Assembly: GCF_002804205.1 (NCBI RefSeq)
Contig: NZ_CP024962.1
Coordinates: 682,001-746,000, forward strand
Source of the DNA: Entomoplasma freundtii
GTDB taxonomy: Bacteria; Bacillota_I; Bacilli_A; Mycoplasmatales; Mycoplasmataceae
Length of the DNA: 64,000 nt
Direction: 5' to 3'
The position numbers and the translations under genes were made by a program. The notes beneath the pieces are model-generated. The model searched no databases and was not told where the DNA came from. It saw nothing but the letters and a program-made list of their open reading frames with translations. Every line of letters starts with the position of its first letter. The first letter of the stretch is position 1. Positions 1 through 64,000 of the stretch are shown one piece after another.

Positions 1-361
1 ACTAATGGGCGCATTCTTCATTACTGAAGGAGCAATTCCATTTATGGTTACTGATCCAAAACGTGTTCCAGTTTCAGCGATGGCTGGTGGTGTAGTTACT
101 GGGGTTCTTGTTGGAGCCTTCAAAATTACTTTACCTGCGCCTCACGGAGGAATCTGTGTTTTCCCTCTTCTAGACTCGCATCTATTTAATGGAGCTGGAA
201 TGCAAAAAGGCATGGGAGTTGTGCTTTATATAGCTGCTATCTTGGTTGGAGTAGGAATTATGGCTACAATTCTTGGTTTCTGAAAAAAATCAGACATCCG
301 TCACGGAAAATTAAGCATTGTTAAAGAAGCAAAAGCTGAAAAAATTGATGCTGCAAAATAA
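1..361 (+). CDS. fruA: PTS fructose-type permease EIIC domain, C-terminal fragment
   Basis: This is the last ~119 residues of a sugar PTS membrane permease; its start lies upstream of the window. The conserved EIIC segment ITEGAIPF (residues 5-12 of the fragment) and the glycine-rich LPAPHGGICVFPL are typical of fructose-family EIIC domains, which move the sugar across the membrane while the EIIB domain phosphorylates it. Two membrane-spanning stretches are visible, followed by a charged cytoplasmic tail. One TGA codon (281-283) is read as Trp. A strong hairpin terminator follows directly, so this is the end of its operon. Fructose specificity is inferred from family resemblance. Confidence 0.85.
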
Positions 362-382
362 TTTACCAAGAGATTAGAAAAC

Positions 383-411
383 AAAAAAATTGGCTTAGAG
401 CCAATTTTTTT
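383..411 (+). terminator. Rho-independent terminator after the fructose PTS gene
   Basis: A 13-bp stem (383-395 with 399-411) closes on a 3-nt loop. Its 3' arm runs into a T tract. It separates the PTS gene from msrA. Confidence 0.85.
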
Positions 412-452
412 GTTTTCATTTAGTAAAATTGGAAGAAAGGGGGCTTCAAAAT

Positions 453-944
453 ATGAAACGTGTCATCACTTTGGGGGCCGGCTGTTTTTGAGGACCACAA
501 GCTTTCTTTGATCGCTTACCAGGTGTCATCAAAACGACAGTTGGTTATGCCAATGGTTGCGAAGACCATGTTACTTATGAACAAGTTTGTTCTGCAACCA
601 CAAACTTTGTTGAAGCAGTGCAAATCGTTTTTGATGATGAAAAAATAACCTTGAATAAACTCTTAAATTATTTCTTTAATTCGATTGATCCCACCACATT
701 AAATCGTCAAGGTCCCGATTGAGGGCGCCAATATCGCACTGGTGTTTATTATTTACCACAAGATAAAAGGGACTTTTTACCGTTAATTAAAGAGGTGGCT
801 AATTATGAACAAAGAAAATATCATGAAAAAATTGTTACCGAAATTGAACCATTAGTTAAATTTATTCCTGCTGAAGAGTATCACCAAAAATATCTTGATA
901 AAAATCCCCACCGCCAATGCCATTTTGGCTGACGCAAAAAATAA
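453..944 (+). CDS. msrA: Peptide methionine-S-sulfoxide reductase MsrA
   Basis: MsrA reduces methionine-S-sulfoxide in proteins and protects against oxidative damage; it acts in the cytoplasm. The 163-residue protein begins MKRVITLGAGCFWGPQAFF. GCFW is the family's active-site motif with the nucleophilic Cys, and its Trp is encoded by TGA, as are two later Trp codons. Further family landmarks are TTVGYANG and the late YHQKYLDKNP block. A purine-rich ribosome site lies at 431-443. Read with the standard code the gene would look broken, but with code 4 it is complete and of normal length. No MsrB domain is attached. Confidence 0.95.
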
Positions 945-997
945 TTGCTAATCTGATTAAGAAATAAAAGGGAAGTTTAGAGGAAGAAGGCTTAAGG

Positions 998-1804
998 ATG
1001 AAGCTAAAATTTTGTTTAGATGAATCAGGCAATACTCGTACTGCTTTTTTTGCTGTGGGAGGCCTTTATTATTTCTTTGATGAGACCAACAACAAAAAAG
1101 GTGAACATATTCTTAATTATGAAAAAGAACGACAAATGTGAGCCAATTTAAAACGTTTATCACGCACTATTAAACGGACAAATCACTGACCAGACCTAAA
1201 AAGTGAATTAAAAGCTAATCAAACGAACCATCATAATAAAGTTTTCTTATTTTCGCGTTTACAAGATTATGGACAAAGAGCGATTTCAATTATTTGCAAT
1301 AACGAAGCTTGAGATCAGCACAAACGAAACCAAGCTGACCATAATCTAAACCTAAAATATAATTATCTTTTAAAGGTGATGCTTGGCCGTTGTCTCCAAA
1401 GTTTACTCCCAGAAATTAAGCTTAATTGTCCTGACAATCATTTAGAGATTGAATTAAAATGTGATGAAAGAGGCACTGGAACGCAATTTGCAAGAAGCCT
1501 TGAAAGTTATTTGAATGTTCAATTATCCACGGTCTTGCCTGGCTTCACCATTGCAATCCGAGTGCTATTTCTTAATTCTGAACATAATTATTCAATTCAA
1601 TATGCAGATTTTATTGTGAATTTAGTTTATCTTTCCAGTTATGCAATCTTCAATATTCCCAACCTTGTTTATAACGATACCGAAATTCTCGAGATTTATC
1701 GGTCAATGCATACGCAGTTTTTATGCCATTGGTGCCAAACATTTGAAATGGAAAAAAACCTTGTTTGCCTCACAAGTTCGCAATCGTCTCTAGATTTAGT
1801 ATAA
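998..1804 (+). CDS. DUF3800 domain protein
   Basis: This 268-residue protein starts with the pattern KFCLDESGNTRTAFFAVGG, which matches the N-terminal DESG motif of DUF3800. Near the C-terminus, IQYADFIVNLVYLSS matches the family's second acidic motif (QxADxxxN). The separated Asp residues suggest an RNase H-like metal-dependent fold, but the biochemical role of the family is not settled. Members are common in accessory regions and near mobile elements. The start at 998 is preceded by GGAAGAAGG-like purines. Several TGA codons encode Trp. A candidate promoter lies inside its 3' end (1777-1805). Confidence 0.8.
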
Positions 1805-1805
1805 T
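1777..1805 (+). promoter_or_regulatory. Candidate promoter for a small RNA
   Basis: TTCGCA (1777-1782) and a perfect TATAAT (1800-1805) are separated by 17 bp. The promoter lies over the last codons of the DUF3800 gene and points to a ~95-nt transcript that ends at the terminator at 1883-1908. Confidence 0.5.
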
Positions 1806-1811
1806 AAAGGT

Positions 1812-1908
1812 GGAAGATAAGACATTTGAGGGGCCAGTAAATCTTAAGCGTATTGTAAATACGTGGCTACAAATGCAAACCAAAAGAAGACTTTAGTCTT
1901 CTTTTTTT
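1812..1908 (+). ncRNA. Candidate small RNA of unknown family
   Basis: No open reading frame of note lies between the promoter at 1777-1805 and the terminator at 1883-1908. The stretch can fold: CGTATT-GTA-AATACG forms a perfect 6-bp hairpin around 1850-1865, enclosed by GCCA and TGGC. It does not show the conserved core of SRP RNA, tmRNA, RNase P or 6S RNA. It could also be only the 3' UTR of the DUF3800 gene. Confidence 0.35.
1883..1908 (+). terminator. Rho-independent terminator
   Basis: AAAGAAGACT (1883-1892) pairs with AGTCTTCTTT (1895-1904) over a 2-nt gap, followed by T residues. The loop may open by a base pair or two. Confidence 0.85.
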
Positions 1909-2042
1909 ATGTTTGAACGAAGTCTAAATTGTTATTTTTGGTGAAAAAAGCCCTAAATATTTTTATTAAAGTTCAATATGGAAAATAAATAAGTACAATA
2001 GATTAGTAACGCACTTGCATGCGCAATGAGGAGTATTTATCA

Positions 2043-2243
2043 ATGGAAGATTTCCAAATCCAAAAACTTTTAACAGATATCGAAAACATTTCAAAAAATT
2101 TAGAGATTATCGCTAGTCAATTAACTATTTCAAACCAAATGAAAGCTAGAAAACCATCACATTCTAACGCTCAATTCGATAGAAAAAAATTCAATAAACC
2201 ATTCAATAGTAAACCAGGTTACGAATCACGTAACAAAAAATAG
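2043..2243 (+). CDS. Small basic protein of unknown function
   Basis: A 66-residue protein that I do not recognise. An in-frame ATG lies upstream at 2019, but GAGGAG at 2028-2033 is well spaced for the ATG at 2043. The first half is a predicted amphipathic helix (LLTDIENISKNLEIIASQL). The second half is disordered, rich in Lys, Arg, Asn and Ser, with repeated FNKPFNSKP-like stretches that could bind nucleic acid. A promoter-like TTCAAT / TACAAT pair with a 16-bp spacer (1972-1999) precedes it and a terminator follows, so it looks like its own transcription unit. Confidence 0.6.
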   Translation: MEDFQIQKLLTDIENISKNLEIIASQLTISNQMKARKPSHSNAQFDRKKFNKPFNSKPGYESRNKK

Positions 2244-2266
2244 GTTACCGAATCGGTAAGTTGCGA

Positions 2267-2304
2267 GCGTTTGTGCTGAGAATTTTAGCGTGAACGTTTT
2301 TTTT
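2267..2304 (+). terminator. Terminator after the small basic protein
   Basis: An 11-bp stem (2267-2277 with 2287-2297) uses several G-U pairs and is followed by a T tract to 2304. A shorter perfect hairpin (TTACCGA / TCGGTAA) sits just upstream at 2244-2258. Confidence 0.7.
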
Positions 2305-2340
2305 ATCGAAAAAATGCTATTATTAGATATCAAAATTGTT

Positions 2341-2485
2341 AAAAATCGAGGATATTTTTATTAATTTGCCGCCTTCCATCAAGATTGATAAACTCCTTAT
2401 GCTTGAAGTTTTGAGGCTTTTTCTTTATAATTGTTAGAGCTTACTACACTTCAAGACCCCGGCAATGTCAAGGAGACAAAAGCAC
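2341..2485 (+). promoter_or_regulatory. Untranslated leader of rplM-rpsI, possible autoregulatory element
   Basis: The ~145-nt stretch before rplM carries no gene. It contains an 8-bp inverted repeat, CTTGAAGT (2402-2409) and ACTTCAAG (2448-2455), that can close a large hairpin, then a purine-rich ribosome site (AAGGAG) about 10 nt before the start codon. Firmicute rplM operons are known to carry L13-binding leaders. Whether this is one is inference, because I cannot match the consensus by eye. Confidence 0.35.
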
Positions 2486-2938
2486 ATGAAACAAACTACA
2501 ATGATCACTCACAAAGAAATCGATAAAAATTGATGAATTGTGGATGCAGAAGGGCAAACAGTTGGACGTATGGCCAGCGAAGTTGCTCAACTACTAAGGG
2601 GGAAACACAAGGTTTCATTCACCCCTCATATTAATAACGGTGATCACGTTATTATTATTAACGCCGATAAAGTTGTCTTTACTGGTAAAAAAGAAACCAA
2701 GAAAAACTACTACCATCACTCAATGCACCCAGGTGGTTTAAGACGTAGAACTGTAGCAGTTCAAAGAGAATTGGATGCTAGAAAAATCGTGGAACGTGCA
2801 GTGCGTTTAATGTTACCTAAAAATGTTCAAGGAGCGAACCAATTCCGTGCGCTTCATGTTTTTGAAGGTGAATCGCATCCATATGCAGCGCAAAAACCAC
2901 AAGTTTACGCGTTAAACAATAAAGGAGACATTAAATAA
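2486..2938 (+). CDS. rplM: 50S ribosomal protein L13
   Basis: L13 is an early-assembly protein of the large ribosomal subunit. The 150-residue product shows the family blocks [19 protein letters not shown] near the N-terminus, then [20 protein letters not shown] and the basic [12 protein letters not shown]. The two N-terminal Trp residues are TGA and TGA/TGG-type codons in the DNA, so the true start is upstream of the TGA cluster at 2532. AAGGAG precedes the ATG. Its stop codon overlaps the rpsI start by one base, indicating translational coupling. Confidence 0.97.
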
Positions 2939-3333
2939 TGGACAAAAAAGTTATCTACCGTGGTACTGGACGTCGTAAAACTTCAGTAGCGCAAGTAATC
3001 TTAACTCCAGGTGAAGGGAACATTATTATCAATGGGCAACCAGCACTTGAGTTCTTTCCTTACGAAACCTTAGTTCAAGATTTAAAACAACCTTTAGAAG
3101 CAACAGGAACTACTCATGACTTTGATATTACTATCAATGTTAAAGGCGGAGGTTTCACTGGACAAGCTGGTGCAGCTCGTTTAGGAATTGCTCGTGCTTT
3201 ACTAGAAGCTAGTGAAGATTACCGTAAAGCTTTACGTAACGTTGGTTTATTGACTCGTGATGCTCGTATTAAAGAACGTAAAAAATATGGACTTCGTGGT
3301 GCACGTCGTGCTCCTCAATACTCAAAACGTTAA
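2938..3333 (+). CDS. rpsI: 30S ribosomal protein S9
   Basis: S9 belongs to the small-subunit head, and its C-terminal tail reaches toward the P-site tRNA. The 131-residue protein has the canonical [16 protein letters not shown] start, the [19 protein letters not shown] core and the basic C-terminus [18 protein letters not shown] ending in KR, which is the tRNA-contacting tail. The start codon overlaps the rplM stop (TAATG), as usual for this conserved pair. No TGA codons occur inside. A terminator follows at once, so the operon is just these two genes. Confidence 0.98.
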
Positions 3334-3356
3334 TTATTATTGGCTATCAATATTTT

Positions 3357-3384
3357 TAAAAAACTACCTTTGGGTAGTTTTTTT
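3357..3384 (+). terminator. Terminator of the rplM-rpsI operon
   Basis: A hairpin with ACTACC (3363-3368) and GGTAGT (3373-3378), extended by A/T pairs, is followed by a run of seven T. Confidence 0.85.
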
Positions 3385-3462
3385 GTATATAATGGTCTAA
3401 CAAATAGACAAAGGAGTGGGAAATACTTAGATTTGAACCGTACTTGACTTGTAAGTCTTAAA

Positions 3463-3491
3463 TTGCCAAGTTATTGAAAGAATACTATTTT
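3463..3491 (+). promoter_or_regulatory. Candidate promoter of the large lipoprotein gene
   Basis: TTGCCA (3463-3468) and TATTTT (3486-3491) are separated by 17 bp and lie 26 bp upstream of the lipoprotein start. A short palindrome GACTT-GT-AAGTC lies just upstream near 3445-3456. Confidence 0.35.
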
Positions 3492-3516
3492 CTAAATACT
3501 ATTCGAAAGGAAAACA

Positions 3517-6177
3517 ATGAGAAAAATTTTGAGTCTTTTAGGAGCTATTTCGCTAGCTTCTTCATCAACAGCTTTGGTTGTTGCTTGTGGAAAGCCAAAA
3601 GAAACAACCCCAATGCCATCAAAAGATTGAGCATTAATCAATAATAGTCAAGCTAATATGCATGGAGGAATTTCGCATATCGCCAAACAAATTATTTTAG
3701 CCGATCAATACCAATTAGATTGAAACCTTGTGAAAAAACATAACGATACTTTGACAGCCAAAGAAACAATGCCTAAAAATGTTAATGAAGAATTGGAAAC
3801 TAAAGACTTCAATTTAAGTGAGGAATCAAGTATTGGTGATTTGAGTAACCAATACTTTTCAAATTCATGATTAGCAAAAACGAATAATAAAGATGGTGAT
3901 ATTAAACTCGATGGTAAAAGAGGTACCTCGGAGAATCAATTCGGTGATTTACTCGCAAAATTAGGTTTGGGATCAGAAATTACCGATTTATTACCACTAA
4001 TTATTCAAATGATTGGCCAACTTGATAGGACATCAATTGGAGACATTGTTTCAAGGCTTCCTATGCTTGATGGACTTTTACCTGACTTAATCAAAGATAA
4101 CCAAGAGACTATTGACAACTTACTAGCTAAACTAGATGTTCTTTTTAAAGGGGGTTCTGACTTTATTAATAAAATGGATAATAAACTAGACCGTTTAGCC
4201 ATTGGTAACCAATATGCTAAAATGGAAGCTACTTCATTTATGCCAGCAATGTGGATAACCTTATCGAACGGGATTGGTTTGATTCTAAATCCAGATTATA
4301 AGCAAACGACAATTCCTACTAACACAAGTAGAATTAACTCATCAGTTAAGACTGCAGGGAAAAACTTCGCTAGTGTCTTCAAAACTAATTCAGGAGCTAC
4401 CCAAACTGAAGATGATATCCTAGGGGCTGATTTTGAACGTTATAGTGAAGCGGTAGTTAACATTGTTCAAGCCTTGCAATTTTTACAACTACATCTTTCA
4501 TTATTTGACAATTCATGAAGTTTTCAACCCACTGATTCAAATCACCTTTTTAGCGAAGGAATAGATAATAAAACTTACATGCGCCAAGTTCTAGGGGTTG
4601 AAAGTGGAGATGGGGCACCAATTACCGTTGAAAGTGTACTCAAGAAAATTGATGAGGGGGCTAAAGGAGTAATTAACCTTAGATACCTTATTTCCGTTTT
4701 GAAAACCGCTGTTGGTGATATTAATATGGAAGACAGTTATAAAGGGCTACCACTACAAAGATTGCTTTTTGTTATTTTCAGTGGCCCTGAGGGACAAAAA
4801 GAAATTATTGACCGCTGAGTTGACAAGGATAATAACCCAATTTCTTTATTTATAACAGCTCTACTTGTGGAAGTTATTACTGACCAATTAACTAAATTAG
4901 ACGGCATCGGGAAGTTCGAAGCTATGATAATTGCTGGGCAACTTGAGCAACCCATAAGTTTTGCTCTAACTAAAAGTCTAGATGCTATTTTGTCAGGACA
5001 AAGAATCGCTCCCTATTTAGAAAAAACTTTTGATGCATTGATAGATAAAATCGAAAAGTTTTTGGTGTGAATTCCCGACGATGATAAAACCGAGGCTGTA
5101 AAGAAAATACTTAAAAAAGTTGTTGAAAAACGTGTTGAGGTAAAGGAGATTTTATTTAATTTAGTGTTAAATAAAATTCCTCTAATCAATGCTGAAAATA
5201 GCTGAGATGTGCTTTGAAGTGGTAATCCTTTAGATTTATCAAACGCCATTCAATCAAAAGATGAAGTAGCAAATAAATTGGAAGAAATTTTTGGCAACGA
5301 GTCAGGAATCAAAACTTTAGTTGACAATATCTTTGACTCAATAGATAAGGTTGACAAAAGTATAAAGAACGTTTTACCTAACTCTGCTATGAACTTGCGT
5401 AATATTCTTTTAACTCCAATCGGAAAAATAGCCAAAAGTCCAAGTTTACCATCAGATTTTGGCGATCATTATTTAAAACTAAATGTGGTCGAAATAGTTA
5501 ATGAAATTGCCGATGGCTTAGAGATTAAGGGTGGCGAAAAAATTAATGATGACTCAATGAACGGTTTTAATTTCGATCCAGGTGAATTAAAAGGTTTATG
5601 AGATTTAATTAAAAATTACACTTACCAATGAGATGTAACAGAATCTAACGCACAAAATACTTTAGATGACTCACAACAAAGTTCAAATTTAATTACCTTG
5701 ATTTTGAAAAATCCAGATAAAGCTTCGAAAATCTTAGGCTTGACGGAGAAGGAGAATGAGAATCATGAACCCATTATTGGTAGTGGTTCATTCCTAGATT
5801 TTGTTCTTAATAAGTTATTAAGAATTAATAACGAAAACGAAGGAGATCGTGTCGCCTTTATTTGTAAATTACTTGGGCAAATTTTAGATAACTTGAATAA
5901 TCCAAAGGTAGATTACCAAGCAGAATTTCAAGAAGCTTATGGACAAAAGGATGCCTTTAAATTTGAGTTCTCCGATTTAATTATTGATGAAGAAGATGAA
6001 ATTGGTATTTTAGGAGAAACCTTAAAAGTAACTTTCCGTAATAGTCTCGAAAATGATCCAACAAGGCATGAAGGCGAGGGACCTAAAGAATATGTTTATA
6101 TCTTCCGTTACTCTCGTGATAAAGTAGAAAATAATTTTGAAATTACCGAAATTTCTAAACAATTAAAGACTTCTTAA
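3517..6177 (+). CDS. Large mycoplasma-type surface lipoprotein
   Basis: An 886-residue exported protein. The signal peptide MRKILSLLGAISLASSSTAL ends in the lipobox VVAC, so Cys24 should be lipidated and the protein anchored outside the membrane. The leader matches the common Mollicutes lipoprotein leader family. The body is mostly helical and hydrophilic, with alternating amphipathic stretches (for example ITDLLPLIIQMIGQL) and no enzymatic motif. It resembles the large MOLPALP-type lipoproteins of Entomoplasma/Spiroplasma relatives, but that assignment is from memory of the leader and style only. Several TGA codons encode Trp. GAAAGG precedes the ATG. A terminator follows and there is no operon partner. 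Confidence 0.85.
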
Positions 6178-6216
6178 TACTTTTAATATTTTCTTATTTT
6201 TAAAAATTAATTTGTG

Positions 6217-6249
6217 AAAACTTATGGGTCTCGCTTCTCATAAGTTTTT
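6217..6249 (+). terminator. Terminator of the lipoprotein gene
   Basis: AAAACTTATG (6217-6226) pairs with CATAAGTTTT (6239-6248) around a 12-nt loop, with further T following. Confidence 0.8.
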
Positions 6250-6327
6250 GCTTTATTATAAAGGTATCATAGTCAACAATTAGCACTTACTAACCTGGCT
6301 GAACTATCTATATCCTAAGGAGACAAA

Positions 6328-7167
6328 ATGAAAAAAGTTGAGCAAACAATTCTTTTGGCTAATGGCGTTGAGTTGCCATTGGTTGGTTTTGGGACTTTTC
6401 GAATTCTTGAACCAGAAATTGGTACCAACGCCATTAAAGAAGCAATTGAAACTGGGTATCAATTACTTGATACTGCTGAACATTACCATAATCATCATTT
6501 GGTGGCCGAAGCAATAAAACAATCATCTAAAAAACGTAGTGATTTATTTATTACCTCAAAACTTTGACCAAATGAGGAAAACCCCGAGAACTTAAGAAAC
6601 CGTTTATACAAAATGTTAGCCGAATTAGAAACTGATTATTTAGATCTTATTTTGGTTCATTGACCACTACCTTACGGTTTAGAGGCTTATCAAGCACTAG
6701 AAGATTTTTATTTGGAAGGTCATGCCAAAGCAATCGGAGTCTCTAATTTTAACGTGGAGCAATTAAAAAACCTTTTAAAAGTTTGTCGTATTAAACCAAT
6801 GGTTAACCAAATTGAATTGCATCCCCATGCCAATCGTCAAGATATTGTAAATTTTGCTAAAGAAAACGGCATTGCTATTACTAGTTGACAAACAATGATG
6901 GATGGTAAGGTAGGTGACTTACCTTATTTACAAGAGTTAGCTACTAAATATGCCGTTGATCCTGCAGCAATTGCTTTAAGTTGAGCAGTTCAACAACAAA
7001 TTTGCGTGATTCCAAAAGCTATCAATCCTAAACACTTAAAAGATAATTTTCACCATTTAGATTACTTTAATTTGAATGATGAAGAAATTAATAAAATTAA
7101 TTTGTTAACAAAAATAGATGGCCAAAAAATGAATTCTGAAGAATTCTTGGCCAGCGAAAAACTTTAA
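6328..7167 (+). CDS. Aldo/keto reductase
   Basis: A 279-residue NADPH-dependent carbonyl reductase of the AKR superfamily, probably cytosolic. The catalytic tetrad is visible: Asp and Tyr in LLDTAEHYHN, Lys in LFITSKLW and His in LILVHWPLP. GVSNFN and a late VIPKAINPKHLKDNF segment (cofactor-binding) are also family landmarks. The strong RBS AAGGAG lies 8 nt before the ATG. Length matches small bacterial AKR5-like enzymes related to 2,5-diketogluconate reductases. The physiological substrate, likely an aldehyde or methylglyoxal, cannot be read from sequence. Trp codons are TGA in at least four places. Confidence 0.92.
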
Positions 7168-7266
7168 TTATCCTAGTAGCAACTCCTTGCAAATGAAATG
7201 GCGAAAAGAACTAAAGTTTTTCATTTTTTAGTAGAATAAGCCTAAGGTCTTATCGAGGAGTAAAAA

Positions 7267-8001
7267 ATGGTTAAGAATCGTCACCATTATTCACCTTTTG
7301 AACTTTTGTCCTGAACTTACTTAATAGTTTCGGCTTTTTTACTTGGTCGTTTTTTTACTACCTTTCTAGGCTTCAATTATGAAAATACTTTTTTCTTAGA
7401 AGTAATCTATACCTTTATAAATTGATTATTTAGTCTTGTCGTTTTTTCTTGAATTATCATTTGGACCAAAAAAATCAAGTTTGATCAATTTGAACCAAAA
7501 AAAATACTAAACATTCAGTTTAGTCGTACTAGTTTGAGCGCTGTTACTCTATGAGCTTGTCTTACAATGGGGTGCTTATTTCACGCCACCCAGGTGTTAT
7601 TCTTTGAGGGGCTAATTGTTTCGTTCTTGTTAGGGACACTTTTACTAATTCAATTTTCTATCTCGATTTATTTACTTTGTTTTTTTGCTCTCCTGTTAGG
7701 AATTATTTTAATGGCTCGTCAAAGTAAAAATATCGAGATTCATATTAGTGGGGCATATGATTATTCTTATTGTGAGCCATTGAATTGGAAATATTACTTG
7801 CAAATTAGTACCACAAACGAACATTGACAAGTTTATACTTGCACATTGTTAAATACTTTTTCATATTATAAAAACATGACCAGAAAACAATTTTTTGTTT
7901 TCTGAATTGAATTTTTAAAACTAAAAGCTCTTAAATCCCAAGCTTTAAGACTTGTTAAAAAGCAAACTTCTCCTCCTAACTTTCTTTTTATTAAAAAATA
8001 G
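7267..8001 (+). CDS. Membrane protein of unknown function
   Basis: A 244-residue protein that I do not recognise. It has four or five hydrophobic segments: two near the N-terminus (YLIVSAFLLGRFF; FSLVVFSWIIIW) and two or three between residues ~95 and 155. A polar C-terminal domain of about 80 residues rich in Lys and aromatic residues follows. GAGGAG precedes the ATG. It ends only nine bases before the GTG start of the FtsX-like permease, so the two are probably cotranscribed and may work together. Confidence 0.7.
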
Positions 8002-8009
8002 AAAGGAAA

Positions 8010-11000
8010 GTGATTTTTATCAAAACACATACAAAGCCCGCAGTTTTTTTAATGCTTAAAAACTCCTTTAAAAATGCTTTACGAAAAAAATCTCAACTTG
8101 TTGGGTTATCAGTTCTCGTGGCACTTTTGGCAATGGTGCTTTCATTATTAACATCAATTAATGCTCGGGTACTCCGCAGTGATGATTTAATGAAAAATGC
8201 CTCTAATCTTCATAATGTGGTTCTCCAAATGGATCCCTATGACCGCGTTCCTAATGACGCTGGAGGTGAAGGCGAATTTAATCAAGAAAGTTATGAATAC
8301 GGACAAATAAAGTCTTTCGCCGATAGTGTTATTCCGGCTAATAATGTAGCCGCTCAACAATATATTATTGATGAGTTGCAAAGTGATTATTACCGTCAAC
8401 AATCAGATTTGCAGTTCTATTGATCGCGTACAGAGGGGCGACAATTTAGCCAAGTTTTTAATAAAGGTAATAATTTAACAATTAAAGTTTTAACTAAAAC
8501 AACACTTCAAAATGACATTCCTAATCAAGCTGTTGATAAACTTTTAATCTTTGATGGACGCGATTTAGAAAACGATCGTGATGTTGTAGTTGATGCTGTT
8601 TTTGCCGAAAAAAACCGTCTTAAATTAGGCGACATCGTTCGAATTCAAAAAGACAATTACGGTGACCAACTATTAGTCGGTTCACCTCTTAATAAAGACA
8701 CTAGCAAACAACCAGACCTCGAAGTTTTAGAAAAAGATGTCAAACAGATGGAAAAAGAGGGTCTGAAAAAAAGCGATGGGGTTTATGCCCAAAAATATGA
8801 AAAAGCCTATGATTGGTATCAAATCGTTGGTTTTGGAGGGTCGGCTGATTTTACCATGCCAGTGATTGACCAAAACTCACCAGTCCCGAATCGTTATAAA
8901 GAGGCACTATTCTATATCAAGCCCGATGCTTTTGGTCTTAGCCCAGTCAAGTTTGACAATGGTAAAACATATTATAATTACGACTCAAGTAATGGTCGCT
9001 TAACTATCACATCTAATTCTGAATGAGAATCATTCTATTCTTTGAAAATGGTTAATGGTAAAACACCAGATGAAGACCAAATGGCCCAATTAAATAATGA
9101 TTTTAATAAACTTTTAGGCCCTTCAATTCAACCTAAAACTTACCTTTATGCCTTGGGCGATAAAAATTATCGTTATGCCAACCGTACCGATGCGCTCGTT
9201 AAGGTCATTAATCTTTACAACATTAGTACTTCAATTTTGGAAATCCTAATTGCCGTGGTTGTCTTTTACAGCCTTGGTCTAATTATTAGAAAACAAATTG
9301 ATAAGTCTCGCGGTCAAATTGGTGTTCTCAAGGCTTCTGGCTATGGCAATGGTATCATTATGTTCAACTTTGTGATGACACCTTTCTTTGCCAGTTTTAT
9401 CGGTGGAATCGTTGGTTTTGCTCTTGGCGGTGGTTTGAGTAGCATCCTTGTAAACGAATTCATGGATTACTTTATTTTGGACTATGGTCAAGCTTTCTTT
9501 AGCTGACCATGATTCCTTTTAACCATCTTTGGTCTTTGATTCATTTTAACTGCTATCGCTTTATTAATTACAGCGATTGTTTTACGCAAAAGTCCTCTTG
9601 ATTTGGTTCAAGGTAATCGTAAAGTCAAGCTCTCAAAACATGATATGGCCGTTAAAGCTCGCTTTGCCGACCACACTACAGGGCAAAAAGTACGCTTGGC
9701 CTTGTTCTTAGATGCCAAGGGTAAAATGAGTGTTGTTGGAGGCGTCGTTCTTCTAGCAACAATTATGTTTACTGTTTCTTTTGCAGCCCCAAGTCTATTA
9801 CGTCGTAATGAAAAAATGACTTATTCAGGAGTGAATTATAAACAAGTCGTAGAATATAACGAATCAATTTATAATAACCCTTTGACCTTTTATAAAACCT
9901 TTAATGATTCAGCCCCGGAAGATGGTTTCGATAATACTTTTAAGTATTCAGTAGCCAAAGACTCTTTCTCTGCATTACCACTTTTGCCTAGTACTTCTTC
10001 AACTAGTCAATATGGCAAATATGATTTAGATAAAATTATCCAAGCCTACTATCAAAATCAAATGTCAAGTCATTATTATTCATTAGAGCTTAGCCGTCTA
10101 GCCCAAAGTTCTAAAACTGCTCCGCTACCAAACATTACACTTGTTAACATGAAATTCCTTTCTGGACAAAACATCGCCTCTTCAACTGAATATTATCGTT
10201 TTATGAGTAAATACGGGATGCCGGGAGGTGGTTTAAGTATTATTACCGAAACGATCTTGAAGCAATGACCTGATTATGTAGCCCTAAATGGTAAGCTAGG
10301 CGCTAAGACAAATGACCCAATTAATAACTTTAAAGCTTTACAAAGTTTTTATGCTAAACTTACTAATTCAATTGGTCTTTCAATTACTAATACCTACTAC
10401 GATACTTCTAACACTACCGATGCACCATGATGGAATATGACAGATGATCAAAAAATTGCTTCTTTCAACGAAGGTGGTCAAAGCAAAAATCCTGCTACCA
10501 ATCTTCAAACTGTTTGGACAAACACCCAAAAGGAGCAGAAATCAAATTGAAATAGTAAACTTTGAGATAACTTAACAATTCCAGAAGATTTTGGTTTCAC
10601 TAATAACGAATATGGAGTCGGAGCATTTAGAATTCTTCCACCCCAAGCCGTCAAGCCTAGTGAATATCTCGAAGATTATTATCTAACTGTAAAAGCAGAG
10701 GATTTGAGTGAAGCCGACCTCAACACGATATTAAGTAAATTTGTTATTTGGTATGGTTCGCTTGTAAGTAATCGTCCTGACCAAGGAATAGTTCAAGCAG
10801 CTTATTCACGACCCCCATATTTTGTCCAACAGTTTTTAAAAGAGGCTTACCAAAATGAAACCACTTATAACCAAAGTTTTGGTGTTGTTTCATATAATCC
10901 CGAACTTGAACAAACTGGTACTTTGATGCGCGTTCGTGACCAAAAAGGATCAAGTTTTAAAATTTATGGAACCAAAGAAAATAATCCTTATATGAATTTA

Positions 11001-12326
11001 TTTGACAAAAAAAATAATAATCTTCTCAAAAAACTTTATGAATCAAACATTGACCAAAGTTTAGTTATTAATAAATCGCTAGCAAAAAGGTTGAAACTTA
11101 AAGTTGGTGATAGCATCCCCTTAACGGTTTTACAAAAAGAACTAAAAGCAAATGGTGAAACTGTCAATATGAACCAATGGAATCTTGGCAAACAACGAAA
11201 TGTTGGTGATGATGATGGTAAATTTACCCAAATTAATAATTTGAGTAATAATGATGTTTCGTTAAGTGTTGGTGGGAAGAAACTTAAATTATTTCCTGGG
11301 CTTCTTTCTCCAAACGACCCAGCTCCATATTATGAAGCTATTTTAAATAACACTCTCGTCAATGAAGATTTGGAAACCAATTTAGACTTCAAAGTCGTAG
11401 GTATTCATGAAGGTTATGGAGAATCTCAAGCTTGAATGAAGGAAGCAGAAGTTAAAAAAATCCTCCAACTTGATAAAATGGATGATTATAATTGGAAGAA
11501 TTTCTTTTCATGGCAGTGAGGAAGCACTTTCGCTTCGGATTGAAAAATTAACGGAGAAACTATATCAGGCGATCCTAATTTAGATTTAACTAATGGTAAA
11601 TTAGATTATCAAGACTTTTTAACTCAATATGTTAAGAGTGACAAAGCTGATAAGCGGAAAAAGGGAAGAATAATTAACCAAATCTTCCATAATGCTTTCC
11701 CGATTTTTAACTATAAATATTCAAATAAGGATGATATTGGGGATCTCAAAAGTATTGTGGCTACTTATCAGCCGTATGGAGATTATTCGCCAATTGCCAT
11801 GCAAGGGATTACCGCTAATGGCACTAATGTAACTAAAAGTTACGATGGAATGGGTGAAGGGGCAATGAATAATATTATTCCGACTGCTACCTCTAAAGCC
11901 ATTCTGGCACAAATTTCGGATTTAGTAATGTTAATTCTAATTCTAGCGATTGTGGCTATCCTCTTAATTGCTTTTGTTATTATTCTGTTAACGACGTCAT
12001 TAATTATTGATGATAATAGTCGTTTTATTGCCACCTTAAAAGTCCTCGGTTACTCTAACCCTTACATTGTTAAAACGGTTTTAGGAATGTACTTTGTATT
12101 AATTGCCGTTGTTTATATCGTCGGATTTATTATTGGTTGGTTTGTTTACGCTGCCATTATTAATTCATTAGTCGCTTCAATAGTGTTACCAATTTATTTC
12201 CCAATCTGGTTACCTTTTGCTGTTGCTGGAGGAATTATTGGTGTTTACGGAATTACGATTGCAGTTGGCTTTAATTCGATTAGCAAAACAAACCCAATTT
12301 TCTTATTACAAACAAATGCTCTCTAA
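8010..12326 (+). CDS. Very large FtsX-type ABC permease
   Basis: A 1438-residue membrane protein, continuous across many TGA (Trp) codons. It is built as two similar halves. Each has an N-terminal membrane anchor (residues ~30-50 and ~575-595), a long external domain, and a C-terminal three-helix FtsX/MacB-type core (about 400-530 and 1297-1430). FtsX-family permeases move lipids or lipoproteins, or transmit mechanical signals, and need a separate ATPase. None is adjacent here. The GTG at 8010 has a close AAAGGAAA; the first ATG (8052) has no ribosome site. Mollicutes have many such giant permeases of unknown cargo. A terminator follows. Confidence 0.85.
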
Positions 12327-12354
12327 TCAATTCTAAACAAGGGGCATAATCTTT

Positions 12355-12393
12355 TAAAAGTCATTAAATGGTGATATTTAGTGACTTTTTTTT
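12355..12393 (+). terminator. Terminator after the FtsX-type permease
   Basis: An imperfect 14-bp stem (AAAAGTCATTAAAT with ATTTAGTGACTTTT) is followed by a run of T. Confidence 0.8.
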
Positions 12394-12462
12394 GCTTTTT
12401 TGTGTCAAAAAAACTATTATAAATGTTTTTTTATATAATAAAAATGATAAGGAGGAAAAAAG

Positions 12463-12972
12463 ATGTACAAGAGAAATCTAACTTTATTAGGTATTGCGGT
12501 CGTTTCTTTTGCGTTCTTTATCATTTCAATCTACGCATTCGGATTCCGTGCTCAAGATCCTGGAAGCATGTCAGGGTTCCAAGAAATTTGAGGTATTAAA
12601 AATGGTGCCGGAAACGTTTGAAGTGAAAAATTCGCTAAAAACGCCTACGGGCTACTAATTTCAGGGTTAGTATTTTCTGCCGTTTCAATTATCTTTGCCT
12701 TCGTTTGCGACTGATTAGCAATTGAACATGCTGATTGAGGTAACAAACACTCTACTGTGATGGCAATGGAAATTGTAACCATCTTCCTAATCGCTTTAAG
12801 TTCAATCTTGATGTTAAGTGGAGAATTAGTTTACTTAACTAAACTTGCTAAACATTTCGACAAGAGCTTTAGTGATTACTGAAAAACTGGTTATGTGGCT
12901 GGAATGTTAATCTTTACATTATTGCCATTACCAATTCTTGCTACACCATACTTAATCAAAACAGCTGATTAA
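12463..12972 (+). CDS. Four-helix membrane protein of unknown function
   Basis: A 169-residue protein with four clear transmembrane segments: residues ~7-27, 65-83, 101-121 and 145-163. An external loop of about 35 residues follows the first helix. The topology (four helices, first loop longest) recalls tetraspan or claudin-like small membrane proteins, but no family motif is recognised. A perfect TATAAT lies at 12434-12439 and a strong AAGGAGG precedes the ATG, so it is probably well expressed alone. A terminator follows. Three or more Trp residues come from TGA. Confidence 0.75.
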
Positions 12973-12985
12973 TTATTAATAAGTG

Positions 12986-13027
12986 AAAAAATTGAGTCGT
13001 TTTCCTTAGGAGAGCGACTCAATTTTT
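12986..13027 (+). terminator. Terminator after the four-helix membrane protein
   Basis: AAAAATTGAGTCG pairs with GCGACTCAATTTTT (13014-13027) around a 14-nt loop. It lies ~35 bp before coaB. Confidence 0.85.
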
Positions 13028-13061
13028 ATGTACCTAAAAAAATTGGTACAATGTCAGAGAT

Positions 13062-13871
13062 ATGAAAAAGATTTTAATTACGGCCGGACGAACAACAGAA
13101 AAAATTGATGCAGTGCGCGGAATCACTAATTTTGCCACCGGCCGATTAGGAGCAATCCTTGCGCGGAAAATTCACCATCGTTCCGAAGTGGAAACCATCT
13201 TTTTTGTCACTTCCGAGGTTTATTTAATTAAACAGTTGGCCGATTTACCAAAGGTCAAAACTTATTTAATTAAAACTAGTCAGGACCTCAAAGAAACCTG
13301 CGAACGCATTTTAAAGATGGATGCTATCGACTTAATTATTCCAACTATGGCAGTCAGTGATTTTTTTGTTAGAGAAATAGTTTCTACAAATAGCTTTTTG
13401 AGTTGAATTACTCAGGAACAACACCGTTTTACAAATGACTATTTATCTAACCAAAACTTGCTTAATGAATGACTTAATCAACTAAAAGATAACCAATATC
13501 AAACTCAAAAAATTTCTTCCGACCAAGAACCAATCCTTTTTTTAACCAAAGCGCCAAAATTAATTACTTTATTTCATGAATGATCACCAAAAAGTTACTT
13601 CGTTGGTTTTAAACTAATTGCCGATGGTACTGGAGATGAAATTGATAGGCAATGAGCAGCAGAAGTAATGGTTAAAAATCATTATGATTTGTTAGTAGTT
13701 AATGATTGGTATAAAATTAAGGAATCACAGCATCAAGCCTTAATTTTAGATAATGACGAAAATGTTTATCAGGTTCAAACAAAAGAAGAATTAGCTGAAA
13801 AAGTTATTTCTTTAATTGACCAACAAAACAAAGGGAGCAAAAAAGTTTTATGCAACCATCAAAAAAATTAA
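13062..13871 (+). CDS. coaB: Phosphopantothenate--cysteine ligase (CoaB)
   Basis: CoaB couples 4'-phosphopantothenate to cysteine in CoA synthesis. The 269-residue protein has the N-terminal block ITAGRTTEKIDAVRGITNFA, matching the CoaB TAGGTxExID...ITN motif with one Gly changed to Arg. Further on are an IIPTMAVSDF segment and the C-terminal VGFKLIADGTGDE and DLLVVND motifs. It stands alone, whereas most bacteria fuse CoaB behind CoaC in one Dfp/CoaBC protein; streptococci and enterococci also split them. It overlaps coaC by 22 bases, so the two are translationally coupled. Confidence 0.88.
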
Positions 13872-14422
13872 AAAAAACAAAAATTATTGTCGGTGTTACT
13901 GGAGGCATTGCCGCCTATAAAATACCTGACTTAGTTCGTAAACTTCAAGTTAATTATGATGTTCAAGTGATTATGACAAAGTCTGCCCAAGATTTTGTGA
14001 CCCCCACGACATTAAGTGTGTTGTCCGGAAAAAACGTCGCGTTGAGTTTAGATGTGGATAATGGTTTAATTCCTCACATTAGCCTCTTGCAGGACGTTAA
14101 ACTAGTCCTTATCGCTCCCATGACGGCGAATTTCGGCGCTAAATTAGCCCATGGTTTCGCTGACGACCTTTTGAGCACCCTTCTCTTAAAATTGAATTGT
14201 GAAGTTCCAGTGATTCTTTGCCCAAGTATGAATACGCAAATGTTTCTTAATGTAGCTACTCAAGAAAATCTCAAAACCTTGAAAAACCGCGGTTATGAAT
14301 TTATTGAACCCCGCACCAGTTTATTGGCTTGTGGTGAATATGGTACGGGGGCAATGCCTGAAATTACGACTATTCAGGCAACGATTGACGCCTTTTTGGG
14401 TAAGAGTTCCACCAATAAATAA
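13850..14422 (+). CDS. coaC: Phosphopantothenoylcysteine decarboxylase (CoaC)
   Basis: An FMN-dependent enzyme that decarboxylates phosphopantothenoylcysteine to phosphopantetheine, the step after CoaB. The 190-residue flavoprotein fold begins with IIVGVTGGIAAYKIPDLVRK. The catalytic His lies in GLIPHISL and the substrate-clamp motif is CPSMNTQMF (family PxMNxxMW), with Phe in place of the usual Trp. LACGEYGTGAMPE is the Cys-containing flap. It starts inside the coaB 3' end with no intergenic gap. A tRNA-Ile unit follows. Confidence 0.92.
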   Translation: MQPSKKLKKTKIIVGVTGGIAAYKIPDLVRKLQVNYDVQVIMTKSAQDFVTPTTLSVLSGKNVALSLDVDNGLIPHISLLQDVKLVLIAPMTANFGAKLAHGFADDLLSTLLLKLNCEVPVILCPSMNTQMFLNVATQENLKTLKNRGYEFIEPRTSLLACGEYGTGAMPEITTIQATIDAFLGKSSTNK

Positions 14423-14479
14423 TTTTTTAAAAAGTGTCTGGAAGTCAGCCCATAAAAAATGTCCTAAAAGACCTTGAAA

Positions 14480-14508
14480 TTGCGAGAGAAAATGACTAAA
14501 ATTAATAT
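14480..14508 (+). promoter_or_regulatory. Promoter of tRNA-Ile
   Basis: TTGCGA (14480-14485) and TAATAT (14503-14508) are separated by 17 bp. The tRNA begins 7 bp downstream, consistent with a transcript with almost no leader. Confidence 0.7.
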
Positions 14509-14514
14509 GTTGTT

Positions 14515-14591
14515 CGGAATATAGCTCAGCTGGTTAGAGCACTCCGCTGATAACGGAGAGGTCGTTGGTTCAAGTCCAATTATTCCGACCA
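14515..14591 (+). tRNA. tRNA-Ile (anticodon GAT)
   Basis: A full cloverleaf: acceptor CGGAATA pairs with TATTCCG, the anticodon loop CTGATAA gives GAT, the T loop is TTCAAGT, and CCA is encoded. It is a monocistronic unit with its own promoter and terminator. Confidence 0.97.
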
Positions 14592-14602
14592 TTAAGTAGA
14601 CT

Positions 14603-14627
14603 AAGACCTTTGAAAAGGTCTTTTTTT
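14603..14627 (+). terminator. Terminator of tRNA-Ile
   Basis: AGACCTT (14604-14610) pairs with AAGGTCT (14615-14621), followed by seven T. Confidence 0.9.
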
Positions 14628-14786
14628 GTCGAAAAATAACCAAAGAAGAACCCGCTTCTGAACGAGTCTCTTCTCTTCTAATTAATTAAAAGTTAAAATT
14701 AATAGTAATTGCTTATCGATATTCAAGTGGTCAGAGACTAAGTGATTCGATTAATTGAATAAAGAATAAATAATTGTAAGGAGTTT

Positions 14787-17219
14787 ATGGAATTTTCACA
14801 TAGTGCCATAGAAAAAAAATGGCAAAAAAAATGGCAAGAAGATAAGGTGAATAACACTACTAATAACAAAGAACAAAAAGCTTATGTTTTGGATATGTTT
14901 CCTTACCCTTCTGGAGCAGGCCTCCATGTAGGCCATGTCAAAGGTTATACTGCAACCGATGTTTATGCTCGTTATAAGCGCATGCAAGGTTTTGATGTGC
15001 TTCATCCTATTGGTTGGGATGCTTTTGGTTTACCAGCCGAACAATATGCCCTTAAGACCGGGAACGATCCCCGCGATTTTACTCTTAAGAATATTGATAC
15101 TTTCCGCCAGCAACTCCAACGTTTGGGTTTTTCTTATGATTTTGATAAGGAAATAAATACTGCTAATCCTAATTTTTACAAAATTACCCAACAAATTTTT
15201 CAAGAATTCTACAAACTAGGATTGGCTGAATTAAGAGATGTAGAAGTTAATTGATGTCCTGACTTAGGAACGGTTTTAGCAAATGACGAAGTGATTACTG
15301 TTGATGGCAAAATGGTTAGTGAACGTGGTAATTGTCCAGTTGTTAAAAAGAAAATGCGTCAATGGGTCTTAAAAATCACCAAATATGCCGACCAGCTTTT
15401 AGCTGGTTTAGAAGATCTTGATTGACCACAATCTGTGAAAGATTTGCAAAAAAATTGGATTGGTAAATCAGAAGGTTTCATCATTGATTTCTCAATCACC
15501 AGTCCAGAAAAAGAAACAATCAATTTGCCTGTCTTTACAACCCGTGCCGATACAATTTTCGGAGCCACTTATTTAGTATTGGCTCCAGAACACCCACTTG
15601 TTAAGCAACTTACTACTCCTTCACAAAAGAAATTTGTTGAAGATTACCAAGTGGTAACCAAACAAAAAAGTGATTTAGAACGAAAGGATGAATCGAAAGA
15701 AAAAACCGGAGTCTTTTTAGGTAGTTATGCCGTTAATCCCTTCACTAATGAAAAAATCCCCGTTTGGATAGCCGACTACGTTCTCAATGATTATGGGACA
15801 GGTATCATTATGGCTGTTCCAGCACATGACCCTCGTGATTGAGACTTTGCTACAAAATTTGATTTGCCAAAACGCTTTGTGATTGAAACTAAAGATGAAT
15901 CAAAAGCTTTTGTTGGAGAAGGAAAACATATTAATTCAGACTTTCTCAATGGTTTGAACCGCCAAGAATCGCTAAAGGTAATTGGTGACAAAATTGAGAA
16001 ACAGAAAATTGGTAAACCACAAGTAAACTATAAACTTCGCGATTGACTATTTTCGCGTCAACGTTTTTATGGGGAACCCTTCCCAATTTTCTATACTAAT
16101 GACGGAAAAATTGGTTTAGTCGACTTAACTGATCTTCCAGTCAATTTACCCGATGTTTCTTATATAAAACCTTCTAATGATGGTCAATCACCATTAGCCA
16201 ATGTAAACGATTGAGTTAATACTCAATATAATGGTCAAACGGTTAAACGTGAAACTAATACGATGCCTAATTCTGCTGGGTCATCGTGATATTTCTTAGC
16301 TTACCTTCTAACTAATAAACCCAATGAACTAATTGATTTAAAAAGTGACGAAGCCAAGGAAAGATTTAAAAAGTGATTACCAATTGACCTTTATATCGGT
16401 GGTCAAGAACATGCTGTTGGTCATTTGCTTTATGCCCGTTTTTGAACTCATGTCCTTTATGATTTAGGGCTTGTTTCTGTTAAGGAACCCTTCCAACGTC
16501 TTTATAATCAGGGAATGATTTTAGGACCTGATGGTAGAAAAATGTCTAAATCCTGAGGGAATGTGATTAACCCTGATGATGTAATTCGTTCTCATGGAGC
16601 CGATACCTTAAGACTTTATGAAATGTTCATGGGACCTTTAGATGCTTCACTGCCTTGGAGTTATGATGGACTGGATGCGGCCTTAAAATGATTGGACCGA
16701 GGTTATCGTTTCGTCAAAAACCAAACTTTCAAGGATTCCAATAATGGCAATTTGGATTATGTCTATAACGATGTAGTCCAAAAAATCACCACGATGGTTG
16801 AGGATTTGAAACTCAATACCGCTATTTCCCAATTAATGATTCTTTTAAATGCCTTTTATAAAGAAGAGCCAGGGACTATTTATCGGCCTTATGTGGAAGG
16901 CTTTGTGAAAATGCTAAGTCCATTTGCTCCTCACTTAGCAAGTGAAATGTGAACATTACTTGGTCATGAAGACCACGTGGTGCTTGCTCCATGACCGAAA
17001 GCTGATTTAACGAAAATTCAAAGAAAAACTACCGCTATCGCTATCCAAATTAATGGCAAGTTACGTGGAACTATTGAAGTACCACTTAATACTGAGGCTA
17101 ATCAATTATTAAAATTGGCGAAAGAACAGCCAAATGTAGCTAAATTCTTAACTAACCAAACTATCGTCAAGGAAATAGTAATTCCTAATAAAATAATTAA
17201 TTTTGTAGTTAAAGGCTAA
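14787..17219 (+). CDS. leuS: Leucyl-tRNA synthetase
   Basis: A class I synthetase of 810 residues that charges tRNA-Leu. The HIGH motif appears as HVGH in [16 protein letters not shown], and KMSKS is present in GRKMSKSWGN. The CP1 editing domain is intact: the threonine-rich [13 protein letters not shown] and the [15 protein letters not shown] block carry the residues used to hydrolyse misacylated tRNA. This matters because some mycoplasmas have lost LeuRS editing. GTAAGGAG precedes the ATG. A 195-bp spacer after tRNA-Ile shows no T-box motif. Many Trp codons are TGA. Confidence 0.97.
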
Positions 17220-17227
17220 ATAATTTT

Positions 17228-17257
17228 AAAACCAACCTCTTCTAGGGTGGTTTTTTT
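17228..17257 (+). terminator. Terminator of leuS
   Basis: AAAACCAACCT pairs with AGGGTGGTTTT with one mismatch, around a 5-nt loop and followed by T residues. Confidence 0.8.
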
Positions 17258-17329
17258 CTTTATCAAAGGTTCATAAAATTCAAACTAAAGTCTTTTGAGA
17301 TAAAATATCTCATGAAAGGTATCTGACTA

Positions 17330-18928
17330 ATGAGAAAAATTACAGTCAAATTGGTTTGATTATTTGTTGTCTTCGTCATTTACTTTGGCTATTCTGCCTT
17401 TGTGGATGGCGTCGCCGTTTACCATTTAACTCATAAAATGGAAATATATGATGCCACAGGAACACTTGTTGGTAGTTTTACTAGTGGAATTTTAATGGGT
17501 TCTTCAGAATGAGCAAAGACTGGAATTATTTATCTTAATGGCCAGTTTGTTTTGCCGGCTGGTTTTTACGCCACTATTGGCGATTCGACTGAACACATTA
17601 CTAATTTAAGTGAATACATCGGCGGCTTTATGGCGCCCACATCACTACTTTACACAATCTTAACACCATTTAAGTTAGTGTTGGTAGGGGGGGTATTTGC
17701 TACCTTAATACCACTGACGAAGTCGATTTTCTTTGGAACATTTATTGGCATTAAAGATTACATCAAAAACCGTCGTGCTAATTTGCTTTTTAATTATCAA
17801 AAAGCAATTAACTTCACAGTTAATTTAAAATCAAAACTTGAACTTGGTGATTATGAGCAAGTTAAAGCGCAATACGGTGATTATGGCGGTTTAGCGTTTA
17901 AACCAGCCTATTTGCAAACGATGATGGATGAAATTGCTGATACATTAATTCGGGAACGTTCTTTAAAGATTTTTATCAAGCCTTGTCAAATCGTAATTAC
18001 ATCTTTAAAAGAAATGTATGAAAAGGAACGTCGTACGGCTATTTCCCAACATCCTGACGAAATGTTTTTTGACTTTAAAATGGGTTATGATTATGTTTCA
18101 ATTGGCTCAAAATATAGTATTGCTTACTATAAGAGCATTGACACCAAAGCGACAACCCCAATGCGATTAGCATGAAAACTTTTTTCTTTAGAGATGTTCC
18201 GTTTTTACATTTATATGCTTTTAGCTATCATCCCGACAATCATTATTAATATCATTATTATTCCGTTAATCTCCCGTTTTGGTGGTGGAGATGCTGGATC
18301 TATGGCGGCACCCAGTACGATAATCGTTTCCTTCTTCCTAATTGCCATTATTCTGCATGCTTGTTTTACACTAACCAAGTCATCTTACCGCCATATGCAA
18401 CGTGAGATTTGAGTGCCAGCAGTAATATATTATTTATTGATTATTATTTTAGCGCTTACCTTATCGCTTGGTATTAATGGTGTCCAAAATGTTGGATCAA
18501 TTGTAGCTCCTGGAACAGCGATTTCAATGATGTGGCCTTTCTTTGCCGCTCTTGGATACGCTATTCTTTCAACGTGCTTAGTTTTATATATTATTGCTAC
18601 TCTAATGGATGCTAACCGGACTCCGGGAGGAATGACTACGAAACTAATGGTTGACGGAATTATCTTGCCAGCCATCGCTTGATTGGCGTCTACGGGAGCA
18701 AACTTTATTGGTGTCTTGGCTGACTTAAATATGGGCTTATGGTCTGGAATTGCCTTCCTCATTGTTTGTGTTTTTTGAATCTACCTTTCAATTAGTGGCC
18801 TTTTGTTAAACAATATTGTTTTTCCTTCCAAGAAACAAAAATTAATTAACGAAAAACGCTTAGCTCGCGAAGGATTGGCGGCTAAGGATAAACAAGACCA
18901 ACAAACTTCTAGCCACGATAAAAAATAA
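17330..18928 (+). CDS. Polytopic membrane protein of unknown function
   Basis: A 532-residue protein that I do not recognise. It has an N-terminal helix (~7-27), a helix near residues 115-135 and five or six more between ~285 and 500. Between them is a soluble domain (~140-270) rich in charged residues. The C-terminus is a charged tail ending in Lys. The start at 17330 has AAAGG upstream; an in-frame ATG at 17312 would add six residues. It precedes coaD by 27 bp with no terminator, so they share a transcript. No enzymatic or transporter motif is visible. Confidence 0.7.
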
Positions 18929-18955
18929 CCACATTATTAAAATAAGGAGTTTTCG

Positions 18956-19447
18956 ATGGTAACTAAAGGTTCCCCAGCCACCCCTAATGGTTCCCAAGTC
19001 ATGAAAAAGGCAATTTTTGCCGGGAGTTTTGATCCCTTCCATCAAGGTCATTTAGAGATTTTGCGCAAAGCCACAAAACTTTTTGATGAAGTTTGAGTTG
19101 TGGTAAGTCGCAATCCAAACAAAGAAGACCAAGTTAAGTTGGAGAATCGTTATTTAATGGTAAAAAAATACCTTAAACGCGAACCAAAAGTGAAAGTGAA
19201 AAAAAATCCTGATCTTTTAACAATTGAATATGCTCATCGTTATAAAATACCTTTTTTAGTTCGGGGCGTTCGTGATGAAAAAGATTTTGCTAAGGAATTA
19301 GAGTTAGCACAAGATAATCATCTTCTTGGGTCAGATGTTGAAACTGTGCTCTTAATTTCCGATCCAAAGATGAAGAAAATTTCTTCAAGTGGTTTGAAAG
19401 AAATTGCTGATTTTCGTGCTTCTGTCGAAAGTAAAGTAGGTTGTTAA
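18956..19447 (+). CDS. coaD: Pantetheine-phosphate adenylyltransferase (CoaD)
   Basis: CoaD makes dephospho-CoA from phosphopantetheine and ATP, the penultimate CoA step. It complements coaB and coaC about 5 kb upstream. The 163-residue nucleotidyltransferase shows [18 protein letters not shown] with the (H/T)xGH motif, [11 protein letters not shown], the [18 protein letters not shown] block and the ISSSGLKEI motif, all characteristic of CoaD rather than NadD. The ATG at 18956 has AAGGAGT at the right distance; a second ATG at 19003 would remove ~15 unconserved residues. Trp in the core is TGA. Confidence 0.92.
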
Positions 19448-19472
19448 AACCAAGAGTTTTGCAACGATAACA

Positions 19473-19501
19473 TTGACTTCAACACTATTTTTTTATAAAA
19501 T
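19473..19501 (+). promoter_or_regulatory. Promoter of tRNA-His
   Basis: TTGACT (19473-19478) and TAAAAT (19496-19501) are separated by 17 bp, 26 bp before the tRNA. Confidence 0.7.
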
Positions 19502-19527
19502 TACTTTGTTGTATTTCAACGTTATTT

Positions 19528-19604
19528 GGCGTCTATGGCGAAGTGGTTAACGCATCGGGTTGTGGTCCCGGCATTCGAGGGTTCGATTCCCTTTAGACGC
19601 CCCA
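19528..19604 (+). tRNA. tRNA-His (anticodon GTG)
   Basis: A cloverleaf with acceptor GCGTCTA and TAGACGC, anticodon loop TTGTGGT giving GTG, and encoded CCA. An extra 5' G (19528) faces C73, the G-1 identity element specific to tRNA-His. Confidence 0.97.
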
Positions 19605-19613
19605 TATTGATTC

Positions 19614-19638
19614 TAACTAGACGAGAGTCTAGTTTTTT
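19614..19638 (+). terminator. Terminator of tRNA-His
   Basis: AACTAGAC (19615-19622) pairs with GTCTAGTT (19627-19634) around GAGA, followed by T residues. Confidence 0.9.
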
Positions 19639-19712
19639 ATTTGCCTGTCTTTGCCAATTTTGGTTTCTTAGTTTTCTAGGTTAAAATTAAAGAGATAATT
19701 GGAGTAATGATA

Positions 19713-19937
19713 ATGAAAATTTATGACGAAATCATCAAAACTTTAAAAGCCCGTGGCGTTAAGCAAAGTTTAACCAAAAATAGTCGTTTCCAAGATTTAG
19801 GAATTGATTCTTTAGATTTAATGGATATGGTTATCAAAATGGAAAAACAATTAAATATTCGCATTGCCGATGAAGACCTATTAACTATTAAAACTATTGG
19901 CGATTTAACCAATGCTTTAGAAAAACTTTTGAAATAA
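19713..19937 (+). CDS. acpP: Acyl carrier protein
   Basis: A 74-residue acidic carrier protein. The phosphopantetheine-accepting serine lies in LGIDSLDLMDMV (family DSL motif), followed by the helix KMEKQLNIRIADEDL typical of ACP. GGAG at 19701 is too close to the ATG at 19707 but well spaced for the in-frame ATG at 19713, which is therefore preferred. It is 18 bp upstream of the Fur-type regulator. In Mollicutes without fatty-acid synthesis, ACP usually serves acyl transfer for phospholipids; that role is inference here. Confidence 0.92.
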   Translation: MKIYDEIIKTLKARGVKQSLTKNSRFQDLGIDSLDLMDMVIKMEKQLNIRIADEDLLTIKTIGDLTNALEKLLK

Positions 19938-19954
19938 AGTTGGGGGTTTAAATC

Positions 19955-20437
19955 TTGAAAGATCACCTAAAGCTAACTAGTAAGCAAGAAAAAACACTCA
20001 AACGCCTTGAGGAAGTGCTTAAGCAACAAAATGTTCGTTTGACAAAAGGGCGTTTGGAAATTCTTAAAATTATTATTGTGAAAGAACATCCTACCCTTAA
20101 CGACATTATTGCTGTTCTAGAAGAAACCGGCCATAAGGTAAATGTAATGAGTGTTTATAATACACTAGATATGTTGTTGGATAAACACATTATTTACGCC
20201 AATATTTTTAACGGCAAACAAATTTGTTATGAACCACGAGTGCAAGAATCTTACCATTTGAAATGTGATTCTTGTCAAGAGGTTCATCACATCGATCACC
20301 TTGGTCAATTCGGCGAATTTTTTAAAAGTTTGACTAAATCTAGTGAAGTAGTTGGTTGAAATTGTGATCATTTCAAAATTGAAATCCACGGGACTTGTCC
20401 TAAATGTCATGAGGACCTCCTGAAAAAAAATCACTAA
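19955..20437 (+). CDS. Fur-family metal-responsive repressor
   Basis: A 160-residue DNA-binding protein of the Fur/PerR/Zur group. The winged-helix region is RLTKGRLEILKIIIVKEHPT followed by DIIAVLEETGHKVNVMSVYNTLDMLL. The C-terminal half has two CxxC pairs (CDSCQEVHHI and CPKCHEDL) that would bind a structural zinc. The start is TTG, with GGGGG 8 nt upstream. It follows the acyl carrier gene and converges with the PTS EIIC gene only 2 bases away. Whether it senses iron, zinc or peroxide is not evident. The ferritin-like gene at 30038 is a conceivable target. Confidence 0.92.
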
Positions 20438-20439
20438 AT

Positions 20440-21852
20440 TTAAACAAGGACAAAGGCTTTTCAAGCCTTTTTTTCTTCGTGAGGAAGTTTGGGATAGAGG
20501 TAAAAGGCATACCAAAAACAACCACCGAGATAATATCAACAATAGTAACGGCTTTTTTTAACATAGCCCTGCTTGCCTTGGCTTTCGAGATATTTTTTTT
20601 GGCTCGCAAAACGAAAACAAGCACTATAGCCGATAAAACCAAGCCCAAAACCAAGAAGATACATGGTGATTAATAAAACTAAATAGATTAACATAGCTAA
20701 AGCTGTTTGGTGAGCGGAAGTCGTAATTAATAATAAAGCTGTTAATCCTCCGGGCGTAATTGGGGCCGTAACACCGAGTTCTATTCCAAACCAAGTATTG
20801 AGGGCACCAATTAAAAAGCCGCCCACAAAACCTCCCAAACAAGATAAATAGAGGGGTTTTCCTCGGGGCATCGTGATGCCATACGTTAGGGGCTCCGTAA
20901 TACCAAACAAAGCTGGCACTAAAGCTCCCAAAATTTTTTCTTGTAATGGTTTTTGGTGCTGCTTTTTGGCGATTATTAACAAAGCTAAACCGACTCCAAC
21001 TTGTGAGGCAGCTCCCATAATCATAATTGGGAAAAGGCTATTTAAGCCTGTAGAGGTGAAAAGCATTAAATAAATGGGAAAAAACCCTTGATGAATACCA
21101 AACATTACCGCCATAAGGTAAGTTCCCCCAAGCAAAGCAGCGCCAAAGGGATTTTGGTAAAGGTGCAAAAAGAGCCAAGTTAAACCAGTGAAAAAATAAT
21201 AACCGAGAGGAATAATAACTAAGAAACTTACCAGTAATGTTAGTAGCATCACTAAAGTTGGAGTGATTAAGAGTTGTCAAAATCCCTTGATAAAGCGATT
21301 GAATAATTTTTCAAGACCAATGGCAAAGGCTATCGCAAAAAAAGCACCAATCAAACCAGCTCGTGGAGCGCCAAGTGTCAAAGAACCGTCGTTATTAATT
21401 ACCATTAAACCTTTAGTAATTCAGTATTTATCAAGATCTTGACGAGGAATTTGTCAGTTAAGGAAGTGATAATATTCATCTTTAAGAACGAAAAGTTGAC
21501 CGATATTTAATGCAACAAAATTGCAATATAAAGCTGCTATTAAGGCTGTAATAGCGGCTTGGGTGCCAAACTTTTTACCAGCATTCCAACCAATCAAAAT
21601 AATAAAAAGACTAGTCAGTAGATTTAATAAAAGACTAAAAAAGTTGCTTCACGCAACTGTCGAGGGATTATCTGGGCCAAAAGAACTAATCAAATTGCCT
21701 ACACCACCCAAAAGTCCAGCCCCAATAAAGGCTGGAATAATCGGGTTAATAATTTCACTCATGACTTGGTTAAAACGGTGCCTTTTTTTCATAGGACCTT
21801 GCGGTTGCGAAAGTGGCACTAAGAAGTTTTGTTTATTAGCAGAATTAGCCAT
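20440..21852 (-). CDS. PTS sugar permease, EIIC domain only
   Basis: A 470-residue membrane permease of the glucose/sucrose EIIC superfamily. The signature GITEPLTYGITMPRGKP and the AAITPGG-type loop (VTAPITPGGLTALL) are clear, with FGIHQGFFPIY another family block. About ten membrane segments are visible. No EIIB cysteine domain or EIIA domain is attached, so phosphotransfer must come from separate proteins; HPr is encoded at 46598. The SDR gene ends 17 bp upstream, so both are cotranscribed. Sucrose, MurNAc, trehalose or maltose are all possible; the sequence does not decide. Confidence 0.88.
20450..20475 (+). terminator. Terminator of the Fur-family gene, inside the opposing PTS gene
   Basis: AAAGGCTT (20452-20459) pairs with AAGCCTTT (20463-20470), followed by T. 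The hairpin lies within the last 12 codons of the oppositely oriented PTS EIIC gene. Confidence 0.75.
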
Positions 21853-21868
21853 TTATTTTTACCTTATT

Positions 21869-22678
21869 TTATTTAATTTTTTGTTGATGTAACCAATATC
21901 TCATTACTCATTTTTGGGGTAATATTTTTGCTCAAAAATAATGCCATTTAGTTTTTCAACCATATAAAGAGATGTCTTTATTATTTAAAGCATCATCCAT
22001 GGCACGTCGAGCTATTTCATAAGCCGGTTTCATATTTTTATACTGAACTACTACCACTGACGGATTATTTTCTTGCATGACATTTAAAAAATCTGTATCA
22101 ATTCACTCTGGGCAAGCCGTAGTCACCGAAATATTCTTAGCCCTATTTAATTCGACGTTTAAAGCTCGTGAATAACTTTTTACAAAAGCTTTTGTGGCAC
22201 TATAAATGGCAAAATAAGGTGTTGGAAAAGAAGATAATTGCGAAGCAATGTTAATTATATGAGCTTCCGCTTCCATATACGGAATACAAGTGACGCACAT
22301 TCCCAAAATGCTGCCGCAGTTTAAATCAATCATATTAAATGATTCGGTAATATTTAAATCGCTATAATCACCAATTTTTCCATAACCGGCACAATTGATT
22401 AAGTAGATAATGTCATAATTCCGTTCTTTAACTAAAGCAGCCTTGATAGTGTCAAAACTTTTATGATCAGACAAATCTAAAGACCAGGTACGAATTTTAT
22501 CGCCATATTCCGTTTTTAGGGAATCAAGTTTTGTTTGGTCGCGGGCGATAACCCAAATTTCTTCAAGGTCGTCATTCTCCATTAGTATTTGCACAAAAGC
22601 ATGACCGAGACCACCAGTAGCTCCTGTTACAATTCCAATTTTAGTCATTACCTTGGTCTTGTCCATTATAAACCCCAT
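21869..22678 (-). CDS. Short-chain dehydrogenase/reductase
   Basis: A 269-residue NAD(P)-dependent oxidoreductase with a Rossmann fold. The nucleotide-binding TGATGGLGHAF (family TGxxxGxG) is near residue 18, LINCAGYG is the NAG-type motif, and the catalytic set is Ser in INIASQLSS with YSATKAFVK (YxxxK). The C-terminal ~60 residues are unconserved and are read only by treating several TGA codons as Trp. AGGAAG is close upstream of ATG 22678; a second in-frame ATG lies 12 bases later. It is the first gene of a two-gene unit with the PTS EIIC. The substrate is unknown. Confidence 0.9.
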
Positions 22679-22784
22679 TTCTTCCTAATTAGTGCTTCTC
22701 AGCAAACAAAATTTTAAGTTTTTAGTTATTTTTGCTAAATATGGCACTATCTTTTGGTATAGTTATTTGCTTACTATGATTTTA

Positions 22785-22822
22785 TAAAAAAATATCACCG
22801 AAATTTTTTAACGGTGATATTT
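22785..22822 (-). terminator. Terminator of glpX, 5' arm inside the coding end
   Basis: On the minus strand AAATATCACCG pairs with CGGTGATATTT, followed by T. The first arm encodes the last residues of GlpX and the stop codon sits in the loop. Confidence 0.85.
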
Positions 22823-23830
22823 ATCAAAAAGATATTTCACTTCTGGTTTCAAATTATTAATTTGACTAACATCATAAGTAGTTGTTAAATTACGCACAAT
22901 CCCATGAGATGCCATAAAAGTATTGATATAAAATTTTCCATTTAAATAATCAATCGGCTTTAAAGTACCCCCTGCTGTAATTCCAGCAGCAAAAAAGCGA
23001 GTCCTTGGGTCATTAACCAAATCAGGAGCCATCATTAACGTGGTCCATTGTAAATTTGTTTGCTTTGCGAGCCATTTTTCTTCTAAGTCTTGGCGCTCTT
23101 TAGTTTCTGATTCATCTAGTCAAACTTCTTGATAAGGCACTAATCGAGCACTCATTTCTGCCCCCGATGCAATCGCTAATGAGGCCATTAGAACCGCTTC
23201 CGGAGCCCCACCAACACCGTAGACGAAGTCAGCTTCGCCATTGACAACATCAATTGCACCAAGTACATCACCATCTTTAATCAAACGCACGATAACTCCT
23301 AAATTATCTAATTCTTTGACAATTTTCTCATGACGCGGTTTATCTAAAATAATGGCTTTTAAGGTTTTTTTCTGAAGTTTTTTTTGTAAGCCTTTAACAA
23401 TCTTTGGTAACGGTTCTTGAAAATCAACCATTCCTGCTAGCGAAGGCGAAATAAAGAGTTTTTCCATATACATTTCCGGAAATTGTTTCATTGTTCCTTC
23501 GCGACTAACAGCAATAGTGGCAATTGAGCCTGCAAAGTTATAAGCCGCCGGGTTAGTACCTTCTACTGGATCAACGCTCATGTCCAAAGTAGGAGCATGA
23601 GGATTATCAACATCACCAAGGATTTGCCCATAATAGAACATTGGGGCGTTATCCAATTCCCCTTCGCCATTAACAACTCTTAGCTTAATGCCGATATTCT
23701 TACCAAGCATCACTTTCATGGCTTCAACAGCTGCTCCATCAAGAGCATTTTTATCCTTCTTACCAATGTATTTATAACTTGCAATAGCCGCCATTTCGAC
23801 AGCTCGCAACAAAACCATATCTTTATTCAT
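22808..23830 (-). CDS. glpX: Class II fructose-1,6-bisphosphatase (GlpX)
   Basis: A 340-residue metal-dependent phosphatase that converts fructose-1,6-bisphosphate to fructose-6-phosphate. The phosphatase motif is DMSVDPVEGTNPAAY (family DPxxGT), preceded by VVNGEGELDNAPM. Near residue 205 is the conserved GVGGAPEAVLMASLA. GlpX-type enzymes serve gluconeogenesis, or hexose-phosphate supply for sugar-nucleotide synthesis. It is a single-gene unit between the tRNA-Leu/Lys unit and the SDR gene, with a terminator overlapping its end. No convincing ribosome site precedes ATG 23830. Trp residues in the last third are TGA. Confidence 0.93.
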
Positions 23831-23901
23831 TTCGGTTTTATCTACCTTTTCTTAATTTTTATTTCTGACTATTTTTAATCTTACCAAGTTTTTTAAATAA
23901 T

Positions 23902-23930
23902 AAAAAAACCCAACCAAAAGGTTGGGTTAA
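23902..23930 (-). terminator. Terminator of the tRNA-Lys/tRNA-Leu unit
   Basis: On the minus strand AACCCAACC and GGTTGGGTT close on a TTTT loop, followed by a run of T. Confidence 0.9.
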
Positions 23931-23937
23931 TTTTGAA

Positions 23938-24021
23938 TGGTGCGGGATAAGGGAGTCGAACCCTTACGTCAAAGACGCTAGATCCTAAGTCTAGTGCGTC
24001 TGCCAATTCCGCCAATCCCGC
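23938..24021 (-). tRNA. tRNA-Leu (anticodon TAG)
   Basis: Acceptor GCGGGAT pairs with ATCCCGC, the anticodon loop is CTTAGGA (TAG), there is a long variable arm (class II tRNA), and CCA is encoded. It is transcribed after tRNA-Lys. Confidence 0.96.
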
Positions 24022-24025
24022 AGAA

Positions 24026-24101
<76 letters not shown>

Positions 24102-24300
24102 GACTAATACACCAAGTAATTTTAACATTTAATTAATAAGCTTTCAATAAGAAAAATAGCAAGATTAATTATAAATTAATAAAACAATCTTTGGGTTTCC
24201 TAAAAGTGAAAAAATCGGAAAAAGGCTTAACCAAAACTATTTTTTAAAGACGTATTTTATTTTTTAAATGATACTATGGACTCGAGTAGGTTTTAATAAA

Positions 24301-24993
24301 ATGGCACTATCTAGCAAAATTTGTACCTATATTTTAAATTTAATTGATGTTCACAAGGATGAAGATGGTTTTCAATTACCGAGTGAAAACTTTTTAGCAA
24401 CCAAATTCAAAGTTTCGCGAGTTACGGTACGTAAGGACTTAGCTTTATTACAAAGTCAAGGTTATATTTATTCGGTTAAGGGAAGCGGTTATTTTACGAG
24501 TCCTTCCTTTGCCTTTTCAAAACTTTATTCAATTGGTTCAGAATCCTATGAAAAAAGAAAAGTTATCACTCTAAATAACCAAAACATTTTTTATGATATC
24601 CTTGAAAAATTAAATATTAGTTCAACAAATATTAATATTAATGATTATTTTGGATATACAAAAGTTTTTTATGACAAGAAAGACAAACCACGCCTTTACA
24701 ACAATTCTTTTATTCTCAAACCATTATTTGACGAAATTGACTTAACTAAAATTACCCATTCGCTTTTAAGTTTTATTGCGGAAAATAATATTCCTTTAGA
24801 TAAACAAATTAACAAAGCCTTTGTGGAAGAAAAGAATAGTCAAGATGTTCATTTATTAAGTTTATTACACGAGAAGGAATTAATTCCGACAGTCTACGGT
24901 TCAATTATTTCTAAAGATGGTAAATTTGTGGAACTTTACCAAAGAAGGTATGATCCAGATGATTTTGTTCAAAATTGAGTGAAATTTTTCTAG
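24301..24993 (+). CDS. GntR-family regulator with UTRA domain, TreR-like
   Basis: A 230-residue transcription factor. The N-terminal winged helix has FQLPSENFLATKFKVSRVTV followed by LQSQGYIYSVKGSGYF, the classic GntR pattern. The C-terminal two thirds resemble the UTRA ligand domain (ending VELYQRRYDPDDFV). The ATG at 24301 is preferred: the upstream ATG at 24268 has no ribosome site. Two TTGTATATACAA palindromes lie just downstream, before the GH65 phosphorylase gene. That is the operator recalled for Bacillus TreR, so a trehalose-6-phosphate-like signal is inferred. One TGA (Trp) occurs near the C-terminus. Confidence 0.88.
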
Positions 24994-25005
24994 TTGTATA
25001 TACAA
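24994..25005 (+). promoter_or_regulatory. Operator palindrome, copy A
   Basis: A perfect 12-bp palindrome TTGTATATACAA directly after the regulator's stop codon, identical to copy B 53 bp downstream. Confidence 0.65.
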
Positions 25006-25017
25006 GTTTTTATGCTA

Positions 25018-25045
25018 AGAAGTCCTGTAAACACGGGACTTTTTT
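25018..25045 (+). terminator. Terminator of the GntR-type regulator gene
   Basis: AAGTCCTG and CGGGACTT pair with one G-U, followed by T. It lies between the two operator copies. Confidence 0.8.
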
Positions 25046-25046
25046 C

Positions 25047-25058
25047 TTGTATATACAA
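25047..25058 (+). promoter_or_regulatory. Operator palindrome, copy B
   Basis: TTGTATATACAA within a perfect 14-bp palindrome CTTGTATATACAAG, 64 bp upstream of the GH65-PgmB start. Its placement suits repression of that gene. Confidence 0.75.
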
Positions 25059-25122
25059 GTTTTAGACAAAAAGTTCTTATATTTTTATTGATAAAATTCT
25101 ACATTCAAGTCAGGAGGATTTT

Positions 25123-28100
25123 ATGGAAAATAGATTTCTAAATTATCAAAAGGAAATTGATGGTGAGAAAAATTGGGCTCTAGAAGAAACTGAATTTCAA
25201 GAGCAAAACCTTGGGAAGTTTGAAACCATTTTTTCACTTGGCAATGGCTATCTAGGTTTGAGAGCCACCACTGAGGAAAATTATGCTAATCGCCACTATG
25301 GTTTATTTGTCGGCGGCACTTTTAGCACCCCTCCCGGCGATGAGGTCCCAGAATTACCGAATGGGGCAGATATTCTTAATATGGAGTTTATAATTAATGG
25401 ACAAAAAATGACTTTAAATAACGGTGTCGTTGACAATTATTCTAAATTTCTAAATATTAAGAATGGTCTTTTAACAAGAAGTTTTGTTTGAAGTTGCACA
25501 GAAAAACCAATTAAATTAAGTTTTACTTTTGAAACATTCACTTCATTTAAAAATATCCATTCAATTAACCAGCAAGTAAAAATAAAAAATTTAAGTAATG
25601 ACTTAAATCTAAATTTTGTCGGTGGTATTGATACACAAACTACCAACTCTGGAACTCAACATTTTACTGATTATGATACCCGATTCTGGAACCAATCAGT
25701 TCAACAATATGTTTTACAAACTAATAACAAAATTACTTTTTTCTATAATCGATTATTTAACTTTTATTTAAATAATCAAAAATTAACTAATACTAATAAT
25801 GCTCTTTTATCTGTTTATGGCTATGATCGCCGGAAAGTTTACCAAGATTTTGAGTTTGAATTAAAAAATAACGAAGAATTAACCATTGAAGCATTTTCGA
25901 CAGTTTATACAACTCGTGATTTTGATTTCCAGAAAAAAGATTACGAAACACTCTTAACCGATTATGCTATAAACCTTAAGAATTATGCTTCAAAACGTTT
26001 CAGCAATAATTTTCAGGAACATGAGCCAATTTTTCAAGAAAAAATGGCTCAATCAGGGTTGGAAATAGAATCGCAAAATGATTTGGATGTTTTATTAGTT
26101 CGTTTGGCAAACTATCAACTTCACAAATTAACTCCTTGGTATGACAAACGTCTGAACATTGATGCTAAAGGATGAGTTGGTGAAGAATATAAAGGTCACA
26201 CCTTTTGGGATACAGAAATTTACATTTTGCCATTTTACATTTATAACAATCCTCAAAAAGCTAGAGAGCTTTTAGAACATCGTTACTTTGTAAAACCATC
26301 AGCCCATATTAAAGCTAAAGCTAACAATGTTAAAGGAGCCATGTGACCTTGAGAAACCTCTTGAAAAAACGATGGCGAAACGTGTCCGACATGAGGCGAG
26401 GTCGATTTTAAAACTGGAAAAAGAATGAAAGTATGAGCCGCTTTTAACGAGTTGCATATTTCTGCTGATATTATGTGAGCCATTGACTTGTATTTTAAAC
26501 AAACCAACGATGTTCAATTCATGGAAAAATACGGCTATGAGATGCTTTTTGATACCGCTTTATTTTGATCAACAAAAGCAGTTATTGGTAAAACCGGAAA
26601 ATACGAAATTCTCCAAGTAACTGGCCCTAATGAATATAAGGAAAATATTGATAATAATATTTTTACAAATTATATGGTTGCCAAAACCTTAAACCAAACT
26701 TTGGGTTATTACAATTTTTTAAAGAACAATAAACCACAGCTTTTAAACAAAATTCAGAAGAAAATTAATTTAACAAAACAAGACTGAAAATTAGTAGAAA
26801 AAGTTGCTCATAACCTTTATTTGCCAAATAAAAACGACAATGGCATTTATCCAGAAAATGATACCTTTTTAACTTTGAAAGAAATTGAAAATATGCCTTT
26901 TTATAAAAAAAATAAAGGCGAACTATGAAAAAAATATACAGCAAATGAAATTAATGATTACCAAATCCTAAAACAAGCCGATATCGTCGCTTTGTTTTAT
27001 ACGATGCTCGAAGAGTTCAAACCTAAAGACATTATTAATAATTGAAAATATTATGAAGCGCGAACGCTACATAGTTCATCGTTATCGCTAAGTATGCATG
27101 CGGTTACCGCTTGTCTTATTGGAGAACTTGATCTGAGTTACGATTTCTTTCAAAAAGCTTTATTAGTTGATTATGGCCCTAACATGACTTCCTCAACTAA
27201 TGGTATTCATAGTGCTGCTATTGGAGGAATTATTAAATGCGTCGTTGAAGGTTTTGGCGGTATTAAAAATACAAATGGCTTGATAATAAATCCCCACTTG
27301 CCAAAAGTCATTTCTAAAATTGGTTATAACTTTTATTATTTAAAAAATAAATTTCATTTAGTAGTAACCCCGCACGAAATAACCCTTAGAAGACTAAATA
27401 ACATTAGCGATGTTGCAATTAGAGTCGCAAATCAAAATTACCTAATCAAAAAAAATGATAATGAACTTGTCGTAAAACTACCGCGAATCAAGGGTTTTGT
27501 TTTCGATTTAGATGGTGTAATCACCAAAACAGCCGACCTACATTTTGTAGCTTGACAAAAAATGGCGCAACAACTAGGAATAAATATTCCTGATGAAATG
27601 GAAATTCAACTTCGTGGAGTAGAAAGAACTAAATGTCTTGATTTAATTTTAGATAAATATGCCCCAGAAATTACTTTGACACAAGAGCAAAAAGAGAAAT
27701 GATTAAGCTATAAAAACGCTATTTATGTAAATTCTCTTTCAACTCTAACAAAGGCCAATATTTTACCTAATATGCTTGAAAATTTAGAATATCTAAAATC
27801 CAATAACTACAAGATTGCCTTAGCATCCGTATCTGAAAACGCGCCAAGAATTATTGATAAATTAGGAATTACACATTTTTTTGATTATATTGTTGAAATC
27901 AAAAAAATTACAAAGCCAAAACCAGACCCCGAATTATTTGAAACAGCAGCGCAACAATTGGGGCTCAATAAAAACGAAGTAATTATTGTGGATGATTCAA
28001 TAACTGGTATTCAAGCAATTAAAAATGGCAATATGCTAAGTATTGGAATTGGTTTAGAAGGAGACTTTAGTTTTCCCACAACCCAAGAGTTTAAGCCTCA

Positions 28101-28146
28101 AGAAATTGAAAATATAGTAAGGAATATATATCATGAAGAAGTTTAA
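25123..28146 (+). CDS. GH65 disaccharide phosphorylase fused to beta-phosphoglucomutase
   Basis: A 1007-residue bifunctional protein in one uninterrupted frame (code 4). Residues 1 to ~775 are a glycoside hydrolase family 65 phosphorylase: FSLGNGYLGLRA near the start, the general-acid Glu504 in GPNEYKENIDNN, and the phosphate-binding SSLSLSMHAV block. Residues ~789-1007 are a HAD phosphatase-fold beta-phosphoglucomutase: FDLDGVITKTADLHF (nucleophile Asp795, Asp797), a KPKPDPELF loop and VDDSITGIQAI. GH65 releases beta-glucose-1-phosphate by phosphorolysis and the second half turns it into glucose-6-phosphate. The substrate may be trehalose, trehalose-6-phosphate, maltose or kojibiose; the TreR-type operators favour a trehalose compound. 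A strong AGGAGG precedes the ATG. Confidence 0.93.
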
Positions 28147-29932
28147 AAAACTTGATTTGAAGGAGCGTTTCAGAGTTTCGCGCAATGATACTCAAATTGG
28201 CTTAAAGCAACTTGTTTGATTAGGTTTTAATTACACTTGTTCCATGGGTTTTACCCTAACATTGTCACGAACATTTGGCGGTAAAACTGGTGTTGGAATG
28301 CATTTGTTTTGAATCATCATTTTAGGAGCTATCGTGGCAGGAGGGGCAGCTTGAGCCTTCGCCAAATGTGCTGAAGTTTATTCAGACAAAAATGGAGGAG
28401 CCTTTGAGTATACGCGTCGGACATTTGGCCGTTTCAATGGTTGGATGGTTGGTTTTTACCAATATGTCCTTATTCCAGTAACCACCCCAGCCTCAATCCT
28501 TGTCATCCTCGCGGTTGCTTTCCAAGGGATGTATGACCCAACAATGTGGGGATCAGAAGAGCAAACTCGTTTGTATTTAAATCTCATTTCCATTGGTATT
28601 TATGTTTGCCTCTCACTTCTCGTTTTATTAGGGACTAAAGTGTTTAAAATAGCAACCAATTTAACTAGTGGAGTTAAATGAGTTTTGCTAATCATGGTTT
28701 ATGTGGCGGCCATTATTATCATGGTGGATACTAAAGGCGGTAATTTCAAAGACGCTGCCAATACTGGCGAACTAACATCTCACAATTTTAATACTGCTTT
28801 TTCTGCCTTTTTCTATGCCTACACCGGCTTCGAAACTTTTGCTGCTGTTGGTGAAAATGTTAAAAATCCTAAAAAAACTATGCCAAAAGCAATTATGCTT
28901 GTCCTTATGGTTGCCGTTATTTTTTATATGGTCGGTTTAGTTTTTGTTATGGGTTCTTTAGGGGGCACTATTAATGAAAACCCAAATAACCAAATTATTC
29001 AATTAGGTCTTGGAGCTGGATCACTTGTCATTGTCGGCATCTCAAATATTGCTGCTAATATAAATGGTTTCATGCAAGGAGCTTTTTATAGTGGCGGAAT
29101 GTTACAACCACTAGTTGATCAAAAAATGATTACGACCAAAGTGGCTGTACTTAATAAACAAGGTTTAGCCGTCAAAGCCCTATTTTTAAACATGATTTTG
29201 ACAGTTTTATTTTCTCTATTTTGGTTAGTTTTACCATACATATTGAATAATAATGCGATTGATTATACATCATTAGTTGGGTTTAACTCTATTGTGATGT
29301 TTATCGTATATGGTTATGTCATCTCGGCCGCCTTGGTATTGTCATATAAGAAAAAAACAAGTTCTTCATGATTTGTTTATGCCATTTGAATAAGTGTTTT
29401 AGCTTTTTTGGGCTATCAATGTGTAATGTATTTTGTTGACTTCCAAACTAATAAATGACAAATTTTAACTTTTGGAGTCGTGACAACTTTAGCAATTAGT
29501 TGATACTTCCTCGGAGCGACATTACAACAAAAACAAAAGTTTTATAATTATCGCATTAAAAAATTAGAGCAACTATTAGCAAATACCACAAGTGAAACCC
29601 AAAAAGAAAAGTTAAGTGCGAAACTAATCTATATTAATGATCAACAAAGCTGAGTCATTGCTGAAATTGCCAAAGGAAAGCAAAGTTACCAAGATTTAAT
29701 AGATTGAAAAGACACTGAAGATTATAAAGAAATAATGATAAACAAAGGGCTAGTAAAGGACATGAAGGAACGAGCTTTATTAGATGGCTCAAAGCAAATT
29801 TATGTACCTAAGTTTATTTTAAAAAATAAAGTTAATAGAATTAAAAAGGAAAATCAAGAAACAACTAAAAACCAAAATCTCGATTATTTAACAAAAATCG
29901 AACTTCAAAATCTAATTCAAAATAAGCAATAA
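28133..29932 (+). CDS. APC-superfamily amino-acid permease
   Basis: A 599-residue transporter with about twelve membrane segments over residues ~25-465. The start (LKQLVWLGFNYTCSMGFTLT) and the YAYTGFETFAAVGENVKNPK segment are typical of APC amino-acid/polyamine permeases; the latter is the conserved helix 6 with its GFE motif. A hydrophilic, helical C-terminal tail of roughly 130 residues with many Lys and Glu extends into the cytoplasm, which is longer than usual. The start overlaps the GH65-PgmB stop by 14 bases with AAGGA at the right spacing, so it is translationally coupled to sugar metabolism. The amino-acid substrate is unknown. Confidence 0.88.
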
Positions 29933-29962
29933 TTTTTATTTGCTCATGTCCTCTTGCTCTAA

Positions 29963-29992
29963 TTGCTCAATAAGAAAACCAACGTTTATAAT
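29963..29992 (+). promoter_or_regulatory. Candidate promoter of the ferritin-like gene
   Basis: TTGCTC (29963-29968) and a perfect TATAAT (29987-29992) are separated by 18 bp, 45 bp upstream of the start codon. Confidence 0.6.
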
Positions 29993-30037
29993 AATGTGGT
30001 AAAACATAATTAAGAATAGTTAGAGAGGTCTATAAAA

Positions 30038-30574
30038 ATGATTAAAAAAGAATTAGTGAATGATATTACTTCATTTTTAAACTTACATATCTTAACTCAA
30101 ATGAACTGTATGCAATTGTCAAAGGAATTAGCCCAAAATGGTTATCCTGGTTTCGCTTGATTTTATCAAGTTCAAGCCGAAGATGAATTTATGCACCAAC
30201 GTCGTATTATTAATTTTTTACAAGGAACTGAAGGAGCTGGTGATTATATTTTAGAAGCACCACAATTCAAACCTTTTAAAATAGACAATCCAGCAGAAGC
30301 TATCCAATACTACATTAAAATGCGTCAAGATACTTTGGCTAAAGTAACTAAATTAAAAGACAATGCTTATAAAGCTGGAGATTACTTAGTTTCAGACTTT
30401 TATAACTGATTTATTAAAGATTACTGAACTGAAATCAGCGAAAACCAAGACGTTTTAGACCGTGTCAAAATGAATCCTGAGTCATTGGCCGGACTTGACC
30501 GTCGCATGGGAAAACGTGGGGAAATTGAACCTGATCACGTTATTCACCCAATGAAAATCTTCATTGCTGACTAA
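30038..30574 (+). CDS. Ferritin-like protein with altered diiron site
   Basis: A 178-residue four-helix protein aligned by eye to bacterial ferritin FtnA. AEDEFMHQRRIINFL matches the second-helix AQEEMTHM block and keeps Glu50 and His53. Other ferroxidase ligands are changed: the position of E. coli Glu17 is Gln21, Glu94 is Arg and Gln127 is Tyr, while Glu130 is kept. It may therefore form a shell without normal ferroxidase chemistry. GAGAGG precedes the ATG. A decayed copy of its 3' third lies at 33150-33301, on the far side of the ATPase-PIN module. A terminator shared with the PIN gene follows. Confidence 0.85.
30424..30566 (+). repeat. Ferritin 3' end, repeat copy 1 (intact)
   Basis: This part of the ferritin-like gene is repeated in the same orientation at 33150-33301. 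The two flank the ATPase-PIN operon. Over the last ~131 bases the copies differ by about four substitutions and one deletion, counted by eye. Confidence 0.85.
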
Positions 30575-30580
30575 ATTAAT

Positions 30581-30614
30581 AAAAAAAGAAGGTCTTTAAA
30601 GACCTTCTTTTTTT
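30581..30614. terminator. Perfect bidirectional terminator between ferritin and PIN genes
   Basis: A perfect 17-bp inverted repeat (30581-30597 with 30598-30614) carries A runs on one side and T runs on the other, so it can end transcripts from both strands. It encodes the last residues and stop of the PIN protein. Confidence 0.9.
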
Positions 30615-31270
30615 AACATGTAATTATTCCTTCCAAATAACTCAGGTAATTGTTTTAACTCATTGTGAAATTCATTTAGTAAAGGCAGTAACATAAAGGA
30701 CAATTTCTCATCAGTAGTATGGATTTGTTTAATATTACCTTGAGCACAAGCTGAAATAATATGTCAATCATTAATTTTACAATTAGCCGGTTTTTGATCT
30801 TTTGGAAATTTTGAAAGGTGTTTATCTTTAAATTTTATAATATCTTCTTTTCGTTTATTTATATACTCAGTCACATATTCATCAAATTTTTTATCTTCCA
30901 AATTTGTCTTCACTATTCTTTTGATTGGATCAATCTCAAATTGGACATCTATTGCATCCGTACTTTCTGTACAAGCGTTATATCACTTCATAAAGGCTAG
31001 CCCTCTATCAATCCCTTCATCATTATTTTTTGATTTTTTATTTGGGCTTTTACCATTGCAAAGGTTAGAAAATTCGGTTTTGAGTTTAGTTCCTATTAAA
31101 AAGTGTTCATAGTCACGACCAGTTTTCAATAATTTTTCAAAATTTTGGTAGCTTTCTGGAATAGTGAACCAATTAGGAGCACCAATTTTTATAGAGACTG
31201 GATTATTAGCTCCGCGTTGGCGATAGTCAATGAAAAGACACACATCAATAATCATTTTATATTTTGCCAT
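30596..31270 (-). CDS. PIN-like nuclease, partner of the adjacent ATPase
   Basis: A 224-residue protein not matched to a named family. Its layout fits a PIN-domain ribonuclease: Asp9 in KMIIDVCLFIDY, Glu66 in GTKLKTEFSNL, Asp168 in KINDWHIISACAQGN and Asp187 in KQIHTTDEKL, the four-acid metal site of the fold. The late block follows the PIN pattern of Asp, a small-residue helix, a strand, then T-x-D. The middle (residues 70-160) is Lys-rich and helical. It starts 3 bp after the ATPase stop, so both are one operon. The pair suggests a controlled nuclease effector. Function as defence or toxin is inference. Two or more Trp are TGA. Confidence 0.72.
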
Positions 31271-31273
31271 GTA

Positions 31274-32959
31274 TTAAATACCTAGCATTTCAAACGCATC
31301 ATTTATATAAAAGTCAACATAATTTTTGTAATTGCCATCCAATCTTCCTTTTTCATTAATTGAAAAATAATCAATATTTGTGCTTTTTGTTTTATTGAAA
31401 AGAAATAGAATATTTATTTCATTGTTTATCGATGATTCATTAAAGTCATTGGTATCTTTATTTTTATATATTTTATTTATAGATTTTCGCATAGAATCTA
31501 TAATAAACGTAGAATGTGTTTCGATGACTAAATATGTGTTTTCTAAATTTTGTTTAGTTTTTCTAAATTTTGCTAAATTAATACCACTAGCTTCCTTTTT
31601 ACCAATTTCTTTTTCTAATTTTTTCATGTCTTGAATATAATCTATAAAAAATGAACCTAGTCTATTTTGTGCTTTTGGATGTAGATGTAATTCTGGCTGC
31701 TCAATTGCTATGGATTTAATTACATCAATATTATTAGGATTAAGCTTTTGCTTATTAGTCAAAATGTTAACTAAAATAGGAAACAATTGTGAAACCCCTG
31801 TTCCGGAATATTTCAATTTTTTTTCTTTAGTTGAATTCAACTTAGTTTTATAAATTGGATAATAATAGACATGAGGATTATTATTTCTTATATCTTCCAC
31901 AATGTCTATACTTTGGATATTAGAAATAGATTGAAAAAATTTATCCATTTCACCCTTAAGAATATTTTTATTATCAAAAAAAGTTTTGATTGCTTCAAAA
32001 TGGGTGAAATTAACAGACTCTTGTTTGCTCCTATTAAAATTTTCTTGGACATAAAATTCTTCAAATGTTGGTCTAATTGGACCAATGTATTGAAAATAAT
32101 TATAAGCTTTTCTAAGACGGCTTCCTTTTGTGGCGGCTTCGAAGGCTCTAATATTGGCTTCGCTGATTTTATGTAATGAGCGATTATTTTTTGGTATTTC
32201 TTTTTTGTTTGGCAATTCAACTTTTTCATCTTCTTTACCTTTGCAAAAAATAAATAAAGCATACAATTCCTCTAGAGAAAGAGAAGTGTTTATTCTATCA
32301 AGAATATTGAATATTTGAGATTTATAAAAATCAGTATGAATTTCATGAAATTCATTGTGGTTTTTTGCATTTAAATAATTGGATAGTACAATTTTTTCTG
32401 ACTTTCATTTATTTTTATATTCCTTAACTTTATTATTTATTAGTCCGATAAAGTCATAGGATTCTTTTTTTAGAAATAAGTTTTTGTCTATCGGCAAATC
32501 AAAAAGTTCAATATCAATGCTTTTTAATTTTGGCGATGGGTTAATTGTTTGGTGAAGACTAGAAAAATCATATTCGAATTCGAATATGATTAACTCGTTG
32601 GTTGAACTATCTCAAGTATAAAATTTCTTTATTAGCGGAAAATCATAGTCTTTAATTATAAGTACGTCATACTTCTCCATCAAATAAACATCTTTTAGTC
32701 TCCTAGAGACCATTTCCTTAGAGGTGTAAGAAAGCAAGATTTCCAAAGGTTGTTTTGAATTTCTTATTATATCTTTACTTTTCACTTCATTAAAAGAAGT
32801 GCCCTGAAAGTTTAAAGTTTTGTTGTTGTTTACTGATTCCATTAATTTTAAAAGTGATGTTTTTCCAGTATTATTTTCTCCAGTCAATATTGTTAACGGG
32901 GAAATGCAGAAATTAGCATTTTCAAAATTTCGATAATTTTTGATATTTAAATGTTGCAT
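31274..32959 (-). CDS. AAA/SMC-like ATPase (OLD/DUF3696 type)
   Basis: A 561-residue ATPase. Walker A is LTGENNTGKTSLL (Gly27 to Thr34). An ABC-signature-like YSGTGVSQLFPIL lies near 384-396, Walker B IEQPELHLHPKAQ near 419-431, and a switch motif VIETHSTFII near 478-487. These, with FQYIGPIRPTFEEFY, are typical of OLD-like ATPases of the AAA_15/AAA_21/DUF3696 kind used in several phage-defence systems. No Toprim or nuclease domain is fused. The nuclease function seems supplied by the PIN gene 3 bp downstream. The ATG has AAGGA 5 nt upstream. The gene is visibly AT-richer than its neighbours. Confidence 0.88.
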
Positions 32960-33149
32960 ATATTCCTTTATATAAATTGATAATCTTTATAATGTTACGA
33001 TGCTACAAAATATATTTTACAAACTTAAATATAAAAAAAACAAGACATTATTAGGATGTATCTATATTTATTTAACGAATAAAATGTTTTCAAAAAGTTT
33101 TTAACTTTGGTTATTATTAAAAAATTAAGTTACACTTATGACTTTTTTC
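32960..33149. other. AT-rich upstream region of the ATPase-PIN operon
   Basis: No gene is seen. On the minus strand a TTGTTT/TAAAAT pair (18-bp spacer) and an AAGGA ribosome site could start the operon. The stretch ends where the decayed ferritin copy begins. Confidence 0.4.
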
Positions 33150-33301
33150 CTGAACTGATTTTTAAATAAATTAGCGAAAACCAAGACGTTTCAAACCGTG
33201 TCAAAATGAATCCTGATTCATTGGCCGGACTTGACCGTCGCATGGGAAAACGTGGGAAATTGAACCCGATCACGTTATTCACCCAATGAAAATCTTCATT
33301 G
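33150..33301 (+). pseudogene. Decayed copy of the ferritin 3' end
   Basis: This stretch matches bases 30424-30566 of the ferritin-like gene closely but has no start. A 10-base insertion after the first nine bases brings stop codons, and one G is lost in the run at 33254, shifting the frame. It cannot encode a protein. It marks the outer edge of the segment that holds the ATPase-PIN operon. Confidence 0.88.
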
Positions 33302-33311
33302 GGTGAATAAC
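33274..33311. repeat. Perfect 17-bp inverted repeat at the end of the ferritin relic
   Basis: Bases 33274-33290 and 33295-33311 are exact reverse complements around the 4-nt loop AATC. The left arm is ferritin sequence; the right arm leaves the ferritin sequence after TTCATTG and instead mirrors the left arm. In the intact gene only the inner 7 bp can pair. Confidence 0.93.
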
Positions 33312-33342
33312 TTAATATTTAATGACTAGCAAAAATAGTCAA

Positions 33343-33373
33343 AAAAACATTCGTTATTTTAACGAATGTTTTT
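33343..33373 (-). terminator. Terminator of the exported-protein gene
   Basis: ACATTCGTTA pairs with TAACGAATGT, flanked by A runs on one side and T runs on the other, so it could act in both directions. It lies 12 bp beyond the stop of the minus-strand gene. Confidence 0.75.
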
Positions 33374-33384
33374 ATTTTTATTGA

Positions 33385-33921
33385 TTATTTAGTATCGCCA
33401 AAAAAGAATATTTGTTTTAAAGGAAAATACAACGTCCCCGTCACATCTGATAAAGAATGTATAGTTCTTGCAGAATAAAAAATTGTTAGTTCATAATCAC
33501 CAGTCGACTCTACCTTACCACAATGAAACCAAAGAGTTGTTGTTTGTGTGGCTAACCCAGAGATGTTTTCTTCATTTAGCAATACATGAAATTTATCTAT
33601 TGTTAAAGGGAAACCCCTTCATTCATGTTCATAGATTGTTCCACCACAATTGACAATCGAACTTAACCCATCACCATTAAATTCTAGTCTGCTAGGGGGA
33701 TGAGCAACTTTATCATTTCATTTAAAAGTGACATTAATTTGAACGTCGGAATTATTAACTATATATTCTGCTTTGTCTAAAAAGACGTATTGGACGGTTT
33801 GGGGTTTAACTTGTTGTTTTGTTATAGTATCGCTACTATTGCCATCTAAACTCGAGACTGCTGGTGTTAGTCCAGCTCCAAGTAATGATAGGCCTAATAA
33901 GGATGTTAATAAGATTTTCAT
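33385..33921 (-). CDS. Exported protein of unknown function
   Basis: A 178-residue protein. The first ~24 residues (MKILLTSLLGLSLLGAGLTP followed by AVSS) form a signal peptide with no lipobox Cys, so it should be secreted or remain on the outer face. The mature part is rich in beta-strand-like stretches (QYVFLDKAEYIVNNSDVQI; YELTIFYSARTI) and has two Cys (CGG; FHCGK) that could pair. No family is recognised. GGAGG precedes the ATG. It is a single-gene unit next to the ferritin relic. Two Trp are TGA. Confidence 0.7.
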
Positions 33922-34097
33922 AACTTCTTTTCCTCCGTTTATAAAATGAGTAGCAAATAGTATTACTCACCCACATTTTAGTCCGATATTGTCTAAAGAC
34001 TATACTTTTAATATTTGGTCTAGAAGGAAGATTATAAAAATAACTTAATTAATTTATAGCTAGGCAAAGTCTTATTGACTCATTGTTAATTTATAAA

Positions 34098-34127
34098 TAA
34101 AAAAACACTCCTTAAAAAGGAGTGTTT
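34098..34127 (-). terminator. Terminator of the four-tRNA operon
   Basis: On the minus strand ACACTCCTT and AAGGAGTGT form a stem followed by seven T. Confidence 0.9.
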
Positions 34128-34137
34128 GACTTAGCCA

Positions 34138-34213
<76 letters not shown>

Positions 34214-34225
34214 TTAAACAAAAAA

Positions 34226-34301
34226 TGGTGGGGTGCAACGGGCTCGAACCGCTGACCGCCTGCTTGTAAGGCAGGAGCTCTCCCAACTGAGCTAGCACCC
34301 C
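34226..34301 (-). tRNA. tRNA-Val (anticodon TAC)
   Basis: Acceptor GGGGTGC pairs with GCACCCC, the anticodon loop CTTACAA gives TAC, and CCA is encoded. Confidence 0.97.
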
Positions 34302-34306
34302 AAATT

Positions 34307-34382
34307 TGGTAGCCTGTACGGGGTTCGAACCCGTGTATCCACGGATGAAAACCGTGTGTGTTAACCGCTTCACCAACAGGCC
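34307..34382 (-). tRNA. tRNA-Glu (anticodon TTC)
   Basis: Acceptor GGCCTGT pairs with ACAGGCT (G1-U72 wobble), the anticodon loop TTTTCAT gives TTC, and CCA is encoded. Confidence 0.96.
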
Positions 34383-34389
34383 AATAAAA

Positions 34390-34465
34390 TGGCGGCTTTT
34401 ACAGGACTCGAACCTGTGACAAACCGGTTAACAGCCGGTTGCTCTACCAACTGAGCTAAAAAGCC
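34390..34465 (-). tRNA. tRNA-Asn (anticodon GTT)
   Basis: Acceptor GGCTTTT pairs with AAAAGCC, the anticodon loop CTGTTAA gives GTT, and CCA is encoded. It is the first gene of the cluster. Confidence 0.97.
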
Positions 34466-34564
34466 ATATTATTGTGTTCTTATTCCTAAGACAAGAATAA
34501 TGATACCACAATAAATTGGTGATGTAAACAATTAAAAAGAAGAAAATTTTAGGTTTTTTTAAAT

Positions 34565-34593
34565 AAAAAAAGTAGGGTTTTTAACCTACTTTT
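34565..34593 (-). terminator. Terminator of the SHOCT-like membrane protein gene
   Basis: On the minus strand AAAGTAGG pairs with CCTACTTT around a short loop, followed by T. The first arm overlaps the last codons. Confidence 0.8.
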
Positions 34594-35189
34594 GGATATA
34601 ACGTGCGGTACTCAGTTAAGAGTCATTCGAATTCGTTTTTTTCTTCTTCTGTTGCCACACCTTGATCAATGCGAAGCTTTAAACTACGGAGTTTATTAGC
34701 CATAATTTCTCTTTCGTCATTGTCATAATCGATTTCTTTAGTCACGATTATTTCCTGTTGTGGTTGGGGACGTTTTGGTGTTGTTGGGTGGTTGTGTGAG
34801 CTTTTACTACCTTGGGCATCAACAAGATCCATTGGTGTGAAAAGCATGATGATTCCTCCAATCATTGGAACGATAGCCAAAATCGCTAAAACAGCAATAA
34901 AGAGAGTTTTCCGAGCACTTTTACGGTTAATTGCTAAGCAATTAACTGCTAAAGAAAAGGCATTCATAAGAACCAAGTAACTTCCTAAGCACATCATTAC
35001 GATTCCTCAAGTTAGGTGAGAGTCTTTATTTGCTCCCCCATTGTTATAAACTCCCATAAAAATTCAAGCAATTCCAAACATAAAGAGTGCAATTGCACCT
35101 GCGACTCCGATTGCCGAAAAAACTAAAATTCAAACTGAACCCATTTTAAAGATTGGACTAAACTTATATTTTCGTTTCATGGTTGCCAT
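34581..35189 (-). CDS. Membrane protein with C-terminal SHOCT-like motif
   Basis: A 202-residue protein. Three or four membrane helices lie between residues ~15 and 120, including the Gly-rich second last segment MIGGIIMLF. A hydrophilic linker follows, then a C-terminal helix-turn-helix pair (NKLRSLKLRIDQGVATEEEK followed by NEFEWLL) that matches the SHOCT oligomerisation motif. The ATG at 35189 has GAGG 6 nt upstream; a second ATG three codons in is possible. It stands alone between tRNA-Thr (CGT) and the tRNA cluster. The function is unknown. Confidence 0.72.
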
Positions 35190-35227
35190 GTTCTACCTCA
35201 TTGTTTTTCTAATTTTAATTTCAAAAA

Positions 35228-35303
35228 TGGTGCTGGCGGTGAGAATCGAACTCACAGCCTACTGATTACGAGTCAGTTGCTCTACCATTGGAGCTACGCC
35301 AGC
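35228..35303 (-). tRNA. tRNA-Thr (anticodon CGT)
   Basis: Acceptor GCTGGCG pairs with CGCCAGC, the anticodon loop CTCGTAA gives CGT, and CCA is encoded. It complements the TGT isoacceptor at 34138. Confidence 0.96.
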
Positions 35304-35352
35304 GAAAAAGCAACTTTAAATGCTTAGGTTAGTTTTAATGATTGTAAACCAC

Positions 35353-36204
35353 TTAACTTAAATGTTGCAAATAAAGTTTATAAGTATTTTCCAAAAGGGT
35401 GACGACCGTCATTGGCCCCACTCCTCCCGGAACCGGAGTAATATAACTTGTTTTTGGTGCTACTGCTTCAAAATCAACATCACCGACCAAGCGGTTTGTT
35501 TTTGGGTTGCGAATAATGCCAATATCAATCACTACCGACCCTAATTTTACCATATCACCAGTTATAATGAATTGTTGTCCAGTTCCAGACACCAATATAT
35601 CTGCGGTTTGAGCCATCATTTTTAAATCTTTAGTATTGCGGTTACAAAAAGTAACAGTCGCTCCTAAGTTTAATAACATAATTCCCAGTGGTTTCCCCAC
35701 AATGTTCGATGTCCCAATAATCGTGACATTTTGGCCTTTAATGGGAATTTCGTAGGAATCGAGAAGGTTAATCACCCCTAAGGGAGTACAAGGGGCGATC
35801 GTTTCGTACCCTTGTAAAAGACGACCTTGGTTTTGGTAATGAAAACCATCAACATCTTTATGAGGAGCAATAGCTTGTAAGTAATCTTCTTCGTTAAATT
35901 TGGGGGGTAAGGGCAGTTGTAATAAAATACCATCTACTTCTGAATCATTATTCAAAGTTTCAATTGCTTGGTAAAGTTCATTGGGTTCGACATCTGAAGC
36001 AAAGTGATGAACTTCGCCCACAATACCTACCTCCTTGGCAGCTTTAATTTTATGTTTTACATAAACTTCGCTAGCCTCATTATGTCCAACCATGATCACT
36101 ACTAACTTGGGATGGCGTTTCCCTTGTGATAAGTTGGTTGCGATTTGTTTTTGCAAATTTTGACGCCGGTTTTGGGCGACCATTTTGCCATCTAAAAGCT
36201 TCAT
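35353..36204 (-). CDS. folD: Bifunctional methylenetetrahydrofolate dehydrogenase/cyclohydrolase FolD
   Basis: FolD interconverts methylene- and formyl-tetrahydrofolate, feeding formyl-Met-tRNA and purine or thymidylate chemistry. The 283-residue protein has the YVKHKIKAAKEVGI block with the catalytic Lys, GILLQLPLP (family DGxxxQLPLP), the HKDVDGFHYQN region, NAD(P)-binding IIGTSNIVGKPLG and the closing PGGVGPMTV motif. ATG 36204 is preferred because GGTG lies 6 nt upstream; a GTG at 36213 would add three residues. It is a single-gene unit. Confidence 0.96.
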   Translation of the reverse strand: MKLLDGKMVAQNRRQNLQKQIATNLSQGKRHPKLVVIMVGHNEASEVYVKHKIKAAKEVGIVGEVHHFASDVEPNELYQAIETLNNDSEVDGILLQLPLPPKFNEEDYLQAIAPHKDVDGFHYQNQGRLLQGYETIAPCTPLGVINLLDSYEIPIKGQNVTIIGTSNIVGKPLGIMLLNLGATVTFCNRNTKDLKMMAQTADILVSGTGQQFIITGDMVKLGSVVIDIGIIRNPKTNRLVGDVDFEAVAPKTSYITPVPGGVGPMTVVTLLENTYKLYLQHLS

Positions 36205-36281
36205 TTTTTTCACCAGACCTATACTATTTAGGGTTTATCTTGAGCCCTTATCAATACCAATATTTTAAATTTTTTTTCGTT

Positions 36282-36313
36282 AAAAAACAAATTAGCGCTA
36301 ATTAGCGCTAATT
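36282..36313 (-). terminator. Terminator-like tandem palindrome
   Basis: AATTAGCGCT (36290-36299) and AGCGCTAATT (36304-36313) form a perfect 10-bp stem around AATT. On the minus strand it is followed by TGTTTTTT. Each arm also contains the smaller palindrome AGCGCT. Confidence 0.7.
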
Positions 36314-36324
36314 ATCGAAAATAT

Positions 36325-36756
36325 TTATTCTTGGCCGAAGTTATTATTTGGTTGTCCACCATTACCATTATAGCCATCAGTTCCTTCATAACTTGTCCCT
36401 CCAAATTGCACTTCACGTGGGACAAATAATGATGTAGCCACAATAGCCAAAATACCAGGGATGATACCGGCAAACAAAGTACAACAAATTGCTAAGGCTA
36501 AATGATTTTTCTCATTAGGGGTACCTACCTCATTACGACAACGCTTGACCATAATTGTCATCGGAATCATTCAAGCCAATGGCAAAAGTACCATAATAGC
36601 TAAGAAAAGTAAGTAAATATCAGCTGTTCCTAAAAGTAGTGGTGTTAGAATAACAACGCTTAAGATGGTCATAATAATCATCATAATATAGGCTACATTT
36701 CATAATGTATAACGTTGGTGGACATTTTCGTCACGACGGGGATAATTAACTTGCAT
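36325..36756 (-). CDS. Small membrane protein, paralogue A
   Basis: A 143-residue protein with three membrane segments (residues ~20-38, 42-60 and 87-110). The core WMIPMTIMVKRCRNEV, then a TPNEK segment and LALAICCTLFAGIIPGILAI, is shared with the adjacent gene at 36867, so the two are tandem paralogues. The C-terminus is a Gly- and Asn-rich tail (DGYNGNGGQPNNNFGQE) that is probably disordered. The conserved two-Cys helix (AICC) is notable. No known family is recognised. Confidence 0.72.
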
Positions 36757-36807
36757 TTAGTCCTCTTTTGACTTTCATTGTTAACTATTTTATCGTAATT
36801 AAGGCTA

Positions 36808-36834
36808 TTTAAAAACCCCTCCATTGGGGGTTTT
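36808..36834 (-). terminator. Terminator of the ligA-gatCAB operon end
   Basis: On the minus strand AAAACCCCC and GGAGGGGTTTTT form a stem with slight wobble, followed by T. It ends transcription after the membrane-protein gene at 36867. Confidence 0.8.
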
Positions 36835-36866
36835 GGGTTTCTAGATGTATTTAACAATTAGTTGTT

Positions 36867-37199
36867 CTAAGCCAAGTTAGAATATGGCTGTTCATTATCT
36901 CAAGAAGACAAATTTGGGGTAAATAATGACGTGGCAATTATTGCTAAAATACCGGGTATTATGCCACAAAAAAGTAAACAACAAATCGCAAGACCTAACC
37001 GGCTTCTTTCATAAGGAGTATTAACTTCATCGCGAGCTTTTTTTACCATTAAGGTCATCGGTATCATTCATGCTAAAGGAATGATTAAAAACCCTGAACA
37101 AACTGTAATAATAATCATAAGAATGAAAGCAGCATTTCATAAGCTATAACGACTAGTTGCTTTTTGATCTTGGGGGTTTTGATATTGGTTAGAATTCAT
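36867..37199 (-). CDS. Small membrane protein, paralogue B
   Basis: A 110-residue protein hidden from standard-code reading by TGA codons (Trp). It shares WMIPMTLMVKKARDEV, a TPYE segment and LAICCLLFCGIIPGILAI with the gene at 36325 but lacks one helix-flanking loop and the Gly/Asn tail. Two membrane segments are clear. AAAGGAAA precedes the ATG. It begins 20 bp after the gatB stop with no terminator between, so it is read with the ligA-gatCAB operon. The function is unknown. Confidence 0.72.
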
Positions 37200-37219
37200 T
37201 TTTTGTGTTTCCTTTAAAT

Positions 37220-38671
37220 TTATTTTGACTTTAGGAGCGCTACCAAAATTTGTTGAGCTATATCAGGACTGGCGTTCCCTTGCGTTATTTTCATTAATTG
37301 ACCCATGATTGTTTTCAAAACGCGTTCTGGACGCTCTTGATATTGAGCAACAACTGACTGGTTTTGATCAATCAAAGTTTGTAGATGATTTTGAAGAATT
37401 TTTGGGTCCGCAATTAATTTTAGATGATTTTCTTCAATGAGATTATCTATTGAAGCTTCGTCACGCATTGCCAAAGGAATTAAGGTCTTAAAATGCTTTG
37501 AAGAAATTACGTTAGCATTAAAATACTCAATTAATTTCGCTAATTTAGCTGGAGTAATTTTTGTATCAGTGATGATTTCGTTTTTAGTATTTAGTTCACT
37601 TTGAATATCACCCAGTAGATAATTAAGCACCTTAGAAGCATCGCTAGGTTTGGTTAAACTTAGTACCTCTTCAAAGAAAGTGGTCATTTCTCGACTTGTT
37701 AATAATAAGTTAATATCAACCAATTTTAGTCCATATTTTTTTTGAAAAATAGTTCTTTTTTCATCGGCTAATTGTGGACTAGTAGCAATTACAGATTCAA
37801 TCCACTCCGGATCAAGAGCGATTGGAGTAATATTTGGTTCAGCCACATAGCGATAGTCAATGGCGTCAGCTTTTGAACGCATACTAATAGTTGTTTGGGT
37901 TGCTTCATCAAAACGACGCGTTTCTTGAATGACCACTTGGTTGTTTAAAAGAATTTCGGTTTGGCGCTTAATTTCAAAGTCAATTGCCTTGCGAACGTTC
38001 ATAAGTGAATTTAAGTTTTTAATTTCTACTTTTGAACCAAATTGGTCTTTGCCGTAAGGCCTTAAGGAAATATTGACATCGCAACGCAATGAGCCTTCAT
38101 TCATCTTGACATCTGAGACTCCTAAGTAAAGCAAAGTTTCCCGTAGTTTTTCAACATAAGCGACCGCCTCATCAGCACTTCGCATTACAGGTTTAGTCAC
38201 AATTTCAATCAAACCAATTCCACTACGGTTGTAATCTAAATAGGTTTGATCACCTTTGTGAATTTGTTTAGCAGTATCTTCTTCAATATGAAGACGCTCA
38301 ATGGCAATCATTTTCGTTTCCATATCTGAAAGTTGAATCTCTAATTTACCTTCTTTGCCAATCGGGTGAAATTGTTGGGTTATTTGGAATCCCTTTGCCA
38401 AATCAGGATAAAAATAATTTTTGCGGTCAAAAATCAAAAGTGGATCAATTGTCATCTTTAAAGCGTTAGTAGCTAATAAGGCTAATCGGACCCCTTCTTT
38501 ATTCACACTTGGCATCGCCCCTGGATAACCTAAATCAATTTCGTGTACTGCAGTGTTGGGATGGGCTCCAAAAATAATTGGACTTGGCGAAAACATTTTT
38601 GTTTTTGTTTTTAATTCAACGTGGTTTTCAATGCCGATAATTACTTCTAAATTATTTAACACCACATTCAC
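37220..38671 (-). CDS. gatB: Asp/Glu-tRNA amidotransferase subunit B
   Basis: GatB is the kinase and tRNA-binding subunit of the GatCAB complex, which turns Glu-tRNA-Gln (and Asp-tRNA-Asn) into the amidated forms. The ~483-residue protein shows EVIIGIENHVELKTKTKMFSP (family IGLEVHxQL), the LGYPGAMPSVNKEGV segment, FDRKNYFYPDLAKGFQITQ and a C-terminal YqeY-like helical domain. Residues DVKMNEGSLRCDVNISLRP are the conserved core. The exact start is unsure: several GTG codons (38671, 38665, 38662) precede NNLEV. It overlaps gatA by 20 bases. AsnRS is also present at 50959, so Gln is the likely product needed. Confidence 0.95.
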   Translation of the reverse strand: MNVVLNNLEVIIGIENHVELKTKTKMFSPSPIIFGAHPNTAVHEIDLGYPGAMPSVNKEGVRLALLATNALKMTIDPLLIFDRKNYFYPDLAKGFQITQQFHPIGKEGKLEIQLSDMETKMIAIERLHIEEDTAKQIHKGDQTYLDYNRSGIGLIEIVTKPVMRSADEAVAYVEKLRETLLYLGVSDVKMNEGSLRCDVNISLRPYGKDQFGSKVEIKNLNSLMNVRKAIDFEIKRQTEILLNNQVVIQETRRFDEATQTTISMRSKADAIDYRYVAEPNITPIALDPEWIESVIATSPQLADEKRTIFQKKYGLKLVDINLLLTSREMTTFFEEVLSLTKPSDASKVLNYLLGDIQSELNTKNEIITDTKITPAKLAKLIEYFNANVISSKHFKTLIPLAMRDEASIDNLIEENHLKLIADPKILQNHLQTLIDQNQSVVAQYQERPERVLKTIMGQLMKITQGNASPDIAQQILVALLKSK

Positions 38672-40160
38672 CTACTTCTAATGTTTTGTCAGCTTGTAAT
38701 TTTTTGTCTAGATAATCATGATTTTCATAACCTAATAAAGTTTCAACTTTTTTTGCTGCTTGTAAAACAAGACGGTCTTTTTTAGGAGCCGCGTTCAAAT
38801 TAATACCGATTGGTAAACCGTTTTCAAAAACAAATGGCAAAGTGATTGAAGGCATCCCACTTAGGTTTCCTAAAACCAAAACATCATTAATAAAGGCTTT
38901 TGAATCATCATGATCAGTTTCGTATTCGACTGCTTCATCAATTAATGGAGCCACTCCTGGTGCTGCTGGCAAAATCAAAATATTAACTTTGTTATAAAGT
39001 TTATTTAATTCTTCCACAATTAAACGACGTACCTTTTTGGCTTTGTTCATAAATAATTCCTGGTTATCTTTTTTTAAATTTAACGAACCGATTAGAAAAC
39101 GTCGTTTTACCACTGGCCCGAAGCACTTAGAACGTGTTTCACGCATCAATGTTTCATAATCAGCATTTTCTACGCGTTCACCAAAATGAACGCCGGTTAA
39201 ATTACTATGTGTTGAGACAGCTTCAGTAAAAGAAATCATCATATAAATTGATGGAAGAGCATCAAGTAGTTCCTTAGGAAAGTCAAGTGCTTTTACTTCA
39301 AAGCCTGCTTCACTAAGTTTTTGGTAAAAATCGAAATAAGCTTTTTTCAACTTAGGATCTAAATTTTCTTGAACCACTTTTAAATAACCAAACTTAGTGC
39401 TTTTTGGTAGTTTACCTAAATGTTTTAGAAAGTCTTTGTGAGGAATTTCTTGTGAGGTAAAATCTTTGGCATCATGTTGAAAAGTCGCGTCAGCCACAAT
39501 TGCCATATCCGCAACATTTCTAGTAAAGAAACCAGGATGATCGAGGCTAGGTGAATAAGGTAGCACTCCATATCGCGATAAAGCTCCGTAGGTTGGTTTA
39601 AAACCAACAATACCAGTATAAGAGGCGGGCTTGCGAATTGAATCGCCAGTATCAGTCCCTAAGGCAAAGGGAACATACCCCTTCGAGACAGCATAAACTG
39701 AACCTGAAGACGACCCACCAATGAGGCGCTTTTTATCGTAAGGATTATAGATTTCCCCAAAGGCCGAAAGTAAGCCTGTGCCTCCCATTCCTAGTTCATC
39801 TAAAGAGGCTTTCCCAGCCATCAAAGCCTGATGTCCATTCAAAATATCAATAATAGTAGCATTGTAAGGCGGAATAAAATTCTCGAGAATTTTAGATCCT
39901 CCAGTAGTTCTAATACCTTTTGTCGCAAAATTATCCTTTGCTAAATACGGAACTCCGGTCAAAAGTGATTGAAAATTAGGGTGAGCATCAATCGCCTTTG
40001 CTTGCGCAATAATTTCATTTTCTGGCAAAGTGGTCAGAAAATTTGCTGCCGCATCTTTTTTGGCTTCTTGAATAAAATCAAGAGCCAATTCTTCGCTTGT
40101 CACTTGGTGAGTCGCTAAAAGATGATTTAATTCCTGAATGGTTTTTTTTCTATATTTCAT
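38652..40160 (-). CDS. gatA: Glu-tRNA(Gln) amidotransferase subunit A
   Basis: GatA is the amidase that frees ammonia from glutamine for GatB. The 502-residue protein carries the amidase-signature serine motif GGSSSGSVYAVSKGYVPFAL, then GTDTGDSIRKPASYTGIVGF, and the catalytic Lys in GVPYLAKDNFATKG. The Ser-cisSer-Lys triad is therefore intact, though the second Gly of the usual GSDTGGS is Asp here. It starts directly after the gatC stop and overlaps gatB, forming a tight ligA-gatC-gatA-gatB operon. Confidence 0.96.
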   Translation of the reverse strand: MKYRKKTIQELNHLLATHQVTSEELALDFIQEAKKDAAANFLTTLPENEIIAQAKAIDAHPNFQSLLTGVPYLAKDNFATKGIRTTGGSKILENFIPPYNATIIDILNGHQALMAGKASLDELGMGGTGLLSAFGEIYNPYDKKRLIGGSSSGSVYAVSKGYVPFALGTDTGDSIRKPASYTGIVGFKPTYGALSRYGVLPYSPSLDHPGFFTRNVADMAIVADATFQHDAKDFTSQEIPHKDFLKHLGKLPKSTKFGYLKVVQENLDPKLKKAYFDFYQKLSEAGFEVKALDFPKELLDALPSIYMMISFTEAVSTHSNLTGVHFGERVENADYETLMRETRSKCFGPVVKRRFLIGSLNLKKDNQELFMNKAKKVRRLIVEELNKLYNKVNILILPAAPGVAPLIDEAVEYETDHDDSKAFINDVLVLGNLSGMPSITLPFVFENGLPIGINLNAAPKKDRLVLQAAKKVETLLGYENHDYLDKKLQADKTLEVGECGVK

Positions 40161-40463
40161 TTATTTAATTACCTTTGTCAATACAATAAATTCATCTTGA
40201 GTCACTGGAGCATTTTGCAAAACTGTTGCTTGAGGAATTGTCTTTACTACTGCATCATCGCGCAGTTTAAGATGAGGTTCCTCAAAAGGATAATTTAATG
40301 GCTCCACATTATCAGTATTAATTTTTAAAACAGCAGCAAATTTGGCCTTTAAATCCTTTTCAATGGTTCTAATTGAGGTTAACTCTTCCGGTGATAGTTC
40401 CAGCATGATATCACGCGCTAGTTCCTGAAGGTACTCGTTAGAAATAATGGGGTTTTTATTCAT
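40161..40463 (-). CDS. gatC: Asp/Glu-tRNA amidotransferase subunit C
   Basis: GatC is the small subunit that clamps GatA to GatB. The ~100-residue protein has an N-terminal helix pair (ELARDIMLELSPEELTSI), the DNVEPLNYPFEEPHLKLRDD linker that matches the usual GatC proline-rich segment, and a short C-terminal strand. The ATG at 40463 overlaps the ligA stop (ATGAATAA); a TTG at 40478 would add five residues but lacks a ribosome site. Confidence 0.9.
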   Translation of the reverse strand: MNKNPIISNEYLQELARDIMLELSPEELTSIRTIEKDLKAKFAAVLKINTDNVEPLNYPFEEPHLKLRDDAVVKTIPQATVLQNAPVTQDEFIVLTKVIK

Positions 40464-42486
40464 GATGGGTTTCTTCAATCCTTTCTTGAATTAAGCGAGG
40501 AATATCTTCTTCGTTAATAATTGTAACGCCAAGTTTTTCGGCTTTTTGAATTTTGCTGCCTGGATCCGTTCCGGCAATTAAATAGCTCGTTTGTTTTGAC
40601 AAACTACTATTAACCGCGCCTCCTTCAGATTCTAAAAGTTCTTTGATAGTTTCGCGGGGTTGAGATAAAGTCCCAGTGATGACAAAACTTAACCCTCGCA
40701 AAGGAGTGTTGGCCCCAATTTTAGGACCATGGTAAGTAAAGTTTACACCAAAGTTTTTTAGTTCTTGGATTAACTTTTGGTTAGTTTTGACAGCAAATCA
40801 ATCAACAATTGATTGCGCACTAATGGCACCAATTAAGTCGACTGCCGCTAACTCGTCTAGGGTCGCAAAAGCAAGGGCATCAATTGTTTTAAATTTTTGC
40901 GCTAATAACTTAGCAGTTTTAGCACCAACATGGCGAATTCCAAGACCGAAAATAACTTTTTCCAATGAACGATGTTTCGAAGCCTTGACTGCTTTAACTA
41001 GATTATCATAACTTTTTTTACCAAAGTTTTCAAAATTCACAATTTCAGTTTCGTGTTCTGGTAATCGGTAAATATCATCAATTGTTTTAATTAATTTTGC
41101 TTCATAAAAACGTGTCAAAATAGATGGTCCTAAACCAACTATATCAAGAGCCCCTCGCGAAGCAAAATGTTCCATTGAACGCAAAATCTTTGCTGGGCAA
41201 GAGAAGTTAACACAAAATTGGTCAACTTCACCAAGGCTTTGTTCCAATTTATTCTTACAAATTGGGCAATGAGTCGCTGGTTGCCAAATAGGTAGTTTGT
41301 CGTAGTTTGGGGTCTTCACTAAACTCACTACACTAGGAATGATTTCGCCTGCTTTTTTCACCTTTACTTTGCAACCTTCCTTGAGGGCTTTAGCTTTAAT
41401 TCATAAGGCATTATTCAAGCTAGCAGCTGATACCTTAGTTCCAGAAAGAATAATCGGTTCTAAGTCGGCGTTATAAGTGATTTTGCCGGTTCGACCAACA
41501 CTCGGAAAGATACGGCGTAAAATCGTTTCTTTGACTTCGGCAGGAAATTTATAAGCAATTGCCCATCTTGGTGTTTTAGCGGTAGCGCCAAGTTTTTCGT
41601 AATATTGGAAATCATTTAGTTTAAAAACCAAGCCATCAATTTGGTAATCCAAATTATGACGACGAGTTTCAAAATCTTCAATGAAGGCTTTTACATCATC
41701 TAAATTCCGACAAAGACGGTTTTCAGGGTTTGTCCGAAAACCAAGGTTATTTAAATAACGAATAGCCTTTTCTTGTGTATTGATTTTTGGTCTTGGCGGT
41801 TGAATATAATAATAAAGAAAAGAATTTAAATGGCGTCCGGCAACAATTTTAGAATCTAACTGGCGCAAGGTTCCTGCTGCTGCATTCCGCGGATTAGCAA
41901 AAAGCGTTTCCCCTTTGATTAGACGTTCTTCATTTAAATGTTCAAATTCCGCAATTGGTAAATAAATCTCGCCACGTGTTTCAACATCAACCGGTTCCTT
42001 TAATTGCAAAGGAATTGTTTTGATGGTCCTTACATTTGTTGTGACATCTTCCCCAACAAGTCCATCGCCACGTGTTGTCGCAGTAACTAATTGACCGTTT
42101 TTATAAGTTAGCGAAATTGAAAGACCATCGATTTTAAGTTCGCCATAATAAGCATTTTCCGAGGTCCCCGTTATCTTAGTCACTTGTTTATTAAAGTCCA
42201 AAAATTCTTCTCAATTAAAAATGTCTCCTAAAGAAAGCATTGGTGATGAGTGAATGTGTTTTTGAAAATGTTCGCTAACTGATCCTCCAACTTTTTGACT
42301 GGGGGAATTGGCATCAGCAAACTCGGGGTAAGCTTTTTCAAGACGAATAAGCTCCTTCATTTTAGCGTCATACTCAGCATCGTCGACTGTCGGGGCATCT
42401 AAAACATAATATTGATGTGATCAGTCATTTAAAGTAACACGGAGACGAAGAATCTCCTCATGAATTTTGGCTAGGTTATCAACCAT
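40456..42486 (-). CDS. ligA: NAD-dependent DNA ligase
   Basis: LigA seals nicks in replication and repair using NAD+. The 676-residue protein is normal in length. The adenylated Lys is in YGELKIDGLSISL, and the nucleotidyltransferase blocks TRGDGLVGEDVT and FANPRNAAAGTLRQ are intact. The zinc finger has Cys residues in CPICKNKL and CVNFSCPAK. It is followed by helix-hairpin-helix repeats and a C-terminal BRCT domain beginning GLSFVITGTL. GAGGAG precedes ATG 42486. It is cotranscribed with the flippase-like gene upstream and gatCAB downstream. Several Trp are TGA. Confidence 0.97.
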
Positions 42487-42508
42487 TTTAGCTCCTCTTT
42501 CTTTATCA

Positions 42509-44551
42509 CTATTCTGGGTCTTGTTCTTCTTTCTTCTTTGTTTTAGAAGAAGAATTTATTAAGCGTTTAACACTACCTTTAATTTGGTATATTTTTGGTT
42601 TTTCGTTGTTTTGGTAACGTTTTAAAAAGTCTTTCTCACTAATGATTTCCGTGGCCGACCGTTGATCAATGTTATATAAAACTTTAGCTAAATTTTCTCG
42701 TTGTTGGCCTTCAAAAGCCTCAAGATTAATATTTTGTTCAGCAAACCGTTCTTTTCGAGATTTTTCGCGACGTAAAGCCACGATTTGTTTAATGACCGGT
42801 AATGATAAAACCATTGAGACGCCTACCGAAGGACGTAAGAAAAGTGGTAATGCTAAACAAGAAGCCGCTCCTAAAACAACAACAATTAACAGAATTCCTA
42901 AAATTAACCCAATGGAGACTATTGGCGGTCCAGTACTAGGATCAATTGTTAAAGGAAACTTCTTGGACACAAAGAAAAGGTTAATAAGTATAGCGGCAGT
43001 AATTGGCATTAATAACGAACAAAGGTTCGAAAAAATGTATTTTGATGTGGAATTGTAGGTCACATATTTTCAAGTATATTGCCATAAATAAACATAAGTC
43101 ATTGTCATAAATAAAATTTTGATGATATAAAAACTTAAAATAGTATCTTTTAAGAAGTCTTCATCAATATTTTCTAATTGCATCACTAAGTTGACCGTTA
43201 AACAAATAACTATTTCCGTAAGGAAGTAAACTAAGGCAATGATATTAACTCCCTTAGCTACTTCGCCAAAACGTCCTTTGGCTTGGATTAAAATTGTTTG
43301 TCCTTGAAATAATAAAATAAAGCTAACCGAAGTAGCATAAATAATGGAAAAAACTGGACTGGTAAAAATAAAATCGAAAACTTTTCATTGGGCACTTTTT
43401 AAAAAAGGTGAACTTCCTGTGTCGAGTAATAAATCGCTATAGATTAGGTCTCCATAAAGCCCAGTCACGATATAAGGAGCGATTAAACTCATAAAGATAA
43501 AGGCAAAGGCAGCCACGATGAAGGTATAAAGTTCATATTTCGAATAAGTGTCTCATTGCAAGCGACCATCTTTATTAACTAAAACAATAAAATACTCCCG
43601 GAAGGAAGTAATCATCGAAGTCAAAATGAGGCGCAAATTGACACCGACAAGCATGTAAAGAGAAAGCATTGAGGTCACTGTTAAACCAGGAGTTAACAAA
43701 ACTAAGAACAAAATGATTAAATCAGCATTAATTAACAAACTTTGTCCTAAACCAGCTCGTCAAACTTTAGAGGTGGTTCGCAAAAGCGGATAACTAGTGA
43801 AGTCGGCATAGAATTTAATCCATGGATAATACCGTTTCACATAAAGAAACATTAAAAAGCCCCGCAACGGCGCATAAGCTAGAAAAATAGTTAGCGGAAT
43901 AATGGGATGCAAAAAATGCTGACCATCAATGGCCCGGTTTAGCAAGAGTAAAAAACAGCCATAAACAACGGTATCAACAAAAAGGATAATGACCTTCCGC
44001 ACACCGTTCTTTTGGTCAGCAATAATAATATTTTCGTAGATACCAAAATATTTGGAAGCTATAAGGCGCATGAGACCAAAAATAATCACAATGCCACCCA
44101 ATTCTCAAACACTAATTAAAATTTGCCCGCCAGGAACGCGCGAATCCGAAATCTCAATTCCCCAAACGATACTTCGACTAGAGTCTAAAATTTTCGGAAA
44201 TAAAGCAATTTGGAGTGGATAGAGAATAGCAATTAAACAAATTAATACCGAAGCAGTTAAGACATTCTTGTGGTATTTTTTAGTGGCCGTTGAAATGATT
44301 TCGTTGGCTTGAAGTCAGTCTTCTTGCGCCATCGGTTTCACAAGCATCACTACCGTTGTTAAACCTAAAGCTCCTTCGGCTGATCCACCGACTATAGTTA
44401 AAGCAATGGTGATTCGGGTGAATCCAGTAAAGGCTGATCCATAGGCTTTCAAAATTCAATAAATCATTAAAAATTGAATTAAAGAAGCCATAATTGAGGT
44501 GCAAACTCCAACTAAAGCACTTAAAACACTTTGGCGGGCTCCGCGTTTCAT
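42509..44551 (-). CDS. Polytopic membrane protein, flippase-like
   Basis: A 680-residue protein with about fourteen membrane segments across residues 1-580 and a charged ~100-residue C-terminal cytoplasmic tail ending in Lys/Glu-rich sequence. The even spread of helices, with short loops and early conserved Gly-rich segments, resembles MOP-superfamily polysaccharide or lipid flippases, but no diagnostic motif is seen, so this is a tentative call. An exceptionally good GGAGGTGATT ribosome site precedes the ATG. It lies in one operon between the RluA-family synthase and ligA. The glycosyltransferase at 49913 could share a pathway. Confidence 0.65.
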
Positions 44552-44590
44552 GGAATCACCTCCTCTAATAGTTATTTTAAATGATTTGCT

Positions 44591-45496
44591 TTAATCAAGG
44601 TCGTGAGGTCAAGGGATTTCAAAACTCTTACCTGATAAATAACCCAAAGGTTCCGGCAAAGTTTGAAAAATAATCTTTGAAGCCATAAGGTAAATCATTC
44701 TTTCAGAATTTACTTTCGGACCTTGGTAACGAAAATCGTTCAATATTGGTGAATCATAATAACTCAAAGTAGCCCGAATTTGGTGCTTTCTGCCCGTAAA
44801 TAAACGCGCTTCCAATAAAGAACCTGACTTAGTATTTTTAAGATAACGAAAAGCAGTGATGGCTTTTTTATAACCAGGACGTTCTTTAGGAGAATAAAGT
44901 GAGAGTTGTTGGTTAGGGTCATATTTTAATCACCCATCAGCCACAAAATCGCTCTTTTTTTTGTAACCAGACACAGCAACAAGATAATATTTTTCAATCA
45001 AATCGTGACCTTTTAATAAGATATTCAAAGTTTGCTTATTTTTAGCATAGATAATTAAACCACTTGTTAATTTATCGAGACGATGAATATGTGAGACCAC
45101 AAAAGAATTTTCTTGTTCAGGATGATATTGTTGAGAATTAACCAAGTACGACTTTACTAAATCATCAAGACTAGTATTAATAGGTGAGTGAACTTCTAGA
45201 TTGGCTTCTTTATTAATAATTAAAATATTTTCATCTTCGTAGATAATGGTTAAATCTGGATTAGCAACGTGCTTAAATTGGTCCCTTATTACTGGTTTGT
45301 TAAAATCATATACTTCAACATTATCCCCTTCATGAAGCATGTGAGTTTTATCTTTAATTCTTACTCCGTTAATTTTGATTTCTCCTTTACGGAATCATTT
45401 GTAGATGACTGATAAAGGAGTGGTGGAAAATGATTTTTTGATGAATTTAAAAATCGTTTGTTGATCGTCATTTTTTTGGATCGTAAATTTGGCCAT
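44591..45496 (-). CDS. RluA-family pseudouridine synthase
   Basis: A 301-residue RNA-modifying enzyme that converts uridine to pseudouridine, probably in 23S rRNA. An N-terminal S4-like domain (FRKGEIKINGVRIKDKTHML followed by HEGDNVEVY) leads to the catalytic block HIHRLDKLTSGLIIYAK with its Asp, and the C-terminal motif RLFTGRKHQIRATLSYYDSP. This layout fits the RluC/RluD branch. Which uridines are modified cannot be told. It stops 39 bp before the flippase-like gene and starts 11 bp after the CPBP protease gene. Several Trp are TGA. Confidence 0.93.
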
Positions 45497-45507
45497 AATA
45501 GTACCTT

Positions 45508-46473
45508 CTATAAACTAGCTACAACCGCTATATAGCCGATTGCATTATAACTTAAGTGTGTTAATCAACTATGAGTAACATTACCTTTACTCAAGTTAAA
45601 AATTGTCGATAAAATAAAACCGGCAATAAAATAGTTCAAAAGATGTTCGACATCGCCTGACGAAACATGAATTAAGGCAAAAAATAATGCGGATGTTAGT
45701 CAAGCAATTGTCCGATTACCACAACCAATGTATCAAGCATGACGAATCGCCAATTCTTCAGCCAATGGCGCCACTCCAATTGTAAAAATGGCCAAGAGTA
45801 AGAGGGTAGTAATTTTTACCCCGATACCCAATCCTGGTTCTCTTAGTTTTCCAATTAAAGAATTTTGATTGTCTGAATCACCACCAAGAACCGTTCCTTT
45901 AGTGGCTAAACCATAAAGAAAACTGGCCCCAAAGATTACTATGGTACCAATGGCTACTATGGCTAACAATTTTTTTAAGTCATTTTTAAAAGTATTTTTA
46001 ACACGTTCTTTTAAATCTAAAGTAGAACGAAAGGCCCAAATAATAATCACTATTTCAGTAGCAACTTGGACACCCATTGTTCAAACATCTCGTCAGGGAC
46101 TGTCATTTTTAATCAGGGATAAACCCAAACCTCCGATAGTAAGCATGATTAACGGATTCATAATTTGGAGAGCATAAAAAATAAACAAGCCTGATTTCAT
46201 AAAAAGCTTTGAATCTTTATAGAGGAAGTAAACCATACTTAAAACAAAGCAAAACAAGTTTAAACCAATGTAAATTAATTGACCAGTTTTATCAAAACCT
46301 AAAGTAAAACGAATTGTAAATAAAGCAATTAGTGGCACTAAAAGGTTAAGACCGACAAATAGTCAACCATCAAATCGGAACTTATAAAGACCGAACGAAA
46401 AAGGAAAATCGTTATTTGGCGTCAGTAAAGACGGTTTATTTCCGGTTTGGTTTTTAATTTTTTTTAAAGCCAT
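45508..46473 (-). CDS. CPBP-family intramembrane protease
   Basis: A 321-residue membrane protein with seven or eight helices. The putative active-site motif APLAEELAIRHAW carries the EExxxR signature of the CPBP (CAAX/Abi) family, and SALFFALIHVSSG supplies the conserved His in the following helix. A final THSWLTHLSYNAIGY block matches the third family motif. Such proteases cleave or process membrane peptides, and in some bacteria confer bacteriocin immunity; the substrate here is unknown. It heads the operon leading to the RluA-type enzyme, the flippase-like protein, ligA and gatCAB. AAAGGAAT precedes ATG 46473. Confidence 0.88.
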
Positions 46474-46567
46474 TTGATTCCTTTATGTTCTTTGTTACTA
46501 TCAATAATTAATAACATTTTTAGCCCCTTTTTACAAGAAAGGGCTAGGAAAGGCTTCAATAATTCCA

Positions 46568-46597
46568 TAAAAAAACAACCTTGAAGGCTGTTTTTTA
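46568..46597 (-). terminator. Terminator of ptsH
   Basis: On the minus strand AAAAACAGCC pairs with GGTTGTTTTT around TTCAA, followed by T. Confidence 0.85.
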
Positions 46598-46867
46598 TTA
46601 TTCAGAAATAACTGAATTAGTGATTAAAGCATTTTTGATTCCATCAATTGCTTCGTTTTCATCGCTTCCGCTAGCTTCGATGGTGATTTCAGCACCATTT
46701 TTAATTGCCATAGCCATTACATTCATGATTGATTTCAAATTACCAGTTTTACCACCAGATAAAATTTTGATATCTGAATTATATTTTGATGCTTCTTTTG
46801 CCAGAATTGAAGCGGGACGTGCATGTAATCCGACTTTATCAGTAACGATAGCACTAAATGTTTTCAT
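46598..46867 (-). CDS. ptsH: Phosphocarrier protein HPr
   Basis: HPr shuttles phosphate from Enzyme I to the sugar EIIA domains. The 89-residue protein has the active His in VGLHARPASILA and the regulatory serine in NLKSIMNVMAM, the site HPr kinase would modify. It is encoded alone rather than with Enzyme I. AGGAGG lies 6 nt before ATG 46867. Three PTS pieces are now seen in this window (the fructose EIIC end, an EIIC and HPr). Confidence 0.96.
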   Translation of the reverse strand: MKTFSAIVTDKVGLHARPASILAKEASKYNSDIKILSGGKTGNLKSIMNVMAMAIKNGAEITIEASGSDENEAIDGIKNALITNSVISE

Positions 46868-46936
46868 CAATTTCCTCCTAATTTATTCAATAAATTTTTT
46901 GATTACCATATGATTTTAACCCATTTATCAAAATGA

Positions 46937-49105
46937 TTAAATTTTTTTTCTTAAAACAGGATTACCTTTGACTAAAATTTGCACACCAAATTTCGGGTTA
47001 TTAAAGGCAATTTGATACTCTGTTTCATAAACTTTGATAACAATCCCATCACCAAAAAGAATGTGATTGACAAGATCACCTTTTTGGAATTCGCTAGCCG
47101 CCATCGTTTTAGTTGAAGCTGGTTGCGAAGTGATAACTCCGTCATTATGAACGAAAATATTGCGTTCAATATCAATCAAATCTTGGTTAAGTTCTCGAAT
47201 AAAACGCGAGGCTTGGAGAAGACCATTACTTAAACGAGAATATTCCCCTTGAACATAACTCAAAATGAGACGTTCTTTGGCTCTTGTCATCGCCACATAT
47301 AAAGCTCTTCTTTCTTCTTCCAAGCTATCGGTTCGCATCATGGAAAAGCGTGAAGGAAAGACATCTTGATTTACTCCGGCAATAAAAACGACTTTATTTT
47401 CTAAACCTTTGGCCGAATGGATAGTTAGTAAAGTGACTTTATTGGGTTCTTGCTGATTATCATCACCACTAGTCAAAGCTTCTTCTTGAAGAAAGGCTAA
47501 GAGAGGATTGGATTCCCCATAACGTTCCGGATCAAATTCATCATCAAAGCGTTGGACTTGGTCTAAGAGAGCTTTTAAATGATTTTGGTTATCTTTTTCG
47601 TCATTATCCAAAATTTTTACTTGTTCCCAATAACCCGATAAATCCAATAAAGTTTCTAGTATTTGGGTAACGGGAGCCTGATTATTAGCTAATTGTTCCC
47701 CTTGAATTAAGGCATTTCTTAACGTTTCAAGATGCTTAGTAACTGCCAAGGCTTCATTTTCAGGACTCGTAACTACTTCATAAAGGTTAAGGCCTTTTTC
47801 TTGCGCAAGTAACGTTAATTTTTGTTGCGTTACTTCACCAACTTTCGGTGTTAAATGCAATAAACGTTCCATTGAAAGATTATCTTGTAATAAAATAACT
47901 TTCAAAAAAGCCATAGCATCTTTAATTACTTTTCGTTCACGAAACTTAATGGCCCCTACTAATTGGTAAGGGATTTTTGCATTAGTTAGGACTTTTTCAA
48001 ACTCTTGTGACCAATAATTAGCACGATAAAGAATGAAAAAATCGTTATATTGGTAACCATCATTTTTGACCATTTTTTCAATCATACTTGTGATATAACG
48101 AGCTTCGGCATAGCGCGAAGCCGCTTCTTTTACCTCAGGACGTTTTCCACCAAGGTTTTGGGTAAAAATAAGTTTCTTTTCACGATGATGGTTTTGTTCA
48201 ATAAAGTCATTAGCCAAATCCAGAATTTGTTGAGTTGAACGATAGTTTTCATTTAAAACAATCGTTTTAGCATTAGGATAGTATTTTTGAAAATTAGTAA
48301 TAATTTCTACGCGTGCCCCTCGTCAAGAATAAATTGTTTGGTCGGGGTCTCCAACAACTGTTAAATCATTACGGCCTTTAGTTAAAAACCTAATCAACTC
48401 AAATTGCAAATCATTAGTATCTTGGAATTCATCAACCATGACGTAGTCAAAGCGCTTTCGTCATTTTTCAAGTACTTCAGGATAATTACTAAATAGATGG
48501 TAGGTATAAACTTGTAAATCATCAAAGTCTAAAGCTTTTTCACTACGCAAGCGCTCATCATAAAGCTTATAAAGTTTCGCCACCTCGCGATCATCAGGGT
48601 TAGCACTTGTTTCCAAAACGTCATCAGGTGATAACAAACCATTTTTTCAATCACTAATTTGTCCGAGAGCTTTTTTTTCGAATTTTACAACATTAATTTC
48701 TGGTGATAAGTCATGAGCTTTAATTAGTTGCCGTAAAATAGTGCGTTGGTCAGCTGTATCCAAAATATTAAAATGTTTTGGCAAATTTAGAATCGGTGCT
48801 TCTTCTCTTAAAACGCGAGCACAAAAAGAGTGGAATGTCGATATAAACGGATTCAAAGCCTCATTTTGAAGAATTTTTTGTACTCGATCTTTCATTTCGC
48901 GAGCCGCTTTGTTCGTAAAGGTTAACGCTAAAATTTTTGTCGATTTTATTCCGACATGGTCAATTAAATAAGCAATCTTAGTAGTAATCACCCGTGTTTT
49001 CCCAGATCCGGCTCCCGCAACAATTCGTAGAGGACTATCAACAATTTCAACTGCTTGACGCTGTTGCTTATTCAAGTTCTCCAATAGTTTAGTCATTTCG
49101 TGCAT
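46937..49105 (-). CDS. pcrA: UvrD/PcrA-type DNA helicase
   Basis: A 722-residue superfamily 1A helicase that unwinds DNA in repair and plasmid replication. In order: Q-motif [10 protein letters not shown], Walker [16 protein letters not shown], motif Ia [17 protein letters not shown], Walker [18 protein letters not shown], motif [26 protein letters not shown] (motif IV), [17 protein letters not shown] (motif V) and [17 protein letters not shown] (motif VI). The C-terminus, after residue ~650, is a short Tudor-like strand region ([19 protein letters not shown]). It overlaps the preceding RDD gene by 17 bases, and Trp codons are TGA. Confidence 0.97.
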
Positions 49106-49898
49106 TATCTTTATCCTTTCTAAATTTTGTTTCAGGTTCTAAAGTAACTTCAAAGCCAAATTCATCGGGCACTAACCATTCTTTTTCTTCGCGTTTAAGT
49201 AATCCGGGTTGCGAAGCTAAATTAGGAATCCACTTCGGTTCCTTAGTAGTTTTTGTTGTCGGTTTTTCCACTTTGGGATCTTTATTAACAACATAAAGGT
49301 GGTTTTTTAAGTCCACAATTGCCTGGTGGTCATCTTGGACTTTAATCGAAAAGACTAAATATAAAAATCAAGCCAAATAGAAGAGATAACCTATTTGCGT
49401 TAATAATAAAGCCATTTTTACTTCACGAGGAATCCCTTCTGACGGCAAAGGGGTAGCACTCTTCATGATTAAAATTGCGCCAATTTGAGTGCCCACAGCC
49501 ACTAGTCACGGAATAAAGAGAAAATAGACTTCTCTTAGAAATAAGTGTCATAATGAAGGTTGCTTTTTTCCTTTGGCCTTTAAGCGAATGCCGCAAATTA
49601 ATTTTCCTAAGGTTTGACCCTTTTGAAAAAAAGGCAAGATGACAAAATAGAGGAGAGTTAAACTAATAGTCAAACCCAAATTGAGATAGAGAAGATGCCA
49701 TTGGTCAGGTTTGATAGCTACTAAAAAACGAATTGCAAATCCTGGAATAGCAATTAAAATTAAGTCAATAATTCTCGCAAGGAAAATGCGCCCTAAGGAC
49801 GCTAATTCATATTCTCGTGGTTGGGAATGGGGTTGCTGCGAATGATTAACATTTGGCAAGTCTGTAATTCCGCTGCCGTTTTGATTATCGTTAACCAT
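49089..49898 (-). CDS. RDD-family membrane protein
   Basis: A 269-residue membrane protein. The RDD-type start SLGRIFLARIIDLILIAIPG carries the Arg, Asp pair that names the family, followed by further hydrophobic segments, including LLYFVILPFFQKGQTLGKLI, a characteristic RDD helix with its GxTxGK motif. The C-terminal half is soluble and charged (VNKDPKVEKPTTKTTKEPKW). AGGAGGCTGAGG precedes the ATG. It overlaps pcrA and follows the glycosyltransferase, forming a three-gene unit. Its role is unknown; some RDD proteins are ion transporters. Confidence 0.85.
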
Positions 49899-49912
49899 TT
49901 ACCCTCAGCCTC

Positions 49913-50881
49913 CTATTTTAGACGACGTAATTCTAAGCTAACTTGGTCGCCATATTCTTTGATTCAAGCACTGAACTTCTCATTTTGGTGCTTTTGATAA
50001 ACTTTATTTTTTTGAAAGTTATTTCCAAGTTTACCACTCATTCGATCATATGAAAACCTTAGCGCCTTTTTATAGAGTTGTTTATTCTCCAATTGACGAG
50101 TCAGACTTAGAAAACTATAAGCCAATTGATAGATATAAGCGTAATTTAATTCGTCGCGAAGTTCTTTATAAGTCCCAATTTTTCTATAGTAATTAAGGAT
50201 GTGGGGTCATTGGTTGACTAAATCAAAGACCGAATAACGTAAAGGTGTTTTTAAATGCGTTATCAAAACATCCGGAAGTTTATAAAAAGTTTTGGCATGA
50301 CCAAGTACTCGATAAACAAATAAGGCATCAAAACGATTACTATCACGGAAACGAATTCGGTAGTTTTTGATAATGTTAGTAGCAAACAACTTGCCATAAA
50401 GGTTTTGGTTCAAGTAAGCAAATGGAGTGTGGTCAGTTGTTAAGTCATAAATTTTGTTTGAAATTAATAAACCTTCATCATTATCAGTGTCTTGCTCGAT
50501 AAAACCAACATGTTTTTGTGCAAACTGAATAATGTCCAACGGTTGGTTAGTTTCTTTGACCAGTTTTGCAATTTTTTCTACAAAATGAGGGGCGACAATA
50601 TCGCCTTCTTTCAAAAAACAAGTATAGGCACCACGAGCTAGTTCCAAGCCCGTATTTCAATTTGTGGATGGGCCTTGAGGACGATTATTCACCACCAAAG
50701 TAATCTTAGGGTTAGCAAAAAATTCTTGATGTAAAAAATCAAGACTATTGCTTCCTGCTATTGGTTCGTCGTCAACGAGGATTATTTCAAAATTAGAATT
50801 AGTTTGTGCCTTAATTGAATCTAAGGTTTTAAGAAGTTTTTCTTCTTTTGCTTGAGAGGAAATGATAAAAGAAACTAACAT
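49913..50881 (-). CDS. Family 2 glycosyltransferase
   Basis: A 322-residue GT-A fold enzyme. The N-terminal VSFIISSQAKEEKLLKTLDS matches the GT2 start, FEIILVDDEPIAGSN supplies the first nucleotide-sugar acidic motif, and GAYTCFLKEGDIVAPHFVEK the second. The C-terminal half is helical and without membrane segments. It would add sugars to a lipid or surface polymer, a known Mollicutes function, but the acceptor is unknown. Two or three Trp are TGA. AGGAGG precedes the ATG. It is 77 bp after asnS and 14 bp before the RDD gene. Confidence 0.87.
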
Positions 50882-50958
50882 TCAGCCTCCTACTTTTCTA
50901 ATTACTATTTTACTATATGTTGAAAATTACCAACAAAATCCTGAATTTGGCAAAAGTT

Positions 50959-52326
50959 CTAAAAAAGAAGGTTCTTTGGAGTACGTGGGTAAAGCAAAAC
51001 ATCACGAATATTAGTTACTCCAGTTAGATACATTAGGTATCGTTCAAAACCAAGCCCAAAACCAGCCGATTTATAATAACCAAAACGACGAAGGCCTAAA
51101 TATCAATCTAAACCTTTAGGATCAATTCCTTGTTCCAAACAACGTTGTACTAATTTGTCATAATCGCCTTCACGTTCACTTCCACCAACCAATTCACCAA
51201 TACCTGGTACTAAAAGGTCAACACCCGCCACGGTTTCCAAATCCGGGTTTTCTTTCATATAGAAAGACTTAATTGTTTTTGGGTAATCGACGATAAATGT
51301 TGGGGCGTTGTAAAGCACTTCACAAATAAAACGTTCATGTTCTGTCGCCAAATCCATACCGAAGAAGATATTTTCGTCATCAAAATGATGACCATCAGCA
51401 ATCGCTTCTTTCAAACGTTCAATTGCATCACGATAAGGTAATAAAGCAAAGTTTTTAGTAGTTAAACTTTGGAGACGACTAGCTAAGTCAATATCAAAAT
51501 GTTGTGCTAAAAAGTTTAATTCGGTATGACAAACATCCCAAACTTCCTTGGTAACACTTTTCAACATAGCTTCAATTAAATCAATGTTATCTTGTAGATC
51601 GGCAAAAGCAACTTCTGGTTCAATCATTCAAAATTCAGCGGCATGTTTAGCAGTATAAGATTCTTCAGCGCGGAAAGTTGGTCCAAAAGTATAAACTTTC
51701 CGAAAGGCTTGAGCATAAGCTTCGGCATGCAATTGACCAGAAACAGTTAAGACTGCTTTCTTGCCAAAAAAATCTTGGTCATATTTATCATCATTACGCG
51801 TAGTAACCACAAAAGTTTCGCCAGCACCTTCAGCATCATTGCTTGTTAAAATAGGTGTTTGAACATAAACAAAGCCTTGTTCGTTAAAGAACCGATGAAA
51901 GGCAAAACTAGCTGCCGAACGCACTCGATAAATAGCATTGAAAGTTTTTGTTCTTACTCTTAAATGTGCTAACTCACGTAAGAATTCAGGAGTATGTTCT
52001 TTATTTTGTAAGGGATATTCTTCGATAGCTTGGTCTAAAATTTCCATTTGGGTTGCTTGGATTTCAAAAGGTTGTGGTTTGTTAGGTGTTAAGACTAAAG
52101 TTCCACTAATTTCAACAATTGAGGCTGGTCGTGCTTTGGTAATGTTTTCGTAATTACTTAACTCATCCTTATAAACCACTTGTAAGTCTTGGAAAATGGT
52201 CCCATCATTTACCACCATAAAGGAAACTTTTTTTCCTTTGCGATTCGTTCGAACGCGACCAATTAAATTAATATTTTGGTTTCCAAGTTTGGTGTAATTT
52301 TGGAAAATTGCCGCTAAATCAGTCAT
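50959..52326 (-). CDS. asnS: Asparaginyl-tRNA synthetase
   Basis: A 455-residue class II synthetase. The N-terminal OB fold ([20 protein letters not shown]) binds the anticodon. Motif 2 is [20 protein letters not shown], where W is a TGA codon. [16 protein letters not shown] and motif 3 [20 protein letters not shown] complete the active site. The start at 52326 is preferred over 52347 because TAAGGAGT lies a few bases upstream. Its presence means Asn-tRNA is made directly, so GatCAB is mainly needed for Gln-tRNA. It follows the alpha/beta hydrolase by 23 bp. Confidence 0.97.
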
Positions 52327-52349
52327 TTTACTCCTTATTAATTCCATTT

Positions 52350-53510
52350 TTATTTCGTTTTAATTTTAACATCTAACGCCAGTTTTTCCACCTTTGGTTG
52401 TGGGTTCAAATAGTAGGTGTAGACTTCATAATTTTCTTCTTTATTGTTCATCAAACGTTCTTCAGTAATTTGAAATTTCGCAAGCGCTTGGTTAGTTAAT
52501 GCATCATTCCCCATGACTTTATTTTCAAACATTAACCAGTGATAAACTTGACGACAGAAGTGATCTTTTAAGCTTAGGGCATGTGGGGAAAAATTGTAGA
52601 TGATAACTTCATCACCCAAATTGAATTGTTGACGTCAACTATATAAACGCAACGTATCAGTAGGAGGAGTCAATTTGTCATTTAGCCCGTGGGAATAAAA
52701 TGTTGGGGCCAATGGTTTTGATCCATCTTGTTCATAAATTTTAAAAATATCAATATCGTATCAATTATAGCCAGTCGCTTCATTTTGCTCATTAAGAATT
52801 GAGTTAATTTTTTTGGCCACAGCTTTTTTTCCTAAGAGCTTGTTCAAACGGACGTTACGAATATGCAATAATAATGATTTGATTGAACCATAAGTAACAT
52901 CACTAATCACGAAACGTAATTTAGCTTTGGCTAAATATTCTGGATACTTAGCTGCAACAAAATTGCAAGTATACGCCCCCATACTGCACCCTAGAAGACC
53001 AAGGTGCTCATATTCATGATTTTCTTGTAATCATTTAATGGCCCCCATCAAATCCTTAGTTTCCAAATAACCCATTGTGACCGGTTGGTTTTTTTGGCTT
53101 AGGCCATGGTTACGAAAATCGAAAACTAAAATATTATAACCAAGTTCAATAAACGGTTTGGCTCAATAAAGAGCTCAATATTTATCGCCAGCAAACCAAT
53201 GACAACTAATTAATCATTTATCACTTTTGGGGTTCGCCAAATATTGGATGCCATCTAAAGTAACTCCGTCGTCAGTATTAAATTTAAATGGAATTAAATT
53301 ATCCGTGGCAGTAATTTGCATTTCAGGATGTTTATAAAAATTACGCATCAACTTATTCATCTTTTTTAGTTCAGGATAAAGATAGATTGAACCTTGTTTT
53401 TTTCCACTAACTGTAAAAATATCTTGCAAAGCGTCATAGAAGTAAATCAAAAATTTATTGACACGACGGAAGATGGTCTTTTGGAAACTCTTAGCAATTC
53501 GTGATTTCAT
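52350..53510 (-). CDS. Alpha/beta hydrolase
   Basis: A 386-residue esterase or acylhydrolase. After an N-terminal basic helical region (~75 residues), the alpha/beta fold begins near WLISCHWFAGDKYWALYWAK. The nucleophile elbow is LGLLGCSMGAYTCNF (GxSxG with Ser), an NHGLSQ segment lies upstream, and the late THGLNDKLTPP-like block (FYSHGLNDKLTPPTDTLR) supplies Asp and His. This resembles the family of cytoplasmic hydrolases found beside RpiR regulators. It starts 9 bp after the rpiR stop, within one operon with asnS. ATG 53510 is chosen because AAGGGGGG lies upstream. Confidence 0.88.
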
Positions 53511-53518
53511 AACCCCCC

Positions 53519-54304
53519 TTATTTTTTCTTTCAATTTTTATAATGGTAGGCAAGCAAGTCATTAAAATAGTAAAAAGGTACTGACTTGGAAATGTGGTTT
53601 GGAAAGTGTGAATCGAAGGTATCCGTTTCAATCATCAAGGTATGATACGAATTAACATTGCGAGCATTCATAACGGTTGGTACCTTTCCTGATACTAGAA
53701 CCACTTTGCCACCACGATTTTTAATTTTTTGAATAACTTTTTCTAGATGCGTTGAAGTTCCATATTTAGTATAAAAAATAAATAAATCATCTTTGTGCAT
53801 TTTTTCGATTCGTTGGTTAATAGTATCTCAATCAGAGTCTAATAAACTAACATGAAAACTATTGGCGTAGAAAAAATTATCCAACTCTAAAGCTGGACCC
53901 TTTAAAACCCCTTCTCAATAACAAACGAAGATTCTTTCTGCACCCCGAATTAATTTTAAAGTCTCAAAAAGAGAACGCTTATCCAACAAAGCATAATTTT
54001 GCATAATTAAGTTTGTATAACTTGAAGTGATTTTTTCATCATCGTTTGCAATATCTAATTGCACATTATGTGCATCATTACGTAACGAAATCATAAAGTC
54101 TGGATAGCCATTAATTCCCATTTTCTTGAGTAAGGCATAGATTGCAGAAAAACCTGTTCCAACCTCCTGTGCTAAATGAGCAATTTTCATATTGGTTGCT
54201 ACAATATTTTGGATGTTATTTTTGATATATTTAACAATTTCTTTTTCGCGACTCGTCAGGTTATTTTCGTCAATAGTTGCTAGTTTTCCTAAAAATGAAG
54301 CCAT
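53519..54304 (-). CDS. RpiR-family transcriptional regulator with SIS domain
   Basis: A 261-residue regulator. The N-terminal helix-turn-helix (TSREKEIVKYIKNNIQNIV and AQEVGTGFSAIYALLKKMGI) matches RpiR/MurR regulators. A C-terminal SIS sugar-phosphate domain is suggested by LIRGAERIFVCYWEGVLKGP and VVLVSGKVPTVMNARNV. Such proteins sense sugar phosphates and usually control sugar catabolism. Here the neighbours are a hydrolase and asnS, so its targets may lie elsewhere. ATG 54304 has GGAGG 5 nt upstream; 54328 would add eight residues. The final codons were recovered through a TGA (Trp). Confidence 0.88.
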
Positions 54305-54435
54305 GAAACCTCCAATTTCTATAATCATTTTGGATTTTAATTACTAATGGTTAGTTCTATTTTACTAGACCGAGTAAACCATTGGACTTGTCTTTAATTT
54401 CTAATATTAAATACTAAGACTAAGGAACAAGTCAA

Positions 54436-55386
54436 TTATTTTTTAGCTTGTAATTTTTCTCAAGCTAATTTCGCCATCATCGCCCCATTATCGGTACAAT
54501 ATTGCAAACTGGGAACCAAAGTGTAGGCCAATTGATATTTTTCACCTAAGTGGACAATATCTTGACGAAGTTTGCTATTAGCGCTCGCACCACCAGCAAT
54601 AATTAAGGTCTTAGGTTGATATTTGATAATTGCTGTTTCTAATTTTTTAACAAGGACTTCTGTGGCAGCCTTTTGGAAGCTGGCACAAAAATCAACCATC
54701 GAAAAGTCTGGTTTTGATTGCTCACGGCGGTAAAGGTTAATGGCTGCCGTTTTTAAACCCGAATAAGAAAAGTCATAACTTTGGTCATTTTTTGCTAAAG
54801 GTAAAGAATAGCGATTCGGATTGCCTTTTTGCGCTAACCGATCAATTTCTGGCCCTCCTGGATAAGGGAAGCCAATAATTCGTGCTACTTTGTCATAGCA
54901 CTCGCCGATTGCATCATCCAATGTAGCACCAATAATTTTGAAGTCATGGACATCCTTTACCAATTCAATTTGGGTATGACCGCCACTAACTACTAGGGCT
55001 AAAAGCGGATAAGCAAAATTCTGGTCAATTGTGGCTCCATAAATATGTCCTTCTAAATGGTTTAAAGGCATTAGTGGCTTACCTAAATAGAGGGCCAATG
55101 TTTCTGCAATAATCTTGCCAATCATTAACGAACCTAATAATCCAGGATTTGCCGTATACGCAATATAATCAACTTTTTTCCAATCAAGATGGGTTTGACG
55201 ATTTAATTCTTCAAATACATACGGCATATTTTCTAAGTGAAGTCGTGCCGCCAATTCTGGAATAACTCCTCCATGGACTTCATGGTTTTTAATTTGTGAA
55301 GAGATGACATTCGCTAGAATTATGCCATCTTCTACTAAACCAAAGGATAATTCATCACAACTAGATTCAATAGCTAAAATCTTCAT
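54436..55386 (-). CDS. tsaD: tRNA threonylcarbamoyladenosine transferase TsaD
   Basis: TsaD adds threonylcarbamoyl to A37 of ANN-decoding tRNAs. The 316-residue protein starts MKILAIESSCDELSFGLV (ATP/phosphate-binding motif). The Fe-binding NHLEGHIYGA is the HxxxH-like motif, followed by LALVVSGGHTQIELV, IGATLDDAIGECYDKVARII (with KVA) and IIAGGASANSKLR. Active residues look intact. GGAGG precedes the ATG; the in-frame codon at 55401 is not needed. It ends near the RpiR gene but the 131-bp gap suggests separate control. Ogt precedes it by 17 bp. Confidence 0.95.
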
Positions 55387-55403
55387 TTTTTCCTCCGTCA
55401 AAT

Positions 55404-55895
55404 TTAATAACCATTATTTAGTAAAAATTGTTTTTTTAGAGAACCGCTTCGATAATGACTAGCACCATTTTTACTAATTACCCGATGACATGGAACTAGT
55501 AAGAGAAACGGATTTTTGGCCACTGCGCTCGCAACCGACCGTACCGCCTTGGGATGACCAATTTTATTTGCTAAGTCAGAATAGGTAATTGTTTCACCAT
55601 AAACTAATTTTAAAAGTTCACTTCAAACAAGTTTCTCAAATGATGTACCTTGATGGAAATAGAAATCAGGCGCAAAATCATAGTTTTCATGATTAATGAA
55701 AGCGTCAAGTTTAGATAAACAATCTAATTGAGTTTGCGAAAAATTTTGCTTTTTCTTAACAAAGATTAATTTTTGTAAGGCCAGTGGTCAAGGATCATTC
55801 AAAAAACCAATATAAACTAAACGATTATCTCAAAATCCAAGTTTGAGTTCAAAATCTGCATTTCAACTTTTTTCAATAATTTCTAAAATTTCCAT
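55404..55895 (-). CDS. ogt: Methylated-DNA--protein-cysteine methyltransferase (Ogt-like)
   Basis: A suicide DNA-repair protein that takes methyl groups off O6-methylguanine. The 163-residue protein carries the family's YSDLANKIGHPKAVRSVASA recognition-helix region with Arg finger and the active LLLVPCHRVISKNG (PCHR, with the acceptor Cys). The N-terminal domain (EIIEKSWNADFELKLGFWDN) is short and divergent. Frequent TGA codons hide it from standard-code reading. It is the first gene of a unit with tsaD. ATG 55895 is chosen for length; the ribosome site is weak. Confidence 0.92.
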
Positions 55896-56251
55896 AAATA
55901 TCTTTGTAATCATAGCGCAAAAAAACGAGGTAGTAATTAATAATTGTTTAATTAGTGCTTTGAGAAAAAAATAATTAATAGTTAGTTAACGAAATATTTG
56001 TTCCTTTTTTTCTCATTTAAACAAAAAAATCATACAGGGAGTAATATTTCATATAAAATCATCATTGTCTAGCAAGAGAAGTAACAAAAAAAGAAAAAAT
56101 TATAAAAAATTGATATCTGGAAAATGGTCTAGAATATTTCTAAAACAGGTTTTTATTTTTGTTACTAAAACGCTTATTACATTATCATTTTTGTGACAGT
56201 TTTGTGACAAATTTTCGTTTTGTTTTTTTACTAGACAGGAAGGGAACAAAG
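55896..56251. other. AT-rich intergenic region between ogt and the DUF2130 gene
   Basis: 356 bp between two divergent genes with no supported gene. It holds paired inverted segments: AGTAACAAAAA near 56090 against TTTTTGTTACT near 56156, and GTCTAG against CTAGAC near the ends. Two direct repeats TTTTGTGACA (56189-56198 and 56200-56209) have an 11-base period. These could be binding sites for a regulator of the DUF2130 gene. AGGAAGGGA at 56237 is the ribosome site for that gene. Confidence 0.5.
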
Positions 56252-57733
56252 ATGCTAAAAAATAGCAATAATTTATCATGCCCACATTGTGGAGAAACCT
56301 TTAACATCGAGGATTTTTATAATCATAATAAAAGTACATTAGAGGATTTTGTTACTAATAAAGCCTTAAAAGAAGTTGAGGGTCTTAAACAAAATTGGTT
56401 AAAAGAAAAAGAAATGGAAATGGAACTTTTTCAAAAAAATTTGGAAAAAGAATTTCTAGTCAAAGAAAAGGTAATTGATAAAAAAAGTTCGGAACAAATT
56501 GCCAAACTTAAAGAAGATTTATTACTCACAAATGAAAAATATAAAAATATCAAAGAAGCTAATGACTTGGCTTCAGCTAAAAAAGAGGCAGAAATTAAAA
56601 ACTATTATCTTGTCGAAATTGCCGAATTAAAAAAAGTAATCTCAGAAAACTCTTTAATTGCTAAAACTGAAGCGGAAAAGTTTGCAAAAGAAAAAGAAAG
56701 TCTTTCGTCACTTTTGAAAATAGAAATAGCTAAAAAGGAAGCGGAAATTAAGAATACTTATCTTTCTGAAATCGCTGAGTTAAAAAAAATAATCTCGGAA
56801 AACTCTTTAATTGCTAAAACTGAAGCGGAAAAGTTTGCAAAAGAAAAAGAAAGTCTAGTAGATAAGTTTCAAGTAGAGATAAGTAAAAGAGAAGAAGAAA
56901 TTAAAAATTCTTTTTTCGCTGAGATAACTGATTTGAAAGTTAAGAATGCAGAAATCAGAATCATTAATAATAAAACACGTGGTGAAAATTGAGAAGTAGA
57001 AGTTGAGAACGAATTGCGAAAGGCTTTTGGTTATCTCGATACCATCGAGAAAATAACTACTGGCCAACAAAAAGCCGATTATTTGCAAACAGTAAAATTC
57101 AATGGACAAAATATTGGCAAAATCGTTTATGAAGTTAAAAATGCCAAATGAAGTGATAGTTGGCTACCAAAACTTTCTGTCGATGTGGCTAATAATAAAA
57201 CTAAATATGGGATCTTAGTGACAACTAGTTTTTCAGAGAAGTATCATGGCGACATATCATTTAAACAAAGTGATGACTATCCTAATATTTGGATTTCTGA
57301 TCCGTTGAGTTTTATTTTTGTTGCTCAAACTATTAGAAGAATTATTGAAATTGAAAATTCCTATAAGCAACTTAACAAAAAATTACTAATAAAAATCGAC
57401 CAAATTAGTAACCAAGAGGAAAGCCAAAAAGCTCTCGAAGAATATAAAAACAAAATTGAAGGTTTAGAAAAATATCTTGACTTTGAAATGCCAAAATTTT
57501 TGAAATCATTTAAAAAACAATTGAAGGATATCGAAGGGGTGAAAAATTCCTTATTAAAAAATGTCGAGCGATTGGAAAAAACTCACGAAATGCTTTCAAA
57601 GAAATTAAACAAAGAGGTTAGGGAGCGATTGGAAAAAATATCAGGTAAGAAAATTATTGAATTAGAAGAGGACACAACAAATTTAATTGATTACTCTATT
57701 GTTAAAGATTCTTACCAAATTGAAAATTATTAA
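56252..57733 (+). CDS. DUF2130 coiled-coil protein with nuclease-like C-terminal domain
   Basis: A 493-residue protein. Residues 8-25 hold a CPHCGETFN zinc-ribbon-like start. Residues ~50-265 are a long coiled coil that includes two near-identical 51-residue repeats (110-160 and 161-211) and a partial third. The C-terminal domain has the DUF2130 restriction-endonuclease-like pattern: ...GQQKADYLQTV..., then GKIVYEVKNAKWSDSWLPKL, with Asp and a Glu-x-Lys core. The family is widespread, often near mobile or phage genes, and its function is unproven. AGGAAGGGA precedes the ATG. It is a single gene with a bidirectional terminator downstream. Confidence 0.82.
56579..56884 (+). repeat. 153-bp tandem repeat inside the DUF2130 gene
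   Basis: Two head-to-tail copies (56579-56731, 56732-56884) and a diverged partial third from 56885 keep the same frame (51 codons). The central ~58 bases of each copy look identical. The repeat encodes coiled-coil heptads, so copy number would set stalk length. Confidence 0.9.
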
Positions 57734-57779
57734 AAACTTTGCTATCAATAATGAACAAAGTTATCAGAATAATGTAAAT

Positions 57780-57807
57780 AAAAAAGAGACCAATTGGTCT
57801 CTTTTTT
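57780..57807. terminator. Bidirectional terminator between DUF2130 and the BMP lipoprotein gene
   Basis: A palindrome around AAGAGACCAATTGGTCTCTT with A and T runs on either side. It ends the DUF2130 gene and, on the minus strand, the BMP gene, whose stop codon is 57809-57811. Confidence 0.9.
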
Positions 57808-57808
57808 A

Positions 57809-59230
57809 TTATTTATCGCTTGGAAATGTAAGCGGCAACGGTTCAGCGGCAGCAAGCAGTGCTCTAGCTACACTTACAATTAATTCTTTATTCATATAAT
57901 CGGTAGTTTTGCTACCAGTTTTATTATAACTTTCAACTAAAATATCACTGAGTGGTTTCAATTTATCGATGTGTTTATCTCAAGCCACTAAAGACTCTCG
58001 GAACTTCGCAGTAGGTGGTACTTTATTTTTTATTTGCGCTTCTTGATCAATTGAAATTGACCAAGCTGGTTTAGGAGTCACAATTGTGCCATCCCAATAA
58101 CCATCACTATCATCGGTAGCGAACTTTGGTTTTGGTAAAAGATTACCATTTTCATCAAGATTTAAGCGATTTCCTTTAGAGTGATCAAAGGCATCTCATA
58201 AAGAAACTTTCAAGTTTTTTGTAGCCGATGTCACAAAACGTTCCGCATAACTAGGATATTGAACACTTTGGTCACTATCAACTCCAATTACATAAGACTT
58301 GGTCCCACTTAAAACATCTGATGTTTGCGGACCAGCCACAGGGAAGATAACGTCAGCACCATTTTCTTCTAAATAACTAGGAATTCCTGCCTTTGTAGCA
58401 GCTCCTGGCTCAAAAGAGCCTGAGAAGTAATTTGAGTTACTTCCTTCAATATTCGGAATATTGGCGACATCACCGTCCTTGCCTAGGTTAGCAAAATAAA
58501 CAAAGGGGGTTTGCCCATTATCGTATTGGTTATGGTGAGCTTTGGCGTTTTCATTGAAATATTGAATTGCCACCATCATCCCTCAAAGGTAATTGTCAAC
58601 AGCTGCTTTACTACTAATACCACCAAAAAGTCCAAAACTAACTTTATGGGGGTCATGTAAAGCTCCTTGATAACGTCAATTTCCTTCGCCGTCAACAATT
58701 TTTTGAGTGGCCCAAACAGCCGTGTTATAGGCGGCGGCAAAACCAGCGAGTTGCGAATTGTAAACTAAGTTAATTACGTTATATTGGTTATTCATGTCTG
58801 AATCAACAAAGATGACTGTTTTATTTGGACCGACTAGTTGTGAAGCAACCGGTACGGTGTTGGCGTGCTGAAAGCCTGACAAAATCAACATGTCAGTGCC
58901 TTTCAAAGCTGCCACTTTATAAGCTGAAACCAAATCGGCATAATCAGTTTTTAAAGGTTGAACAAAGTTATGTTTAGCCGATAAGCCCCGATTATAGAAA
59001 TCAAAACCACCACCCTCTTGAGGGTTTTCTTTGCGGTTAGAATATTCGTTTAAAGCTTCATACATTGATTGGTTAAATGATTTGTCAGTTACTCGCCCTG
59101 CATCCGTGATGAGGGCGATGCGTTCCCCAATTAAACCTGGATTATAGGCCGCATGAATACAAGAGACTACACTACTCCCAGCTGAAAGAGCTATGGTAAG
59201 TCCAGTTAAGGGGAGAATTATTTTTTTCAC
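57809..59230 (-). CDS. BMP-family nucleoside-binding lipoprotein
   Basis: A 473-residue surface lipoprotein, the substrate-binding part of an ABC importer. The GTG at 59230 is preferred (AAAGGAAAC upstream); an ATG upstream lacks support. The signal peptide ends GSSVVSC, a lipobox with Cys in the first ~23 residues. The BMP (PF02608-like) fold is seen in IALITDAGRVTDKSFNQSMY, ILSGFQHANTVPVASQLVG, and later FGLFGGISSKAAVDNYLWGM and VIFPVAGPQTSDVL. BMP proteins bind purine nucleosides. It is the last gene of the ATPase, permease, permease, BMP operon. Confidence 0.92.
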
Positions 59231-59361
59231 TTTGGTTTCCTTTCGAAACAACCTTGGTTAGGCTGCTTATGAAATTTGTTTTAATGAGTTAGAATGCTAC
59301 CAAAATCCAAGATTAAGATAGATAACATTTTTTCATTGCTTCAAAGTTAAGCTTTGCAGCG

Positions 59362-60279
59362 TTAGCGTCGCGCTTTATCAAAGGGGACGCCATCAGCGGC
59401 AGGAGCTTTGGATTTCTTGGCAAAGATAACCATCACTACTAAGGTTAGAACAAATGGTAAAACTTTAAATATTTGGGCTCAGTTAACAAAGTCTGATTGC
59501 GGGTCAATTAAGAAACCAATTCGGTTTCCTAGGGCAAAGAGGAAGGCGAATAAAATTACCCCAAGACTTAAATAAGGAACACGTCATTGACCGAAAATCA
59601 TAATTGCTAAGGCTAGGAAACCAAAACCATAGGTTCCCCCAATAAATATCCCAGAACCAATGACGGTAGTAATCATAACGCCACCAGCAAGACCAGCTAA
59701 AATACCTGAGAAGAAAACTGCTCAATAACGGATTTTCACAACAGAAATTCCAGCAGCATCAACAGCGTTGGGATTTTCTCCGGTCATTGTGAAGCGCATT
59801 CCGCCACGAGTAAAGTTAAAGAAGATAGCAATACCAATGGTTGCTAAGATAGCAATTAATAATCACATTGGGAAAACTCTTCCAAAACTAATGGTTTCAT
59901 AACCCGAATCAATATCAGTGGCGTTAGGCCCAAACCAACCAGAGGTGGCAAGAAACATAGCAATTCCCATTGCTAAAATATTTAAGGCCGTTGACGATAC
60001 AATTTGGTTTGAACGCAAGGTAATTGCTGGTAAGGCATGGAGTAAGGCAAAAAAGCCTGAGAAAATAGCCGCTACCAGAACTACTCAGATTTGAGAATAA
60101 TTACCATTAGCATTTTTGTTAACATAGGTTCCTAAAATAGCAGTAATCAAGGCCCCGATGGTCATCATACCTTCGATTCCAATATTAACTACCCCAGCTC
60201 GTTCTGATACTAAGGCTGAAAGTGAGGCGAACAAGAGGACGGCACAAAGAGCAAAAGCATAAGCAAAAAATCCTTCCAT
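59362..60279 (-). CDS. ABC nucleoside permease, second subunit
   Basis: A 305-residue membrane subunit of a BMP-type importer with seven to eight helices. ALVSERAGVVNIGIEGMMTI near residue 25 is the family's conserved first helix/loop (family NIGxEGMM). GGMRFTMTGENPNAVDAAGI is the cytoplasmic coupling helix (family GENPxAAxxxGI), and LAGGVMITTVIGSGIF follows. It starts 1 bp after the permease A stop, giving tight coupling. This half has normal length. The shared substrate is probably a nucleoside. Confidence 0.92.
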
Positions 60280-60280
60280 C

Positions 60281-62821
60281 TTATTTTCCCTCCTGAGTAG
60301 TATATTTGTTTTCTAGTTGTTGAATCATTTCGTTAACTTCACGAGTCACTATTTGGTCATTTTTGACTGTAGCTGGATCGTATTTCATACGCACACGCAC
60401 TTTCGCTCAACCACGTTCTTCCAAGTTAGGATTTTTGTGTAAGTATTTTTGGAAATCATGATCAATTGCATGATTCATTTTTTTAGTTTTGGCATCAAAC
60501 ACATTATTCATGACAATATCTTTTTCAACGTTTAGTTCATAACTTTTATGAAGTAGTTTTTTCAAAAGACGAGTTTTTTGGTTAACAATGTGGTTGTCAT
60601 CAAATTCTTTGAAACGGACTCCCCCAAAGTGTTTATTAACTTGAGCAATAGTTTCATTAATAAGGCGAATTTCTTCATTTAGTTTATTAATTTTCGCCTC
60701 AGTTGATTTTGGTTTATTTTTGAAATAAGTCAATTTTTTTAGACATTCATTAGCAATTTTTTGACCTTCTTGAAGATTTTGTTTTGCCAATTTCACATCG
60801 ATTTTGTTACAACGTTCTTCATTTCGCGAATAGATAACCATCATATTTTTTTTATGTTGTTGTTCTAAACTCTTTAATTTAAGTTTGTAAGAAGCTTCAA
60901 TTTCCTTTAAGGGGGCTGGATTAGTTTGCAAAGCTTGAAGAGTTTCTTGATGTTTTAATTTTAGTTTTTTCAAGTCGTCATGATAAGTTTGTTTGGCTAA
61001 TTCACGTGCCTTATGAAGTTCTTGCACTTCCTTTTGATAATTAGCTTTAGTTTTTTCGTTTTGAAGTTTTTTTGCCGCCGGTGTCAAAGTTTCATCAAAA
61101 CGAATTAAATGTAAAGCTAGTCTTTCTTCACTACGGGCATTTTTTTTGTCCTCATGAATTGTATTTTTGCGTTTTTGGTATTCACCTTTTAAAGTGATTT
61201 TATTATTAGCAAAGTCAAAGTTACCCTTAACTTTGCCAACTTCACCTTCACGTCACACTTGTAAAGCTTTTCTGTCTTTACGGTAAGCAATCTTTTCTTC
61301 ACGAATTTCCGTTTGGTAATGGTGGGTGAAACGAGTGTTATATTTTTGGTAATTGTTTTTGGCTTTTACATAACTTAATTTCGAATTCGCCACTAACTCT
61401 AAACCATTTTGATCAACTAAACGAAGACGATTACGAGCACGCAGTTTTAAACCACGTTTTCCGGCTTCCATTTCTTGATCATAAACTTGCACTTTATAGT
61501 TCTTGATTTCATTTTCAATTCTTCCGGCTTTAAGAGCGTTTTGTTCCTTGAAATCACTACGATATTCATCCCAAGTTTTGGTTAAGTCTGCCTTTTCTTT
61601 TTCAGTTGAGGCCTTTTTCAAATCAGCTTGGTATTTACGGTAATTGGCAGCGAAAACCATATTACTTTTAGGATCGCGCTTTCACCAACGGTAATTTAAT
61701 AAATCATTATGCAATTTATCAATATGAGCTTTATGGGTTGGTGAATGATGAATGAATCATCAAAGACGAATTTGACGGATAGGGTGTCAACGGATAAAGA
61801 CAATTGAAATGGCAGCAAAGTAGACAATGAATCCAAAAATCAAGAGACTCATTTGACTTGGCAACGTATATAAAGCAGCTGTTGCAGTTCCTGCCGATTG
61901 CGCAATTGCTCAAAGTAAACCAACGATAACGATTCCTCAAGCATTGTTAAAAGCAACTAGCGTTACCGCAATCGCATCATAACCAACGGTAGGGAGGTTA
62001 TCAATTCCAAAGAAAATGTTAGGAGAAATTGTCATCAAGTTTAGGAAAGAAGCAACTCCAGCTAAGAAACCAGAAATGGCCATAGTCGCAATTACTTTGT
62101 GAGTGACATTTACTCCAGCATATTTAGCAACAGTTTGTGAATAACCAACCGCTTTAACTTTGAAACCAAACACAGTTTTACGTAATAGGGCTCAAACGAA
62201 AACTACACAAACTGCCGCGACGATTAATGGAACGGCAATTTGGCTTGAACCCCAATCTAGTAAGCCTCCTGGGAAGGGGTTTGTAGAAACACCACTTCGG
62301 GCAAATTGGGTTCCTCATTTTAGGAAGACAAATTTGATGGCATACCAAACAATTCAGTTAAGCATAATGGTTGAAACAACCTCATGAATATTAAATTGCG
62401 TTTTCAATCAACCAGAGATAACAGCCATTAAAGTGGCCATTACTACACAAATAATGAAAACTAGGAAAACCACAGCTCCACTAATTTTTGCTAAATCAGC
62501 ATCTGTCGGATACATTAGATTAACGACAATGGTCGAAAGGGCAGCTCCTGAGAGCATTTGTCCAGCCACACCAATGTTAAACAAACCAGCGGCAAAACCA
62601 ACACCGACCGATAAACCAGCTACTACATAAATAGCAGTTCATTGGAAAGTTTGGGTTTTTCATAAAGGATTGAAAGCAAGTTCAAACATTTTACCAAAAT
62701 AGGCAAAAGGGTTAACATTTAAACAAGCAATCACGATTCCGGCAATAATAAAACCGCAAAGGATTGATAAGATTGATCCCTTAACAATGTTAGCGTTTTT
62801 CTTCAATTCGCTAGACTGCAT
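60281..62821 (-). CDS. ABC nucleoside permease with a ~500-residue coiled-coil tail
   Basis: An 846-residue protein. Residues ~1-345 are the first permease subunit: GLSVGVGFAAGLFNIGVAGQ (family NIGxxGQ), STIMLNWIVW and the coupling motif FGFKVKAVGYSQTVAKYAGV. Residues ~346-846 form a soluble, highly charged helical tail rich in Lys, Glu and Gln, with long stretches such as HKARELAKQTYHDDLKKLKL and a last domain NPNLEERGWAKVRVRMKYDP. No Cys-rich or enzymatic motif is seen. Normal homologues end near residue 350. The reading frame was checked through several TGA (Trp) codons and is one gene. It starts 16 bp after the ATPase gene and ends 1 bp before the second permease. Confidence 0.9.
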
Positions 62822-62837
62822 AAACTCACGACTTTTT

Positions 62838-64000
62838 TTATTCAGGACTCAGAGTCTTTGATGAAGCAGCATTCGTTTTACCTCCATTCTTTAGCATTTG
62901 TCCAGCCATTAATTTTCCAAGGGTCGTCTTTTGGGCTCCCTTACCAGGAACAATTCCTGTCAAATGACCTTCATTAAGAACGGCAATTGTATCGGCTAAG
63001 GCCATTACTTCATTTAATTCGTATGAGACTAGAAGTACTGCTGTTCCTTTTTCTTTTTCTTTTAAAATTTGGTTATGAATATATTCGATGGCCCCAATAT
63101 CTAAACCACGTGTTGGTTGGACAACAATTAATAAGTCATGTTTTCTTCTTAACTCACGACCAACAATCGCTTTTTGTTGGTTTCCACCACTTAAACCACG
63201 GGCAATCGCTTTTCCATTACGGGCTCCACGAATGTCAAAATCGTTAATAATTTCACTAGCAACAAGATTGACTTGGTTTTGATTAATAAAACCATATTCC
63301 GAAAATGGTTTTTCACCAATATTTTGTAAGATGATATTTTGTGAGATTGGTAAATCAAGAAGAAGTCCATATTTATGACGATCTTCTGGAATATGACTCA
63401 TTCCCATCTTGTAGCGCTCTTTAATCGTGACATCAACAATGTTTAAATCTTTGTAAACAATTCCTCCAGCCACAGGTTTGACTAAACCAGTAATTGCTTC
63501 AACCAATTCACGTTGTCCATTTCCTTCTACCCCGGCTATTGCTACAATTTCTCCAGCATGAACTTTTAAACTAAAGTTTTCTAAACCATTTAATTTGGGG
63601 TTGGTAATCTTGCGGACGGTAAGATTAAGGATATCTAAAATCACTTCATTTTGTTCAAAGGGAGCATAATTGTTTTTAATTTCCGCTAACTTACGTCCGA
63701 CCATTGCTTCGGCAAGTTCGTCTCCTTTTAGGTCTTTAACAACGAAATCCCCAACGTTTTCACCTAGTTTGATGACTGTCGCACGATCAGCAATTTGCTT
63801 AATTTCATCCATTTTATGCGAGATAAAAATAATTGTTTTCCCACTTTTTTTAAGGTTTTCCACAATTTTTAAAAAGCTTTTGATTTCACTTGGGGTTAGA
63901 ACTGCTGTTGGCTCATCAAAAACTAAGATATTTGCTTGACGATAAAGAATTTTAAGAATTTCCACTCTTTGTTGCATCCCCACAGAGATGTTTTCAATTT
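62838..64000 (-). CDS. ABC nucleoside importer ATPase, C-terminal part
   Basis: The partial (no start in window) two-domain ATPase of the importer, of which ~387 residues are visible. The end of the first nucleotide-binding domain shows SVGMQQRVEILKIL (signature), ILVFDEPTAVLT (Walker B) and the switch IIFISHKMDE. The second domain has AGVEGNGQRELVEAI (Walker A, degenerate as usual for this family), LSGGNQQKAIVGREL (signature) and VVQPTRGLDIGA. This order and the two-domain layout match BMP/Mgl-type nucleoside ATPases. It leads the operon. Confidence 0.95.
   Translation of the reverse strand, partial: IENISVGMQQRVEILKILYRQANILVFDEPTAVLTPSEIKSFLKIVENLKKSGKTIIFISHKMDEIKQIADRATVIKLGENVGDFVVKDLKGDELAEAMVGRKLAEIKNNYAPFEQNEVILDILNLTVRKITNPKLNGLENFSLKVHAGEIVAIAGVEGNGQRELVEAITGLVKPVAGGIVYKDLNIVDVTIKERYKMGMSHIPEDRHKYGLLLDLPISQNIILQNIGEKPFSEYGFINQNQVNLVASEIINDFDIRGARNGKAIARGLSGGNQQKAIVGRELRRKHDLLIVVQPTRGLDIGAIEYIHNQILKEKEKGTAVLLVSYELNEVMALADTIAVLNEGHLTGIVPGKGAQKTTLGKLMAGQMLKNGGKTNAASSKTLSPE

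Follow-up and report, generated by a model that had tools for sequence, protein, structure and literature searches.

How did the end of a broken ferritin copy in Entomoplasma freundtii come to hold a perfect inverted repeat? The repeat occupies 33274–33311 of the window (the whole 64,000-nucleotide stretch of DNA that was analysed), where two arms that are exact reverse complements (17/17) flank the 4-nt loop AATC, as the first-pass annotation had read it, down to the letters GGTGAATAAC at 33302–33311. Among the perfect inverted repeats of the window with loops of 3–8 nt it ranks second in length. Five such repeats have arms of at least 14 nt; the four others, which start at 377, 30580, 33343 and 57777, hold A and T tracts and look terminator-like by eye. 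When the window was dinucleotide-shuffled 30 times, no shuffle reached 17 nt; the maximum was 14 nt, seen in one of the 30. We propose that the repeat very probably arose when a duplicated ferritin 3′ end underwent one quasipalindrome-associated template switch.

The genome is a single contig of 838,114 bases in which TGA is read as Trp (open reading frames are continuous in code 4). A partial second copy of the ferritin 3′ end, here called the relic, lies 2.7 kb from the intact gene (Table 1). Its ~150 bp comprise the last ~140 bp of ferritin and 6–7 bp of flank, with substitutions and a 1-nt deletion that shifts the frame, and it presumably encodes ferritin no longer. Immediately left of the relic, 33136–33167 shows faint similarity to the intact gene over ~30 nt of poor alignment, which may mean that the duplication was once longer. 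Between the 150-bp direct duplicates, and directly at the ferritin 3′ end, sits a two-gene minus-strand cassette (30596–32959). The first of its products, a 224-aa protein, had no match in Pfam or PADLOC and no plasmid match, and among 298 genomes of the order only its own was found to encode it; its predicted single-sequence fold (mean pLDDT 37.8) was too poor to use. By eye, the ends of this protein recall PIN nucleases. The second is an ATPase; in PADLOC it hit profiles of defence-type ATPases, AriA and GajA among them. It also had a RecF-like match below the cutoff and no confirmed relative on viral contigs.

Table 1 Features of the locus, in window coordinates
Feature	Position	Strand	Remarks
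tRNA-Leu/Lys	23938–24101		
Intact ferritin gene	30038–30574	+	Code 4, 178 aa; Pfam Ferritin PF00210, E 1.5e-11; full-length orthologs 61–65% identical
Imperfect hairpin at ferritin 3′ end	30539–30574	+	
224-aa protein, no recognised family	30596–31270	−	In cassette
AAA_15 ATPase (OLD/RecF-like)	31274–32959	−	In cassette; Pfam AAA_15, E 1.1e-20
Relic, second copy of ferritin 3′ end	33168–33317	+	Copy of 30432–30581; 93% identity over 151 columns
Left arm	33274–33290	+	Unchanged, coding in the intact gene; probable switch template; exact reverse complement of right arm
Loop AATC	33291–33294	+	
Right arm	33295–33311	+	33295–33301 as in the intact gene; 33302–33311 (GGTGAATAAC) probably derived by the switch
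Terminator-like hairpin, 14 pairs	33343–33373	+	Between relic and convergent gene 33385–33921
tRNA-Thr/Val/Glu/Asn cluster	34138–34465		

Comparison of the two copies shows what changed at the end of the gene. With spacing added, the intact tail reads TTCATTG CTGACTAAA TTAATA and the relic tail TTCATTG GGTGAATAAC TTAATA. In the best alignment the relic equals the intact tail plus one inserted G and three substitutions, four changes within ~10 nt that all match the left arm, compared with six differences between the copies over the preceding 135 aligned columns. The TTAATA that follows the right arm matches the intact 3′ flank at 6/6 positions, an AT-rich stretch of only 6 nt, after which the flanks differ. 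The left arm itself is identical at 30539–30555 of the intact gene. At this place the contiguous perfect arm is 7 nt in the intact copy and 17 nt in the relic, with DNA folding energies on the two strands of −5.4 and −7.3 kcal/mol for the intact copy and −17.4 and −18.0 kcal/mol for the relic. The first-pass annotation had stated that only CAATGAA–AATC–TTCATTG can pair in the intact gene; the 7-bp perfect arm is there, but ‘only’ is too strict, since the intact copy folds with 13 pairs (7+3+3 across a bulge and a mismatch) and is better described as a 13-pair than as a 7-bp quasi-palindrome. It had also taken the sequence after TTCATTG to have been replaced. That sequence does mirror the left arm, but it aligns to the intact tail through one insertion and three substitutions, with TTAATA retained.

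We used ferritin orthologs to polarise the change. A ferritin match was present in 33 of 60 genomes of the family, this genome included. Apart from the gene under study, protein identity of 61–65% over all 178 residues was seen in just two orthologs: G005, and G004, which is Mesoplasma lactucae ATCC 49193. These two were taken from 39 listed places, three of which belong to the genome under study; a second ferritin of M. lactucae (35% identity) and other distant ferritins were left out, and for most distant ferritins of the family the alignment stops at about residue 172 of 178 and is thus uninformative on the tail. A first scan of genome contigs with the ferritin sequence confirmed no relative, and ferritin was absent from all three other genomes of the genus. 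Aligning the ferritin ends of relatives, a check named in the first-pass annotation, found the Ala-Asp-stop ending of the intact gene in both close full-length orthologs, and M. lactucae shares with the intact gene the identical nine bases GCTGACTAA. Because both orthologs end like the intact gene, GGTGAATAAC in the relic is the derived state and the relic is the changed copy, as judged from two orthologs of another genus at this level of identity. The left arm is conserved coding sequence; by eye on the alignment, G005 matches it at 16 of the 17 letters and G004 at 14. Of the six other differences before the tail, three show the intact copy in agreement with both orthologs, two (30436 and 30481) show the relic in agreement with them, and one is ambiguous. 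The pattern at 30436 and 30481 implies that the parent cannot be read exactly from the intact copy; both copies have changed since their separation, or they derive from two alleles.

These observations fit a simple course of events. The parental sequence would already have been an imperfect hairpin, with 7 contiguous pairs and 6 more across a bulge and a mismatch. During strand synthesis, pairing of TTCATTG with CAATGAA would have let the growing end fold back on its own left arm, where it would have copied ten bases (GGTGAATAAC) before returning to the normal template at TTAATA; one event would thus have changed CTGACTAAA to GGTGAATAAC and perfected the stem. The match of TTAATA past the arm is what a return to the normal template would leave, although it covers only 6 nt and is AT-rich. 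If the switch took place within the nascent strand, that strand was presumably plus-sense and copied itself, since it is the right arm that was rewritten, with the left as its source. We infer a single event: one reverse-complement copy of the left arm, with a 10-nt core and 7 loop-side flanking pairs, explains 4/4 changes, and the clustered changes, all templated by the other arm, improve complementarity from an arm of 7 to one of 17. When every combination of one insertion and three substitutions within the first 20 nt was enumerated, 1,603,855 distinct outcomes resulted, one of which has an arm of at least 17. In a simulation of 200,000 draws, with clusters kept at cores of at least 8 nt and shorter cores dropped, any single reverse-complement copy could account for 75 of 101,279 clusters, and 17 pairs were attained in 3. 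A chance palindrome was ruled out by the shuffles, the exhaustive enumeration and the cluster simulation. The local template switch put forward in the first-pass annotation is thus borne out by the ortholog polarisation, by the single copy that explains all changes and by the absence of the exact arm from other loci of this genome.

Mutation of this kind is long established and ordinary; the ferritin relic is a clean and unusually legible example of it. It is easy to read because the genome keeps an unaltered copy nearby and the direction of change follows from orthologs. Quasipalindrome-associated template-switch mutation has been described in E. coli thyA and lacZ reporters, phage T4 and yeast CYC1 (PMC7202029). 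As described there, an imperfect inverted repeat becomes perfect through clustered changes templated from the other arm, with the loop and template arm unchanged, as in the relic; unlike that system, ours is a historical event in a mollicute gene fragment, deduced from a duplicate copy and not observed in culture. Template-switch mutations have also been reported to create or perfect hairpins in RNA genes (PMC8794818). The likeness to those reported cases is that a single event yields a reverse-complement repeat that can fold into a perfect stem; the relic differs in being what remains of a protein gene, with a stem that shows no sign of function. A full-text literature search returned no paper containing both ‘quasipalindrome’ and ‘Mycoplasma’, and among the papers listed on template switching, inverted repeats and multinucleotide changes in bacterial genomes, judged by title or the start of the abstract, none was a survey of such events in bacterial genomes. 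A systematic count of such events in small-genome bacteria may therefore be open.

The timing of the switch is less firmly placed than its mechanism. It is possible, if tentative, that the relic tail is a resident ferritin allele that pre-dates the cassette, with the switch occurring while the gene was functional and ended ..IFIGWIT (code 4), and that homologous recombination later brought in the cassette together with a foreign ferritin 3′ end, which now completes the intact gene. The relic tail does stay an open ferritin frame in code 4, the relic is the copy that agrees with both orthologs at the two sites noted above, and the terminator-like hairpin and the downstream gene directly follow the relic. 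However, no cassette-free strain turned up, and two sites at third codon positions carry little weight. The resident allele would in any case alter the timing of the template switch and not its mechanism; the relic could be an old resident gene end or a later copy.

Whether the switch also records how the cassette arrived is a separate matter. It is unlikely that one replication event with several template switches, a break-repair event of the kind known as MMBIR, produced the palindrome and the ~150-bp duplication and also brought in the two-gene ATPase cassette. If it did, the hairpin would record the entry of a defence-like cassette into a small bacterial genome without an integrase. The first-pass annotation had taken the repeat to mark the breakpoint of the rearrangement. 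The palindrome does adjoin the right-hand duplication boundary, but it lies beside that boundary, because the two copies stay similar for 6 nt past the arm, as far as 33317. The palindrome marks the breakpoint only loosely, and a shared event with the cassette insertion would be conjecture.

Two further explanations dispense with a local template switch altogether. We consider it very unlikely that the palindrome was built stepwise by point mutations and that selection then kept it to act as an intrinsic terminator of either the ferritin transcript or the convergent gene. The RNA stem of 33274–33311 is stable (−25.5 kcal/mol), and with the tail TTAATATTTA it passes a loose scan as terminator-like, so that selection for the hairpin is possible on the score of the right arm and tail. 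However, the tail after 33311 is T-poor, and the intact copy already has the first six of its bases; a separate terminator-like hairpin follows 32 nt downstream; the relic is a frameshifted fragment; and the enumeration makes a 17-nt arm from four independent changes very unlikely. A known RNA family was rejected, as no Rfam family matched 30000–34100 at gathering score.

The exact arm occurs three times in the whole genome, all in the two ferritin copies, and a further nine matches all carry 3 mismatches, compared with seven matches for a reversed control pattern. A dispersed element end was rejected on this count, and the recurrence of the repeat at unrelated loci, which the first-pass annotation had named as the sign of such an end, was not seen in this genome. 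Some islands rebuild the end of the gene that they enter, and the cassette with its duplicated target-gene 3′ end resembles them; yet that the palindrome is an attachment site or the end of a mobile cassette, despite lying within 6 nt of the point where the copies diverge, is extremely improbable, given that its left arm is plain ferritin coding sequence, which the intact gene shares in full and the orthologs almost in full, that no exact arm copy lies elsewhere, that no integrase or transposase was recognised between the ferritin copies (open reading frames, Pfam, PADLOC) and that the other cassette boundary has only an imperfect version of the hairpin.

The local template switch took place in a part of the genome with an uneven gene content. 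Ferritin and the cassette lie within a 10-kb interval (24102–34137) between tRNA-Leu/Lys and the four-tRNA cluster. The matching tRNA interval spans ~7.0, 2.9 and 4.1 kb in three genomes of the same genus, and ~10.0 kb here. Seven window genes tested from 24268–33921 had no protein-level match in those three intervals, and the protein encoded at 33385–33921 was absent from all three other genomes of the genus. The tRNA-bounded interval is a hot spot of gene turnover. It also holds, at 25123–28146, a 1007-aa protein that combines a glycosyl hydrolase family 65 phosphorylase and a C-terminal HAD hydrolase in one frame (Pfam).
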